A DNA stretch of 64,000 nt from Anthracocystis setariae (lineage: Eukaryota > Basidiomycota > Ustilaginomycetes > Ustilaginales > Ustilaginaceae), in contig CAKMXJ010000011.1 of NCBI GenBank assembly GCA_928724745.1, positions 124,001 to 188,000 of the forward strand. Reading direction: 5' to 3'. Under the pieces are notes generated by a model, which was not told the DNA's origin, did no database searches, and saw only the letters and a list, made by a program, of their open reading frames with translations. Positions 1 to 64,000 of this stretch are shown here, one piece after another. The position numbers were made by a program, and so were the translations under genes. Every line of letters begins with the position of its first letter. The first letter of the stretch is position 1.

Positions 1-3000
1 TGGAGCAAGAGGTTATGCCGTCATTTACCTCTCGACCTTCGTCCTCAGCGCAAGCACATTCGTTCGGAACATCTCCAGCATTCGTTCCATTACCACCCTC
101 GACTTTAGACGAAGAGCGATCCCACCGATCCTCGATGTTGTCTCTTCGCGCACCATCGACTGAAGACAAGGATGTTCGCGTCCAATCATCCTTAGCATCA
201 CTTGGACAGGCCGGCAAGAGCACTGCGGACGCCCTCGTATCAGGGCGTGAATCTCCCTCGGATGAGCCTTTGCGATCCCAACGAGCCAGCATAGTCTCCA
301 TGTGCTCTTACGGCTCTCCTCGCGCTCCTTCGACCTCCCTCATGTCACCCAGGACTTCTCCTAAGGACGTGGCCTACGTACCCTTGGATACGTCTACTGA
401 AGAGCGTTCAAGATCGCCCTTGCCCCATATTGAGAGCAGTGCAGCCCTCCTCGCAGACCACTCCATGTCAGACGAGAGCCGAAGCCGCACCGGATATTCC
501 GAGATCTTGGATGATGATGCGGACGGGTTCCAGGAAGAGGCCGATCGAGAGCTTCCCTGGCTCGCGGACCATGGCGATTACTCGCCACTTCCCGACTCGC
601 CTGGTTCCAAGACTCCCAAATTGTCTGGTGGTCTGCCGTCCGTTGAGAAGCCAGCTTCCTTTGCGCTCCGTCACAGCTTCATTTTCGATGCCCGTGACGA
701 GACCATGTGGCGTGACCTGCAGGGTGCTGATCTGATGTTCCCAGAGCCTCGCGAAGAACTCACAACATTGCCCCTGCAGGATCAAGGGGGACATGAGAAC
801 CGAAAGGATGGGACAAAGCGATCATCGCAACGATGGCCAGAGAACGAGAGCAAGGACAGGAACGATTTCGACCTCTCGCACAAGGCCAACTACGATGACA
901 TCGACTATCAACAGCATTCATCACAACGTCCGTGGTCTTACATCTTTGGTCAGGAGGCAGATATTCAACCGGCCCAGTTTGGAGACAGCATCACTGACGC
1001 TGCGGATACATTCCCTGACGCCCAGCGCTCCAACATGGCAAGGATCCAGAGCTGGATCGGCAAGACACCCCCGGTTCGACCCAATTCCTTGGGCGTGTTT
1101 GAGGGCTTTGATGACGATTTCGAGCATGACGCTCAAGAGGAAGATCTATACCTCCCGGAGCAGTCTGACGTCGAGGATGTTGTAGGCCTGTGGGCTAGTA
1201 AGATCCGTGAGGATCCTGCGGCGGTTCCCACAATCAGCGGTCCAACAGCGTCCGCAGTGGATGTCAGTACGGACAACGAAAAGACTGTTGTTGATCTGAA
1301 GACGGAGCAAGCAAGGGACGTGCAGGTATCGGAAGTCAACGAGGTTGAGGCAAGCCTAGATGCTGCACCTTCTCGCATCCCCTTACTCAGCCCTATTCAT
1401 CTCGATCAGGCCGCTTTTAGCGGTGTCAAGCCGCAGCTGGGCGATCTGGCAACGTCTTTGTCACCACAGCTGCTCAGCCCGACGGTGGCCGATAATGCAT
1501 TCGACACCCGGCGCGAACCTTTCGGCTCGGGAGCCGCCTTTACTCCGGTGGTCCAGCACCCACCCTCGTCGCCTTCTTCGCTGGCCCCTCCCGAGGACAC
1601 CCGAGCGGGATCCAGCCGCCGCAGCTCTGCCGACCTCAGCGACACACTCGAGGAAATGCAAATGGCTGTTGAGCTGCTCAGTCCTGGATGCTCGCCGAAT
1701 CCTGCCGCTGGACAGAGCCCGGTTCTTGCCGGCCGCAAGATGTCCAGCCGCGATAGCCTCGCGTACGCCAGAAGCTTGTCGGCTTCCGTGACTCCAAGTC
1801 CTAAATGGATCGCGCGCGCAAAAGCGGCGACGGTCAAGAGCCGTAGCACGACACGAAGCACATCGGCCGCTCGTGGTGATTCGCTCGGCCGACAGCAGAT
1901 GTCGCCGCGACCTATGAGTACATCGGCGGTGTCTTCGTCGCATCGCTCGCCACGAATGCATCTCACCGCGCCGCTCAGCGCTTCACGTCTTGCCGCGTTC
2001 AGCAAGTCGGAGACAATGCCTCGCTTAGCTAGGACGGAAGGCGGAGATGTGGAATCGAATCGCTCTGGGGACAGCTCAAGCGAAGAGACTCAGGATGCAG
2101 CGGCAACGCTCGAAGGTTTGACTCGGTCGTTCAGAGGTTCCTTGCCACCGGGAGGCACAGTGCAGTCGGATGCTGAGAAAGAGGCCAAGGCAGAACTCGA
2201 GAAGCAGTCAGGCATGGGGGCTTCCAAGACCGACGCTCAACTTGAGCCAGCAAATCATCCTGGAAAATCGGAGTCCGTCGAATCTGATGCGAAGTCAGAG
2301 ATCGAGTCGGTGGGACCGGTGACCAGGTTGGACGCCAAGTCGAGGGAGCCTGGTAGTGAGGCAGAAGTCAAGGCTGAAGAGCCGACGATCAGCGCAAACA
2401 CGCATGTCGAGATGGACGTTTGCATCGAAGCTTGCAAGCCTTCTGCATCTGCTGCCCGAGGCACTGCCATCATCGAGCATGACACGCATGAACGGGAACG
2501 GGCGTCGTTCAGTGGCGACGATGAACACGACATCGCCACCATCCAGCGCTTCTTGCGCGGCAAAGTGGTGTCTGAAGACTCGGAAGCTTGCATGTACAAG
2601 CTCGACGCTTCGATTTCAGGTTTTCTGCAAGCGTCTAGCGCGGATGGCACCATCGTTGTGAGGAGCGTGGAAGGAGACAGGCAACTTGAAGCGGTCGACG
2701 TGACGCGAAAAGCCGAGACAACTGCATCGCGGAAGCAAGAGCAATCGCACGCTATTCGTGACGAGACCGGTTCGAACGAGCGATGGAGCCAAGTTTCTTT
2801 TGCGACGGGCGGCTTTTCGCCTCATGACGCTTTGCGTGACTCGCTCCTCTCGAGCGGTCCTCGGCGAGGAACGCACCACGAGATGGACACACCGAGCTTC
2901 ATGTATGATGCGCACCCAAGCTCGGAGCCTACTACCACCGACACTCAGCTGAGCAGCGCCGATGGAGGACTGGAAGGCGGTTCGATCGCAGGTGAGCTCG

Positions 3001-3611
3001 TCAAGTCTTATCTGTCGAGCTCGCCTGCCGACGAAGCCTTTTTGACGTCACCACTTGGTCCAGTGGGTGCGATGCCGAATGAGACTCGTTTGTCGGATGC
3101 AGTTCCGGAGTCGGCCAAAGCTAGCATCGGAATGGCAGCTTTGCAGCAGCTGTCGAGCGATTTCGAGCCGGTGACACCATGTCGTGAGGATAGCGGACCT
3201 GCTTGGACGAGTGCTTCGGTTCCGACTCTGGCCTATCGTTTGGCATCATCACCTATTCGTCAAGAGAGCGTTCCGGAAGTGAAGCGCTCGTTCGCAGCCC
3301 CACATGGCAATACTTTGGACGACGAAGAGATCCGCACGATGAAGGAAGACACGCGAGCAGCTGTGCGTGAGGCACTCTCACAATCCACAGGACACCACGT
3401 TAATCTACCGTCCTCTGTGCCAGCTTCTGCTTCCGCGGCGCGCTTGTCGCCAAAGAGTTGGCCCATCTCGAGCTATTCGTCGCTCGGCGAAAATGTCTAT
3501 TTTCGAGGCTCTGCTTGCTCTGTCAACGTCAGCTCGATGAGCGGCACTGCGTCGCCCAAACGTCGACCGGCGGCTCGGCTGGTGCTGGACGGCGATGCGG
3601 GTGCACGTTGA
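1..3611 (+). CDS. Ser-rich, low-complexity hypothetical protein, 5'-truncated by window edge
   Basis: One open frame runs from the window edge to TGA at 3609-3611. The first ATG is at 15, but the frame is already open upstream (codons for E-Q-E-V precede it), so the true start is probably outside the window. From ATG 15 the product is 1198 aa, rich in Ser, Pro, Asp and Glu, without predicted membrane segments. Short ordered patches stand out: residues near 225-250 (HSFIFDARDETMWRDLQ), a W-containing patch near 310-345 (PWSYIFGQEAD, ARIQSWIGK) and an acidic patch near 365-400. The rest looks disordered, with many SP/TP phospho-type sites. I do not recognise the family. It could be a cytoskeletal, polarity or signalling scaffold, but nothing in the sequence proves that. 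Confidence 0.8.
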   Translation, partial: EQEVMPSFTSRPSSSAQAHSFGTSPAFVPLPPSTLDEERSHRSSMLSLRAPSTEDKDVRVQSSLASLGQAGKSTADALVSGRESPSDEPLRSQRASIVSMCSYGSPRAPSTSLMSPRTSPKDVAYVPLDTSTEERSRSPLPHIESSAALLADHSMSDESRSRTGYSEILDDDADGFQEEADRELPWLADHGDYSPLPDSPGSKTPKLSGGLPSVEKPASFALRHSFIFDARDETMWRDLQGADLMFPEPREELTTLPLQDQGGHENRKDGTKRSSQRWPENESKDRNDFDLSHKANYDDIDYQQHSSQRPWSYIFGQEADIQPAQFGDSITDAADTFPDAQRSNMARIQSWIGKTPPVRPNSLGVFEGFDDDFEHDAQEEDLYLPEQSDVEDVVGLWASKIREDPAAVPTISGPTASAVDVSTDNEKTVVDLKTEQARDVQVSEVNEVEASLDAAPSRIPLLSPIHLDQAAFSGVKPQLGDLATSLSPQLLSPTVADNAFDTRREPFGSGAAFTPVVQHPPSSPSSLAPPEDTRAGSSRRSSADLSDTLEEMQMAVELLSPGCSPNPAAGQSPVLAGRKMSSRDSLAYARSLSASVTPSPKWIARAKAATVKSRSTTRSTSAARGDSLGRQQMSPRPMSTSAVSSSHRSPRMHLTAPLSASRLAAFSKSETMPRLARTEGGDVESNRSGDSSSEETQDAAATLEGLTRSFRGSLPPGGTVQSDAEKEAKAELEKQSGMGASKTDAQLEPANHPGKSESVESDAKSEIESVGPVTRLDAKSREPGSEAEVKAEEPTISANTHVEMDVCIEACKPSASAARGTAIIEHDTHERERASFSGDDEHDIATIQRFLRGKVVSEDSEACMYKLDASISGFLQASSADGTIVVRSVEGDRQLEAVDVTRKAETTASRKQEQSHAIRDETGSNERWSQVSFATGGFSPHDALRDSLLSSGPRRGTHHEMDTPSFMYDAHPSSEPTTTDTQLSSADGGLEGGSIAGELVKSYLSSSPADEAFLTSPLGPVGAMPNETRLSDAVPESAKASIGMAALQQLSSDFEPVTPCREDSGPAWTSASVPTLAYRLASSPIRQESVPEVKRSFAAPHGNTLDDEEIRTMKEDTRAAVREALSQSTGHHVNLPSSVPASASAARLSPKSWPISSYSSLGENVYFRGSACSVNVSSMSGTASPKRRPAARLVLDGDAGAR

Positions 3612-4181
3612 CCGCCTTGCGCTTCGGCTACAAGACGGCTGCCAACAACCACTTGTTCGTCTGCAGTTAGGTTTGGACGGCCGCTGCCCGCCTCGCCTCA
3701 GTTTGCATGCGAGCTACAAGGCTACGGCCAAAATAATGGTGTGGTTGTCGACGACGGTGCCGATTGTGGGAGGTGGGATGGGCGCTGTCTGGCGAGTGTG
3801 ACGAGCATCGATGGAGAGCTGGTGTAGTCAAGAATGAGTTCGAGTGTGGTTGTGTATAGTCGCACGTAGATAGGGCTAGGGAATAGGGTGTGCTTATAAT
3901 CATATGTTGTTGTTGTTGTTGTTGTATTATGAGTTTGCGTATTGGAGGATGTTTGGATCCGTGGGGTGTGAAGAAGGTGACGGGAGGATTTGAACAAGTT
4001 GACGTTGGTGTTTTTGATGTTAGAGCGGGGTTGGGGTTGGGGTTGGGGTTCGGGGGGGGGGCGCGAGTTCCGAGAATTTTGACGGAGGTCGGTGGGTGGA
4101 TCAAGAAAGGGCGATGATTGTGGGTTTTGGACGAGTTGTGAACCATCTACGACTTGGGCGAAGCAAAGCAAGTTTGGGGGG
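3612..4181. other. Intergenic region with simple repeats
   Basis: This 570-bp stretch joins the Ser-rich gene to NAA20. It contains a (GTT)n run near 3905-3925, four GGGGTT-like units near 4026-4050 followed by a G run, and no convincing gene. It probably holds the 3' UTR of the upstream gene and the NAA20 promoter. Confidence 0.6.
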
Positions 4182-4877
4182 ATGTCGTTGTTACGAGCGT
4201 TTCGAGCTAGGGATCTGTTTAGGTTCAACAATGTCAATTTGGATCATTGGACGGAGACGTATACGGTTTCGTTTTACTTGTCGTATCTTGCGCAATGGCC
4301 GGATTTATCGTTTATTCAAACTGCAGCTGGGTCGGGGAGGACGATGGGATATGTGATTGGAAAAGCTGAAGGAGGAAGTTACGATGTTGATTCGAAGGTT
4401 TCGACTTTGCATGGACATGTGACTGCTATTACTGTAGCTCCCGAATATCGTCGTTTGGGTTTGGCAAAGGGAATGATGCATTTGCTTGAGCAGGTTTCCG
4501 ATAAGGTGTACAAGGCTTGGTTTGTCGATCTCTTCGTCAGACCAAGTAATACAACCGCCATCACAATGTATCAAGGTATGGATTACCATGTGTATAGAAA
4601 GGTCAAGTCGTATTACTATGGCGGTGGAACAAAGGGTAACGACGAAGACGGCTACGACATGCGAAAAGCCCTACCCAGAGATACCAACAAACAAACGGTC
4701 AGAAGTAACGGTAGAAACTTCATAGTAGCCCCAGAGTAAGTCCCACAATAGCAACATCACCCACCCACCCACCCACCCAGCAGAGACCAAGCTGCACACT
4801 CACCCAACTAACCTTGCACTCACCTCATCATCGTAAACAGAAACACCATCTTCGAACCAGCCTATCGACCCTCCTAA
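4182..4877 (+). CDS. NAA20: N-terminal acetyltransferase NatB catalytic subunit, two exons
   Basis: This is a GNAT-fold N-alpha-acetyltransferase that modifies nascent proteins starting Met-Asp/Glu/Asn/Gln as part of cytosolic NatB. The N-terminus (MSLLRAFRARDLFRFNNVN) and the core motifs YVIGKAEG, HGHVTAITVAPEYRRLGLA (acetyl-CoA loop R/Q-x-x-G-x-G/A type), VDLFVRPSN and DEDGYDMRKAL match NAA20 almost position by position. I chose ATG 4182 because the conserved N-terminus starts there. Exon 1 (4182-4735) would end in a TAA at 4737-4739, but that stop lies inside a GTAAGT donor. An ACTAAC branch site near 4807-4812 and an ACAG acceptor ending at 4840 define a 105-bp intron. Exon 2 (4841-4877) adds the tail NTIFEPAYRPS, for 196 aa in total, near the family's usual ~180. 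The gene is convergent with BET2. The final intron is inferred from splice signals only. Confidence 0.88.
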
Positions 4878-4892
4878 ACCCAGCCACAATCT

Positions 4893-4918
4893 CTATGCTA
4901 TGCTATGCTATGCTATGC
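4893..4918. repeat. (CTATG)n pentanucleotide microsatellite
   Basis: About five tandem copies of CTATG lie just downstream of the NAA20 stop, in the convergent 3' spacer shared with BET2. Similar pentamer arrays recur elsewhere in the window. Confidence 0.9.
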
Positions 4919-4967
4919 TGCGCTGCCAAAGAATCGGTTTTATACTCATTTCATTTCGATTGGGTTT

Positions 4968-6285
4968 TCAATCCCACTCGATGGATCGAGGTCGTTGATA
5001 GGGTCGCGAAATGCCCAACGCCTTTGTGACGTGTAATGGCATGCAATACGTTGGATCCACCTCTTGCAGTCCTTTGAATCCAAGAAGTGATAAGCCTGAG
5101 TGACGGACAAGACGCATCAACAACGTCAGTATACGTTTGAACTTGTGACAACCAACGCGAGCGAGCGAGAAAGAGAGAGAGAGAGAGAGACGACAATACT
5201 TACCGGCACAACCAAACACAGTGTGGAACACATCTGTCACGTTATCCGGTCTATCGGCAATGCCTCCGTCATCCGGATCCTGTACAGCGATATTGAGCCA
5301 ATCCCATTGTCAGAACCAAGACCACGTTTCTGCCTACGAAACTAAAGAGATGGAAGAGAACACTTACCTGCGCGGACAGGATGAACTTGGCCAACTTGTT
5401 GGCATTGATCCAATGTAATTTTCCGATCACACTCAACGTGGACAAGACCCACCAACTATAGCAGACATCCTCCAACTTTTGTGGTCTTCCATTCAGCCCA
5501 CCATTGGGTAGTTGTCTCTCTGCTAGCCATGCGCCTACTCGATCGCTGTCGATGCTGTTGAGCGTGTTGAGGATCGATAGCGCTGCGACGCACACCCACG
5601 CCTGAGCAGCATGCGACTCGGCTCCCGGTCCAGAGCCAAAGCCACCGTCGGGATTGTGACAGGAAAGGATGTGGGATGTGATCAGCTCACGATCGACGAG
5701 GTGGAGAGAGGAGAGGTGGGCAAGGGCGGAGACGAAGCAGTACAGAAAGCGTGTGTCTGTTTCGCCCCATTGATCGCCTTGTACAGCCCCATTTGGCAGT
5801 TGAAGGCTGAGCAAAACTGTGGCATGACATTTAAGCATCCAACGCGAGAGGCATCGTCAGTTGCTTTGTTTCCGCACCGCACGATGCATCAAGAATCTTG
5901 GGGACCGAAAGTACTTACACTTGATCAATGGCTGGCGGAGACCACGACTGTCGAGCTCGTCGAGCGCATCCTTCATGGCAAGAATCTGAATGGCACTCAA
6001 GCTACTATGCACATGCGCATCGTGAGCGGGAAAGCTACCAAATCCGCCAGTTTCGTGATTCCAACAGCTAAAGACAAAGTCGATCAGAGCTTGACGGTCG
6101 AGTACGTGCGGCTTGCCGAGGATCTCGAGCGCTGTCAGGCCCCAGTAGACGCCGTTCATGCGAAGGTGGGTGGTGAAGTGGTAGGCGAGCGAATCGCGTT
6201 TCTTGTCCAAGGCTTGGATGAATGCGACATGGAGTGGGATGAGGAGTGTTTGAGAGGCATCTGTGCGTGGTAGAGTCGAAGCCAT
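4968..6285 (-). CDS. BET2: Rab geranylgeranyltransferase (GGTase-II) beta subunit, four exons
   Basis: This is the catalytic beta subunit that, with the alpha subunit and Rab escort protein, adds geranylgeranyl groups to Rab GTPase C-termini. Exons on the minus strand are 6285-5919, 5816-5368, 5279-5204 and 5095-4968, giving 339 aa against ~330 in the family. Each junction has a GTAAGT-type donor and a YAG acceptor and keeps phase. Splicing restores conserved blocks: LRMNGVYWGL, FLLSLQLPNG, GDQWGETDTRF, NPDGGFGSGPGAESHAAQ, ERQLPNGGLNGRPQK and DPDDGGIADRP. The Zn ligands of the family are present: Asp and Cys in LEDVCYSWW and His in DVFHTVFG. QW-type GGF/GGL repeats form the alpha-alpha barrel. 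Intron 3 contains a long (CT)n tract, seen as (GA)n on the plus strand near 5169-5190. The gene shares a 452-bp divergent promoter with MSH3. Confidence 0.92.
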
Positions 6286-6737
6286 GACGAGGTGAGTCGA
6301 TGATGATAGTGAGTGGCACGAGTGTCGAGCAAAAGTGTCGTCTGAAACGATGATCGATGCGTAATTCGCCGATTGAAAAAAAAAAAAAAAAAGTATTAAA
6401 TAAAGTACAGTAAAGTATTGGACCCTGAATAATCAAGTCGACTCAGCCAAATTATTGATTGCGACCTGCAACTCCCATTTGCACCGCTAAGTTTAGTCTC
6501 ATTTCGCATTCATGTCACAGGCTGATCAACACACACACACACACACATTTGGACATTTCTTGGCTACCCCATCATTCTTTACTGCCGACTTCCACGTCCA
6601 GCCTTCATCTTACCTACAAAATGGCCACATTCATGTCTTGTCCCCATCAGCAATTCAACTGAGGGGCGGGCTCATTACAGCCTCTCCTCACATCATCTCG
6701 GTTGTCACCCATAACTCACGGTATTTTTCCAACCACC
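6286..6737. promoter_or_regulatory. Divergent intergenic promoter of BET2 and MSH3
   Basis: This 452-bp spacer separates two divergent starts. It holds an A run near 6376-6391, an (AC)n dinucleotide run near 6532-6547 and pyrimidine-rich DNA just before MSH3. No TATA box or known factor site is convincing. Confidence 0.5.
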
Positions 6738-9700
6738 ATGTCGCCACCCTCGCAGAAATCCTCGGGCCAAGCCACCCTCAGCTCCTTCTTCAAGCCCAAG
6801 CCTTGTCCCTCTCAGTCTTGCTTCTCCATCACCAAATCTTCTCAGCCGGATCCTTTAACCGCAAACAACCGCCTTTCTCGCCCTAGCGCTACCTCCTCCA
6901 GCTTGGAACCTCCGCACAAGAAACCACGCTTCACCCACGATGACAAACCAAGAAAGGAGACACTGGATCGCATGGGAAAATGGAAGTTCGATCCTTCTCA
7001 GAATCTGACTTCTTCCTCGGACGCAGATGCATCGCAACAGGAAAAGGATGGCAAGGCAGAGCTTCGTCACCAAGCTTTCCGCAACAAGTTGCTCGGTTCC
7101 AACTTTGCCATCGATCGTCATGCTCGCAACCAGATGCACGTCGAGCAAATGGCCCCTCTCGACCCTTTTCCTTGTAACGACGACCGTGAAACCCCGCAAG
7201 ATGCAAACAATGATGCTATTGTGATCCAAGACGATGAGCAAGATGACACGTCAAATCGGTTCGAGCAGTTTGCTTCCACCTCCGCCTCATCTTCGCGTCC
7301 ATTCAAAACCAAAGGCAAAGCCAAAGCCACTTCCAACTCGGATGAACCCACATACACTCCGCTCGAGAAGCAGATACTCGCCCTCAAGTCTGCCCACCCT
7401 GGAATCCTCTTGATCATCGAGGTGGGCTACAAGCTCAAATTTTACGGCCAAGACGCTCGCATCGCCTCAAAGCAACTCAACATCATGTGTTTCCCCGAGC
7501 GAAACCTCCTCACAGCTATGATCCCCGTGCATAGGCTGCATATCCATGTCAAGCGCCTCATCTCAGCTGGTCACAAGGTCGGAGTCGTAAGGCAGATCGA
7601 AACCAGAGCGCTCAAGGCGGCGTCCAAGAACGCGTATACTCCGTTCGAACGCAAACTCACTGCGCTATATACAGCTAGTACTTGGATCGACGATCTCAGC
7701 TCGCCAGACGAAAACCTCGGCCTAGGCGAGGCATATACGAACCAACCAAAAAGCTTGATGGCTATCGTAGAGCAGAGCCAAGGTGGCAACGGAGCCGAGG
7801 ACAGGGTCAGCATCGGCCTTGTCAACGTAGAGGTGAACACAGGTCACCTTACCTACGATCAGTTCAGCGATGGATATGCTAGGAGCGAGCTCGAGACGAG
7901 GATCGCACATCTTGCGCCTGCAGAGGTGCTGGTGCCTCAACAACTGACCAAACCTACCGAGAAAGTCATCTCCTATCTCCTAGGCGGGGGTGCCGAGGGA
8001 GGAGTCAGGTTAGAAAGACTGCAAACCAAGCCGGATTATAATCAGGCCTTTGAGGCCGTCACCAAATTCTATCGCGACCAAGGTCTGGTCTCCTCCTCAT
8101 CGTCGTCGGACGATCTGACCAAGCCAGCGAAGCAAGGCGGAAATTCGGTGATGAACCTCATCCTCACCCTTCCTCATCTCTCCCTTATCGCTCTGGCTCT
8201 GACCATCCAGCACCTGCAATCGTTCCAACTGGAATCCATCTGTACGCTCTCGACCAATTTTTCCTCTTTCGCCTCCCGCTCGACGATGCTTCTGAACAGC
8301 AACACGCTGGCCAACCTCGAGATCTTCAGGAACACTGATGACGGAAAGGAGAAGGGTAGTCTGATTTGGCTTTTGGACAAGTGTAAGACCGCCTTCGGAC
8401 GCAGATTGCTTCGCAAGTGGGTTTCACGTCCCTTGACCGATATTGCTGCGCTCGAACAACGTCTTGATGCGGTCCAAGCGCTTGTCCAAGGCAAGTCGTA
8501 CGTCCTGCGGACACTTCCCACCCTCCTTCAAGGTCTGCCCGATCTGGAACGCGGCTTAGCTCGAATGACGTACGGTCGCGCTACCCCTACTGAGCTTGCA
8601 ACGGTGCTGCTTTCGCTCAATCGTGTGACGCAGGAATTCAAACCCGAAGAAAGCTCCACATGGTCCCTGCCCACACTGCTGCACGAGCATATCCTTACGC
8701 TCACTTCAGGCAAAGCCGCGGTGCAGAAGTATCTCAACCAGATCAGCATCCAGTCCGCTCGCGCCAATCAGAAGGCCGACCTGTTCGTGGACCCGGAGCT
8801 TTACCCGGCGATCCAGGAGGCCAAGGACAACATGGCCATTGTCGAGTCGCAACTGCGCGAGGAGCTCAAGGCGATCCGCAAGGTGCTCCATCGACCTAGT
8901 CTCGAGTTTGTCAGTGTCGCCGGGGTAGACTACCTTGTTGAAGTTAGGGTGGCGGACGCCAAGAAGGTTCCAGCGGAGTGGTTGCGCATCAGCGCGACCA
9001 AGAGTATGGTGCGCTTCCATACTGCCGACGTGATTCGGTTGGTCAAGCTGAGGGACCAGCATCGCGAGACGCTGGATGGCGAGGCGGAGGCGGCGTTTCG
9101 TGATTTCATGCAGCGCATGTGCGAGGCCGAGTATGTGGTTCTGCGCAACGTTGTGGCATCCTTGGCGACGTTGGATGTTTTCGTCTCGTTGGCACAGTTG
9201 GGTGCGAGTTCGGGGTATACCCGGCCAGAGTTGGTTCAAGCTGCAGCAGAGGGGATGGGAGGGGTTCCGATCGAGATGCACGACATGCGACATCCGATTC
9301 TGGAGGCGACTTGGTCGTTGCCGTATATTGCAAACACGATGTCGCTGACAGCGCCGAACAATGCGATGCTGTTGACGGGTTGCAATATGGGTGGCAAATC
9401 GTCGCTGGCGCGTACGCTCGGGTTGGTCGTGATAATGGCGCAGATCGGTTCGTTTGTGCCGTGCAGTCGTGCGCGGTTGGGGGTGCACGAGTCGGTGTTT
9501 GTGCGCATGGGTGCGAGGGATCAGTTGTTTCAGGGTAAGAGTACGTTTATGGTGGAAGTGAGTGAGACGGCCGAGATTCTCAGGTCGGTTAGTATGAGGA
9601 GTTTGGTGATTTTGGACGAGTTGGGGAGGGGGACTAGTACGTATGATGGGTTTTGCATTGCTTCGGGGGTGTTGGAATATTTGTTGCAGATGGGGGTGAA

Positions 9701-10034
9701 GATGCCTAATGTGGTGTTTATTAGTCATTACTTTGAGCTTGGTGAGTTGGAACATAAGTATAAGGGGAGGATAGGTAATTGGCATATGGCGTACATTGAA
9801 ACGTCTGATCATTGGTGTCTTACTCCTGACCTAGCGGGTGAGGGTGAGGGTGGGGGTGGGGGGATTGAGTTTCTCTACAGGTTGCGTAGGGGGATTGCAG
9901 AGAAGAGTTTTGGTATTCATTGCGCTACCTTGGCGGGTTTGCCAAACGAAATCGTTCGAAGAGCATACACTATCAGCCAGTCAGCTCAAACCATCAAAAA
10001 GGTCAAAACTAAACTTGCAAGGATATCCATCTAA
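6738..10034 (+). CDS. MSH3: DNA mismatch repair protein Msh3 (MutS-beta subunit)
   Basis: This MutS homologue pairs with Msh2 as MutS-beta and recognises insertion/deletion loops in the nucleus. ATG 6738 is preferred over the in-frame ATG at 6702 because it has an ACCACC context and puts the PCNA-binding (PIP) box QATLSSFF at residues 11-18, as is usual for Msh3. The mismatch-binding domain starts near residue 207 (TPLEKQILALKSAHPG, VGYKLKFYGQDA, VVRQIETRALK). The connector, lever and clamp regions follow, then the C-terminal ATPase with Walker A near residue 880 and Walker B LVILDELGRGTS near 955. The product is 1098 aa, close to the family size, and intronless. One oddity: the P-loop reads TGCNMGGKSS, with Cys where MutS proteins have Pro (GPNM). 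The K-S pair that binds nucleotide is intact. Confidence 0.93.
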   Translation: MSPPSQKSSGQATLSSFFKPKPCPSQSCFSITKSSQPDPLTANNRLSRPSATSSSLEPPHKKPRFTHDDKPRKETLDRMGKWKFDPSQNLTSSSDADASQQEKDGKAELRHQAFRNKLLGSNFAIDRHARNQMHVEQMAPLDPFPCNDDRETPQDANNDAIVIQDDEQDDTSNRFEQFASTSASSSRPFKTKGKAKATSNSDEPTYTPLEKQILALKSAHPGILLIIEVGYKLKFYGQDARIASKQLNIMCFPERNLLTAMIPVHRLHIHVKRLISAGHKVGVVRQIETRALKAASKNAYTPFERKLTALYTASTWIDDLSSPDENLGLGEAYTNQPKSLMAIVEQSQGGNGAEDRVSIGLVNVEVNTGHLTYDQFSDGYARSELETRIAHLAPAEVLVPQQLTKPTEKVISYLLGGGAEGGVRLERLQTKPDYNQAFEAVTKFYRDQGLVSSSSSSDDLTKPAKQGGNSVMNLILTLPHLSLIALALTIQHLQSFQLESICTLSTNFSSFASRSTMLLNSNTLANLEIFRNTDDGKEKGSLIWLLDKCKTAFGRRLLRKWVSRPLTDIAALEQRLDAVQALVQGKSYVLRTLPTLLQGLPDLERGLARMTYGRATPTELATVLLSLNRVTQEFKPEESSTWSLPTLLHEHILTLTSGKAAVQKYLNQISIQSARANQKADLFVDPELYPAIQEAKDNMAIVESQLREELKAIRKVLHRPSLEFVSVAGVDYLVEVRVADAKKVPAEWLRISATKSMVRFHTADVIRLVKLRDQHRETLDGEAEAAFRDFMQRMCEAEYVVLRNVVASLATLDVFVSLAQLGASSGYTRPELVQAAAEGMGGVPIEMHDMRHPILEATWSLPYIANTMSLTAPNNAMLLTGCNMGGKSSLARTLGLVVIMAQIGSFVPCSRARLGVHESVFVRMGARDQLFQGKSTFMVEVSETAEILRSVSMRSLVILDELGRGTSTYDGFCIASGVLEYLLQMGVKMPNVVFISHYFELGELEHKYKGRIGNWHMAYIETSDHWCLTPDLAGEGEGGGGGIEFLYRLRRGIAEKSFGIHCATLAGLPNEIVRRAYTISQSAQTIKKVKTKLARISI

Positions 10035-10323
10035 GAAACACCGATCCCCAATTCCAAGATCTACACCAAGACTTCACCTAACCTAACCTAGGCTTTCCCA
10101 TCATCTCCCATCTCCCATCACCCAAACCCCCCCTACCCCTCATCGTCTGTCTCCAACAAACACACCTCACCTTTGCACACTCTATCTTCGCAAAACCACG
10201 CGCGCCCGCCTAAAGCCAATTGGTTGCAACACACACACACACACACACACACTACCCTAACAAAACTCTTAACTTATTGATACACAAACTAACCAAATTG
10301 AAGGGGGGGGAATAAAGAAAAAT
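10035..10323. other. Convergent 3' spacer between MSH3 and RIM101
   Basis: This 289-bp stretch is C-rich and carries a (CA)n dinucleotide run near 10231-10251. No gene is visible. It should contain both 3' UTRs. Confidence 0.5.
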
Positions 10324-12750
10324 TCACACATCGCACTCCATCTGCCTATCTCGCATCATGTTTCTGGTTGCGTCACTGCTGACCGAGGCGGCAGGGGGTA
10401 TGTCGTTGAGCAGCTGACTGAGAGTAGGCAATGTGGGTCTACCGGGAGGCGTAGGCGTCGAATTCCTCTCTGCCTCATTTTCCGATGCGTTTGGCGTGGT
10501 TTCACCATCCTGCTCGTCCCTCCTCTTAGTCACGCTGGTGAGGATGGGCGGTAGACGTACGCCGTCCCGTCGAACCTTGGCGCGAGCCTGGTCGGGAAAG
10601 TTGATGGCGATGAGCAGGTCTCGAATCAGACGCACATGTTCGCGACGCATCGCTTCCGACGTCTCGTCCGACGCATCCATCGACGCCGATCGTCCCAGTG
10701 GTCGACCAAGCCCGCGCATCTGCGAAACACAATCGACTAGACTCGGGTACATGCCCGAAGACGTTTCAGAGCGAGCGCCCGACGTTGCCGGCGCAGAGTT
10801 GCGAAGCTCCGAATCCCTACGCACGCCAGGCAGCAGCTTTCTACCCGAGTCCGAGTCTAGCAACGAGCTGATGCTAGCCGAAGTGGACGCCGAGTTGGAT
10901 CGCAGAGGCGGCAGTCTTCGGTTCGCCTCGGATGGCGAAACACGCGGGTAGAGACCATGCGAGGGCGACCAAGAACCACGATGATCACCACCAACACCAC
11001 CAGCACCACCACCACCAACAGCAGTAGCAGCCTCACTCCAGCCACTCTCGGAGCTGGCAGCAGGAGAAGGTGAACGGTAACGACCGCCAACCTGACTAGC
11101 GTCGTCATCGAATTCATCCTCTTCCATAGCATCGTCCTCGTCCTTGAAGCGGTGATAAGTGTCACGCTTGATAACGCCAACCTCCTCAGGAGCTGCACGA
11201 GTAAGTGCCTCGACGCGACGGTAGCTGTGTCCGCCAGCATCCATTGGAGCCAACTGGGGAACGACAGCCTGACCTCGCGACACGCGAACACTGTCGAACC
11301 CGGGCTGATGCGTCGGGTGACCATACATATTGGCATCCGAGTAGTGCATGTGACCGTGAGCACGGCTAGGGAGTTGCGCGAAGGATCGCTGGGTGGTGTT
11401 GGCGTTGACCAAGAGATTCTCATCGAAACCGGGAATGTTGGTGAGGCCATACTGCGAAAGCGAGCTGAGATCAAAGTCGGCATTGTTACCCTGGCTTGAG
11501 AAGGACGACGAAGCCGACGAGGTCGACGAGAAGCTGTGAGAGCTCGAGATTGTCGAAGCAGCGCTGGTGCCGAGTTGCAGCAAGAAAGCATTGAGCTCAG
11601 CAAGGTCGACAGGCTCCTGCTTGACCTGGGTACGTTGAGACTCAATGGGTGCCTGAGTATATGGTGCCGAAGTGTCGAAGGTCGAAAAGATAGCGTTGAG
11701 CGAGGCATCGTCGAGGCCACCGACGCCAAAGGTCTGGTTGAGCCTCTCGGCCATGTGCGAGTCGTAAGCGGGAGCCATCTTCTTGCGTCGAAGGTCGCCA
11801 AAGAAGTCCTCAACCTGCTCGTGACCACGCTTGCTTCCGGCGAGGTTGTGGCTGGTGGTAGCGCCGTGAGCTAGATAAGTGTAAGAGGTTGGGTCGGTGG
11901 TGACCTTGCTGCGGGCATCAAGCCCCGAAGCCAAATTCATGTAGGACCCGACATCCTGACCGTGATATTGATGATTTGGAGCAGGACTGCTGCCCTGTGG
12001 AGTGTCGATGCGGGAAGACATGGGCGAGAGGGATGCACTGGACGTCGAATGGGCGTAGTGGTCACGAGCGTAGTCGGAGGTGGGGAGGGATGGGTATGCC
12101 GAGGGATAGGCGGGAGCGGTGGGGTAGAGACCGTGCTGGGCAGGCATGGCAGGATAGCCTACGTAAGTGTTGGCAGGCTGCATGGACGGATAGCCGCCGT
12201 ATCCACCAAAACCATGGTCAGGCATTCCGTAGGCGCGTGCGGCTGCGTTCTGTGCTGCCTTGTGTTGACGTTGCTGCTGGTGCTGTTCAGTGTGAATGCG
12301 CTCGTGCTTCTTGAGATCCTGTGGACGCTTGAAGGTCTTGCCGCAGACGTCACAGTTGTGCGGCTTGAGCGGTGTGTGAACACGAATGTGGGAGGTGATG
12401 TGGTCACGCTTGGCACAGGTGACGTCGCAACCTTCCCATTTGCAAGTGAGGCAGAGGTTGTTGGTAGACTTGCGACCGACGTGGTCATCGCAGAGATGCT
12501 TGTAGATGACCTCGGGGTCGTAAAACACTTTGCCGCAGTCGTCCCATCGGCAGGTGATGGGTTTGGAAGGTGGATCATACTCGCCATCGGAAGTGTTGCC
12601 GTTGGTCTTGGAGGAAGGGGATGGTGAGGACGACGAGAACGATGTGGCTGAGGATTGGTGAGATGGTGCAGGGCTGGCGCCAGTGTGAGAACTAGAGGCG
12701 GCATAGCTGGAGTGCTCGCTGGCGGCAGCCGGCGAAAGGTGATAGCTCAT
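10324..12750 (-). CDS. RIM101: pH-response C2H2 transcription factor RIM101/PacC
   Basis: This is an 808-aa homologue of the ambient-pH transcription factor, normally activated by proteolysis through the Rim/Pal pathway. Three C2H2 zinc fingers lie at about residues 67-90, 103-124 and 133-153. Finger 1 is the PacC/Gli-like wide type ([19 protein letters not shown]), finger 2 is [19 protein letters not shown] and finger 3 is [17 protein letters not shown], which carries the DNA-reading helix. A YPSL motif near residue 667 fits the YPX[L/I] signature bound by Rim20/PalA. The rest is Ser/Ala-rich and disordered, with an acidic patch ([13 protein letters not shown]) before the C-terminal third. 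ATG 12750 directly precedes a Ser-rich N-terminus and no better start exists. Its upstream region is unusually rich in TGCCAAG, the site type bound by PacC/Rim101, which suggests autoregulation. Gene family is firm; the processing details are inferred. Confidence 0.93.
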
Positions 12751-13962
12751 ATCGATGCTGTACTGATGAAGCCAACGGCCTCTGTGTGTATGTATGTGTG
12801 TGTGTGTATATATGTGAAGTTGGTGGGCTGAGTCAAAGAGCAGGTAGACGGTGGTAGCGGCGACGAAGGGCTAGGAAGTGAATGTCAATGTTGGCGGTAC
12901 AGATGTCAAGATGGGAAGTGGAAAGGAAATTATGCTGGAACGCAAGACGAAACCGTCGAGTATATGAAGGGAGGACGAGGCTGCGCCCAAGGTCAGGATG
13001 CCAAGAATCTATAGTCGGGGGTCAGAATGCCAAGACTTTGCAGTCGATCCACGTTGGAAGCGTCCTTGGCACGCACAGAAGGGCGATGCAGTGGATTCGA
13101 TGCGATTCGATTCGGTGCAGCTTTGGGCTGGTAAGCTTTGCGATGTGAGGATTCGATGGTGGGGTAAAGAGGTGAGGAAAGGAGAAATATGCCAGACGCA
13201 GCAGGTCAAAAGCTTGGCAAGAGAGTTCGAAAGGGAGGGAGGGAGGGAGGAGGAGGGTGTAGGGGGGGTTAAGGAGGGGAGAGGCAGAGGGGAGAAAGGG
13301 GGGCGGAATGGATGAGCAAGATAGCGAGGGTGAGGGCGAGGGCGAGGGGGAAAGGGTGAGAGCGGTGAGAGCGGTGTATGGAGTGAAACGGAACGAGCGA
13401 CGAGATGCGGTGCAGCCTCGACCGACTGATTATTCAAGCAACGTTAGCAGTAATCAAAGCACAGCACCAGCCAACATGGGCCAAGGTTTCCAAGTCTTGG
13501 CAACAGGACCCAAGCAGGAAAAAAAAAAAAAAAAAAAAAAGAAAAGGGAATAGACGCAGTGAGGAACGCGAGCCTTGGAGCTCGAATTTGTTTTTGAGAA
13601 TTTATTTTAATTTACAACGTTTTCGGGAGACTGAGCGGTGAGTGCCAAAGTGCAGAGAGATTGCCAAGACCTCTAGGCGCTCAGACTTTCGGAAACAGGT
13701 GGCAAGCAATGCCAAGAATCGGCAAAACAGAGCCTGGCTCATGCTGCAACGTGCCAAAAAAATATACTGTACCCGTCGACTGCTACACTACTGCAACGTC
13801 TGGATCCCAATACAAAATCACAAATCCGTATTTCAACTCGGCACAGCTTCATTACACTTGGGACAGTGGCGCCATCAGTGCCGCACAGGTACAATTAGGT
13901 CCCACTCTGAAACCCACTTCTGTAACCAGGTCGCCTAGCCCTTGGCCCTTTCCAACACTTTT

Positions 13963-14005
<43 letters not shown>

Positions 14006-15500
14006 CATAGCGCCTCTTTACCACACGGGTGCCAAGACCTGCTTGCACAATTTACTGTGTTGTGCTCTACTGTGCTGTGCTGTGACTGTAATGCACTGTA
14101 TGAGCCCCCCTTTCCACGCACTGCACCTCGATTTGAGCTGCTTTTCTTTGCTCTCGAAAACTGCTTCGGACAGCCGGTCTTGGCAGTCGAGCTAAGACCC
14201 TGTATACGGGTTGCGGCTCTGCCAAGACTTTTGGTGATGCGGTGCTTGCTCCGCAGTCTCACAAGCCTTGGCTTAGCTTGCCTACAGTGCTGCGTCGATA
14301 CACGGCCGAATAGAACCTCATCGTGAGCGTTTCCATCGTTGAGCCCACCAAATGAAGCAGATGGGAATCAGAGACAAAGAGAGAGAGAGAGTGAGAGGGA
14401 AACCGGGCGGCAAACTCGAACCCCGAAAAAGCTCAAGGTCCGGCTTCAGTGTAACGCCTTGCTACTCTACTACTACCACTGTAAACTGGCTGTCTTCATT
14501 TGTGGCATTGGTTTGCATCCGTGGCTGGCTGCTACACGCTTACATTTCATCCCACCTCTGTCAACAGTCTTTTCGGTTGCCAGATCACCTCGCAGCATCA
14601 CCCAAATGGCTCAAGCCATCCTCTGCCATCGTCACATCTTTGTTCTTTGCAATCACGCCGTACATTGTCAAAACCCACACCCTTGTTGCAGCGCTTACAC
14701 TCTGCCTTGATTTCGGTTTTGCAACCTCCGTCGTAAGCGAGAGGTTAACGTGCCGAAAGCTGCCCGATTTTGTGGATTCTTGACGCTTCCAGCGACCGGA
14801 ACCAAGTGTGCCGCGGTGAAACGTGTCGGAGCGGCAACTTGTTCCATACGCAGCACGGCCAACCTCCTTATCCAGCTTGGAAATCAAGCTGACCATTTGC
14901 ATCTTGCTGTATTTGCAACTCCAAGCTTTTCGGCAGAAGCATACAATCCGGCAAATTGGTCAATTCAAATTCATTAAATGCGGCCTTGGCAATGATTCGG
15001 GTTTGGTGCCGCGTGGATTTCAACTCGAGAAGAGCCAAGTGCACTGCACTGCAGTGTTGTGATGGACTATGCTCGATAGCCTCGACAGTATGTATCACAA
15101 TCTCGGTGCCATCAGTCTCGAGGAGCATTGAATCTCCGCAAAGCTCCATCGATTTGCTGTATCGGTAGCTTGCAAGGTGTAAGGTTCGCTGGTTCGCATC
15201 CCAAGCTTCGTACGGTATTGCCGCCTGACCCGCATAGCAAGATGACATACTGCATGAACTGCCGGTTCCAAAGCATTTCGTGCCAAGTTCCGGGGAGCCA
15301 ATGTATATCCAAGCCTCTTGGCAGCAGTGCACAGGATCCGTCACGCATTATTGGGCCATGTCAACCTGTTGATCGCCGATTTGGTTTCGGTCGGGCAGCG
15401 ATCAGACCGATCGTTCTGCGTTCTGCTTTTACTGATACTGTACACTTTGATACCAATCGTCAGTAGCTTGCGTGATGGGGCACATTGTCATGAACTAGCA
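12751..15500. other. Long gene-free region upstream of RIM101
   Basis: This 2.75-kb region lies between the RIM101 start and the ORC6 stop. It holds (TG)n near 12782-12812, G-rich purine tracts near 13230-13310 (GGGA units), GAGGGC repeats near 13325-13350, an A run of about 22 at 13519-13540 and a T run of about 37 near 13967-14003. Open frames here are short, without family resemblance, and run through homopolymers, so I annotate no gene. The striking content is the cluster of TGCCAAG sites, listed separately. Confidence 0.65.
12999..15323. promoter_or_regulatory. Cluster of TGCCAAG(A) PacC/Rim101-type sites upstream of RIM101
   Basis: Nine exact TGCCAAGA octamers, counting both strands, occur at 12999, 13028, 13495 (reverse), 13662, 13710, 14030, 14178 (reverse), 14220 and 15316 (reverse). 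Further GCCAAG cores lie at 13213 (reverse), 13480, 14267 (reverse), 14985 (reverse) and 15281. The known PacC consensus is GCCARG with a preferred preceding T. All sites lie 250-2,570 bp upstream of the RIM101 start, in DNA with no other gene. Autoregulation is inferred, not shown. Confidence 0.65.
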
Positions 15501-16376
15501 TTAGAGGGTGCTGCTGGTATCGGTGGATGGTGAGATGGTTACAAGGAAATCGCTGGGGCCATCCAGATACCTCCAGGTGGGATTTGATGAACGCAACCGC
15601 TCGATGCTGGACTGAATATGGTTGATCCTGTCCCGCCGACGCCTTTCATCCATGGCTTCTTCCTCTGCGTCGAGTCGATTTAAGCTCGAATGGATCGCCA
15701 ATCCAAAAACGACCTTGCCCATTCTCCTTCGCTTGATTCGACGAGGCTGCAACTCTACTGCCTCAGCGTCTGCTGTAGCTGACCGATGCGTTGGTCCGTC
15801 CCGCGCTGTGGTGTTTGTTCCTTCGGTCGAAATTGTCGCATTAACTGGATCCTTCTCTGAACCTTTGCTTGCGGACGACGATTGAGGTGCGGCTCGCATT
15901 GTCTGATCGAACAGACTGCCCGCTTGGATGGCCTGTGCTTTGGCCAGCAGCGCCTGCCTGCTTTTGCTTGCTGAGGTTGGCGTTGCCAGCGGTGATGGAC
16001 GTGCTGGACGGACAGCTGCCAATGTGGCTGCAAAGGGGCTGTTGAGCACATCCGAAGGGCCCGAAAGCGTCTGAGCCGGTACATTGGATGACTGCACTGC
16101 CGTTCGAAAGTCGCGCTCGGCTGCTGCAAATTGCGCCGGAGGAAGTCCACTTGCTCGAATCGCTGATGCTCGGTCTGGAACTCGAGAATCCAGGCTTTCA
16201 GCCGCCAGGTAGCAGCAGATGGCTACCACACCGGTCCCCGCATTCTTGACCGCCTTGGCGTTACCTCGACGCGACCATAGATCCACCGCAGCAAGATACG
16301 CCTCGACACGGTCAATTAGAGCGCCTGAGCGTACCCCGCAGAGAGATTGAATCTGGGCTCGACGTGAAGCTGCCAT
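15501..16376 (-). CDS. ORC6: Probable origin recognition complex subunit 6
   Basis: The product is 291 aa from ATG 16376. The N-terminal ~95 residues follow the Orc6 cyclin-like pattern: a short leader, LIDRVEAYLAAVDLWSRR, then AGTGVVAICCYLAAESLD, RVPDRASAIRASGL and a helix ending DFRTAV. This parallels the family order AEEYLRLS, SAVMCLDLAA, LDRAYLIKLSGL. A disordered Ser/Pro/Ala linker follows, then a basic patch (RRIKRRRMGKVVFGLAI) and a C-terminal segment with an Arg/Asp-rich helix. An in-frame extension to ATG 16610 would add 78 residues with no Orc6 character, so I reject it. If correct, the protein binds origins in the nucleus with ORC1-5. The assignment rests on pattern similarity in a poorly conserved family. 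It is divergent from DPS1 across a 363-bp spacer. Confidence 0.62.
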   Translation of the reverse strand: MAASRRAQIQSLCGVRSGALIDRVEAYLAAVDLWSRRGNAKAVKNAGTGVVAICCYLAAESLDSRVPDRASAIRASGLPPAQFAAAERDFRTAVQSSNVPAQTLSGPSDVLNSPFAATLAAVRPARPSPLATPTSASKSRQALLAKAQAIQAGSLFDQTMRAAPQSSSASKGSEKDPVNATISTEGTNTTARDGPTHRSATADAEAVELQPRRIKRRRMGKVVFGLAIHSSLNRLDAEEEAMDERRRRDRINHIQSSIERLRSSNPTWRYLDGPSDFLVTISPSTDTSSTL

Positions 16377-16739
16377 GGTGTGATATCGGTGGCAAGCTGA
16401 TGTCGTCGACGGATGCGATCCGACGTCGTTCGGAAGGCAAGACGGCAAGCTGCAGTAATACAGTAAAATCTCAAGGTCTGAGCGCATCCTATTTTCGGGA
16501 AAGCCGAAATCCGAACTTTGGCACGTCAAGTCACGAGGAAGAACGTCGAAAAGGTCAAAGCTTGCTCGCTTGCTCGCTTTGTTGGTTGGTTGCTTGGTTG
16601 GTTGGGGCATTGCAGCAGTGTGTTGTGCCCAATTACTGCATCGTCTCTTCCGAGTCAGAATTCTGCCGGAGACGAGTCAGATCTTGGTCGACGCTATCCC
16701 CTTTATCTTGTCTCCACCATCATCGACTTGTAGCTCACA
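16377..16739. promoter_or_regulatory. Divergent promoter of ORC6 and DPS1
   Basis: This 363-bp spacer contains GCTTGCTC and GGTTGGTT short repeats near 16560-16605 and a pyrimidine-rich stretch (ATCTTGTCTCCACCATC) just before the DPS1 ATG. No defined factor site is claimed. Confidence 0.5.
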
Positions 16740-18434
16740 ATGGCTGACCAAGACACCCTCGCAAGACTTCAGCACGAGTCTCAAGCTGCTCCTGCAGTCC
16801 CCGCTCCCGCCGAGGACGGCGCCGAAGAGCTCAACCCGGACGGAACCCCTCTCTCGGACAACCAGAAGAAGAAGCGAGCCGCCAAGGCTGAGAAGGAGCG
16901 CATCAAGGCGGAAAAGGCGGCCAAGCTCGCCGCTGAAAAGGCTGCTCGTGAGGCTGCCGATGTCGACTTTGCCTCGCAGAACTACGGCAAGCTCCCGCTC
17001 AACATGTCCCAGGAACGTCCCGGTCGCACCTTCACCAAGATCTCCGAAATCAGCCCCGAGCGTGACGGCGAGCATATCATCCTCTCTGCTCGTGTCCAGA
17101 CCAGCCGTGCTCCATCCGCCAAGCTCGTCTTCCTGACTTTCCGTCAGGGCGTCGACTGTGTCCAGGCTACGCTGGCTCAAGCTCCCGAGAAGGTCTCGCG
17201 TCAGATGACCAAGTGGGCCGCCAGTCTTGCTGCCGAGACTATCGTCCTTGTTGAGGGTACCATCGTAAAGACTCCCAAGCCTGTCGAGTCCAACACCGTC
17301 ACCGTCAAGGAAGCTGAGATCAAAATCTCCAAGATCCACTCGACCAGCGAGATCGCTTTCGAGCAGCTGCCCTTTGGTGTCGACGACGCTACCAGATCTG
17401 AGGTCGAGATCCAGGCATCGCAGCAGACCGACCGTCCGATGCCTCCGATCGCTCTGGACACGCGTCTCGACAACCGCGTGCTTGACCTGAGAACCACGAC
17501 GAACCAGGCCATCTTCCGCCTCACCCACGGCGTCTGCAAGCTCTTCCGCGAGTACCTCGACAACCTCGACTTTGTCGAAATCCACACGCCCAAGCTGCAG
17601 GGTGCTGCTACCGAGAGCGGGTCTTCCGTGTTCAAGGTGTCCTACTTCAAGGGTCAGGCGTTCCTGGCTCAGTCGCCTCAGCTGGCTAAGCAGATGGCGA
17701 TTGCTGCCGACTTTGGACGCGTCTACGAGATTGGACCCGTCTTCCGTGCCGAGGACTCGAACACGCACCGTCACATGACCGAGTTCACCGGTCTCGATCT
17801 CGAGATGGCATTCAACGAACACTACCACGAGGTGGTGGACACGCTCGATGGTCTGTTCACCTTTATCTTCCGGGAGCTGCCCAAGCGATACCGCAAGGAG
17901 ATCGATGCGGTCAAGCGCCAGTACCCTTGCGAAGAGTTCCTTCTTCCCGAAAAGACGGTTCGTCTGCAGTACAAGGATGCTATCGCTCTGCTGCGTGAGA
18001 ATGGCAAGGAGATCGGTGACCTCGAGGACCTTTCCACCGAGATGGAGCGATTCCTGGGTGGATTGGTGCGCGACAAGTATAAGACGGATTTCTACATGCT
18101 GGACAAGTTCCCGCTCGAGATCCGACCGTTTTACACTATGCCCGACCCGGCTGATCCAAAGTACTCGAACTCGTACGACTTTTTCATGCGTGGCCAGGAG
18201 ATCCTTTCGGGCGCTCAGCGTGTGCACGATGCGGCTTTCTTGGAAAAGAGGATGGCCGAGTTTGGGATTCCCGTCGAAAGCATGAAGCACTACGTCGAGG
18301 CTTTCAGGTTAGGATGCCCGCCCCATGCTGGTGGTGGTATCGGCTTGGAACGCGTCGTCATGTTCTACCTTGGTTTGGGTAACATCAGGAGGGCGTCCAT
18401 GTTCCCTCGTGACCCTAAGCGTCTTGACCCTTAG
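16740..18434 (+). CDS. DPS1: Cytoplasmic aspartyl-tRNA synthetase
   Basis: This 564-aa class IIb aminoacyl-tRNA synthetase charges tRNA-Asp with aspartate in the cytosol. A Lys/Ala-rich N-terminal extension (residues ~40-75, KKKRAAKAEKERIKAEKAAK) is typical of fungal cytosolic AspRS and aids tRNA binding. An OB-fold anticodon-binding domain follows at ~95-215. The catalytic domain shows motif 2 (VFRAEDSNTHRHMTEFTGLD) and motif 3 (GIGLERVVMFYLGLGNIRRA), ending in the family's FPRDPKRLDP. ATG 16740 in context ACA-ATGG begins the protein. Codon use is strongly biased to C-ending codons, as expected of a highly expressed gene. It is intronless and convergent with the CPSF6-like gene. Confidence 0.95.
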   Translation: MADQDTLARLQHESQAAPAVPAPAEDGAEELNPDGTPLSDNQKKKRAAKAEKERIKAEKAAKLAAEKAAREAADVDFASQNYGKLPLNMSQERPGRTFTKISEISPERDGEHIILSARVQTSRAPSAKLVFLTFRQGVDCVQATLAQAPEKVSRQMTKWAASLAAETIVLVEGTIVKTPKPVESNTVTVKEAEIKISKIHSTSEIAFEQLPFGVDDATRSEVEIQASQQTDRPMPPIALDTRLDNRVLDLRTTTNQAIFRLTHGVCKLFREYLDNLDFVEIHTPKLQGAATESGSSVFKVSYFKGQAFLAQSPQLAKQMAIAADFGRVYEIGPVFRAEDSNTHRHMTEFTGLDLEMAFNEHYHEVVDTLDGLFTFIFRELPKRYRKEIDAVKRQYPCEEFLLPEKTVRLQYKDAIALLRENGKEIGDLEDLSTEMERFLGGLVRDKYKTDFYMLDKFPLEIRPFYTMPDPADPKYSNSYDFFMRGQEILSGAQRVHDAAFLEKRMAEFGIPVESMKHYVEAFRLGCPPHAGGGIGLERVVMFYLGLGNIRRASMFPRDPKRLDP

Positions 18435-18660
18435 AAAGGTGCGAACTGCGCTTGTCAGTAGAGCTATCTCCTTTGTTCTTTCTCGTCACAACATTTAAAA
18501 AAAAAGTACACTACTACTGCTTTCGGTCAGGCTCACTTGTTCGAGTTTGTCTTGGTTGAGCGACTGTGAGTGATGGCGAAGAAAGTGTAAAGTTTTGTAT
18601 TGGCGCTATAGGCGTGGGGGAGAAGCGGTGACAATAAATCGAGTGGATGGAAGGGAGAGA

Positions 18661-19956
18661 TCAATTTTCGTCCATTCGATGTCGTTTCCTTTCACGATCA
18701 TCGTTGCCCATCCCTGGTGGCGCTTGGCTCATGCCAGCCATGGGCATGGCACCACCCATTGGCATGGGCGGCATACCCATCATGCCTCCACCGGGCATTC
18801 CAAAGAAGTTAGGATTGAAATGACCTCCCTGACCACCGCCTCTACCACCTCTGTTACCCCATCCTCCTCCCCTTCCGCCTCCCCTACCGTATGGCCTTCC
18901 TCCGCCACCGCCGGCACCGCCGGCACCAGCACCGACATTTGCACCTGTGCCCGGTCCGTTCTGTGCGCCCATCATGCCGCCCATCATGATCGGATTCATG
19001 ATCCCCATCGCACCGGGAGGCGCTGCGCCACCCATCCGGATCGGTGCGCCAGCCATGGGTGCGGCATGCGCACCACCTCTTCCTCCGCCCATGCCTCCTC
19101 TACCACCACCCATGCCACCCATGCCACCCATGCCGCCACCACCGCCACGTTGCGATCTCTCGTTCTTGGGGATGGGATCCTTGGGTAGCGTGCGGAACGG
19201 ATTGCCATTGGCACTGGTGGTGAGCGTAACATTGGCGCGCTTGAAGTGGAAATCATTCTGCTCAAACCAAGTTTTGATCTTGTTGGCATCCGCCTCACTG
19301 TCGGTCTCGACATACGCTACGCCTTTGGACTTTCCATTCACCTTGTGTTCCGAAAAGGTGATATCGTTGAGCGAGACGTGGACGCCCACCGATGCAGCGA
19401 TTTGTCGGATCTCCTCGTCGGTAGACCACCAGTTGAGATCGCCGATGTACACGGCATTTTGGATGGACGGATCGGTGACTTTGGGTCGACCCGCGAGCGT
19501 CGACATGGTCGAGCGTACGGGGAGTGGGGCAGATGAAGATGGGTTGGGGGGCAGAGAGAAGGAGGCGGCAGAGGGTTGGTCGTGGTGTCGTTGATAGGAT
19601 GAGGTGCTGGGTTGTGCTGGGAGTTGATGTGCAGTAGAGGAAGAGGAGGAGGGGGTGGTGGTGGTGGTGGCGGGCTTGTCATCGCCCGAGTCGGCTCGTT
19701 GACGTTTAGCCGAAGCAGTATTGTAGGAGGAGGACGAGGTGGGATCGGCACTCATGGCCTCATCGACGGTCTCGGTTTTGAGAGATGGCTCATCTTCGGT
19801 TTTGAGCACATCCGAGTACAGATCATCCTACATCGGGTTGCGAAAGGTTCAGAAGATAGAAACGTAAGTACAGAGGATGTGGATGGGGTTGAGGTGCGCT
19901 AGGTTTGCTACACATAGGAAACTCACGCTGTACAGATCGAACTTGTCGTCATCCAT
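18661..19956 (-). CDS. CPSF6-like RRM and Gly-rich RNA-binding protein, two exons
   Basis: Exon 1 (19956-19927) encodes [11 protein letters not shown] 99-bp intron with a GTGAGT donor and a GTAG acceptor leads to exon 2 (19827-18661), for 398 aa. The repeated DLYS around the junction matches the acidic start of CPSF6/7-like proteins. One RRM spans about residues 125-200: RNP2 is VYIGDLNWW and the RNP1-like strand is SKGVAYVET. The order [17 protein letters not shown] closely follows CPSF6 (YIGNLTWWTTDEDL). The C-terminal ~170 residues are Gly/Met/Arg-rich with RGG-type blocks and a basic tail (RKRHRMDEN). The expected role is in mRNA 3'-end processing in the nucleus. A THO/hnRNP-type role is possible because only the RRM is diagnostic. 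It is divergent from LYS1. Confidence 0.8.
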
Positions 19957-20829
19957 GATGTATTCTTGTGTGCGTGCGTGCGTACAGGACAAGAGGGTAG
20001 GAAAAGCTGTGTGCTTGCAAGTCTGATGAGAGGGTACAGGAATGCGCAGTCCAGCCGAGTGTCTACAAGATTGCAAGGCAAACAACATCCAGCGCAAGAA
20101 CGATGCAAAATGACAGCTAGAGTCAGCGGATGGATGCTAGGGCGACGTGTCTACCCGGTCACGAAAGAGAATGAACGGGAAGCCACACTAGCACGCGGGC
20201 TCGCTTTTCCAAAGATGCTTTACTTACAAGAAGAAAGGACACTGTGTGATCGTGGGAAGGAAGGAAGGAAGGAAGGAAGGAAGCAAGCCTTGTAATGGAA
20301 CGATGCTGTTGATGAAGAAGCGTTGAGGTGCATCATGCAATTTCAGGGTCTTTTTGTCTTTTAAAGCGAAGCGTCAACGCGACAAAAGCGTAAATTCGTC
20401 GATCACGCTCCAACGCGCATTTCTGCTTGCTTGCTTGCTGCGGGGTTTTGTTGTTTTTCTTCAATCTCACATACACTGTTCTCCCTTCTTTTATGGTGGT
20501 AGCGGCAATTCGGCGAAAGACCGAGCGCATTCCAACTCAATCCAACCGTGCGTTGGTCTGCTTGGGCAACAAAAAGGCGGTCGGTATGCGTGCTTGCGCG
20601 CCCTTCTGAGCGAAATGACTGCCTGACTCGACTCGACTCGACTCGACTTGCAAGAAGGATTGCACTTTTAAACATTCCGGCACAAGCCCGAACCTCTCTA
20701 CTCGTTGTGGGGCCTTTGCATATATATCTTCTGGCCCCCCTTTTTTTTTCTCTGAATAGACTTTGCTCCTCTCCGCAAGCATCCATCTTTCCTCCTCTCA
20801 AGCACATTGGATCGCACACTCGCTTCACC
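19957..20829. promoter_or_regulatory. Divergent region between CPSF6-like gene and LYS1
   Basis: This 873-bp region holds a (GGAA)n run near 20258-20281, a (CGACT)n pentamer at 20624-20648 whose first unit creates a TGACTC half of a Gcn4-type site, and a T run just upstream of the LYS1 start. No gene is visible. The Gcn4 resemblance is weak because the site arises from the microsatellite. Confidence 0.45.
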
Positions 20830-21996
20830 ATGTCGACTCAACGTCAACCGCTCTACCTCCGTTGCGAGATGAAGCCCGCCGAGCACCGTGCGGCTCTCAC
20901 GCCCACCACTGCCAAGGCCCTCATCGATGCTGGATTTGACATCACCGTTGAATCCGACCCTCAACGCATCTTTGACGACAAAGAATACGTCGAGGTAGGA
21001 TGCAAAATCGCACCTCACAACACCTTCCACTCGCTCCCCGCCGACATCCCCATCATCGGCCTCAAGGAGCTCGAGGAGCCCGGTCCGGATCTTCCGCACA
21101 CGCACATCCAATTCGCACACTGCTACAAGAAGCAAGCCGGCTGGGTGGATGTTCTGGGCCGATTTAAACGCGGTGGTGGTAAGCTGTACGATCTCGAGTT
21201 CCTCGAGGACAAGAATGGAAGGCGAGTCGCTGCGTTTGGGTGGCATGCTGGATTTGCCGGCGCGGCTTTGGGTTTGCTGGCTCTTGCCGAGCAGGTTCAG
21301 GGCGGTCGATTGGGTGCTCAGAAGGCGTACCCCAATGAACAAGAACTTATCGCTCATGCTAAGAAGCAGATCGAACACATCAGGAAGGCGCGTGCCGATG
21401 GAAAGGTCAAGGCTCTCGTCGTCGGAGCGTTGGGTCGATGTGGTCGTGGTGCTATCGACTTTTTCGAAAAAGCTGGCGTCGCGCCTCAAGATATCGTCCG
21501 TTGGGATATGGCCGAAACCTCGGCTAAGCACGGTCCGTACCAAGAACTCCTCGACGTTGACATCTTTGTCAATTGCATCTACCTTACTTCCAAGATCCCG
21601 CCGTTCCTGGACCAGCCTACCATCCAGGCCGCCGGTGCGCAGCGTCGTCTCGGTGTCGTCGTCGACGTCTCGTGCGACACCACTAACCCCAACAACCCTC
21701 TCCCCATCTACAACATCAATACCACCTTTGACAAGCCCACCGTCGACGTCGACGTCGGTACCGGTAATCCAGCTTTGACCGTGATTTCGATCGATCATCT
21801 TCCCACTCTCCTTCCCAGGGAGAGTTCCCAAGGTTTCAGTAACGATCTTCTGCCGAGTCTGTTGCAGCTGCCGCACGTGCTCGGTAGGGATACTACACAG
21901 ATCGACACGCTCGACGAGGGTAACGGTGCAGTGTGGCAGAGGGCCGAAAAGTTGTTCCGTCACCATCTGGCTGAGGCTGAGAAACAGGGGGCTTGA
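20830..21996 (+). CDS. LYS1: Saccharopine dehydrogenase (NAD+, L-lysine-forming)
   Basis: This 388-aa enzyme catalyses the last step of the alpha-aminoadipate pathway, saccharopine + NAD+ to lysine + 2-oxoglutarate. The N-terminal domain shows LYLRCEMKPAEHRAALTP and IGLKELEE, then HIQFAHCYKKQAGW. The Rossmann domain has VVGALGRCGRGAIDFFEKAG and DIFVNCIYLTSKIPPF. The C-terminal part includes VVVDVSCDTTNPNNPLPIY and ISIDHLPTLLPRESS. All are signatures of fungal Lys1. ATG 20830 in CACCATG context starts the conserved N-terminus; the longer frame upstream is 5' UTR. The C-terminus (EKQGA) lacks the peroxisomal SRL-type signal found in some yeast Lys1. It is intronless. Confidence 0.95.
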   Translation: MSTQRQPLYLRCEMKPAEHRAALTPTTAKALIDAGFDITVESDPQRIFDDKEYVEVGCKIAPHNTFHSLPADIPIIGLKELEEPGPDLPHTHIQFAHCYKKQAGWVDVLGRFKRGGGKLYDLEFLEDKNGRRVAAFGWHAGFAGAALGLLALAEQVQGGRLGAQKAYPNEQELIAHAKKQIEHIRKARADGKVKALVVGALGRCGRGAIDFFEKAGVAPQDIVRWDMAETSAKHGPYQELLDVDIFVNCIYLTSKIPPFLDQPTIQAAGAQRRLGVVVDVSCDTTNPNNPLPIYNINTTFDKPTVDVDVGTGNPALTVISIDHLPTLLPRESSQGFSNDLLPSLLQLPHVLGRDTTQIDTLDEGNGAVWQRAEKLFRHHLAEAEKQGA

Positions 21997-22237
21997 CTAA
22001 AAATAAATCGCTCCTCCCATAACTGAAGGAATCGACTTGTGTGTGTGTTTTTTTTTTCTGTATCATCATCTCAAAACGACGTTAAAATACCAACAATGCG
22101 ATTCGACTGAAATTCGTCTGTGCTTCAGCTACAAACTGAGGGGCGGAGGTTGAAGGTAAGGTACAGTAGTAGTAGTAGTAGTGTGAAGATGGTGTAGCTT
22201 TGCGACCACAAGTGATTGCGACCGCGCGGGGGGGGGA

Positions 22238-22741
22238 TTATTGTTGCGGGTTGAGACTCTTCTGAACGCCGATTTCTGGCTGGGGAGTTGACTTTTCGTC
22301 TACCACTGTTGCATCTTGTGATCTAAGGGCGATTTTTCGGGCACGATTGATTTCAAAGTAGCAATGCGAGCAAATATGATGTTGAACTTTAGGTTTGCCA
22401 CATGCACTACAATGTACTAAATCCACTCGATCCTTCAAACCCTTATTGGCGCTACGCATACTTTTTCGAGAATGCGATACTTTCTTCTTGGGAACAGCAA
22501 GTAGGATTCCATCCCACAACCTTCCCAAAGTATCTGTCAAGTTGGTCCCTTCCGCATTGGCGTTGGCGTTGGCGTTGGCGGTGGCGGTGGCGGTGGCAAA
22601 TGCAGGCGTGAAGCCCTCCAACGATGATGATGATGATGGAGCGGTTAGCGAGGGGAGACGCAGGGTGATCGAGGTGGAGAGAGCCGCGAGTCGAAATGAC
22701 AGCTGAACGTGGGTGCTAGCAGCACGTGCTGTCGGCAACAT
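22238..22741 (-). CDS. MRPL32: Mitochondrial ribosomal protein bL32m
   Basis: The product is 167 aa from ATG 22741. The mature part starts near residue 85 with AVPKKKVSHSRKSMRSANKG, the L32 signature, and carries a zinc site C-X2-C-X9-C-X2-C (CSACGKPKVQHHICSHC). The N-terminal ~80 residues are rich in Ser, Ala and Arg with no acidic start, which fits a mitochondrial targeting peptide removed on import. Within it an Ala-Thr/Ala-Asn run is encoded by a hexamer microsatellite (TTGGCG/GTGGCG on the plus strand, about 22556-22602), so its length is likely to vary between strains. The in-frame start at 22780 is TTG, not ATG. Convergent with LYS1. Confidence 0.88.
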   Translation of the reverse strand: MLPTARAASTHVQLSFRLAALSTSITLRLPSLTAPSSSSSLEGFTPAFATATATANANANANAEGTNLTDTLGRLWDGILLAVPKKKVSHSRKSMRSANKGLKDRVDLVHCSACGKPKVQHHICSHCYFEINRARKIALRSQDATVVDEKSTPQPEIGVQKSLNPQQ

Positions 22742-23126
22742 GATGTGTGAGTGACGAGATGGAGTCCAATATGTACGCACAATAGGCGTGTGTGTGGGTT
22801 AGGGTGTCGCTTGTGAGGGATGGTTTCCAATTGTGTCGACGAAAATGTGCAGAGGATGGTGGTTTGGAAGGTGGCAGGAGATGACAGCGATGAGGAAGAA
22901 AGTCAAAAAGGCGTGCACAAAAAATGACAGCCGCTTTCTTTCCCAAAATCGTAAATTCCGTACGATAGAATTCACACCTCAAACGCTACAACATCCTCCA
23001 AACCCAGCCCATCTTGACACACTTGACCAAGATGGCAAGCACCATCTCTCATGCTACGCTATGTACAATGATCGACGATAGCCTTTTCGAGGCTAATGAA
23101 TGCTGAATTTCATATGCGATCAGCAC
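22742..23126. other. Intergenic spacer, MRPL32 to PTM1-like gene
   Basis: This 385-bp stretch has no gene-like frame. It should carry the MRPL32 promoter and the 3' UTR of the PTM1-like gene, both on the minus strand. Confidence 0.45.
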
Positions 23127-25107
23127 CTAATCGTGTTTGACACTACGTTTGCCGGGCACAAGCGTCTCTTCCGAGTTGTTGGCACTTCGACGCATCAACC
23201 CCTCGCTCTCGCTCTCGCCCCTTGCACCTCCACTACCGCCCGCACTTCTTGACGCACTATGTTCCCTGCTCTGGTCCGCCTCGTCATCCTCGTCGCCAAT
23301 CTCGAACACCACCTCGTTCTGCTGTACTCGCTTGTCGCCTTGGCTCGTCTTCTTGCCCTCCATATCCTCATCCTCATCATCGCTGTCCATGTTATCAGGA
23401 CCGCGAGCCCCAAATGTCTCCACCTCGTACCCTTCCGCATTGGGATCATCGTCCGTTGCCAGCTCGTCCGACATGGCTAGTCGCATGTTGCTGCCCGTCG
23501 GCCTCCAAACCCACGCAATCGCGCAGAACACGGCGAAATACAACAGTGCCAGCCATCCGTCCAGCAAGAACCACCGATACCTCCACGTGTTGGGCGCGAA
23601 CCCGCCTCCGCCACTCTGCGAGAAGGCAACGGTGGACAGGACAAAAAACAGGAAGATGACAGCTACGGCACCGAGCAAGATGCGGTGAAGCTTGACAAAC
23701 ATGGAGCGTTTGAACGTCTGCTTGCGTTGGGTGAGGTACTCGATGCTTTGTTTGAGCGAGTTCATGATCCAGGTGAGGAAGGCGGTGAGCGTGATCGCCA
23801 GCGGAAAGATGAATGCAAAGATCCAGGCACCTCCCTGATCGAGCTGGATCAAGACGATGCCAACAGAGTAGAGAACGCCAAAGACAAAGTGTGCGGCGGT
23901 GAGAAGCTGAACTCGCTTCATCACTTTGCCGATGCTCGGTCGGATCACGCCGTATCCCATCGCTACGATCAACAAAAGGAAGAAGCTGACACTGTTGCGG
24001 CCTGCATCGAGGATGCTCGTGGTGATGAGCAGGGTGCGGGCAATCAAAGTGACACCGGTGTGTCCATCGACCGACTTGATTCGGAAGAAATCGATGAGGT
24101 GGTTGTTGAGGTAGTAATAGTAGAGCCACTGAGCGCCCATCTCGACCACGAGGAACGCAATGGTGCCCGAGATAAAGTACTGCACCTTGAGCAATTCATC
24201 CTTGTGCTTGATGCAAAGCGAGAGCCAGTAGATTCCGATGGCGAGGTAAAGGATGGTCATGACAAAGTAAAAGGAGAGCTTGGGATACTCTGCCGCCGGA
24301 AGGTTGCCTTTGAATTTGTTGAAGAACTCGACTCGACCTGTGAAAGTTGCGTGAATGGCGACTGCCCCTGAAGTCGAGTCTTGAATTGCGGTGAGAGGGA
24401 CTTCGGCTGATCATAAGGCAAGAAAAAGGGAGAGAGAAGAAAAGCATGAGTGAGGATGCTAAGAGAAGGGAGGTGATGGGAAGGATAAGGGGCAGCTCAC
24501 TCGCACCGAAGCAGTAATATCCATCCTTGGTCACATTGTACCGCTGTCATGGTGAACATGGTTGCGAATATAGTCGTTGGAAGGGACGAGAGTCAGCAAA
24601 CCATCTCTGCGTCGATTCATCTCTCTATGAAGCACTTACAAGTGACACCGAGTTGTACAGGGGCTTTGGCCCAAAATCCATCCTGTGCAGCTGGACTGTT
24701 GTTGCCTTGGCTTTGCTTTCATCGATGATAAAGTTACCCTGCTGCTGTTGGGTACACAAGCCTTCCTGGACGGTTTGGGGTGTACAGATGTAGTCCTTCA
24801 TCTGCAAGCCATAAGCACCGTTGGTGTGCGAGTACTTGCCGAGCTTGTCAAAGTCCTGGAATTCGTAAAACATGGTTGCAATGACGCCTGTCGAGCCGAT
24901 GTTGAAGATGGTCTGGATGTGTGAGTCTGGACCGGCAATCATTCCTGAACATGTCTGGCGTAGATCGTCAGCTTCAGAGATGGTGATTGTGAATGCATTG
25001 CTGGAGCTCGTGAAGAAAGTCAGCAAGGCAACGAGCGCTGGAAGGAGAAACGAGCGTATCGATCTACTTGGTTTGGATAGCGTAGATGGATGTCGAAAGG
25101 GCGACAT
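23127..25107 (-). CDS. PTM1/GPR107-type seven-transmembrane Golgi protein, three exons
   Basis: Exons 25107-24640, 24543-24501 and 24406-23127 give 596 aa. Junctions use GTAAGT and GTGAGC donors and CAG acceptors in phase. A signal peptide (LLPALVALLTFFTSSSNAF) is followed by a lumenal beta-rich domain of about 190 residues with paired Cys (QTCSGM, DYICTPQT, YYCFG). Seven hydrophobic helices follow from about residue 205, beginning FYFVMTILYLAIGIYWLSL. Motifs such as WLYYYYLN, DAGRNSVSFFLLLIVAMGYG and WRYRWFLLDGWL are hallmarks of the lung-seven-TM/GOST family (yeast Ptm1, human GPR107/108). The acidic cytosolic tail is rich in Asp, Glu and Ser. The family acts in Golgi-endosome recycling; the ligand is not known from sequence. 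ATG 25107 is chosen because it directly precedes the signal peptide. Confidence 0.9.
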
Positions 25108-25477
25108 TTTGTGATGGTCGAGGACGGAAGAAACCGTGCGCAGTAGCAAAAGCTAGGATGGATTGGGCCGTAGATATGGCGATCGTACTTGCAGGATCAC
25201 CTGGGTGATTGCAATGATATAATAAATGCAGTGGAGGGACGAGAAGGAGTCGGTGAGTGGTGCGAGCGGGAGAGAATTAGATGTAAGCGGGTGGATGCGG
25301 TGTGATGCGATTGGATTGGTTTCGGCTGAAATTGGCCGAGAAACGAGAAATGCAGAGTAGTCTCTATGCTGTGCTGTGCTGTGATGTGAGCCAGTGTGAT
25401 TGCAGCGAGACAGGGTCCAATCTGTGTGTTTCTTGGCGTGCTTTGGGCAGTATTAATTAGACTGTGTGGCATTTCCG
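25108..25477. promoter_or_regulatory. Divergent spacer, PTM1-like and methyltransferase-like genes
   Basis: This 370-bp region contains tandem TGTGC pentamers near 25368-25384 and no gene. It is the shared upstream DNA of two divergent membrane-protein genes. Confidence 0.45.
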
Positions 25478-26224
25478 ATGGAGCCTATCACCACATCCAT
25501 TGCCACCCGTCGATCAAGGACCGTCCAAGTGATCAATCTAAGGACCGCCATGGAAGCGATTCTCTCCATCGTCACCGATGTTGCTCGCGTCTGGAATGAG
25601 CTCACCTCACTCAAACAGGCAGTGGTGGTGCTCAAAGCGATAGCCGACATTGGCTATGGCATCCTTGCGCCATTACTGTTCGACAAGTCTCAGTTATCAG
25701 CGCGCAGCTTCATTCTGTTGCCATTGGTTGGGTTCGCCTACATCTTTTCGGATACGGCCATGTACTTTGCGCTTGACAAATCGGCAGATGCCACCCAAAC
25801 GTGGATCGCGGTTGGCTTGCTTAGCTACTCAATTTTCTTCTTCTGGTGGGCGCAGTACACTATGCGAACATCATCGGCTGGTCTTACCGGCGCATTCTCA
25901 CCGGACGAACCGACGGTTTTGATCACTACAGGACCTTGGGCGCTTGTACGAAATCCTGTGTACTCGTCGTACCTAGCATCATTGCTTGCTGGCTTCATCC
26001 TCACCAGTGCAAGCAACCATCCGGATCACGAGCACCCTTACTTGGTGAGCCATGCAGGAGGTATTGCTTTTGCAGCGCTCGTGGTAGGCTTAAGCGTCTT
26101 CTACCAGGCTATCAGGGAAGAAGAGGCCAAATTCAATTCGAGCAAATTGAGAAGCAAGCACGAGGCGTACAAGAAGCGAGTTTGGTGCTTGTTGCCTTTG
26201 ACCGATGTCATCGGCCGACGTTGA
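25478..26224 (+). CDS. Isoprenylcysteine carboxyl methyltransferase-like membrane protein
   Basis: The product is 248 aa from ATG 25478; a longer reading begins at GTG 25466. Four to five hydrophobic segments are visible: ADIGYGILAPLLF, FILLPLVGFAYIFS, WIAVGLLSYSIFFFWW and HAGGIAFAALVVGLSVFY. The core motif TTGPWALVRNPVYSSYL corresponds to the GPYxxxRHPxY cofactor-binding signature of the ICMT/phospholipid methyltransferase superfamily. The downstream AIREEEAKF matches the family's EE-containing segment. An ER-membrane S-adenosylmethionine-dependent methyltransferase is likely. The substrate is not clear: His is replaced by Asn in the RHP motif, and the protein is not an obvious Ste14 orthologue. 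Intronless. Confidence 0.72.
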   Translation: MEPITTSIATRRSRTVQVINLRTAMEAILSIVTDVARVWNELTSLKQAVVVLKAIADIGYGILAPLLFDKSQLSARSFILLPLVGFAYIFSDTAMYFALDKSADATQTWIAVGLLSYSIFFFWWAQYTMRTSSAGLTGAFSPDEPTVLITTGPWALVRNPVYSSYLASLLAGFILTSASNHPDHEHPYLVSHAGGIAFAALVVGLSVFYQAIREEEAKFNSSKLRSKHEAYKKRVWCLLPLTDVIGRR

Positions 26225-26926
26225 GCTCTCGCAAGCAGCCTCTTCTCTCCTCTCTCCATTCCATTCCATTCCATTCCCCTCCTCTCATCTTACTATTGTG
26301 ATACATGGAAGCTATACTGAAGCTTGCTTTTTGGAATATAGCTTGTTCTTACTAGCTCTCACTTGCTGTAGGACAATAAGCTTGCAACTTGTTTAGTATG
26401 ACAGCTTTGGTTGGTCGAGTGAGAATAGGTGGGGGTGGCAGATCGGGTTGTTGACACTGTAAGCTTGATCGGCGATTTGGTAAATTTGGTAATTGGTTGA
26501 CAAGTCACGCGGCTGCGATGAATCCTCGAAAAAAAAAAAAAAAAAAAAAGGCTGAAAAGAAAAAGACAAGTCGTCTCAAAATTCACACAACAGCGCTTCG
26601 TCCAGTCGAGTCGATAGCATCCAGGTTTCTCGCCAACCCAAGCAAGCAAGAACAAGCAAGAACAAGCCAGCATCGGAAGATCTGTTGGTATCGACAGCCA
26701 ACGCAAGATCTTTTAGCATATACCCAAATCTCGTCTCAAACGAGCAAGCAAGCTATCAATCCCGGACCGCGCTCGGATCACCTAGCATCCAGCACTCGGT
26801 CTCGGCACCTCAGCTTCCACTTCATCTCGAAGCGTCAATCTACCGGGCTGAAGCGCCAAACGCACTCGTGGTGTCGTGCGTCTGCCTCCGAGCCATCTCG
26901 TTAAAAGCCGCACCACCCTTCAAGGC
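26225..26926. other. Intergenic region with (CCATT)n and poly-A tracts
   Basis: This 702-bp stretch holds four CCATT units at 26256-26275, an A run of about 20 near 26530-26550 and AGCAAG/AACAAGC short repeats near 26640-26670. It covers the methyltransferase-like 3' UTR and the GLTSCR1-domain gene promoter. No gene is supported. Confidence 0.5.
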
Positions 26927-29578
26927 ATGCAAGCGCTTTCGTCCGTGTCTCGCTCCACAACCCTTCAGCAGCAGCAGCAACATCAACAGCAACACCAGTC
27001 CACGTCGGATACCAGCTCAACTTTGACAACACATGCAACATTGACCATCGACCCAGCCGCGTTGCTGGCGCCGAGCGCTTCGTCTTCGTCCAAACCAGCG
27101 CTAATTCATCCTATAGAGGTCAAGCAGGAGCCAGACGAGGGCGCAAGTCTCAGAGACGCGACCGGATCGGTTTCCATCTCGCAAGCCAACGATGACCGCA
27201 ACAAGGTAGATGCGAGCAAACCAAGCGGACCGAGTACCCTCGTAAACGATGCCAAGGGAAAGGCAAAGCAGCAGAATGTCTTGCTCGTCGACGAATTCTT
27301 AAGCCGCGATCATAATGCCATCCTTCGACCCGACTTTTCAGCCTTTGTCGATGCACGCGATGCCATGCGCAGGCTGCTGCCCTACCATGTCTGGAACATC
27401 CCACATCACGATCTGCTACACTCGCTAGGGCTGAAACACGATCCAGTGCTCACCGAAGTCAGGTCAAGAAAACGTCGCCGCCTTGCTCTTCTCGAACGTC
27501 GGAAGCAGTCACTCCCTCGCGACGCTGTCAAAACGGAAGCCGGCTCAACGCAACAGTCAACATCGGCAGCGCCAGCATCCACCGAGTCTGGCCCATCCAC
27601 CACCAACATTGACACAGTCGATGGTATGCAAGTCGATACAAAGCTAAACGATCAGGCGATCGAGGTACAGCTGGATGATGCTGGCGATCATGTAGAGCTC
27701 AGCCAGCTCGGGCTGCCGATACCTCTTCCTCAAATCCCTCTGCCCGAGTTTCCGACGCTAGCATATGCCGAATCCGTCTTCGCACGTCGACATTCTCTTG
27801 TCGCACGCTTCCGACGCACGCTCACAGCTCTGGACACCACTCACAAGCGTGCACCCAACACCTCGATCTCTCTCGAGCATCTCGATCGACTCGCATACAG
27901 CGACGACCGCGAACAGGTGCTCGCTCAGATCGAGCAGCTCAAAGCGCTCAAAGCCAAACTAGAGCAGCTCGAACAAGCAAAGGGCATCCATGCCAGCGAA
28001 TCTTCGGCCAAGATAAAACTGAGCTTCGCAATCACCGACGAGATCGAACGCGAGCGCGAAAAAGAGCGAGAATTGGACAGAATCAAAAGGCAACAGGAGA
28101 GGGCAGCAGCCAAAGCGGCCAAGCTGGAAAAGGAAAGGGAGGCACGCCATCGTCTCGGTATCTTTACTCCACCACCCGACCCATCGCCAGCGCTCGACAA
28201 GAAAAAGCCAATCGCCTCATCGCCAGCACCGCAAGCTGTCTCTTTACCCTTGCCAACGCCATACTCTTCCGCCAGCACTCCAGCAAGCACATCTGCAGGC
28301 TTTCCTTTCCCACCCGCTCCCAATCTCCCCTACGCTCAGCCTGGCCTCAATGGCTTCCCCATGCCACCACCCTTTTCTGCTCCAGCTTCTGCTTACAGCT
28401 CGATGCCAGCAACACCTTACGGCACTGCACCACCCTTCGCAGCTATGCCTGGAGCACCCGGCATGATGCCAAATGGCATGCCAGCTATGCCAACACCCAC
28501 TTCTGCTCCCTTCATGTCTGCTGCTTCTCCCGTGCCAGCCACATCCTCGGCATCCGTAGCAACGCCCTCAAAGCCACCAAACAAGAGTAAAGCCAAAGCC
28601 AGACCAACAACCGCAACTGCAACTCCAACACCGAGTGCTCCAGGCACACCAGGTGTCACTCCGGGCCCGACACCGCATCGAGGAAGAGGTCGACCACGCA
28701 AGCATCCTTTACCAGGTACCCCAGGTGGTCCGCCTCTTGGTTCCAGCGTGCCGCGCAAGAAGAAGGAGAAGCAGGCAACTGCACCAGGCACTCCCGGCAC
28801 TCCCAGCGCCACTGCAGCCGGGTCGAGCGCCATGTCACCCCCAGCAGCACCAGCTGGGCCTGGAACAATGCAGGTCCGCCCACCATCAGCATCACCAGTT
28901 CCCCCCACCATGCCTGGTCCAACCCCAGGTTACTCTGGCGAGATGTTTGTATCGACTTTGCCACCAACACCGACGCCCGCTCGACCTGCAGCAACGCCTG
29001 CTGGTGGAGTCGCCGTTGTTTCAGCTACAGTTCGTCCGCCGACGATGCATCCGACACTTACGAGCGCTACCAGTCTCAACACGCCTCGTGCTACTCCACC
29101 GGTGGCTTCTGCGTCCGCATCGACATCTGCTACTCCAGCCAAGGTGGCAACCCCAAAAGCAGCGCCCAACGGCACTTCACCTCGTCCACCAGCATCGGCA
29201 GCCACAGCTGCACCTGTCAACACAAACCCTTCGATCCCCAACCACCCGATCCCGCTGCTCATCCCTGTTTCCTCTCTACCGCGACTCTCGGCCCTCGGCA
29301 TTCAACCCACGCCCAGCCCTCACATCCGACCTATCATCGGACCCAACGGACAGCCTCAAGGGCTCCAGGGTTTGCCCATCCCGATCGACCCCAACCAAAG
29401 CTTACCTGCAGTACTGTTGGGTATCAGCGAGGGCACTGCAGAAGCAGGCACCGAGGCCAAGCAGCAAATCCTTCACATCTCGGTTGTGCTGAGCAGATTG
29501 AGTCCTAGCCAACTTAGTGGATTGGCGGTGCTTATGCAAAGTCTGCAGGCTCAGGTCGAGGCAAGTAAAGCAAAGTGA
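26927..29578 (+). CDS. GLTSCR1-domain protein, putative chromatin-remodelling subunit
   Basis: The product is 883 aa from ATG 26927; the longer reading starts at GTG 26876. An N-terminal Gln-rich run (QQQQQHQQQHQ) precedes a conserved block near residues 125-175: LLVDEFLSRDHNAILRPDFS, AFVDARDAMRRLLPYHVWN. This matches the GLTSCR1 (BICRA) domain, whose core is D-A-x-x-R-L-L-P-Y-H. Such proteins belong to SWI/SNF-type GBAF complexes in animals; the fungal role is less defined. Further on come a coiled coil with EREKERELDRIKRQQERAAAK near residue 370 and a very Pro/Ala/Thr-rich middle containing an AT-hook-like RGRGRPRKHP. The last ~90 residues form an ordered segment (ILHISVVLSRLSPSQLSGLAV). 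I infer a nuclear, chromatin-bound role. Confidence 0.72.
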   Translation: MQALSSVSRSTTLQQQQQHQQQHQSTSDTSSTLTTHATLTIDPAALLAPSASSSSKPALIHPIEVKQEPDEGASLRDATGSVSISQANDDRNKVDASKPSGPSTLVNDAKGKAKQQNVLLVDEFLSRDHNAILRPDFSAFVDARDAMRRLLPYHVWNIPHHDLLHSLGLKHDPVLTEVRSRKRRRLALLERRKQSLPRDAVKTEAGSTQQSTSAAPASTESGPSTTNIDTVDGMQVDTKLNDQAIEVQLDDAGDHVELSQLGLPIPLPQIPLPEFPTLAYAESVFARRHSLVARFRRTLTALDTTHKRAPNTSISLEHLDRLAYSDDREQVLAQIEQLKALKAKLEQLEQAKGIHASESSAKIKLSFAITDEIEREREKERELDRIKRQQERAAAKAAKLEKEREARHRLGIFTPPPDPSPALDKKKPIASSPAPQAVSLPLPTPYSSASTPASTSAGFPFPPAPNLPYAQPGLNGFPMPPPFSAPASAYSSMPATPYGTAPPFAAMPGAPGMMPNGMPAMPTPTSAPFMSAASPVPATSSASVATPSKPPNKSKAKARPTTATATPTPSAPGTPGVTPGPTPHRGRGRPRKHPLPGTPGGPPLGSSVPRKKKEKQATAPGTPGTPSATAAGSSAMSPPAAPAGPGTMQVRPPSASPVPPTMPGPTPGYSGEMFVSTLPPTPTPARPAATPAGGVAVVSATVRPPTMHPTLTSATSLNTPRATPPVASASASTSATPAKVATPKAAPNGTSPRPPASAATAAPVNTNPSIPNHPIPLLIPVSSLPRLSALGIQPTPSPHIRPIIGPNGQPQGLQGLPIPIDPNQSLPAVLLGISEGTAEAGTEAKQQILHISVVLSRLSPSQLSGLAVLMQSLQAQVEASKAK

Positions 29579-29756
29579 GCTCAACTTTTGTAATGCAGCA
29601 TTTGAAACATGGCTTTGGTTCTTGCCTGGACTCTGAATGTGAACAAAGTACTCCAAGTACGAGATGGCTTTGGGATCTCTGCGATCCAACAGTCCCCCGC
29701 ATTGACTACTCATTCACGCAGCACAGTCAGAATACACAAGGAGACTTACTACATTC

Positions 29757-30764
29757 TTACAGGAGAGAGTTAGAAGCAACGTTGGAACTTGAACGAAGAG
29801 AACGCTTCTTGCGGAGAGTCTTCTCGCGTTTCTCGAGAGTCTTGCGAACTGTGCCAACAATCCTAATGATGTTAGTCGGATCGTATGAGCGGGGCATTGA
29901 CCTGTTCAGCGCTTTTGCTGTGATTGCGTCCTTGGCGGCGTTTTCGAGTTCTTCGAGCTGCTTTAGGGCCTCCTCGAACAGCGCCATCTTCTTCGTTCGA
30001 TAACCCTTGAATCCACCGCCACGGCATCGCTTTCCAGCCACGATGCAGTGGTCGCATACGTGGGTGGTTGGAGTCCGAGGTCTTCCTTTGTGGTTCTTGC
30101 CGACGCCATACGTGCAATGGACGCCGGCCTCGACACAGGGGGTGCAGCCTGGTGTCGAGACAAGGAATCCACCAACGATCGGGTCCGAGAGCTTGGGAAA
30201 GTCAGCCACCACGGCTCTGACTGTCCCAGCCGGGACAACGAATCGATGCTGTTTATCGAGAGACTTGCTCTCGTCGAGGGGCCCTGACCAAGCCTGGTGG
30301 ATGGGGAGGGGCCAAATAATATTACCACCCGGCGGCTGTGGCGACGAAGCAGGCCGGGGCTGGAAATGATGAGGGTTGGTGACCAGGTGGTCAGCCAAAC
30401 TCGGTTGCAGCGGGTGGCGGTGTATGGGAGCCGGCCCGTCATCGTCGTCCTCGTCATCGTCGTTGTCGGGAGGGATGACCATGTCATCATCCTCTCCCGT
30501 GCGAGGGCCTTCGGGCACCTCGACTCCATCACTGTTATGCAGGAACAAGGGCTGAAGCCCGGCGATGTTACGACTGCTGGTCATGAGTGACTCAGCAGTT
30601 GCCTCGCTCGTTGGAGCTAAGGCCCGTGCGATTGTGCCCCCACTTGGTTCATCCGGGGGCGAAGGGATGGTAGTGGTCATGCCAGGCGTGGCAGAGGACG
30701 ACGATGTTGGTGGTGATGCCTCGCCGTCGTTGGCGGGCAGAGGGGAGGTGGTGGAGGGAGCCAT
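29757..30764 (-). CDS. Cys-cluster (Zn2Cys6-like) protein, paralogue of the retrotransposon's extra ORF
   Basis: The product is 335 aa from ATG 30764; the longer reading starts with TTG. The N-terminal half is disordered, with Ser/Pro and an acidic run (DNDDDEDDDD). The conserved half starts with IIWPLPIHQAWSGPLD, then KQHRFVVPAGTVR. Six cysteines follow with spacing C-X2-C-X6-C-X19-C-X2-C-X6-C. The C-terminal part is helical and basic (NIIRIVGTVRKTLEKREKTLRKK). Both 3-Cys halves match the C-X2-C-X6-C half of Gal4-type clusters, but the 19-residue linker is longer than the usual 5-12 and the basic residues after Cys2 are missing. The same block, with identical spacing, is encoded in the retrotransposon at 43851-45608. 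No LTR traces flank this copy. It may be a host gene captured by the element or a domesticated element ORF. A GTAAGA next to the stop could be a donor for an unseen last exon. Confidence 0.72.
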   Translation of the reverse strand: MAPSTTSPLPANDGEASPPTSSSSATPGMTTTIPSPPDEPSGGTIARALAPTSEATAESLMTSSRNIAGLQPLFLHNSDGVEVPEGPRTGEDDDMVIPPDNDDDEDDDDGPAPIHRHPLQPSLADHLVTNPHHFQPRPASSPQPPGGNIIWPLPIHQAWSGPLDESKSLDKQHRFVVPAGTVRAVVADFPKLSDPIVGGFLVSTPGCTPCVEAGVHCTYGVGKNHKGRPRTPTTHVCDHCIVAGKRCRGGGFKGYRTKKMALFEEALKQLEELENAAKDAITAKALNRSMPRSYDPTNIIRIVGTVRKTLEKREKTLRKKRSLRSSSNVASNSLL

Positions 30765-31029
30765 CCAGAAAAGTATATCGTCTGACAAGTCGGGAGCTGG
30801 AAATGCTAACGTGCACGGTGACTGCAGTAGTGGCGGTCAGAGTGGAGTCGCGTGTGTGCATGTTGCGTGCTCATCTTTTTGGAAACTGACCAGTTCTCCT
30901 CCGCCCTTGCTTTCATCCTTCCACTCACCATCATGTCTGGGATACCCTTCTGAACAGCTGCCGCAACTCGACAAAAAGCCAGCACAACTACTTCATCGGA
31001 CGCCTTTGCTAGCGTCAAGGGCCGACATC

Positions 31030-32496
31030 ATGTCGTGGAGCTGCCACCGCTGTCGTCAGCCTCTACTGCTTCATCCCTCCGTTTCCGCCGACCTCGATCT
31101 CAACCAATCTGCTTACGATCTTGTGCAAGACTCATTCATCGCACCGCGCCAAACTACACCATCCCAACCTCCAACAGCATCGACGTCTACCATACCTAAG
31201 GATGCTGCGCCGGATGCCGTGGCGTCTAGCAGCGATGCCAACTCGCTCTCGGCACGTCTAGCTGCGTCTTCGGCGCTTTTCGACCTGCTCTCGCACCCAC
31301 CAGCAGCGTCGTCGAACATGCTGAAGAGCGGCGGAAAGAAGATTCGCAACTCCTCCGCCTCTGCAGCCATCATTGACCATCCTCTCTGCAAAGCGTGTAC
31401 GGACACGCTGCTCGACATTATGGATTCGCAAATGTCTCTACTCCGAACACAACGAGATTCTTATCTAGCATTCGAAAACGAGTTGCGGCGGTACAAAGTG
31501 CTTCCAGCCTCAAATTCGTCCAGAGTCGGATCTGCGGACAGTCGTGCGGAATTGGAATCGCTTCATCGAGAGATCGAGCAGCTTTTAGCGGACGAATCTG
31601 ATGCTTTCGCCGAGCTGCGGGAAGCTGAAACTGCGCGGCTTGCAATCGAGGCAGAACTCTCAGCGATCAGAGCGGAGGAGAAAGCACTGGAACTAGAAGA
31701 AGAGCGGTTCTGGTCGCAGTACTCTTCGCACTCGTTGACGCTGGCCAAGCTGGAAGAGGAGAAGGCGTCGTTAGCTATGGCTGTTGCGCACGACAAAGAG
31801 TTACTGGAGAGGTTGAGGGCGACCAACGTCTACACGGATGCCTTCTGCATTGGACATTCCGGAGGGATTGCGACCATCAACGGTCTCAGGCTCGGGAGGC
31901 TGCCGGGTCAACCGGTGGAATGGAACGAGATCAATGCCGCCTGGGGTCAAACCGCTCTGCTGCTGGATGTGCTTGCGAGGAAGCTGGGGGTTGCATTCCG
32001 CGGGTATCGTCTGATTCCCAAGGGGAGCTTCAGCGTCATTTATCGGTACGAAAACACACAGTCCCAGCATCCTTCGTCGTCTTCGGTCCTTCCTGTCTCC
32101 TCTCCGCACCTTCAAGATCAGGAACGAGAGGAAGACAGCGAAGGAGAAAAGGCGGTCTACGAACTGTACGGGTCGTCTGATTGGCAGATCGGACGTCTTT
32201 TGCAGAGTAGGCGATTCGACCATGCGCAAACCGCATTTTTGGCGTGTCTCCAACAAGTGGTCGACGCGGCGGCGAAGCAGGACGCCGAATTCAGAGCGCC
32301 ACATGCGATCAATAAGGACAAAATCGGCGAAGCGAGCATCAGGTTGCAGTTTGGTAGCGATGAAACTTGGACTAGGGCACTGAGGCACGTGTTGGTGACG
32401 TGCAATCGAGTCTTGGGATGGGTGATTGAGCGGGAGAGGACAAGCACGAGTGCCGAAGGCGGGGTGAGGATTAATGGCAGAGAGGTTGCCACATGA
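31030..32496 (+). CDS. ATG6: Autophagy protein Atg6/Vps30 (Beclin 1 homologue)
   Basis: This 488-aa regulatory subunit belongs to the Vps34 PI3-kinase complexes needed for autophagosome formation and endosomal sorting. ATG 31030 begins MSWSCHRCRQPL, the family's N-terminal CxxC start; the frame is open upstream but unlike Atg6. A Ser/Ala-rich region follows, with a second CxxC-type pair (LCKACTDTLLD) near residue 120. A long coiled coil spans about residues 175-265 (ESLHREIEQLLADESDAF). The C-terminal conserved domain starts with TDAFCIGHSGGIATINGLRL and continues GRLPGQPVEWNEINAAWGQ and GYRLIPKGSFSVIYR, which is diagnostic. It is intronless and divergent from the Cys-cluster gene across a 265-bp spacer. 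Confidence 0.93.
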   Translation: MSWSCHRCRQPLLLHPSVSADLDLNQSAYDLVQDSFIAPRQTTPSQPPTASTSTIPKDAAPDAVASSSDANSLSARLAASSALFDLLSHPPAASSNMLKSGGKKIRNSSASAAIIDHPLCKACTDTLLDIMDSQMSLLRTQRDSYLAFENELRRYKVLPASNSSRVGSADSRAELESLHREIEQLLADESDAFAELREAETARLAIEAELSAIRAEEKALELEEERFWSQYSSHSLTLAKLEEEKASLAMAVAHDKELLERLRATNVYTDAFCIGHSGGIATINGLRLGRLPGQPVEWNEINAAWGQTALLLDVLARKLGVAFRGYRLIPKGSFSVIYRYENTQSQHPSSSSVLPVSSPHLQDQEREEDSEGEKAVYELYGSSDWQIGRLLQSRRFDHAQTAFLACLQQVVDAAAKQDAEFRAPHAINKDKIGEASIRLQFGSDETWTRALRHVLVTCNRVLGWVIERERTSTSAEGGVRINGREVAT

Positions 32497-33069
32497 TCTT
32501 TGATCGTCAAGAACAGCTCCAGTATGGTACGCTTCTACCGGTTTCGGGTCGGGTTTACAATCTGAGCAGGTATCGTATACCCACCCCTACGATCAGACGT
32601 GTGCTTGATGTGAAGCGATCCATGCCATGAATTCATGCTAGATTCCGGCAGGTTGGGAGCTCAAGAACAGCCAGAAACCACTCAGCAACCCTACAGTAAG
32701 GGGATCAGTTGACAAAGGCACGAGGAAAGAACGACGAGGATTGCTCATGGCAACGAGGATGTCTAAGTGGAGAGTGATGTGGAGGAGGCACAGGTCAGGA
32801 ACAGGTCGTTGCGGAGGCTGTGCCTTAATAAATTCTGTCAAGAATGTGCTCACACTACTTGCGCACACACACCCGCACATGGCATGCGGCGAACAAATTA
32901 TTCCTAAACATCGCTCCGAGACTTGCATCGGATACACCCTCGGGTGTAAAGGTTTCGAGCTCCTATTCCTCCCCCCAACCCCGCCCCCCCCTTTCACCTT
33001 TTCCTCCTTGTCCCTCACCTCCACCACCGCCACCACCACCACCACGAGCCATCCACTCGCTTTTATACG
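32497..33069. other. Intergenic region, ATG6 to DPP1
   Basis: This 573-bp spacer contains a (CA)n stretch near 32862-32878 and a pyrimidine-rich tract near 32965-33050 just before DPP1, including CCACCACC repeats. No gene is visible. Confidence 0.5.
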
Positions 33070-34128
33070 ATGGCTGGAAACAACCGCGATTCGCTGTATT
33101 CGCAGCTGCGCTGGTCTTCGCACCATGAGCCCATCTCTCGTGGCAGGAAGTTGGCTTTGCTGCGATCGTATTTGCCCGACTGGATCATCACCATCCTGTT
33201 AGCCGGTCTGCTTGCCATCATCAACAATGTCCACGGCTTCCGTCGCGAGTTTTCGCTCACCGACACCTCGATCCAGCACACATATGCACTGCACGAGCGA
33301 GTGCCCGTTTGGATGCTCGTCCTGGTCGCTGTCCTCATCCCCGCGCTCATCATCATCGGCTTCTCCCTCGGCATCTCTCGAAGCGTCTGGGACCTTCACA
33401 ATGGATTGCTGGGGTTTGTGCTGGCCAACGCCCTCACAGTAACCATCACGACTCTCCTCAAGTGCACTGTAGGTCGTCCTCGACCAGATTTGATCGACCG
33501 ATGTCAACCTTTGCCTGGATCGCAGAATGGCGTTCCATACGGCCTCGTCACCGACGCCATCTGCTCCGTTGGGGTCAACAGCAAAATCCTCCGCGATGGC
33601 TTCCGATCCTTCCCCTCTGGCCACGCATCCACGTCGTTCGCTAGCCTGACCTACCTCTCTCTGTACCTGGCAGGCAAGCTCCACCTCTTCGATCGACGCG
33701 GGCATGCCGTCACCGCATGGCTGTGCGGCATCCCACTGATGGGCGCCACGCTCATCGCAGTCTCAAGAACCATGGACTACAGGCACCACGCAACCGACGT
33801 GATCGCCGGCGCCCTGCTTGGCCTCATCATCGCTTACTGGAGCTACAAACTCTACTACCCACCCCTCAACCATCCACAGAGCCACAAACCCTACTCGCCC
33901 CGCATCCCAGCAGAACACTTGGGCGCCGCAGACGAAACTTACACCCCGCACACCCAAGACTACAACGCCGATGCGGCAGGCGGGTTCACAAGACTCCACA
34001 TCTCGTCCACCTCGCAGGAGAGGCATGCGGAAGACGCCGAAGAACCAGCAGCGTTCTCAAAACCGTCCGCGCATGGTCTTAATACAAGCTTGGAGTATCC
34101 CGATCGCGAAACTGTCCCACGTGTGTAA
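33070..34128 (+). CDS. DPP1: PAP2-family lipid phosphate phosphatase (DPP1/LPP1 type)
   Basis: This 352-aa integral membrane phosphatase dephosphorylates diacylglycerol pyrophosphate, phosphatidate and related lipids in vacuole/Golgi membranes. Six hydrophobic helices are visible, the first two being IITILLAGLLAII and VPVWMLVLVAVLIPALIII. The three catalytic motifs are complete: KCTVGRPRP (K-X6-R-P), FPSGHAS (PSGH) and SRTMDYRHHATD (S-R-X5-H-X3-D). The C-terminal ~75 residues form a Pro/His/Ser-rich tail. ATG 33070 begins right before the first conserved residues. It is intronless and ends 54 bp from the convergent SPO11 stop. Confidence 0.92.
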   Translation: MAGNNRDSLYSQLRWSSHHEPISRGRKLALLRSYLPDWIITILLAGLLAIINNVHGFRREFSLTDTSIQHTYALHERVPVWMLVLVAVLIPALIIIGFSLGISRSVWDLHNGLLGFVLANALTVTITTLLKCTVGRPRPDLIDRCQPLPGSQNGVPYGLVTDAICSVGVNSKILRDGFRSFPSGHASTSFASLTYLSLYLAGKLHLFDRRGHAVTAWLCGIPLMGATLIAVSRTMDYRHHATDVIAGALLGLIIAYWSYKLYYPPLNHPQSHKPYSPRIPAEHLGAADETYTPHTQDYNADAAGGFTRLHISSTSQERHAEDAEEPAAFSKPSAHGLNTSLEYPDRETVPRV

Positions 34129-34182
34129 CTTGGAATGAGCTTCCCCCCCACATACCCCCCATACACAGTGGTGTGCATGTAT

Positions 34183-35451
34183 TCATTTTGGATGGAATGA
34201 AGTGTCGGTCTTGGACAGCGACGGGTGCGAAAGTTTGTGCGAAATGTACCCAGCCAATCCGCCCGAGGCGTATTCGTAGGCTGCTTCGATCTCGACCTTG
34301 TATCCGAGTAGGAGCATGTTTGTGAGTCGCCGTTTGGCGTTGGATTCATGCGGATGGTGGGTGAGTGTTCGGAGCATTCGGATGGCTTTGGTGCGTTCGT
34401 CGTTTCGCAGGGCCATCAGTGGGTAATCTCGTCGGTTCACCTCGTCGTCGTGTTCCCGAGGGGAGAAGTCGTCAGCATCGACACCGATCCATTCGATAAC
34501 GCCTGCGTGGGGTAAAGCGAGGACGTACTGACGCCAGATATCAACGCCAAACGGATCACCATCGAACAGACCCACCACACGCACTCGTTCTCCGCAACAG
34601 CTCAGTAACCGCACCAGCAATCGAGTCGCGTGGTCCGGATACCCCTTCCCCGTCACCAAGATCACCTCCTCACCGGCAATATGCAAGTCGAGTTGAAGAA
34701 GCGCTCGAAACACCGCTTCCTTTTCAACAACAATCACCACCACCTCAGTTTCATTCGCAATGTGGGTGGTCCAAGCCGGCGTGATCTCGGTTGGGATCAA
34801 CATTCCCATTCCCGCGACTCCGCGCGTCGATGGAGCTTTTTGTTCAGGAGGTGGGGTGAGCGTAAGCGCGCCCGAGAAAAGTCCACGCGGACTCGCAACG
34901 ATGCCACACTCGAACCGATCTGAACACCCCAAAAGCTCCACCACCTTGTCCACAACCCGATCACATGCAGCCTGTGTATCAAACAAATGCGCACATTGGT
35001 AGAACACATCCCTACTCCGCCTCATCATCGTTAGCCCCCGTTTCTTGGCGTGCGATAAGGTAGGGTGCGCGGCTGCTTACCGTTTCGTCACCACCGCACC
35101 GCGAGCAAGGTTCACTTGGACGAGCTCCAAGATCCGCATGTACTGCGCTAAATTTGGGTGTTGCGGTTGGCGTTGGCGATGGAGTTAGTGAAGCGAAGCG
35201 AAGGGGAGGGGAAAATGGAGGAAAGGGTGCTTACCAAACCTGCGCATCCCGGACACCGCTTTGGTCGGGAAACTCACAGCGCTCCTGTTTGCATCCCGCC
35301 ACGTCAAAACGGGTCGATGCGCGGGGTCTCTGCGTCGCTTAGTCGACGGGGTAGACGCAGGAGGAGCGGGATGGAGGGCTTCGTCGAGTTGAATCAACAG
35401 GTCGAGGATGAGCGCGTCGATCTTTGTCAGTACTGGTGAACGCAGCGACAT
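34183..35451 (-). CDS. SPO11: Meiotic double-strand-break protein Spo11 (TopoVIA-like), three exons
   Basis: This nuclear transesterase forms meiotic DNA double-strand breaks. Exons are 35451-35235, 35147-35081 and 35011-34183, with introns of 87 and 69 bp, for 370 aa. The middle exon of 67 bp restores FAQYMRILELVQVNLARGA and joins to VTKRDVFYQ, which carries the catalytic Tyr. A winged-helix region follows (VVDKVVELLG, GIVASPRGLFSG). The Toprim domain shows VVEKEAVFRALL, VTGKGYPDHATR and the metal-binding acidic motif GLFDGDPFGVDIW. Most TopoVIA/Spo11 proteins have D-x-D here, and D-G-D is present. All junctions keep phase and use GTAAGC donors and TAG acceptors. The first ORF start codon is GTG; ATG 35451 is used. 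Confidence 0.88.
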
Positions 35452-35657
35452 TTTGCACACGAGGGCGGTTCAAAGGGGGAGGGGGAGGAGGAAGGGAAGA
35501 AGAGGGGTGACGGGGTATTTAGATGCGATCCAGAATCGAGGAGCCTCGGAAGCGATCCGAACAGATTTCTCACGTCCATCCGGGAATGCCGAAGGGGATT
35601 CACGATCGGTCGGATGAAACGATGTGTATTGCATTGCAACGTGAGTGCGCCGAATGT

Positions 35658-36666
35658 CTAGGATGAAGGATCGATCTTGAGCGAGAAATCGACATGCTTT
35701 GTGGATTGGTGAATGCTTGACGTCGAGATAATATCGATAGCTACCGATGCGAACACGATTTGAACAAAGCAGTGGTGGTTAGTAACTTTTTCCTTGGATC
35801 CCATCATTATACTTTTTGAACTTACCATTGTCGACATGGCCGCCCTCCTTGACGTTGCCGATATCGATGCCACCAGACGATTCGAGCAAAAACCTATAAC
35901 CACCGCCCAACTCATCCTTGAGTCTCTTAGCATTACTAATCAACGTATCCCCCTCCATATTGTCGAGCATGATGACGTCCGCCCCGGCCTTGATCGCCTC
36001 GACTGCCTCGTCATAACTCTGCACCTCGACGTCGATCTTCATGCTAAACCCACACACGGACCTAGCCGCCTGAACCGCCTTTGTCACACTGCCCGTGGAC
36101 CAAATATGGTTATCCTTGAGCATAACCATACTGCTCAGATCATACCTGTGCATATCCACACCGCCTATCAACATGCCATACTTCTCCACCTCGCGGAAGC
36201 CGGGCGTCGTCTTCCTGGTCCCTGCCACGATCCCCCTATACCCTGCCTCCCTCGCCTTGTCCAGGAAGCCCTTGCTCGCCGTGGCGATGCCGGAACACCT
36301 CGCGAGCGTGTTCAACGCTACCCTCTCGCCGAGCAGGATCTTTCGCGATGGACCCGTCACAGTGGCCACGGCGATCTTGACCTTGGCGTTGTTATCCGAG
36401 GAGTCGCCGAGCAAGTCGCCTTCTTGGTAGTGCCATTCGACGTGACAGTCGAGTTGCTTGAAGACTTGGTCGAAGAACGGAACGCCGGCGAGAACTCCTG
36501 CGGACTTGCAGAAGAGCGTGGCGCGCTTAGGCGATTCACCGACGACAAAGCCGCCCCAGTCGAAAGAGGGACAGTCTTCGTGCAGCCATTCGGTGATCTT
36601 GGCTTTCCACGACGGCGGCAGTAGATGCGCATACACGGGCCGATCAGTCGAAGTCGGAGTCGTCAT
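35658..36666 (-). CDS. BNA6: Nicotinate-nucleotide pyrophosphorylase (quinolinate phosphoribosyltransferase), two exons
   Basis: This 307-aa enzyme converts quinolinate and PRPP to nicotinate mononucleotide in de novo NAD synthesis. Exon 1 (36666-35826) carries [55 protein letters not shown] and [10 protein letters not shown]. Without splicing the frame ends just after GGHVDN. An 85-bp intron (35825-35741), with a GTAAGT donor, TACTAAC branch site near 35780 and GTAG acceptor, leads to exon 2 (35740-35658). Exon 2 encodes [22 protein letters not shown], the expected C-terminal strand and helix of the family. ATG 36666 fits the normal N-terminus; the longer frame begins at TTG. Catalytic Arg, Lys and His residues of the TRKT and GGxxxHR motifs are present. 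Confidence 0.93.
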
Positions 36667-37985
36667 CGTTGTACTGTCACCGAAAGAAGGTGTCGTTGTC
36701 CGCGCCAATGTGGTTTTAAGATAGGTCGCGATCTGCAAGTAAGCTCGATCGAAGTTCGCAGCTTTGCAAACAGGGAAAAAGCTCCGGTGCAAGCTCAAGC
36801 TTCGACATGACTACTACTCTACTACTCTACTCTGGCGTCTCCTGTGGGGTCCAATATCCGGTGGTTACCGAAAGCCGCGGCGTCGACCCGGCCGAAACCT
36901 GATTTTTTTTTTTCCATATGCAGAATGGTGTTAGGCCGGTATAAAGCGTGGAACGAGATGGAGATCAACTTTGGAAAGGATCTGCAACGAGGTGCAACGT
37001 AGAGTTGAAGGCCAAGCGATTTGGTAGCGTCGGAGATACAATCGCCTCTCGCCTCTCGCCACGGTACTGCACGGTAGCCGGCACAATGGCGGTGGTTTGC
37101 TTCTGGATGCCAAGGCTTGTACTGTAATACAGTAGGATAGGGGTTCAAGGCTTGGGTTTGGCGGAGCATGTGCTTGGCCTATGCTTCATCATCATCATCA
37201 TCAAGGTTTTGGTACTGTAACAAGATCAGACAAGCTCGAGAGCCCTGCGCTGTGGTTGCAATGTTGCAGCAAAGCTTGGTGAGCAGCGCAGATAAAGTTG
37301 GTCCATGGAGCATAAATGGCTCGATATATGCTCTGGATTGTTCATCGCTGCGGTTGCTGCCCTTGCGACAGTGGCAGCCCAGGTAGCGCATATCCCAGAA
37401 TGGCAAGTCGAGAGAGAGAGAGAGACAAACGCCGTAGAAGTAACAGGCGCAGGGGCGCAACAAGATGATGTGTTTGCCGTTTCAGCGTGAGTGGTGTGTG
37501 GCGCGTGTTTGTGTTTTTCTCGGTTGGCGGCTCGATTGGCAGCGTAGCGGCTGTGAAGTGCAACCGACCGCATCAGTGTGAGTGGCTGTCCATTTCTGCC
37601 GCTGCTGTAGATTCTTGTTCGAGTTAGAGATTCAGCCGTGACCTCTTGCTCGCTCTCTCTCTCTCTCTCTCTCTAGCCCCGTCTCGACTCCTTGGCGACC
37701 GGTAGCGTTGAATTCCAGTACGTGTTGCTCGTCGTCAGATCAACCAAGAGCCCTGCCGAAGTCCTTGCGTGCGTGTTGCCCTGGTTGGAGCTCAAGTCTC
37801 CACCCTGCATATATACACTCTCCGCTTACGTGCAGCTGGCCACCCTGTCTGCATTGAGAGTATTATAATCAGACCACACTCACCGCCACCGTCATCCCTA
37901 CCTCCTACCGAACCACCATCGTCACTTGCACTCTCCACCATACATCGACTCCATCCTCTGACACAAGAGAAAGGCCATCGCAACC
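36667..37985. other. Gene-free region upstream of CTS1
   Basis: This 1.3-kb stretch holds tandem CTACT units near 36810-36833, (TCA)n near 37187-37203, a (GA)n run near 37410-37424 and a (CT)n run at about 37648-37675. The last ~180 bp are pyrimidine-rich and probably the CTS1 5' leader. No frame here has gene character. Confidence 0.55.
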
Positions 37986-39598
37986 ATGCTTGCACGTAGG
38001 TTCATTTCGATCGCATCGATGCACCATCCTTCAGCAGACCCACTGACGCTGTGAAGTTGTTCTTCCTTTGTATCGCTCTCGCTCACCTTTTACCGATGAT
38101 AGGTCTCAAGCACAAGATCTCAAGGAAGTTCGATGAGGACAAAAGCTCTGGCTCATCGGCTTCCTCGCTTCCACCTTCGCCTACCAAGCCCAAGGGCTAT
38201 TCGGCGATGGATGCTCCCACCGTAGCTAGCCGTACCACCTCTCAACCGTCCAGCTCCATCACCCCTGCCTCCCCAAGCACCACGGCTCCCACCGGTACTG
38301 CTCCTGCTGCAGGCGCCTCCTCTCCCAGCACCGCACCTACAGCTCCTCCTACTTCCTCGTCCCCACCTGCCACGGGCGACTCGAACTCCAACCAGGACGG
38401 ACACGACTTTACCACCAACGGCGCCGTCGTTCCGCGCGTCAATCTGGGCTACTTTACCAACTGGGGCATCTACGCGCGCAAGTACTTCCCCACGGACGTA
38501 CCTGTCACCGAACTAACCCACATCCTGTACGCATTTGCCGATGTCAACCCGGACACGGGAGAATGCATCCTCACCGATCTCTGGGCGGATGAGCAGATCC
38601 ACTACAACGGCGATTCGTGGAACGACACGGGCAACAACCTGTACGGCAACTTCAAGCAGTTTTTGCTCCTCAAAAAGAACAACAGGGCACTCAAGTTGAT
38701 GTTGAGTGTTGGTGGGTGGACGTTTGGACCGCACTTTGCACCTATGGCGTCGGATCCAACCAAGAGGGCCAAGTTCATCTCGTCCGCTATTACGATCCTC
38801 GAGAACGACGGGTTGGATGGAATCGATATTGACTGGGAGTTTCCTGCCAATGCAGCGCAGGCGTCCAACTTTACCAGTCTGTTGAAGGGCCTCCGTGCGG
38901 GTCTCACGGCGCATGCGGCCAAGAAGAACGACAAAGTCCCCTACCTGCTCAGCGTGGCTGCCCCATGTGGCAAGGATAACTACAACGTGTTGGAAGTCGC
39001 CAAGATGGACCAGTATCTGGACTTCTGGAACTTGATGGCGTACGATTTTGCCGGCTCGTGGTCGGCTGTCACTGGCCACCAGGCGAACCTGTGGAACATC
39101 AAAGGCAAACCGCCCTCCGCCGATGACGCCGTCAACTTCTACATCTCCAAAGGCGTCGTCTCGCACAAACTCGTCCTCGGCATCCCCCTCTACGGTCGTG
39201 GCTTTGAAAACACCGATGGTCCACAACAACCCTACAACGGCACAGGTCAGGGCACTTGGGAGGCGGGCAATTGGGATTACAAATTCCTCCCCGTCAAAGG
39301 CGCCAAGGAAATGATCAATACCAAAATCGCAGCTAGCTGGAGTTACGATTCCACCAAGAGGGAGTTCATCTCGTATGATACGCCCCAGAATGTACTGCTC
39401 AAGTGCCAGTATATTCGCGATAAGAGGCTGCGCGGCGCCATGTTTTGGGAACTCAGTGGTGACGCTACTAAAGCTCAGGGTGGCGCTGCGAGGAGTTTGG
39501 TTACGCTAACGAGTAAAAATATGGGCGTGCTGGATACGACTTTGAACCATATCAGCTATCCAGGTAGTAAGTGGGATAATGTGAGACGGGGTCTGTAA
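37986..39598 (+). CDS. CTS1: GH18 endochitinase, Cts1 type, without signal peptide
   Basis: Exon 1 is only 10 bp (37986-37995, ATGCTTGCAC). A 107-bp intron (37996-38102; GTAGGT donor, ATAG acceptor) joins it to exon 2 (38103-39598), giving 501 aa starting MLARLKHKISRKFDED. No hydrophobic signal peptide is present. The known U. maydis Cts1 has about the same length and leaves the cell by unconventional secretion during cell separation. A Ser/Thr/Pro linker (residues ~20-110) precedes the GH18 barrel. The barrel begins VNLGYFTNWGIYAR and carries the catalytic signature DGIDIDWEFP, with Glu as acid/base. Later motifs are NLMAYDFAG, GIPLYGRGF and GAMFWELSGD. The mini-exon is inferred from splice signals. 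An internal ATG at 38096 would instead give MIGLKHK. Confidence 0.88.
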
Positions 39599-39957
39599 TC
39601 CAAAGTTTGCGAATGAGTCTCCTTTTTCCCACTTTGTAGACAACATTCTTTCTTTCCTGTGCTTGTAGGCCCAGCAGCTTTGATCGTTTGGTCCGATATG
39701 GACTCTATCATCATCATCATCATCATCATCATGGTTTGTTTCGCGTTGCTTGCTCATCGAGTGTTGAGGAAAGGAAGCGACTGCGTATTCGTACCGCATT
39801 CGAAAGCCAGGTTTTAGACGCGATTTTCAGCGTCCCTATTTTTTCTACCCCTTCTTGCACTGATTTTAACCCACGACTCAACACACACAATAAATGCATG
39901 ACATAGGACCCCCTGCCCCCCCAAAAAAAAGCTTTCGATTGCTACCCAACGTCAAAC
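39599..39957. other. Convergent 3' spacer, CTS1 to UTP15
   Basis: This 359-bp region contains a (TCA)n run at about 39708-39732 and an A run near 39922-39930. No gene is seen. Confidence 0.5.
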
Positions 39958-41676
39958 CTAAGACGTCGACCCGGCAGCACCCAAAGCGGTTGCTGCCAAT
40001 ACCATCTCCAAACTGCCCCTCACCTGCATCAAGTCCTTCTGCAACCTAAGTTCATCGGTGACCTTGGCCCAGATCCTGCCAAACACATCGTCGATCAACG
40101 CACTCTGACCGATGACGCTGGCGTATGTATCGACGATGACGTTGAGCGTGTCGCACACCAGGTCGACATAGTTCGGATTCGCTGCATGACGCAGCAGGAA
40201 ACGGAGGATCGGTTCCAGCGTCACATCGTCTCTGCCAGCAATGGCGCGACGCAGACCGTCGGCAGACCCGCGCGGCGAGCGATGGATCAATTCGAGGATC
40301 AAACCAAACGTCACTGTCGGGGAAACGCCTTTCCGCAGTGCAGCATCGAGCGCATCAGAATAGCGGAACGATTTGAGCAAACGATCGTAATCCTGAAGTT
40401 TACGTTTGCGCACACTATCGACTCGAATATCGTCGGTTGCTCTGCGTGCGTTGATCTTGGATGGTGGGTTGGAAGCAGCAGCATGACTGGCCATAAAGAA
40501 CTCGTAGGCACCGGCGTTCATAGCGGCTCTCTCCGCTTCCCTCCTCTCCAGTTCACTCGCCTTGACATCCCTCTTTCGAACGCAGAGTGTGCCATCAGCC
40601 ATACCCACCGCAATGTGCGATTCGTCCGGCGAAATCGCCATAGACAAGATCGGCGAGGGATACCGCATGGTATGTGTCACTTTAAAGTCGTGTGCTGGAT
40701 CGTAGACTTTGACCAAATGATCCAAGCCGCCCGTGAGGATACGCATCCCACCAACAGATTCCGTGTTGGATGCGCTGAAGTCAGCGCCCGAATTCATCGA
40801 GAGCGAAAGCGAAGTGATGGTCTTTTGATGATTCGAAATACTAGCCATGCAGCGTCCGCCCATCATAAGATCCCACACCTTCATCACCGGTCCTCCTACC
40901 GACAATGCCACACCTCCTCCGCCCGTAGGGTAGACAAGCACGTCTTCAACAGGAGCACCATGGTTCATCGTCATAGCCAGACCTCCGTGTTCCGAAACTC
41001 TAGCATCCCACAGCTTTACAGTGCTATCGTAACTTGCACTCATCATAAGCGCTGGGTTGTCTGGCGAAAAAACGGCAGAACGCACATAGTCTTGATGACC
41101 CTCGAACACGTGGACCGCCTTCTGTTCGGGCACATCCCACAGACGCACGGTGCGATCGTCGCTGGCCGACATGATCTCGGTACCGTTGGGCGAAAACTTG
41201 GTGACGTGAACCGGATTGGAATGCCCTCGTAAACTTCGCAGGATCGCCCTGGAAGTGGTGTCAAACACCTGAATCAAGCCGGAATCATCGCCGACCACCA
41301 TGAGTCGACCATCTGACCTGAAGTTGGCGGATCTTGCGACGTCTTTGAATCGGGAGATGGTCTTTGCGACGCGGGTGTTGCGCATCGAGTAGATCTGGAC
41401 GCGCGCTCCTGTTGTTACGGCGAACTTTTGACGCGCCGAGACCGAGGTGGGTTGGGTCGAGGTGGATCCGATGATGGTGGAGGGCGAATTGTCGTCGTCA
41501 TTGTTGGTGGTGGAGTAAACGGATACGGGAGGTACGAAATGGATGCAGGTGATGGGCGCGAGTTCCTTGACGAAGACGGGCGAGCGGAATTTGCGCCAGT
41601 AGTGCGATTCGGGCGATCGAGAAGACGAGGGTCGAGACGATCTCTCGACTATTGGACGGAGAGATGTGTATTCCAT
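39958..41676 (-). CDS. UTP15: U3 snoRNP protein Utp15 (WD40)
   Basis: This 572-aa component of the t-UTP/UTP-A part of the small-subunit processome acts in nucleolar 18S pre-rRNA processing and rDNA transcription. The N-terminus (HYWRKFRSPVFVKELAPITCIHF) is typical. Seven WD-type blades follow between residues ~55 and ~360, for example VQIYSMRNTRVAKTISRFKD, VKLWDARV and TVRLWDVPEQKAVHVFEGHQ. The C-terminal UTP15 domain is marked by RRATDDIRVDSVRKRKLQDYD and RYSDALDAALRK. A low-complexity insert with Asn/Asp/Ser lies near residue 60. ATG 41676 starts the conserved part; the longer frame begins at TTG. Intronless. Confidence 0.92.
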   Translation of the reverse strand: MEYTSLRPIVERSSRPSSSRSPESHYWRKFRSPVFVKELAPITCIHFVPPVSVYSTTNNDDDNSPSTIIGSTSTQPTSVSARQKFAVTTGARVQIYSMRNTRVAKTISRFKDVARSANFRSDGRLMVVGDDSGLIQVFDTTSRAILRSLRGHSNPVHVTKFSPNGTEIMSASDDRTVRLWDVPEQKAVHVFEGHQDYVRSAVFSPDNPALMMSASYDSTVKLWDARVSEHGGLAMTMNHGAPVEDVLVYPTGGGGVALSVGGPVMKVWDLMMGGRCMASISNHQKTITSLSLSMNSGADFSASNTESVGGMRILTGGLDHLVKVYDPAHDFKVTHTMRYPSPILSMAISPDESHIAVGMADGTLCVRKRDVKASELERREAERAAMNAGAYEFFMASHAAASNPPSKINARRATDDIRVDSVRKRKLQDYDRLLKSFRYSDALDAALRKGVSPTVTFGLILELIHRSPRGSADGLRRAIAGRDDVTLEPILRFLLRHAANPNYVDLVCDTLNVIVDTYASVIGQSALIDDVFGRIWAKVTDELRLQKDLMQVRGSLEMVLAATALGAAGSTS

Positions 41677-42830
41677 GATGCTTGAGTGTCTTGTCCCTTG
41701 TTGCTGTACAGTGGAGGGTATTGCAGCTCGGGGTTGTGAGGACGAGGGTGACTGCCAAGACAAGACAGAGAGAGTTGGTTGGTGGTAGCATCGGCGTGCA
41801 TCCGATCAAATTTCACTTTGGGATTCGAGAAGAAACGCTGAGCAGTCCGAACAGCCTCAGGAAAAAAAAAAAATGTGGAGCAATCACTGGTGCGAGAAAA
41901 ATTTCGAGACCCTGGCCACATCACGTGAGACCCGTTGTTGAGGCTTTTTTTTCGAGATGAGGGTGTTACCCCCCGTAAAGTCACAGCCTCATGTCTAAAA
42001 AAAAAGCAAATAAAAAAAAAAGAAAAAAAGGAAAAAAAGGGTAAGACCGCGAGCCAGTCGCGTGCGTGCCTTGTTTGGTACAGTACTTGGCATCATGCTT
42101 CGGCCCAGGGCGATACAGTCATCAAGGATGGTCAGTTTGCAGGACTGTCAGGTGCACAGTCACATAGTCACCAGCGATCCGGGGAGGCAGTCTGACTGCA
42201 AAAAATTGAAAGTGAGCATGAATATAGTTTCTAGAAAGAAGGATTCGGAATCCAAGTCGGAGGAACACAGTGCAATGGTTCAACTCAGTCTCCCGCAAAC
42301 CGGCGGACCTTGTTTCTTAGGCTCGGAGTTCAATGGTAAAGTATACAGTGATAGTAGCAGCCAAGACGTCAGATAAACAAGTCAGGTTTTGACAGACAGA
42401 AATGCTGTGACCACTGTTTAGTACAGTGCTGTAAAAGTAGAAAAGCGCTGGCTTGCGTCATTGTCCCAAAGCTGACTCTACCGGGAGCAAACAAAAGCCA
42501 AGTTGCGGACAGTGAAATCGACAGACAAGAACAACAACAACACCACAACAACACTGTAGGCTCGCCTCATTCTCTTGCTCTACGCTACCGTACTCGGTGA
42601 TCGGCGAACCCAAACAATCAATCTCGAATGACATGGTTTGGTCCAGCTTGCTTTACCACAACATCTTCGCATGATAAAATCAAGACGAGTCGAAGCCGTG
42701 CCAAGGAGTGTTGCCGTACGGGAGCTACTGCTTGCGTATTGATTCCCACATTCCCATCCAGCGGATAGCTTGCAGGTTTCATGCAGGTCCTTGTTCGCTT
42801 AGCCATGGCATCGCTCTGGAATACTGTACT
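41677..42830. other. Intergenic region between UTP15 and the retrotransposon
   Basis: This 1.15-kb stretch includes A-rich runs near 41860-41872 and 41996-42034 and scattered TACTGTA/CAGTAC motifs. No gene frame is convincing. It would have been continuous with the DNA at 51157 before the element inserted. Confidence 0.5.
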
Positions 42831-42835
42831 GAAAA
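42831..42835. repeat. Target-site duplication, left (GAAAA)
   Basis: GAAAA directly abuts the outer end of the left LTR and is repeated at 51152-51156 beyond the right LTR. A 5-bp duplication is the usual size for copia-type integrases. Confidence 0.85.
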
Positions 42836-42909
42836 TATTAGAGTCTAAAAGTCAATCGATGCGAAGTAGTTATCGCGGCGTTAGTTTATCCAATGTTAGA
42901 TACGACTTA

Positions 42910-42931
42910 CGACACTCGGTAATGGATGTTT
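42910..42931. repeat. 22-bp palindrome family, LTR copy P1 (imperfect)
   Basis: The sequence CGACACTCGG-TAATGGATGTTT aligns without gaps to the 22-bp family consensus, whose half-site is CAACAYTCAGT followed by its own reverse complement. The same copy is at 50284 in the other LTR. Confidence 0.65.
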
Positions 42932-43106
42932 GACATCCGATATCCTATTTCCTAAGTTGCGATCTTGGGAGAGTGTCGTGAGTCGTTAAGTCCGTGCTCG
43001 AACTATCACAGAGTTTGATGTCTGTGACTTAGTAGTGCTAGGACAATATCGATATTGAACGGGGCGCAGCGGTTTAGAAGCTTCGAAGGATTCGAACGAG
43101 GAAGGT

Positions 43107-43128
43107 CAACATCCAATATCGGATGTTG
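43107..43128. repeat. 22-bp palindrome family, LTR copy P2
   Basis: The arms CAACATCC and GGATGTTG surround AATATC. The copy in the other LTR is at 50481-50502. Confidence 0.85.
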
Positions 43129-43321
43129 ATGCTAGTCGTCAGATCTTATAAGTCGGTAAGTAAGGTAGTGATTCGATGATTATATTCACTCTCTCGGGTT
43201 CTGGTCCCGAGTCTTATATACATATGTCTTGGTCCTAACTCGCACAGCGAAGGTGTCCCCATCTTCGCTATACGTCCTATGCGTTTCCCATAGTAATTAT
43301 CTTGTCCTCCGTCTGTGTCCC

Positions 43322-43343
43322 CAACACTCATTATTGAGTGTTT
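43322..43343. repeat. 22-bp palindrome family, LTR copy P3
   Basis: The arms CAACACTCA and TGAGTGTTT surround TTAT. The copy in the other LTR is at 50696-50717. Confidence 0.8.
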
Positions 43344-43556
43344 CTCTTCATCGTGTGTGCCTTCGTTTCGCTACTGAGTTTCGTACCTCAGTCACGATTG
43401 GTTCGGATCTCGTCCGCCCGTCCTTCTCTCCTCTTCCATGCTGGGCAGAGGGTTCCATTCGGGGCGGACCGGTTTGCCATCCCTCCAATGCGGTCCTGCC
43501 ATTGGGCGATGGGTGTGTGGGTTCGTAATTGAGGCTCATGATTTGTCGAGTAGTCT

Positions 43557-43578
43557 CAACATTCAGTACTGAATGTTG
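43557..43578. repeat. 22-bp palindrome family, LTR copy P4 (perfect)
   Basis: The half-site CAACATTCAGT is followed directly by its reverse complement, giving perfect dyad symmetry over 22 bp. The copy in the other LTR is at 50931-50952. Confidence 0.92.
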
Positions 43579-43692
43579 GAATCCGTCGACGGACCAATGG
43601 GAGTACTGTCGGGTGTCGCGTGGGTACGAAAAATGTCTAAATCCGCCCGGTGAACATTGAGACCGGTGTCTCGACATTCACCGTCGCGTGTG

Positions 43693-43714
43693 CAACACTC
43701 ATTACTGAGTGTTG
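43693..43714. repeat. 22-bp palindrome family, LTR copy P5
   Basis: The arms CAACACTCA and TGAGTGTTG surround TTAC. The copy in the other LTR is at 51067-51088. Confidence 0.88.
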
Positions 43715-43777
43715 TGTGCCGATATGTGATGTGCCTGATTGTGAGATGAAAAGCTGATTCGCACGACAAATCCAACA

Positions 43778-43788
43778 GTCCCCCTCAT
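43778..43788 (-). other. Polypurine tract next to the 3' LTR
   Basis: On the minus strand GATGAGGGGGAC directly precedes the LTR's TGTTGG. The purine run GAGGGGGA is the expected plus-strand primer site for reverse transcription. Confidence 0.65.
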
Positions 43789-43850
43789 CGAGCACTCACA
43801 TCACACGGCACAGACAAGTACATCGCATTCAAGACGTGACATTGATTTTC

Positions 43851-45608
43851 TTACTCTTCGTGTTCCTGGTCCGTGTTTCCACGTCCAGTCTTACGTCCGA
43901 CGAGCGCTTCACGCTCGTCGAACATCTTCCGAAGAGTTCCGGCAATCCTGATGACGTTGGCCGGAGTCCAGAGGCGAGGCTTGTTCTTCTCGCCCCTCAC
44001 GTTCCTGTCGCCCTTGATGCCGGCTTCCGCTGCTTGTCGCAGCTCCTCCAGTCCAGCTCGGATTTCACCCGCAAGTACCACTCGTCGGGTGCGCTTACCT
44101 TCGAATCCAGTCCCTCGACAAATCCTGCCGCTGACGATGCAGGCGTCGCAGGCACCCTTGTCTGTTGCGCGATTCCGGCCCATGTGGTTGACACCGGCGC
44201 CGTACGTGCAAAGGATCCTGCGCATCTCGCAGGGCTTGCACGACGGCTCGGCGACGCGGAATCCGGGATGCAGGTCGTCACCATGCTTGGGGAAGTGCTC
44301 GGATGAGCAACGTACTTCCCCAGCAGGTACGACAAACCTGCGTTGCTTCTCCAGGCCGATATCGGGGTCCATCGGCCCGGACCAAGCAAGATGCGGTGGC
44401 AAGGGCCACCTTGCGCATCCACCAGCGGGCTCGGGTGCCAGGCTGGGAGGGTTTCGACGAGAGGCGCTTGCATCCTCTTCGTCGTCGTCGTCGATGGGAT
44501 TACCCTTGTCGTCCTGAGGGTTTCGAAAGAGAGATTGGCTGGGCAGAGGAAGGTCGACCGCAGTCAGGGAAGTGGAGTGAGAGAGGGAGGTGGCATTCCG
44601 AGCCGACCTCAACCTCAGGGCGCTCGTGCTCGGTCGAGCAGAGACAGGCGTCGTAGGAGCCGTGCTTCCGGGAGCGAAGGGCGGCGAAGATGGTTCGTCC
44701 GCCATGCCGCGCCGGGCAGAGGGCGAAGGGGATGCCGTGCTTCTTGAGGCGGACCGCGTTGAAGCCGAGCCACGATTGGCGGGCGGCGAAGGTGAAGGGG
44801 GCGGCACTTGGATGGGAGGTGGAGATGCTGCGCCTGTTGAGGCGGGCAGCGGCGAGGTCGAGCCACGAGTGGCGGACGGTGAAATCGGCGAGATCGGAAG
44901 TAGCTGCTCATCCCCGTGGAAGGCAGGCGAGAGCGAGAGTCTTGCCACACCTGTTGAGGTGGGCGGCGTCGTGGTGGTGGTGGTGGTCAAGTCTCGAGTG
45001 GCGGAGGCCTCGGTGGAGTGGACTGGAGTCATGCCGTCGTCGGCAGAGGACTCGTGAACGTGATCCAGAGCCGTGCTATCGTTAGCAGGGGGCTCGTCGA
45101 TGTCCATGGCAGTTGCGCCAGAGGAACCGGTTGATGGCGCCGAGGTGGCAGTCGCGTCGTCGTTGGCGACGGGGTCGTTGTTGGCCGTTGTGGCTGTGGT
45201 GGTGGTGGCCGACTGGGCTGCGCGCTTCGCAGCGGCAGCCAGTACGGCTTGGCGTTGTGCTTGTCTTTGCTTCTTGGTTAATGCCATCGTGTATGGCGGA
45301 GGGAACGAGTGTGGTGGTGGTGAGGAAGGAGGAGAGAGAGAGGGAGGAGAAGAAGGAGAAGAGAGGGAAGGCGAAGGAGCTGAGTTCAGGATCTCTTTGT
45401 CTTCTTCCGCCTTCTCTCTTTGTCTGATTGTTCGGTTCTCCGCAAGTAGGGTCGGTGACATTCCTATAGTGCGTTCTTCAAGTCTGGCTCGCGTCTTCGA
45501 GGGCACTTGAGCGGTGTGAGAGTTTGTAGATGCTGTTCTGCGCAGCCGTTTAATGAAGTCGATGCGCCGCGAGTGCGCAGAAGATATTCGGTTTCTGGTT
45601 ACCGACAT
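43851..45608 (-). CDS. Extra retrotransposon ORF: Cys-cluster (Zn2Cys6-like) protein
   Basis: This ORF lies between pol and the 3' LTR in the same direction. From ATG 45608 it gives 585 aa; alternative starts are 45461 and 45287. The last begins MALTKKQRQAQRQ and may be the natural start, since the first ~105 residues look like leader and a Ser/Pro run. A disordered middle (residues ~130-400) is rich in Thr, Ser and Pro. The conserved part has WPLPPHLAWSGPMD, KQRRFVVPAGEVR, then C-X2-C-X6-C-X19-C-X2-C-X6-C, then RTRRVVLAGEI and NVIRIAGTLRKMF. The same block and spacing occur in the free-standing gene at 29757-30764. No transmembrane segment is present, so it is not an envelope-like protein. 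A zinc-binding, nucleic-acid-binding role is the simplest inference; it resembles Gal4-type clusters only in Cys spacing. Confidence 0.85.
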   Translation of the reverse strand: MSVTRNRISSAHSRRIDFIKRLRRTASTNSHTAQVPSKTRARLEERTIGMSPTLLAENRTIRQREKAEEDKEILNSAPSPSLSSPSSPPSLSPPSSPPPHSFPPPYTMALTKKQRQAQRQAVLAAAAKRAAQSATTTTATTANNDPVANDDATATSAPSTGSSGATAMDIDEPPANDSTALDHVHESSADDGMTPVHSTEASATRDLTTTTTTTPPTSTGVARLSLSPAFHGDEQLLPISPISPSATRGSTSPLPASTGAASPPPIQVPPPSPSPPANRGSASTRSASRSTASPSPSARRGMADEPSSPPFAPGSTAPTTPVSARPSTSALRLRSARNATSLSHSTSLTAVDLPLPSQSLFRNPQDDKGNPIDDDDEEDASASRRNPPSLAPEPAGGCARWPLPPHLAWSGPMDPDIGLEKQRRFVVPAGEVRCSSEHFPKHGDDLHPGFRVAEPSCKPCEMRRILCTYGAGVNHMGRNRATDKGACDACIVSGRICRGTGFEGKRTRRVVLAGEIRAGLEELRQAAEAGIKGDRNVRGEKNKPRLWTPANVIRIAGTLRKMFDEREALVGRKTGRGNTDQEHEE

Positions 45609-45624
45609 TCAGTACTGAATGTAG
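45603..45624. repeat. 22-bp palindrome at the start codon of the extra ORF
   Basis: The central 18 bp are perfectly symmetric (ACATTCAGT and its reverse complement). On the minus strand its TGAATGT arm supplies the first ATG of the extra ORF. Confidence 0.88.
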
Positions 45625-45780
45625 CGGCGGTGTGTGAGCTTTGGGAGGGCCGATAATTGTTTTTGGTTGACCTTTGTGGGTCCTTTTATCCTTTTCTGAT
45701 TTTTTGTTTCGCGTTTGAATTTTCCTTGAGGCGTTTCGGCAAGCTGTCAAGTAATGCCGGGTATTTACATAGGCAGGGTC

Positions 45781-45802
45781 CAACGTTCATTACCGAGTGT
45801 TG
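45781..45802. repeat. 22-bp palindrome at the stop codon of pol
   Basis: The imperfect copy CAACGTTCAT-TACCGAGTGTTG contains the pol stop TAA when read on the minus strand. With the copy at 45603 it brackets the pol/extra-ORF spacer. Confidence 0.78.
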
Positions 45803-48800
45803 GGTTTCGTTGTCGGTTTTTGGCATTCGATCCCGAGTGCGTCCCTGTTGGCCGTAATCTTGTTCTTCTCGAGTGCCTTTGTCAAGATGTCAGCCAATTG
45901 ATCATTTGTCGATACTGGTTTCACAGAGAGCACCCCTGATTCCTGGTACTCTCGTGTGATGTGGTACTTGAGCCTGAAATGCTTGGTTCTGTTATGGAAC
46001 TTCGGCTCTTTGCTGAGCTCGATTGCTGCTCTGTTGTCCACCATGAGGTCTGTCGGGGTTTTGACTTGTAAGCCGAGTTCAGACATTACCCATCGAGTCC
46101 ATATGATCTCCTTACCGGCCTCTGCCATCGCGACGTATTCAGCGTATGTGGTGGAGTCCGTGATGATCGACTGGAGTTTTGATACCCAGCTGTACGGCAT
46201 TGAGGCGACAGTGTTGACAATTCCAGATGTGGATCGCGATGTCTCAGTGTCCCCCGCGTGATCTGCATCGGTGAATGTGCGCAACCATTTTCCAAAGTCA
46301 ACATTTGATGCTGAATGTTGGGAATCGAGTATGCGTCTGTACATTAGTCCGTGCGTGTTGGTTCCCTTGAGGTAACGGAGTAGGTGTTTCGCTTGGACCA
46401 TGGCATTTGCATGTGGATGTGCGAGTTCTCGGCTGAGCTTTTGGATTGCGAAGGCAATGTCAGGCCTGGTGCAGGTAGCTATGTATAGCATCTGGCCGAT
46501 GATGCTTCTGTACGTGGAGTGTTCTTGTGGGGGGAGCGGCTCTCCCCCTTTGAGGTCGCTACTTGGGTTAAGTGGTGTGTGGACGATGTTCGCGGATTCT
46601 AGGCCGTATGTTGTGAGGAGGCGATTGATGTAACTGGTCTGCGTTAGGTGGATCGTCTTCGAAGTTTGGTCGACTTGTATGCCGAGGATATAATCCAATA
46701 GTTCGCCGCCGGTCATCTTGAAATGCTTTCGAAGCTCAGTCATGACACTGGAGGCTGAGTCTTTGTTCTCAGCAAAGATGAGGATGTCATCAACGTAGAG
46801 TGTTAAGATCACGCGACCGGTCTCAGCATTTGATACTGAATGTTTGATATATAGTGCCGAATCGTGTTTACTTCTTGTGAAACCCATTCCTCGCAGTGTG
46901 GAGTCCGCCTTGTGGTACCAAGTCCGCCCAGCTTGCTTGAGTCCGTAGAGTGACTTATTGAGCTTGCAGACCGTTCCATCGAGTGATCCTCGCGGATACT
47001 CTGGTGTTGGCGGTGGCCTCATGTAGAGGTCTTTGTCGATCTCGCCGTTCAGGTATGCGGTCGAGACATCCATTTGGTAAATGCTCCATCCAACTTGTAA
47101 GCTGATGATCATCAAGAGTCTCAGAGTGGAGATCTTGACTACTGGGGCGAAGGTCTCATCATAGTCGATGCCGTGCTTCTGGGCGAATCCTTGGGCCACA
47201 AGTCTTGCTTTGTACTTATCGATCGATCCATCTGACTTTCTCTTAATCTTGAAGACCCATCGGCTTCCGATGATGTTGGATCCAGATGGTGGTTTGGTCA
47301 TCGTCCATGTGTTGTTGTCTTTGTGCGACAGAAGTTCTATATCGATTGCTTCTTTCCACAAGTTCCAATCTGGTCTTCGATACGCTTGAGCGATTGTGCG
47401 AGGTTCATCATCGAGCTGTCCAACTGGATCGGTGGTTTCAACATCCGATACTGAAAATTCCAACTCGTCGACGACTTCTCGTACCGCGTTGGCCTGGAGC
47501 CTTGGCGATCCCGGCGGTGACCCAGGGGGAGTTGCTATCCCTTGCGCGCGTTCTTCTGGGGTTAGGTAAGGCAAAGTATTGCGTTCAGGGATTTCGTTGA
47601 GGGTTGTGACATCAGTGTTGTTGGTGCGTGTTTTGGTGGGTGAGTCTCCAACATTCAGTACTGGATTGTCGTACTCGTCACTGGATGTTGGCAATTTCGC
47701 GTCTGATTTGCGAATGCCAGCGAAGGGGAATGATGTCTTGTCGAAGGTACAGTGAACCTGTGTCAAGTATTGACATTCGTCTTTATCGTATAGCTTGTAA
47801 GCCTTGGTTCCTGGTGTCACACCGAGGTATACGCAGGGCACGGCTCGATTGTCCAAAGTGGTTCGTTTTTCGGCGGGAATATGGGCAAATGCTGCACATC
47901 CGAAGGTGCGTACCATAGTTAAGTCCGTGGGTCTGCCATATAACGCTTTGTATGGCGTCTTCATGCCGTTTCCTTTCGTTGGTAATCGATTGTTGAGGTA
48001 CACAGCATGCAGGAGTGCGTCGCCCCACATGGTGTCTGGGATGCTTGACTGAATCATGATGCAACGCACAATGTTGAAGAGCGTTCGATTCATTCTCTCC
48101 GCGACACCATTCTGCTCGGGAGCGAACGGTGATGTCCGTTCATGCAGTATGCCGTGTCGGCCAAGGTAGTCTGTCATTTTGTTACTCGTGTACTCTCCTC
48201 CATTATCAGTACGGAGTCGCTTCATCTGGTTGCCAGTTTGCTTCTCCATGACTGTCTTGTATTCTTGCAGGCATCCAAAGACTTCACTCTTGCGAGAAAT
48301 GAGATAAACCATTGTGAATCGAGTGCAATTGTCGATGAATGTGACTGCGTACCGATGGCCTTGTGGAGTCTCATCTGGAATCGGACCCTTGACGTCGGAG
48401 TGTACAAGCTGAAGTGGGGTGTCAACACTCAGTACTGAGTGTTGAAAGGGCAGCTTGGATGATTTACCCACTTCGCAGGTTTCGCACTTGGTTTGTGACT
48501 TTCGCGTGTTGATGGTCATTCCGGGGACTGATTTGGCAATCTCTTCAAGACGTTGTTTTCCTGGATGCCCGAGGCGTTTGTGCCAGTCGTCAGCCTTGGT
48601 GTTGTGATCAGCGGCGAGTCCGGCGAAGTCTATACCGACCTGGTCGACGTATGTGAGTGGTCCAATATGTACACCTCTGCAGGTAACTCTTCCGCTCCTA
48701 GTTTGGGCGATCGTTTGCTTGTCAGTCGTCGTAATTCTGACTTTCTTTCGCATGATTCCTGTTGACAGCAAGTTGACGCTGAAGGATGGTATGTAGGCGA

Positions 48801-50205
48801 CGTTGGTGAGGGTGATCCTATTGGTTAACCCATTCCCTACGTTGACTTCCATTTCTACAGTACCAAGTCCTTCGATCTTGACTGGGACATCGTTTGCAAC
48901 CCAGATTGGTTTCATTGAGACGCCAATATGAAGATCCAAGAAGAGATCTTTGTTACAGCAGATGTGTCTGCTCGCACCCGAGTCCATGAGCCACATCGTC
49001 GTTCTTGGATGTGTTGAATCGGTAATTGAGTACGCGTTCTCATTATTGGGTCCCTGGACTCGGTTCTGAGTGTTTGATCCTGGATTATTGGATCCCTGGA
49101 CTCGGTTCTGAATGTTTGACCCTGGCCGATCTACCTTTGGGTTATTGCAGTTCCTCGACAAGTGCCCCTTTTGTTGGCAATTGTAGCAAGTCATTTGTTC
49201 AATAGGGACCCTCTTCTTACTTTTGGACATTGGACGCTGAGTGTTCTTCTTTCCCTTCTTGTTCCCATCATTCGCGTAGTATGCCGAGGAGTTGTTCTTG
49301 TGTTTGCTTTCCAGTCCATGGTTGTTGAGTCCCAAGCGTAGTTCTTCACTCCTGAGTCTAGTGACGATGGAGTCGAGCTCGACTTTCTCGTCGATGGTCT
49401 GACTTGCGACAGTGAACATTTCGTTTTCGTTCCCGATCCTGTGTATGATCATCTGTCCTTGCTCTCGGCAAGCTCGGTACGTTTCTTTGATCTGGGCCGC
49501 TATGTTCTCGTATTCCTTCCGTAATCCTTTCATTAGGATACTGTATTTCTTGTGGAAGGTAATAGTGTATCCAGCAAGCATGAGGTGATCTGCGAGCTGG
49601 TTGATGCGACCGACGAAGCCATCGATGGTTCGTCTGTCTTGCCTTAGGCTGTTGAACTCCGTCTCCATCTCTTCGAGCTGCCACTTCATGGATTTGGCAA
49701 ATCGATCCTCGAGTGTCGTCCATATCTGGTGAGCGTCCTCGAGATCATTGATGGTGTGCTTGATGTCGTTCGATAAGCTACTTCTGAGCATGCCGCATGC
49801 GGTCAGGTTTGCGTTGAGCCAGTCTCCATATGTGATGTCGTCTTCCGATGGTCGGGGTAGAGTCCCTCTGACGATTCCGTACACCCGTATTCCCTTTTGC
49901 ATCAATACATCGATGCATTTATCTTTCCATGTGTAGTAATCTTTGGCTTGTTCGAGTTTCGGTAGTCAAAGGTGGTTTTGCGATGCATTTGATTCCGTCA
50001 TTGCGAACACAGATCCGGGTGTGGGCGGGTTGCGAGGGGTGTTGATATTCGTAGTTACGTTGGCGACACTCAGTAATGAGTTGTCGAATTTGTTAGTGTC
50101 TTGTGTGTCCCTGCTGATAGTTTCAGCGATCAAATCGAGGGGACGTGATCTTGAGCGAGTTCCTTGGTAGGTACCTTCAGAGTTTCCGTCAGGCGTTGGG
50201 CTCAT
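45790..50205 (-). CDS. Retrotransposon Gag-Pol polyprotein (copia type) with one in-frame UGA
   Basis: One frame of 1,472 codons runs from ATG 50205 to TAA 45790 and is broken only by TGA at 49968-49966, after a 79-residue leader. The next codons are CTA CCG AAA, encoding LPKLEQAKDYYTWK, the usual start of a copia Gag core. Initiation at ATG 49902 would skip this motif. Domains then follow in order: Gag core; CCHC knuckle CYNCQQKGHLSRNC; protease DSGASRHIC; integrase HHCC (HKRLGHPGKQR to CETCEVGKS) and DDE core (HSDVKGPI, LRTDNGGEYTS, PEQNGVAERMNR); reverse transcriptase with FAPVVK, MDVSTAYLNG and LYVDDILIF; RNase H with DADHAGD and TTYAEYVAM. All catalytic residues that I can check are present. 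Several interdomain linkers carry the 22-bp palindrome, read as QHS(V/A)x(S/N)V. The TAA stop lies in another palindrome copy. Confidence 0.93.
46299..46320. repeat. 22-bp palindrome inside pol (before RNase H)
   Basis: The arms CAACATT and AATGTTG are separated by TGATGCTG. In the Pol frame it reads QHSASNV, in the linker just before the RNase H start. Confidence 0.8.
46824..46845. repeat. 22-bp palindrome inside reverse transcriptase
   Basis: This imperfect copy reads KHSVSNA in Pol, just before the strand that leads to YVDD. Confidence 0.7.
47439..47460. repeat. 22-bp palindrome inside pol, decayed copy
   Basis: CAACATCCGA-TACTGAAAATTC keeps one arm. It reads EFSVSDV in the integrase/RT linker. 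Confidence 0.6.
47649..47690. repeat. Two abutting 22-bp palindrome relics in pol
   Basis: The copies at 47649-47670 and 47669-47690 lie in the integrase C-terminal linker. The first reads DNPVLNV in Pol. Each keeps one good arm. Confidence 0.6.
48423..48444. repeat. 22-bp palindrome inside integrase (perfect)
   Basis: The half-site CAACACTCAGT and its reverse complement are complete. It reads QHSVLSV in Pol, between the HHCC and DDE parts of integrase. Confidence 0.92.
49054..49117. repeat. Two tandem palindrome-like units in Gag near the zinc knuckle
   Basis: The units at 49054-49075 and 49096-49117 (42 bp apart) share CTGGACTCGGTTCTGARTGTTT. They encode the repeated peptide N-x-Q-N-R-V-Q-G. 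A weaker unit lies at 49225-49246. They are read one base out of phase with the Pol copies, and the TGA this would create is CGA instead. Confidence 0.6.
49966..49968 (-). other. In-frame UGA followed by CUA in Gag
   Basis: The minus strand reads CTT TGA CTA CCG, with the same frame open on both sides. UGA-CUA is a known readthrough context, and it was reported to drive readthrough of metabolic enzymes in Ustilago maydis. It may be programmed readthrough or a single nonsense mutation. Confidence 0.7.
50064..50085. repeat. 22-bp palindrome in the Gag leader
   Basis: CGACACTCAG-TAATGAGTTGTC reads DNSLLSV in the Gag leader, in the same phase as the Pol copies. Confidence 0.75.
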
Positions 50206-50209
50206 AACC
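50193..50209 (-). other. Primer-binding site matching initiator tRNA-Met anticodon arm
   Basis: Directly inside the 5' LTR the minus strand reads GGTTATGAGCCCAACGC. The plus strand, GCGTTGGGCTCATAACC, is tRNA-iMet anticodon-arm sequence, including the CAU anticodon, with one mismatch to the common eukaryotic form GCGCTGGGCTCATAACC. Use of an internal half-tRNA primer is known for Drosophila copia and yeast Ty5. The Gag ATG (50205-50203) lies inside this site. Confidence 0.8.
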
Positions 50210-51151
50210 TATTAGAGTCTAAAAGTCAATCGATGCGAAGTAGTTATCGCGGCGTTAGTTTATCCAATGTTAGATACGACTTACGACACTCGGTAATGGA
50301 TGTTTGACATCCGATATCCTATTTCCTAAGTTGCGATCTTGGGAGAGTGTCGTGAGTCGTTAAGTCCGTGCTCGAACTATCACAGAGTTTGATGTCTGTG
50401 ACTTAGTAGTGCTAGGACAATATCGATATTGAACGGGGCGCAGCGGTTTAGAAGCTTCGAAGGATTCGAACGAGGAAGGTCAACATCCAATATCGGATGT
50501 TGATGCTAGTCGTCAGATCTTATAAGTCGGTAAGTAAGGTAGTGATTCGATGATTATATTCACTCTCTCGGGTTCTGGTCCCGAGTCTTATATACATATG
50601 TCTTGGTCCTAACTCGCACAGCGAAGGTGTCCCCATCTTCGCTATACGTCCTATGCGTTTCCCATAGTAATTATCTTGTCCTCCGTCTGTGTCCCCAACA
50701 CTCATTATTGAGTGTTTCTCTTCATCGTGTGTGCCTTCGTTTCGCTACTGAGTTTCGTACCTCAGTCACAATTGGTTCGGATCTCGTCCGCCCGTCCTTC
50801 TCTCCTCTTCCATGCTGGGCAGAGGGTTCCATTCGGGGCGGACCGGTTTGCCATCCCTCCAATGCGGTCCTGCCATTGGGCGATGGGTGTGTGGGTTCGT
50901 AATTGAGGCTCATGATTCGTCGAGTAGTCTCAACATTCAGTACTGAATGTTGGAATCCGTCGACGGACCAATGGGAGTACTGTCGGGTGTCGCGTGGGTA
51001 CGAAAAATGTCTAAATCCGCCCGGTGAACATTGAGACCGGTGTCTCGACATTCACCGTCGCGTGTGCAACACTCATTACTGAGTGTTGTGTGCCGATATG
51101 TGATGTGCCTGATTGTGAGATGAAAAGCTGATTCGCACGACGAATCCAACA
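50210..51151 (-). repeat. Long terminal repeat (5' LTR, promoter copy)
   Basis: This is the upstream LTR in the element's orientation. A TATATAAG on the minus strand at 50587-50594 is a plausible TATA box, about 560 bp into the LTR. The five palindromes sit at positions 7,374 bp to the right of those in the other copy. Confidence 0.95.
50587..50594 (-). promoter_or_regulatory. Candidate LTR TATA box
   Basis: TATATAAG reads on the minus strand inside the 5' LTR. It lies about 380 bp upstream of the primer-binding site, a normal promoter place for an LTR element. The same sequence occurs in the other LTR at 43213-43220. Confidence 0.55.
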
Positions 51152-51156
51152 GAAAA
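51152..51156. repeat. Target-site duplication, right (GAAAA)
   Basis: This copy matches 42831-42835 and follows the CCAACA end of the right LTR. Confidence 0.85.
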
Positions 51157-51212
51157 TCACAACAGTCAATAGTGTATTGTTAATGATATCAATTAAATAG
51201 TGCTTCAATATG

Positions 51213-51866
51213 TACAGTACCTGTCCATAAGTTTCCGCACGGTCGCGTTTTTTGAATTTTGTGTAACATAAAATTACACACACTCTTTTGATCATCAGTT
51301 CTCAGCATTCAAGTTCTTATACCTTTGCTTGTTTGTGCTGGACTGACAGTGTATTGGGAACAGTATAAGTGGCTGTGAGCTGGCACTGTTTCAATGGTTA
51401 GATGAAGTGATGTGCCTGATCAAGCTGTGCTTAACCAGTTTTGCTGCAAGCTGTCAACTGAGCTGAAATCAAGGAAAAAAGTAGCTGTCTCTCAAAACCG
51501 TGTCCACAGCATTGACAATGTCTTGATGGTCTCTCTGGTGAGGGTAGGCTTGAATCAAGCTGACCACCAAAGCAGCTGCCAAGATCAACAGCAGCTCAGA
51601 GTTGCAAGCCATGGAGAGTCAGATGGGGGTGGTAAATTTTCCTAACAAGCATGCTTCCTTTTTGTTGCTAGCAAGCTGTAATATAATTGTGTACTGCCAC
51701 ATGAGCTTCATGTGTTAACAACTACCCCTCACTGGGCATCAAGCTAGCTAGCTGGTATGGTCTTTACATTGCTGTATACTGTTGGACATCATCAAATTTC
51801 ATTCATAACCATTGAGAAAAATTTGAAAATTGAAAATCGTGCGGATACTTTTGAACAGGTGTTGTA
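51213..51866. mobile_element. Non-autonomous Tc1/mariner-like element (MITE)
   Basis: Inverted repeats of 29 bp lie at 51213-51241 and 51838-51866 and match at 24 of 29 positions. Both begin TACA and share the block ending TCCGCACG. TA flanks both ends, which is the Tc1/mariner target duplication. The 650-bp interior (51215-51864) is richer in A and T than its surroundings and has no transposase frame. It starts 57 bp beyond the retrotransposon's target duplication. Confidence 0.72.
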
Positions 51867-53556
51867 CAGTAGTGCACTGTATTCCATGTGCAGCCCGCCA
51901 CCGAACAGCAGAAATTTGCAGAAATTTTGAATCAAGTTGTGCAGATCACTTTGATCGACGCGTTGGGGTTTAGCGCTTGCTCGGCTGCGGCTGCCAGCAA
52001 ATCAATTTGGTGCTTTTTCTTTTACGCGAAACTCACACTGCACTGCACTGCACTGCACTGCACTGCACTGCACTGCACTGCACTGCACTGCACTGCACGA
52101 AAACTGAAACAAACACGTCCATCGTCGAAACGTCTCCTGGCATCTCCCGACTTGACATGGCAGTACAGACAGCACCGAAGCATCAGGGATTCATACAAAG
52201 CCACCACAACTGGTTACACAGCCAGTGATACTGTACCAGAAGGAGCCGGAGATGCCAGAGAAGCCCGTTGTCAAGATCCACTATTCTGACTTGTGAACCA
52301 AGTGCTCGGTTGCTGTTCCGAAGGCGATCACAGTGTATTGATAGGCCGATGAGAAAAAGAAGGAAAGAAGAGTCTCGCTGGGACAAGCGAGCGATACGCA
52401 AACATGCTACTGTACAGTGCTATACTGTACTCTGCTTCTGTGCTGTCGGCATCTGACTCTGATTCATGCAAGCCATTTCCTTCTCCGCCACAGAAAGAGT
52501 TGCTGTACAACGATACGCGGGGACATTATAATAAATACAGGGCTGCTCAGCGGCTCAGCTTGGCGGTCAACGCTTGTTTATCACATCGCCTGAGCTGGGA
52601 GATGTCGGATGTGCACTCTCGGACTGGCCGTTCACCAGCGCTTTGATTTGACCTGTCCACTGCATCCTGCCTCCCACATTCCGCTTACCAACTGCCTGCC
52701 TTTAGCTACACGGTCAACGTCTTTCTCGTGTACTGTATCTGAGACACGATCTCGAGCTGATGAACCTCATCTCGGCCCCGGAAATGATACCCTACTGTAC
52801 CGTACCGTACCGTACTGTACTGTACTTTGCTTCCTTGTTTACTTTTCTTTGCTTCGGCAACGATTTCGATGGGCCTGCAATATGATGACGGACAAATCCT
52901 CTTTGTATCTAGATCTTCTGAGTTTGGCTTTCCAGAAAGCTGTCCATTGTCGTTCTGCATAGGTTGCGCATACAGCGAACCGCCTTACGGACACTTGTTT
53001 TGCCCTCCTCGCTTGTCCTCTTCCTCTAAGCTCATCCGACAGCCAAGCATGCCGTTCCCAAGCCTCGTCCTCCTTCATTTCCCTTGCAGGCACTTTCATG
53101 CATTGTCAGGCCCCACTCTGGACTCTCCTCCTGTCACAATCATTACCCTTTTTTGTTCGTCTTACCCTGACTTATCCCTTTCTCGCTTCTTGACTTGCTT
53201 CCATCAACACCATCTCCACCTCCCTCCTCTTCCTCAAATACTGTACATCCAACTGCATTCAATCTTGATCATCCCTAATCCCCCCCCCCCCCACCCCCTC
53301 CTCATACTTTCTCTTCACACCTTCCGCTAGTCGACTTGTTCCTCCGTTCCTTTGACCACTCTCGTTTCAAGCCTTGCCATCACCACAATCTGCAGCTGCA
53401 CTCGCCTCGCCTGTCTTGTATTCCAACACGTTCACCTTCCCTTTCGATCAAACCATCTGCACCTTCCTTCCAGCTTTGGTCGCCAACACACACCCTCTTC
53501 AGTCACCAGCTCTTCCACCTCCCAGCAAACGTATTGAATTGTCATCTTAAGCCACA
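51867..53556. other. Gene-free region upstream of the ThuA-like gene
   Basis: This 1.7-kb stretch carries the (CACTG)12 array, TACTGTA/CCGTA pentamers at 52794-52825 and a C-rich, pyrimidine-dominated leader at about 53150-53550 including a C run near 53281. Open frames here are compositionally biased and unsupported. Confidence 0.55.
52036..52095. repeat. (CACTG)12 pentanucleotide array
   Basis: Twelve perfect tandem copies of CACTG fill 60 bp, the cleanest of the window's pentamer microsatellites. Confidence 0.95.
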
Positions 53557-54681
53557 ATGCAATCCAATCGCAGATCATTGTCGCTACTGGTGTTGGCATC
53601 ACTGGTATTGATGCTTAGTCTGCTCCCAGCTCAGATCGATGCACGCAAAAAGATGCTCATCTACACCTATACCGAGGGCTTCCGCCATGATTCCATCCCA
53701 ACTGCCACAAAAGCTGTACAGCAACTAGCCCAGACCGCACATCCACCCATCGACACAGTACACTCCGAGGATCCCGGCGACTTTGAGAAACCAAACTACC
53801 TCGACCAATTCGATATGCTCATGTTCATCTCGGTCTCGGGTGCCGCTCTCTCAGACATTGGATCCGAAGCGATGCGCAAGTACATCGAGGCCGGTGGAGG
53901 ATACCTTGGTGCTCACGAGGCTTGTGATGCGCTATACAACCACACTTGGTACGGTCGTCTGGTCGGCGCCTATTTCAATTATCACCCGGAGATCACCAAT
54001 GCCACGCTCAACATTGTCAACCGCACCCATCCATCCACCGCACACCTCAACGCTACATGGCGCGTCTACGACGAGATGTACAACTTCAACTCGAATCCTT
54101 CGTCATGGGGAAAGCAATACGTCATTACAGCCGACGAATCTTCATACAATGATCCTGTGGAATCGACGGCGCAGCGTGCTTCGGAACAGGGCTCTCCGCA
54201 CCCCATCGCTTGGTGGAAGGAGGGCAATCAGCTCAGCTACAATCCTAACGTCCAAGTCGGCGGCGGCACTGACCCTACGCGCGCAGAGATTCGTTCAGGC
54301 ACAGCCGGAAACGGTGGTCCCGGACGCAGTTTCTACACGGCATTGGGTCACACCGACGCCATGTGGCTGGATCCTGTCTTCCAACGGCACATTATGGGTG
54401 CCATTGAATGGTTGATGGAGTCGCCTGCGCTCAAATCTTCATCCGCCAATCCTCCAGCTGGAGCGGTGGGATCCGACTACGACCCAACAGTTGCCGTCAC
54501 CATGGCCAACGGCAGCAACTCGACTTCCGCATCGGATGCTACCACTACGGTTGTCTCGTCCTTCTCCAAATCTAGTCTCACCTCAGACGGCGGGGCATCT
54601 CGCACAACGCGCATGTCCATCTTGGCGGTAACTGGCACCGTTGCCGCCTCTCTTGTCGTTCTTGTGTCCCAGTTGCTTTAA
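53557..54681 (+). CDS. Secreted ThuA-like domain protein, probably GPI-anchored
   Basis: The product is 374 aa. A signal peptide (LSLLVLASLVLMLSLLPAQIDA) ends near residue 29. The ThuA-like domain follows: KKMLIYTYTEGFRHDSIPTA, DMLMFISVSG, YIEAGGGYLGAHEACDALYNH and FYTALGHTDAMW. The order YT-x-GFRH, GGG-x-x-G-x-H and GH is characteristic of ThuA/class-I-amidotransferase-like folds. Four N-glycosylation sequons (NHT, NAT, NRT, NAT) lie within residues ~130-170. After a Ser/Thr linker, a hydrophobic C-terminus (ILAVTGTVAASLVVLVSQLL) looks like a GPI signal. The enzymatic role is unknown for fungal members; carbohydrate-linked function is inferred. Intronless. Confidence 0.85.
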   Translation: MQSNRRSLSLLVLASLVLMLSLLPAQIDARKKMLIYTYTEGFRHDSIPTATKAVQQLAQTAHPPIDTVHSEDPGDFEKPNYLDQFDMLMFISVSGAALSDIGSEAMRKYIEAGGGYLGAHEACDALYNHTWYGRLVGAYFNYHPEITNATLNIVNRTHPSTAHLNATWRVYDEMYNFNSNPSSWGKQYVITADESSYNDPVESTAQRASEQGSPHPIAWWKEGNQLSYNPNVQVGGGTDPTRAEIRSGTAGNGGPGRSFYTALGHTDAMWLDPVFQRHIMGAIEWLMESPALKSSSANPPAGAVGSDYDPTVAVTMANGSNSTSASDATTTVVSSFSKSSLTSDGGASRTTRMSILAVTGTVAASLVVLVSQLL

Positions 54682-56025
54682 CTTGGTGCTACATTATTCC
54701 CATATCTTGTCTCAACGAGGTCCCACCGGACCTGACTTGCACTTGTTCCTCATTCGAATTCGTCTCAAGAGTGGGACTGGCTCCTACCCTTGCTTTTGGC
54801 ATCGCTCTTTATTTTTTTATATTTGCCTCTTGAGGCCGGCGCCATTGCACGTGGTTGCCCCAACTTGTATTACTACTGCTGCAGCATCTTACCAAGGTTG
54901 TCACACTACTATGCGTTGCGCTATCATGTGCTGTACTTTTGCCTTTGCTCCGTCCGGCTACTTTTGTCGAGTCCATGAACAATCAGATCTACATTTAGCT
55001 CTTGCTGCTTGTTTGGCATACAGGGTCTTGGTACCCATGACGTCTTGGCAGAGACAAATTGGGGCCAAAGGCAGTTTCAACCCTCAAGTCAGCCTCCAAG
55101 ACGGGACCGAGACCGAGGCCGAGACCGAGACCGAAATCGGATGGGCAAAGTGAGGTTCGACACTCGGCACTCGGCAGACTGGAAGGCGTGAGATGGGGAT
55201 GGATCCAAGGTGCCGGACAGGATGCTTAAATAATTGGTCTTACGAGCGAATTTGTACACCACAAGAACCGTGCTTTCGTCGACACCGAGTTGCTGCTTCG
55301 AGACTCAAGTGAAAGCATCTCAAACAAATGGTTGATTGTGTGTAGCTACTGTATCGGTAACGGCATCCTGCATCGAACAAAGGGCTACACATGTCGACCG
55401 TGAGAATGGTTTCGCCGAATTCGGATTTTTTTTTTTTTTTAAAAATTATTATCGCATTTTCGCATTTTTGGAGCGTTGCATGCAGCCAAGCGCTTAAATG
55501 ATCCATGTACTTTGACTGGACTGGACAGGACAGGACAGTAGCGGTACAGTGCATTGCTGAGTGAGTGCTCGTGCGCGTGGATTTGGTGCCACTTGTCTCA
55601 TTTGTTGCTCTCACCCTTCTATCACTCCTTTGTTCACCATTTCGCTACCACGACTATCGCACCTTTTCCTCTAGCCATCCGCACCACCTGTCGTGAATCT
55701 CCTTTGTCTTGCGCGTACCAGTCAAGCTCACACTCAAATCTCGGGACCGCCGTCGCCGCCGTCACGTGGTCTTGCGCCGGTGTGTGTCGAAATATACGCA
55801 CAAAAGATTTCATAGTAGTAGTAGTAGTGGAGTGTTCCAGCATCCGCCCATAACGCCTCGGTAACGACCTTCATGACCCTCGCCATCCATGCAGACTCCG
55901 TTCTCGAGCCTTTAGACTCGCCGGCTCGCTACCTCGCCATCGAATACATATACCCGCTTTGAAGAAGCGCCATCTCGACCCACCTGATCCTGCCTCGTAC
56001 GCCTTTCCGCATTTCGCACCCATCC
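54682..56025. other. Intergenic region and KPP4 leader
   Basis: This 1.34-kb region has a GAGACC hexamer run near 55105-55135, a T run near 55427-55440, a GTA run at about 55815-55830 and a CT-rich leader. A 29-codon upstream ORF lies at 55873-55962. An ACAAAGGGC at 55377 resembles the U. maydis Prf1 site ACAAAGGGA but differs at the last base. Confidence 0.5.
55873..55962 (+). CDS. Upstream ORF in the KPP4 leader (29 codons)
   Basis: ATG 55873 opens a short frame (MTLAIHADSVLEPLDSPARY...) ending at TGA 55960-55962, 63 bp before the KPP4 ATG. It is the nearest upstream ATG before the main start. If transcribed in the leader it could lower KPP4 translation. There is no independent proof that it lies in the mRNA. 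Confidence 0.4.
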   Translation: MTLAIHADSVLEPLDSPARYLAIEYIYPL

Positions 56026-59000
56026 ATGAGTGCCGCTACCCCAACCAGTCCCGGCTTTCCCCTCACCATGGGGGGCTCCGCAGCCATCTCATCCCACTTT
56101 GCTGGCCCCTCTTCCACCGCTGGCAGCCCTCGCTCGCGGCCCACCACTCCTCTCTCGGCTGGTTTGCAGATGCTCAGCCCCACATACGATGACATTTCTC
56201 GATGGGACGACGCCGACATCGCTTCCTGGCTTTCCCAATCTCGGCTCGGCCATCATGCCGCCACTTTTGCCCAAAACGACATTCGCGGTTCCGTCATCCT
56301 CGATGTTGATCAAGCCGCACTCAAGCAGATGGGCATCACCATGGTCAAAGATAGAGTCCGCATCTACGCCGCCATCAAACTCTTGAACAAAAAGTGTGCC
56401 GAGGCCTTCGTCGCCAGGAGGCCCAGCTTGCCACAGCTTTCGCCCTTGGTCTCGCATGGCTTGTACGCCAACGAAGGCGAGATCGAGTATCTTCAGCACG
56501 ATGCCAACGCCGATCTGGATACCGAAGGCTCAGGCGCCAACTTTGGCATGAATTCCATGGGCTTGAGGAGGGGCCAGATGCGACCACCTCCACTCACCCT
56601 CAAGCAATCCACCTCGCGTGGCATGCCAGGCTATGCTTCTCCTGCCGGCTCCCTCAACAACAGCCAAGGCTTTGGTCTGAGTGTGGCAAGACGCTTGACT
56701 CCAGGATCCGGCAGGGGAAGCGTTCGTAACACAGCTTCGTCCGGTGCGGCCGAGGGTGGATTGCATAGGAAGGTCAACTCCATCGGCAGTGTGGCAGCTG
56801 CTCCCGCCATTGCCGGCGCAGGTTCCGGCGTGAATTCGTCTAGACATGGCCACAGCCACGTTTTGCAGAGCGGTAGACCCAGCACGGCAACTGGAGCCAG
56901 CGGCTACGTGCATCCGACAAGAGGGGGCATTGCCGCCAACAGTCCCACCACCCCCTCGTTTAGCGTCGCTCGGCCATCCACTGCCACTGGTGCTCAATCC
57001 TACACAAACAACGTTGCCAACACCAGTTCGGCAGGCAGGGACGGCTATTCGCCACTTACGCCCATCTCGGAATCCAACTCCCACGGTACCACGCCCACCA
57101 CTCCGTCAGCAATTCAGCAACAGCAGCAGACAGGCTATTCCGTCGGCAGGGGTCCCTTTGCTTCTTCTCAACGCTATGCCAACTCGTCAGGCTCTTCACA
57201 GAACCATTCATCTTCCGGCCACTCGCTCAGACGCATGGACAGCGGCGAAGGCTACTCACAAGTGGCCGGCTACCCAAACCCGAATCCACCCACCCTCGAG
57301 GATCTCAAGAGGCGCACCATCAAGTTTATCAGCGAGGAAGACAACACCACGCGCATCGTCAACGTCAGCGATTGTCGAGATGCTTACGACGTCATGGCTC
57401 GCGTCCTCAAAAAGTTTGGCAAGCCTCCCAGTGGCAACAGCTATACACCCACTGCCGACCAAGGCCCCACCGGTGATGAGCTTGGTGCTACAGAGACATG
57501 GGGCATCTTTGCCACAAGCGCCGATGGGCAGAATACAAAAGCCCTGTCCGATAATGAGCTTTTGGCCATCTGTCACGCTCCTCAGCCCCACGATCCGCTC
57601 AGAGAACGTGGTTTGACACTGCGCAGGATCCCCAACCATCTTCCAGGTGAGGACGCCAGAAGGGTGCCGGTGAGATCGGGTAGGAACAAACTCGAAGCCT
57701 TCTTCGGCGAGCGCATGCCTGTAGCTCAGATGCAACCTGCAGGACCTGGTTTAGGCGGAGATGAGGGAGATGCAGGTAGTGTCACCATCAGCGGCAAGAA
57801 GATGAAGCGTGCGTCGACTGTCAGCATCATGTCCGGCCTCGGAGTCCGTCCCATCAGCGGCAGCACTAGTCATGGGCAAGCAGCTGGCACGCATCACATT
57901 GCAAACAGCAAGGCGGACGGCAAGAGCTCCAAAAAGGAGCCCAGGAGCGTCTCGCCGACATCGATCTCGAGCAAGCCCAGCAAAATTAGGAACTTCTTCG
58001 GTCAGCGTCCACCGTCCGAGCTCATCAACACCAACTTGGCAGATTTCTTCCCTTCCACGGATTCCAAAGCGCTGCAGAGAACCGCGAGGAGGTCGATCTA
58101 TGGTCGGGCGTCGGCCAGTACACGGTCGAAACGAAACAGTACGTGGAGCTTTGTTGCAGATCCCGATGCACCGCCGTTGCCTTACAAGGAGTCGCTGGAT
58201 GGCCATCAGTCGAACATCAACCCTGATCGGTTGTCGTCTGGTTCCTTCAAGGAACGTCACTACGATCATGGAAAGACCCCCATCATTCAGATCGGATACG
58301 ATTCCAAGTCAGAGGATGGTCGTTCGCGCGACTCTCGTCGTATCTCGTCCGGCTCGAGCTCGCACTCGCACTCGCACCAGCTCGTCACCGGTCCGCCTAC
58401 ATTGCCCCCGGTGGTCAGTCGGGACTCTCTCGACGAGTGGTCAAGGGATCTCAAAGCAGTCGGATCCCCCGTTGCGGAAGCCACCTCGACCTTTGGCAAG
58501 CATGGCCTCTCGCAGCATCATGTGGCCATGCAGCAATCAAGCTCGCAGAACAACGGATACCCGAGTCGAACCTCGATCTCTCGCCGTGCTTCGGGTGAGA
58601 GTGCTAGAAGCCGACGAAGTTTGGCTTCGCAGGTTCGACACGGACTCAGTGCGGCGAGGGACAGGAATGCGGATGTCGCCAGCTTGCTGACCGTCGATGA
58701 AATCACGCAGGAGGTGGAGAACAGGAGAGAGAGCATGTCTTTAGCTGGTGCAGGTGGTGGCTGGGTGGTCGACGAGGATGGCGTGCCGATTCCGATTCCT
58801 GGCGCGACGTCGTCTACGAGGTCTTCGTCTGCGGCCGCCTCAACAAGGCCGTCAAGCGGCATTTCGAGCTCCTTCTATCATAATTGTCAGACCGTTCGCG
58901 ACGACGAGGGAGATGAAGCACAAGAGGAAGGGGCGCAGGCATCGTCAGATTTGGAAGATGCTCCAAGGACGTACAAGAGTCGCAGTAGGGCAGCATCGAA

Positions 59001-60576
59001 AGCTGCCTCGACTCATACCGCGGCGAGCCACTTGGTAGACCGCTCCTCTGCAAACCTGCAGGCACCGGGTGAAGAGTTCAATGGTCATCTGGGCGACCCG
59101 ATGGCCATCACACGCAGCGCCACGTCGCGTGCTAGCTCGGTCTCGGAATCCCGTCATGCGATCGATGCTGACAGCGATGAAGATTCTAGTCCTGTCTCCA
59201 CCGACTCTGCAGGAGACTCGGACGGCTCGGACACCGATGGCGATGATAGGCAAGGATCCGATGTGTACACTCCCTCAGCCAACAAACCGCCCATCAAATG
59301 GCACAAGGGAGCGCTCATCGGTGCTGGTTCCTTCGGCAACGTCTTCCTCGGAATGAATGCAAAGACGGGTCTGCTCATGGCGGTCAAGCAGGTCGAATTG
59401 CCCTCGGGTGACTCTCATCTCGATCAACGCAAGAAAGGGATGTTGGAAGCACTCGAGTCAGAGATCAAACTGCTCAAGACACTCGAGCATGAGAATATCG
59501 TGCAGTATCTCGACTCGTTTGCAGATGGCAGTCATCTGAACATTTTCCTCGAATATGTGCCCGGTGGATCCATCGTTGCGCTGCTTCGCAACTATGGTGC
59601 TTTCGAAGAGCCGTTGGTGAGAAACTTTGTGAGGCAGATTCTCAAGGGCCTTTCCTTCCTCCACAATCGAGGCATCATGCATCGCGATATCAAGGGGGCC
59701 AACATTTTGGTAGACAACAAAGGTGGAATCAAGATTTCCGATTTTGGTATCTCGAAAAAGGTCGAGTCCGATCTGGTACTTGCGACCAACAAGGGGGCCG
59801 CTGGCGGAGGCGGTGGAGGAAATGCCAATCGGCCGAGTTTGCAAGGGTCTGTCTTCTGGATGGCACCCGAAGTTGTCAAGCAGACCAGCTACACGATCAA
59901 GGCAGACATCTGGTCTCTAGGATGTCTTGTGGTCGAGATGATTTCAGGCACGCATCCATGGGCGGAACTGAATCAGATGCAGGCGCTGTTCCAAATTGGC
60001 ATGGGCCGCAAGCCGAGTTTGCCTGACGAGATTAGCAACGAATGCAGGGACTTTTTGGAGAAGACTTTCGAGTTGGATTACAACGACCGACCTTCAGCCG
60101 ATGAGCTGTTGGAACATGCGTTTATGGGCACCAAGATGACTTTGCCCGCTCCAGCTTCGGAGCCGAACGACGGCGCCGAGGGTAAAGGTGGCGGGGAGAA
60201 AGGCGAGGCGACGGGAGAGGCCAGTGTGGATGCAGGCGGCGACGGGGATGCGAAGGAGAAGGAAAAGGAGAAGGAGGGTAAGGAGAAAAAACCGACACGA
60301 TCCAAGTCGGCGAGAAGAATGGAGAGGGAGAGGAGACAGAAAGAAGCCGCCGCGGCGGCCAAAGAGGCGGATATACCCAGTACGCCAACCGCGAATGCGG
60401 CTTCACTTTCGGACCCAAGCAAGGTCGATGCGATCCCGCCAAAGGATTCCAAGTCGAACTTGGTCATTGGACTGTCGGAGAGCGTCTCCACTGCGTCGAT
60501 CGCCACTGCTAGAGGGCAGTCTGCGAGCAACGGCGAAGATGCGGACGTAGGCGCAGGGACCGAGGCTTCGAATTAG
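56026..60576 (+). CDS. KPP4: MAPKKK of the mating/pathogenicity cascade (Ste11 type, Kpp4/Ubc4)
   Basis: The product is 1,516 aa. Domains in order are a SAM domain at ~55-123 (DIASWLSQSRLGHHAATFAQ, LKQMGITMVKDRVRIYAAI), a Ser/Gly-rich linker, a Ras-association-like domain at ~420-540 (RRTIKFISEEDNTTRIVNVS), a long disordered region, and a protein kinase domain at ~1090-1365. The kinase has GAGSFGNVFLG, MAVKQVELPSG (catalytic Lys), MHRDIKGANILV, SDFGISKKV and MAPEVVKQ. This SAM-RA-kinase order and size match U. maydis Kpp4/Ubc4, which receives pheromone signals via Ubc2 and activates the MAPKK Fuz7. A charged Lys/Glu-rich tail follows the kinase. A Gly insert (GGGGGG) in the activation loop is unusual. 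A short upstream ORF may control translation. Confidence 0.93.
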   Translation: MSAATPTSPGFPLTMGGSAAISSHFAGPSSTAGSPRSRPTTPLSAGLQMLSPTYDDISRWDDADIASWLSQSRLGHHAATFAQNDIRGSVILDVDQAALKQMGITMVKDRVRIYAAIKLLNKKCAEAFVARRPSLPQLSPLVSHGLYANEGEIEYLQHDANADLDTEGSGANFGMNSMGLRRGQMRPPPLTLKQSTSRGMPGYASPAGSLNNSQGFGLSVARRLTPGSGRGSVRNTASSGAAEGGLHRKVNSIGSVAAAPAIAGAGSGVNSSRHGHSHVLQSGRPSTATGASGYVHPTRGGIAANSPTTPSFSVARPSTATGAQSYTNNVANTSSAGRDGYSPLTPISESNSHGTTPTTPSAIQQQQQTGYSVGRGPFASSQRYANSSGSSQNHSSSGHSLRRMDSGEGYSQVAGYPNPNPPTLEDLKRRTIKFISEEDNTTRIVNVSDCRDAYDVMARVLKKFGKPPSGNSYTPTADQGPTGDELGATETWGIFATSADGQNTKALSDNELLAICHAPQPHDPLRERGLTLRRIPNHLPGEDARRVPVRSGRNKLEAFFGERMPVAQMQPAGPGLGGDEGDAGSVTISGKKMKRASTVSIMSGLGVRPISGSTSHGQAAGTHHIANSKADGKSSKKEPRSVSPTSISSKPSKIRNFFGQRPPSELINTNLADFFPSTDSKALQRTARRSIYGRASASTRSKRNSTWSFVADPDAPPLPYKESLDGHQSNINPDRLSSGSFKERHYDHGKTPIIQIGYDSKSEDGRSRDSRRISSGSSSHSHSHQLVTGPPTLPPVVSRDSLDEWSRDLKAVGSPVAEATSTFGKHGLSQHHVAMQQSSSQNNGYPSRTSISRRASGESARSRRSLASQVRHGLSAARDRNADVASLLTVDEITQEVENRRESMSLAGAGGGWVVDEDGVPIPIPGATSSTRSSSAAASTRPSSGISSSFYHNCQTVRDDEGDEAQEEGAQASSDLEDAPRTYKSRSRAASKAASTHTAASHLVDRSSANLQAPGEEFNGHLGDPMAITRSATSRASSVSESRHAIDADSDEDSSPVSTDSAGDSDGSDTDGDDRQGSDVYTPSANKPPIKWHKGALIGAGSFGNVFLGMNAKTGLLMAVKQVELPSGDSHLDQRKKGMLEALESEIKLLKTLEHENIVQYLDSFADGSHLNIFLEYVPGGSIVALLRNYGAFEEPLVRNFVRQILKGLSFLHNRGIMHRDIKGANILVDNKGGIKISDFGISKKVESDLVLATNKGAAGGGGGGNANRPSLQGSVFWMAPEVVKQTSYTIKADIWSLGCLVVEMISGTHPWAELNQMQALFQIGMGRKPSLPDEISNECRDFLEKTFELDYNDRPSADELLEHAFMGTKMTLPAPASEPNDGAEGKGGGEKGEATGEASVDAGGDGDAKEKEKEKEGKEKKPTRSKSARRMERERRQKEAAAAAKEADIPSTPTANAASLSDPSKVDAIPPKDSKSNLVIGLSESVSTASIATARGQSASNGEDADVGAGTEASN

Positions 60577-61212
60577 CTCCAAAGCACTATTGCGTTGATC
60601 GAAGCGTTCGCTCGAAAACATCATGTCACACTTTCGATTGCCTTGTATCGTGTGATATGTCAAGTGAACCGGCGGTCGTAAATTGGTTTTGAACGATGCA
60701 GAGTATTTGTTCCCGTCGCATAAAGGAACGGACGGGATGGTCTTCCGCCGGACCGTCGCTTGCTATCGGCTCTGAATTTGCGCGTTGGTGTTTTCTTCCC
60801 CACGTGGCACGGGATGCACAGTCAGGCGGGGAGATGCGGCGGGAAGCTTTGTGGACGCGAAATAGTAAAAGAAAAAGAAGCGAAATCGAAGGATTCTGAC
60901 AGCACGTCAACTTGGAGGATCTGGTTTCGGGATCGACAATCACTTTGGCACGGACGCCGATCAGGTATGCAATGGAAAGGTCTGTCATGCATGGTTCGAT
61001 TGGCGCATGCTCGAAAGCCAACCAAGTATGGCGTTATGCCAGTAGTGGTCGATCTTTACGTTTCGAATGTTCGACGCGATGAGGCAGGCCGACGCTGTGC
61101 CTGGCGAACTCCCTCCCTCGGAAGTATATATAACAAGCGGCTGTTCTTGACGTCGTTCATGAATTGACTAACAGCTCCTTGTTCTTTTCTTTCCTGTTGA
61201 TCTGACTTGAGG
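60577..61212. promoter_or_regulatory. Intergenic region with TATA box of the repeat-protein gene
   Basis: This 636-bp region has no gene frame. A clear TATATATAA at 61125-61133 lies 80 bp upstream of the next ATG, and a CACGTGGCACG motif is at about 60800. Confidence 0.6.
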
Positions 61213-64000
61213 ATGAGGCGACTTTCTACCTTTGTTGTGGCAGCGTCGCTGTTGTTGGCAACTCGGGCCATGCCTATTCCGGTCGAAGTTGAAATTAGAC
61301 CCATATCCATGTCCGGCTTCGACAGCGATCATGCTAAGTGGGACGGTATCCAGAACACCGGAAGCGGTATTGCAAGTGGCAACTACGACGGTTTCCGGAT
61401 TACGGGCTACGGAAAAGCTAAGGGCCATGATGAGTACGACGGTTCCCAAAATACCGGCAACTCGGTCGGTAATCTAGATGGCTCCTACGACAGCTTTGGC
61501 TCGTCTTTTGACTTAAACTCCGGCGGACACGCCTTTGGCCAGGTTGGCGAACAATCTGCCGACCAAAGCGGCTCGTTTAACGAGGGTGACGGTAGCGGCA
61601 ACAACGACACCTCGTACAACCAGTTCTCGAACGAAGGCTCTGCCAATTCCGGCGGTAGCGTCGGAGACTATGGCAACTTTGTCGGTGACGACGACGGCTC
61701 CTTCAACACAGGTGGTCTCAGCGGCAACAATGACGACAATGGCAACAACTTCAACAACAATTTGCATGCCGATACCGGTGCTTCCGTCCACGGTGATGGT
61801 AACCATGTCGATGACTGGAACGGCGCCGACAATACGGGTAGTTCCAACGGTAACAATGACGGCTCGGACAACAACTTCAGCAACAGCTTCGCGGCTTCAT
61901 TTGGTAGTAACAGCAACAATGACAATGGCAACGGTCTCGATGATTACAATGGCTTCGACAATTTCGGTTCCTACGACGGCAACAACGACGGTTCTCACAA
62001 TGCCGTGTCCAACTCGGCTGCTACTTTGTTCAATTCCTATACTCACCAGGGTGACGACGATCTGCAACACGATGGAGCTTTCAACAAAGGAAACCACTCA
62101 GGAGATGGCGACGGCTCCTACAATTCCTTGACCAACCCTGGTAGCAACGACAACCAGTATGATGGTTCCAACAATACTGGTTCCTACACGGGCAACTTCG
62201 ACGGCTCGGGCAACACGAACAACGACAATGCAGGCAGCGTCGACGACTTTGACGGCTTCGACAATGTAGGCAACCACACGGGCAACCATGCTGGTTCCAA
62301 CAACACCAAGACTGACAACGATAACCAAGATGGCTCGTACAATCTTGGCAACTACGACGGAAATTACGTCGGTTCGTACGACAACGGTGCAAATTCCGGT
62401 GGGGGAGATGGGTCGAACAACACTGGCAACTACCTGGGAAACTTTGCCGGCGTCCACGACAACGGAGACAGCGATGGCTACAGCGATGGCTACAAGAATA
62501 GCGGAAACGGTACCGGTAACTTTGCAGGCTCCTACGACAACGGTACCAGATCAGGCTTTCAAGATGGCTCCTACAACAAGGCCAACAACAGTGGTAACTA
62601 TGATGGGTTCTCCGATGTTGGTGATGACAGCGGTTTCCTAGACGGAGATGGCAATAACGGAACCACGTTGGGCAACGAAGCCGGGTCGTACGATCACGGC
62701 CAGAACTCTGGCACCGAAGACGGAAACCAAAACGTTGGTAACTTCACCGGAAATTACGCCGGCTTCCTTGACACTGGTGACAGCTCAGGTAACTATGACG
62801 GCGACCAGAACATCGGCCACAACGACAGCAATTACGTTGGCATTTTCGACAACGGTGTCAGCTCTGGTTCTAATGATGGAGTATCGAACATCGGCAACAA
62901 TACCGCCAATTACGCTGGTTCGTACGACAATGGAACCAACTCCGGTCAATACGACGGCCAATATAACAACGGTGACAACACAAGCAATGATGCTGGCACC
63001 AACGATATAGGTGACATTTCCGGTCTGCACGACGGCGTCAACAATACTGGCAATGGGTCTGCAAACTTTGCTGGCTTCGGTGACCTAGGTCACGATTCCG
63101 GTGACTACGATGGTCAGTACAATGTTGGCAACAACATCAGCAACTATGCTGGTTCCTATGATATCGGCAACTTTACTGGTAACAACGATGGCTACAACAA
63201 TTCAGGCAACGATGTTGGCAACTATGTTGGCTACAGTGACTATGGAAACGGTGCCGGTGACACCAACGGCGAAGGCAATGTTGGCAACAACACCGGCAAC
63301 TTTGCCGGTTCGTTTGACAGTGGCGATCGCAGTGGTACCAACGACGGTGATTCGAACAAAGGTTCTGACACTGGAAACTATGCGGGTTCCTACGACAACG
63401 GAACGTACTCCGGTGAAACCGATGGCGAACACAACGTCGGTGACCACACGGGCGACGGGTCTGGCTCGTTTGATGTCGGTTTCGATTCCGGTACCGACGA
63501 TGGTTCGGAGAATACGGGCAATTACACCGGAAACGATGCTGGATCACACGACGTAGGATTTGGTTCTGCCCAAGGTGACGGTCGCAAAAATATCGGCAAC
63601 GACACCGGCAATCATGCTGGTTCGTACGACTTTGGCGCAGGCTCCGGTAACTACGATGGCTACGGCGATCAGGGTAACGACTCCGGAAACTACGCTGGCT
63701 CGTACGACAACGGAACGCAATCTGGACTTCTGGATGGCGAGAACAATGTTGGTAACAAGACGGGCAATAACGATGGTTCCTACGATGTCGGTGACTCGAG
63801 CGGTTTCTTCGATGGTACGGAAAATACGGGCAACGATGATGGAAACCGTGATGGATCGCACGACATTGGCAGCGCCACTGGAAACTACGATGGTTACAAC
63901 GACTTTGGTAATTACTCTGGCAACGACGACGGCTCGTTAGACTTTGGCAATTCCACTGGAGTCAGCGATGGAAACACTGATGTTGGCAGCCATAGTGGGA
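61213..64000 (+). CDS. Secreted protein of 13-residue Gly-patterned tandem repeats, 3'-truncated
   Basis: The frame from ATG 61213 stays open to the window edge (929 codons, no stop), so the C-terminus is missing. A signal peptide (RLSTFVVAASLLLATRAM) leads to a short unique stretch, then hundreds of residues made almost only of Gly, Asn, Asp, Ser, Thr and Tyr. Glycines recur at spacings 5, 4 and 4, giving a 13-residue unit, G-x-x-[DN]-x-G-[ND]-x-[ST]-G-x-x-D. In the second half two unit types alternate (for example AGSYDNGTNSG and YDGQYNNGDN), giving a 26-residue, 78-bp higher-order repeat. Many N-x-T/S sequons recur in register (NYT, NDT, NKT). No Cys is seen in the repeats. The regular period suggests an extracellular beta-solenoid or elongated wall/surface protein. 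I do not recognise the family. A strong TATA box precedes it. Confidence 0.82.
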   Translation, partial: MRRLSTFVVAASLLLATRAMPIPVEVEIRPISMSGFDSDHAKWDGIQNTGSGIASGNYDGFRITGYGKAKGHDEYDGSQNTGNSVGNLDGSYDSFGSSFDLNSGGHAFGQVGEQSADQSGSFNEGDGSGNNDTSYNQFSNEGSANSGGSVGDYGNFVGDDDGSFNTGGLSGNNDDNGNNFNNNLHADTGASVHGDGNHVDDWNGADNTGSSNGNNDGSDNNFSNSFAASFGSNSNNDNGNGLDDYNGFDNFGSYDGNNDGSHNAVSNSAATLFNSYTHQGDDDLQHDGAFNKGNHSGDGDGSYNSLTNPGSNDNQYDGSNNTGSYTGNFDGSGNTNNDNAGSVDDFDGFDNVGNHTGNHAGSNNTKTDNDNQDGSYNLGNYDGNYVGSYDNGANSGGGDGSNNTGNYLGNFAGVHDNGDSDGYSDGYKNSGNGTGNFAGSYDNGTRSGFQDGSYNKANNSGNYDGFSDVGDDSGFLDGDGNNGTTLGNEAGSYDHGQNSGTEDGNQNVGNFTGNYAGFLDTGDSSGNYDGDQNIGHNDSNYVGIFDNGVSSGSNDGVSNIGNNTANYAGSYDNGTNSGQYDGQYNNGDNTSNDAGTNDIGDISGLHDGVNNTGNGSANFAGFGDLGHDSGDYDGQYNVGNNISNYAGSYDIGNFTGNNDGYNNSGNDVGNYVGYSDYGNGAGDTNGEGNVGNNTGNFAGSFDSGDRSGTNDGDSNKGSDTGNYAGSYDNGTYSGETDGEHNVGDHTGDGSGSFDVGFDSGTDDGSENTGNYTGNDAGSHDVGFGSAQGDGRKNIGNDTGNHAGSYDFGAGSGNYDGYGDQGNDSGNYAGSYDNGTQSGLLDGENNVGNKTGNNDGSYDVGDSSGFFDGTENTGNDDGNRDGSHDIGSATGNYDGYNDFGNYSGNDDGSLDFGNSTGVSDGNTDVGSHSG

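What the first reader, a model, noticed from the sequence alone, without database searches (positions are those of the whole stretch)
42836..51151. About 22 copies of one 22-bp palindrome scattered through the retrotransposon
A dyad-symmetric 22-mer (half-site CAACAYTCAGT followed by its reverse complement) occurs five times in each LTR (42910, 43107, 43322, 43557, 43693 and +7,374) and about twelve times internally (45603, 45781, 46299, 46824, 47439, 47649, 47669, 48423, 49054, 49096, 49225, 50064). All align over the same 22 bp without gaps, from perfect to decayed. I noticed none elsewhere in the window. Chance cannot explain this density.
Basis: seen in the sequence. Interest (0 to 1): 0.9.

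Follow-up and report, generated by a model that had tools for sequence, protein, structure and literature searches.

The report
Family-specific palindromes written through retrotransposons
A jumping element in a fungus carries about twenty copies of one 22-letter DNA palindrome, also inside its genes; related elements keep palindromes at the same places but spell them differently, which suggests each element family marks itself for its own DNA-binding protein.

Summary
The element (42836-51151, minus strand) is a Ty1/copia retrotransposon with 20 sites scoring 16/22 or more; the rest of the window has none. Related families in the same 21.5-Mb genome (pol of B, C, D 72%, 68%, 46% identical to A) each carry their own dispersed palindrome: B AAACACGC-N6-GCGTGTTT, C AAACCCGACGTCGGGTTT, D a weaker TTACCGACGTCGGTAA. 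In aligned pol genes of A, B and C, many site centres fall on exactly the same nucleotide (5 A/B coincidences, 0.009 expected), yet the sequence has switched in concert: sites within a family are 71-84% identical, the same site between families 41-59%. This implies co-evolution with a sequence-specific partner. No wobble bias, and a motif in both orientations in family G, point to double-stranded DNA. The likeliest partner is a fast-evolving second ORF downstream of pol with a Zn2Cys6-like cysteine pattern, working like the VANC anti-silencing system of Arabidopsis. Binding and function are untested. Against a simple one-protein story, family E has a dense motif but no second ORF, and family F has the ORF but no motif found.

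The parts
50210..51151 (-). 5' LTR (942 bp, begins TGTTGG), 5 sites
42836..43777 (-). 3' LTR (942 bp), the same 5 sites
42831..42835 (.). probable target-site duplication GAAAA, also at 51152-51156
   Evidence: read from the sequence
50197..50209 (-). primer-binding-site-like stretch GGTTATGAGCCCA next to the 5' LTR (resemblance to the copia half-tRNA site is recalled)
   Evidence: sequence
45790..49905 (-). gag-pol ORF, 1371 aa from the listed start; copia gag, zinc knuckle, integrase, RVT_2
43851..45608 (-). ORF2, 585 aa, C-X2-C-X6-C-X19-C-X2-C-X6-C; proposed DNA-binding partner
   Evidence: no Pfam match of its own
51067..51088 (.). palindrome site (LTR; copy at 43693)
50931..50952 (.). perfect palindrome site (LTR; copy at 43557)
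50696..50717 (.). palindrome site (LTR; copy at 43322)
50481..50502 (.). palindrome site (LTR; copy at 43107)
50284..50305 (.). palindrome site (LTR; copy at 42910)
50064..50085 (.). palindrome site between 5' LTR and the listed pol start
49225..49246 (.). weak site in pol, same column as weak sites of B, B2, B3
49096..49117 (.). decayed site in a 42-bp duplication in pol
49054..49075 (.). decayed site in a 42-bp duplication in pol
48423..48444 (.). perfect palindrome in pol just before the integrase core; same nucleotide column in B, B2, B3, C
47649..47670 (.). site in pol, family A only
47439..47460 (.). site in pol between integrase and RT domains, same column in B, B2, B3, C
46824..46845 (.). 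site in the RT domain, same column in B, B2, B3, C
46299..46320 (.). site in pol downstream of the RT domain, same column in B, B2, B3
45781..45802 (.). site at the end of pol
45603..45624 (.). site at the upstream edge of ORF2

Best explanation
Each palindrome is a double-stranded DNA recognition site for a homodimeric, family-specific DNA-binding protein, most likely the element's own ORF2 protein (a diverged Zn2Cys6-type domain). The dispersed sites act as an address that lets the protein coat every copy of its own family, LTRs and pol alike, and keep those copies out of host silencing or switch them on, as VANC proteins do for VANDAL transposons. When the protein's specificity shifts, the sites shift with it one by one, even inside pol, where the protein sequence gives way at tolerant positions. 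Shown: dispersed sites, family specificity, identical base positions, concerted change, ORF2 constrained and fast-evolving. Inferred: that a protein binds, that ORF2 is that protein, that it is a dimer, and that the effect is anti-silencing or activation.
For: The A, B and C models score 20, 18 and 18 sites in their own elements (expected 0.1-0.2) and 0-6 in the others. Exact-centre coincidences in aligned pol genes: A/B 5 (6 and 9 sites; expected 0.009), A/C 3 (6 and 7; 0.008), B/C 4 (9 and 7; 0.015). Same-site identity between families is 0.41-0.59 with flanks at 0.60-0.68; within a family, different sites are 0.71-0.84 identical with flanks at 0.24-0.26. LTR sites vary less than other LTR columns (0.070 vs 0.112; 128 of 5000 circular shifts as low), with outer arms mostly fixed and the centre freer, as for a dimer footprint. 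Mismatched pairs show no excess of G-T over A-C (41 vs 59), against pairing in sense RNA. In family G a non-palindromic word GACTTC occurs 28 times (6.7 expected), 11 sense and 17 antisense. ORF2 with paired cysteine motifs follows pol in A, B, B2, B3, C and D, and in F and G. Zn_clus is the only Pfam family matched by members of the domain alignment, in 5 of 6, below threshold. ORF2 dN/dS is 0.27-0.34 within the B group and its dN is 7-8 times that of pol. The genome has one Argonaute-domain hit and cytosine methylase hits at three loci, so silencing machinery probably exists.
Against: Family E has the densest motif (TGCGCA, 58 in pol against 4.2 in codon shuffles) but no ORF2. Family F has ORF2 but no dispersed motif that I could find. 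The window's own ORF2 is the one member of six without a Zn_clus match, and the others are below the curated cut-off. The PDB search found nothing credible and the AlphaFold model is too poor to use (mean pLDDT 44). For B and C the same-site identity equals that of the flanks (0.59 vs 0.60), so the contrast there rests on the similarity among sites within a family. Family D shares only one column with B and C and none with A. A and B half-sites lack the CGG triplet that I recall as typical of Gal4-type proteins. VANC21 binds non-coding regions (PMC5735166), unlike here. No binding, expression or chromatin data exist here.
Confidence: 0.5

Rival explanations
1. The sites are bound by host transcription factors, a different one for each family, recruited for promoter or enhancer activity.
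For: Family E has a dense motif without ORF2. Five of the distinct sites lie in the LTR.
Against: Many sites lie inside pol, far from the LTR. The A pattern gives 136 sites against 0 in the control, and the 50 that were listed are in or near copies of the element or relatives of its LTR; 55.7 kb of window host DNA holds none at 18/22. A host factor should have other targets. Concerted switching across families is hard to get with fixed host factors.
Confidence: 0.2
2. ORF2 bound to the sites is a self-repressor or copy-number control, rather than an anti-silencer.
For: The same anatomy fits; ORF2 is under purifying selection.
Against: Self-repression would not obviously need about 20 sites through pol or rapid change of specificity (inference).
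Confidence: 0.12
3. The sites work at RNA level (dimerisation, packaging, Gag binding), and all sites co-evolve because they pair with each other or share an RNA-binding partner.
For: Self-complementary sites in one RNA could pair (inference; no call tested it).
Against: G-T wobble is not preferred over A-C (41 vs 59); family G's non-palindromic word occurs in both orientations.
Confidence: 0.08
4. The sites are landing beacons that guide integration to resident copies.
For: Some copies cluster, e.g. C32:638-689 kb and C15:500-515 kb.
Against: 36 outer flanks (52 kb) of family A LTRs hold no A site at 18/22 or better; three of them hold B or C sites (3 and 5).
Confidence: 0.03
5. The palindrome is a small mobile unit that inserted repeatedly.
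For: Two sites sit in a 42-bp duplication.
Against: Sites at shared columns align in the same reading phase between families, with different sequences; a 22-bp insertion would shift the reading frame.
Confidence: 0.02

Closest known systems
VANC/VANDAL anti-silencing system of Arabidopsis (PMC5735166: outline, part 1 of the Results and the Discussion read; PMC10398659: abstract and section list seen)
   Same: Copies of a short motif accumulated within each transposon family; related families have different motifs; an element-encoded protein with variable regions is the partner (shown there, proposed here).
   Different: VANC21 binds a 9-base motif YAGTATTAY in non-coding regions, and targets often form tandem repeats; VANDALs are Mutator-like DNA transposons (recalled). 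Here the elements are LTR retrotransposons, the sites are long dyads at fixed positions, many in coding sequence, and no relation of the candidate protein to VANC was found (Pfam only; no direct comparison). Function is untested here.
Fungal Zn2Cys6 (Gal4-type) DNA-binding proteins
   Same: Six-cysteine pattern in ORF2, with dyad sites as expected of dimers.
   Different: The middle loop is 16-19 residues, the Pfam score is below cut-off, and A and B half-sites lack CGG (typical CGG recalled).
TET/JBP dioxygenases encoded by fungal DNA transposons (PMC12730594: start of the abstract seen in a listing)
   Same: Fungal transposons carrying a gene that may counter DNA methylation.
   Different: An enzyme in DNA transposons; no dispersed motif code is mentioned in what I saw.
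TnpA of En/Spm, binding multiple subterminal sites (recalled, no call)
   Same: Element-encoded protein with many sites in its own element.
   Different: DNA transposon; sites near the ends.
Ty1/copia retrotransposons
   Same: The element is one by domain content and order.
   Different: Extra downstream ORF and the dispersed sites.

Membership tests
Ty1/copia LTR retrotransposon | LTRs, copia gag, integrase before RVT_2 | tested here: met
   rve 497-595, RVT_2 864-1112 in the pol protein
Ty1/copia LTR retrotransposon | short target-site duplication and primer-binding site | tested here: met
   GAAAA on both sides and GGTTATGAGCCCA, read; the tRNA match itself was not tested
VANC/VANDAL system | Mutator-like DNA transposon | tested here: not met
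   copia reverse transcriptase and integrase
VANC/VANDAL system | motif accumulated in the element, differing between related families | tested here: met
VANC/VANDAL system | motifs in non-coding regions, often tandem | tested here: not met
   many sites in pol, at dispersed positions
VANC/VANDAL system | element-encoded protein binds the motif and removes silent marks | not testable with these tools
   no experimental data
VANC/VANDAL system | protein homologous to VANC | tested here: inconclusive
   no Pfam family reaches its cut-off in ORF2; no homologue in two protein searches with the family B ORF2; no direct comparison with VANC made
Zn2Cys6 domain | six spaced cysteines | tested here: met
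   all six invariant in 6 of 6 aligned members
Zn2Cys6 domain | Pfam Zn_clus above the curated cut-off | tested here: not met
   5 of 6 members match, best E 0.12, the window's own ORF2 does not; D 9.3 and the stand-alone copy 8.1 bits against 21
Zn2Cys6 domain | fold | tested here: inconclusive
   pLDDT 44, not used for fold search

The most novel reading that the evidence does not exclude
Most copia families of this fungus, and at least one gypsy family, carry a family-specific DNA address code written across the element, coding sequence included, strong enough to dictate amino acids. This would be a general self/non-self recognition layer of fungal retrotransposons, with several kinds of reader (the ORF2 zinc-cluster protein for families A-D and G, another reader for E and the gypsy family), and a natural series of co-evolving DNA-binding domains and sites.
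Probability: 0.35. Interest if true: 0.95.

Novelty: new variant of a known kind. Interest (0 to 1): 0.88.

Why it matters
If right, fungal retrotransposons have evolved their own sequence-specific recognition system in parallel with the plant VANC system, and overwrite their own protein-coding sequence to keep it. Families within one genome give matched pairs of a DNA-binding domain and its target, which makes the evolution of DNA-binding specificity and of escape from silencing directly testable. The test for concerted change at homologous positions can be run on any genome.

Tried and rejected
Rejected: mobile palindrome unit (sites at shared columns keep phase); RNA pairing (no wobble bias; both orientations in family G); integration beacon (0 A sites in 36 outer flanks); chance.

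Literature: in the listings I saw no title or abstract start that describes this; I opened PMC5735166 and PMC10398659 in part and passages of PMC9603552. The library lacks most subscription journals, so this does not show that nothing is in print. The family D motif is weak: in the EM run 46 places pass 9 bits against 1.5 in shuffles scored with the same fitted matrix, an unfair control; I rely on the seed count (6 copies against at most 3). Family E does not stand out in the second-order shuffle test, 6 copies against a mean of 6.2, because its motif sets the word content; the codon shuffle is the better test. Gypsy locus L047 exceeds its shuffles with a GC-rich 16-mer (8 against at most 5), which I take for composition, not tested further. 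Rows dropped: the LTR analysis was given 34 loci plus the window LTR; L038 was left out as too partial and identical LTRs were counted once, leaving 27. One search kept 36 distinct flanks of 60, dropping those that match the element's interior and duplicates.
Full report
WHAT IS THERE. The window is C11:124001-188000 of an unnamed 21.5-Mb genome. The best protein matches of pol are in Moesziomyces antarcticus (61% over 71% of the query) and Ustilago esculenta (52% over 24%), so the organism is probably a smut fungus (inference). The element at 42836-51151 is a Ty1/copia retrotransposon on the minus strand with 942-bp LTRs, a 1371-aa gag-pol ORF and a second 585-aa ORF downstream. The 22 stated positions were read; 20 of them score 16/22 or more, and nothing outside the element in the window does, against about 0.5 per 64 kb in a Markov control. 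Genome-wide the pattern has 136 sites at up to 3 mismatches and 0 for the reversed control. The 50 sites that the tool listed are in or near copies of this element or diverged relatives of its LTR: 42 in hits, 2 within 1.6 kb, 6 in four loci with LTR relatives. The other 86 were not seen one by one.

RELATED FAMILIES HAVE OTHER PALINDROMES. The pol protein finds families at about 72% and 67% identity in the same genome. I fetched one copy of each and three more copies; D is 46% identical to A in pol. Family B (L035; subfamily B3 L042) carries sites like CAACACGCAACGTTGCGTGTTT, B2 (L040) the same outer arms with a variable centre such as GGGCCC, family C (L036) AAACCCGACGTCGGGTTT, and family D (L041) a weaker TTACCGACGTCGGTAA. 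A search for the best palindromic 16-mer, with no prior motif, gives 7, 14, 11, 7, 12 and 6 copies in A, B, B3, B2, C and D against at most 3 in 20 second-order shuffles each, and 2 in each of six host segments of the window. In an earlier run a host segment from 52001 gave 5, from a tandem repeat. The A, B and C models fit their own elements (20, 18, 18 sites at 17/22 or better; expected 0.1-0.2) and the others much less (A model: 6 in B, 1 in C; B model: 4 in A, 0 in C; C model: 0 in A, 2 in B). Genome-wide, at up to 1 mismatch, the C pattern has 190 sites against 1 in its control, and the B pattern 146 against 4. Of 50 listed C sites, 34 lie in element hits, 13 within 1.6 kb and 3 in neither; of those 3, one is close to a copia RT hit and two have the spacing of family C sites (inference). 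The B sites were not checked one by one.

SAME PLACES, DIFFERENT LETTERS. On a codon alignment of six pol genes, centres of sites coincide to the base: column 2018 (just before the integrase core), 3107 (between integrase and RT) and 3731 (in RT) in A, B, B2, B3 and C; 4256 (after RT) in A, B, B2 and B3; 1210 in the same four (weak); 2772 in B, B2, B3, C and D. At 15 bits or more, exact coincidences are A/B 5 (6 and 9 sites, 0.009 expected), A/C 3 (6 and 7, 0.008), B/C 4 (9 and 7, 0.015), A/B2 4, B2/C 4, B/B2 7, B/B3 8, C/D 1, B/D 1 and A/D 0; the rest of the sites in pol do not coincide. Shared sites keep their reading phase, and the encoded peptides change with the palindrome, for example QHSVLSVD in A, KHATSRVE in B and RNPTSGST in C, inside well conserved pol. 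Identity of the same site between families is 0.41-0.59 with flanks at 0.60-0.68; identity of different sites within a family is 0.71-0.84 with flanks at 0.24-0.26 (over 4 shared pol sites for A with B or B2, and 3 for pairs with C). For B against C the same-site identity is no lower than that of the flanks (0.59 vs 0.60). This is concerted change at homologous positions, and it is the strongest single result. It calls for a shared partner with sequence specificity.

DNA OR RNA. In 27 distinct LTRs the five sites vary less than the rest (0.070 vs 0.112; 128 of 5000 circular shifts as low), with the outer arms mostly fixed and the centre freer; at the fifth site alone the difference is absent (0.057 vs flanks 0.055). 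Mismatched pairs in 76 sites show 41 G-T and 59 A-C, so no sense-RNA wobble bias. Family G has a non-palindromic word, GACTTC, 28 times (6.7 expected), 11 in sense and 17 in antisense. Both favour double-stranded DNA.

OTHER FAMILIES. The genome has 81 copia RT matches, one of them below the family's cut-off. Of nine copia copies examined (A, B, B2, B3, C, D, E, F, G), eight have a dispersed motif and eight have a downstream ORF with paired cysteine motifs, but not the same eight. Family E (L043) has no second ORF and TGCGCA 58 times in pol against a codon-shuffle mean of 4.2 (maximum 9). Family F (L044) has the ORF and no motif found. Family G pol has YGACTTCG 11 times against 0.7. Of three gypsy loci, one (L048) has CCGGGA 50 times in pol against 11.1. 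So either more than one kind of reader exists or the ORF2 link is wrong.

THE CANDIDATE PARTNER. ORF2 follows pol in A-D, with C-X2-C-X6-C-X16 to 19-C-X2-C-X6-C in its C-terminal part. Fungal Zn2Cys6 is the only Pfam family matched by members of the domain alignment, in 5 of 6, all below cut-off (best E 0.12); the window's own ORF2 is the sixth, without a match. Within the B group dN/dS is 0.27-0.34 for ORF2 and 0.07 for pol, and ORF2 dN is 7-8 times that of pol. B, B2 and B3 share both the outer arms and a near-identical first cysteine loop, while A and C differ in both (few data). Two protein searches with the family B ORF2 found no homologue, so its range outside this genome is unknown. Of sites at 16/22 or better, none of 21 in A, 1 of 22 in B and 2 weak ones of 20 in C start within ORF2.

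MECHANISM. I think ORF2 dimers bind the sites and mark the family's own copies against silencing or for expression. The genome has one Argonaute-domain hit and cytosine methylase hits at three loci. In Ustilago hordei only 27 of 904 LTR retrotransposons were expressed in two growth conditions (PMC9603552, passages read), so silencing is plausible in this group. VANC proteins of Arabidopsis do the analogous thing (PMC5735166, parts read). Binding, partner and effect are all untested. My estimates: a sequence-specific partner that co-evolves with the sites 0.85; that it is ORF2 0.62, of which anti-silencing or activation 0.5 and self-repression 0.12.

Noticed in passing
window 29757-30788 (-): A stand-alone, open ORF2-like reading frame (343 aa, 73% identical to family B2 ORF2, pairwise dN/dS 0.19) with only an LTR edge and 3' stretch of the element beside it, between open reading frames that look like host genes; possibly a remnant, possibly retained.
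   Followed up: partly
L043 447-4936: Copia family E without ORF2 carries TGCGCA 58 times in pol against 4.2 in codon shuffles; its pol holds 26 Ala-Gln and 19 Ala-His pairs in 1331 residues, perhaps as a result (no control for the pairs).
   Followed up: partly
L045 682-7057: Copia family G carries GACTTC 28 times in both orientations.
   Followed up: partly
L048: A gypsy locus carries CCGGGA 50 times in pol against 11.1 in codon shuffles.
   Followed up: no
window 43851-45600 (-): The ORF2 body is almost free of palindromes in A and B although pol and LTRs have many.
   Followed up: no
L038 (C23:89000-93500): One stretch holds both A-type and B-type palindromes, probably nested or adjacent remnants.
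   Followed up: no
window 51888-52289: A tandem repeat of TGCAC-like units gives palindromic words (5 copies of CTGCACTGCAGTGCAG in the segment from 52001).
   Followed up: no
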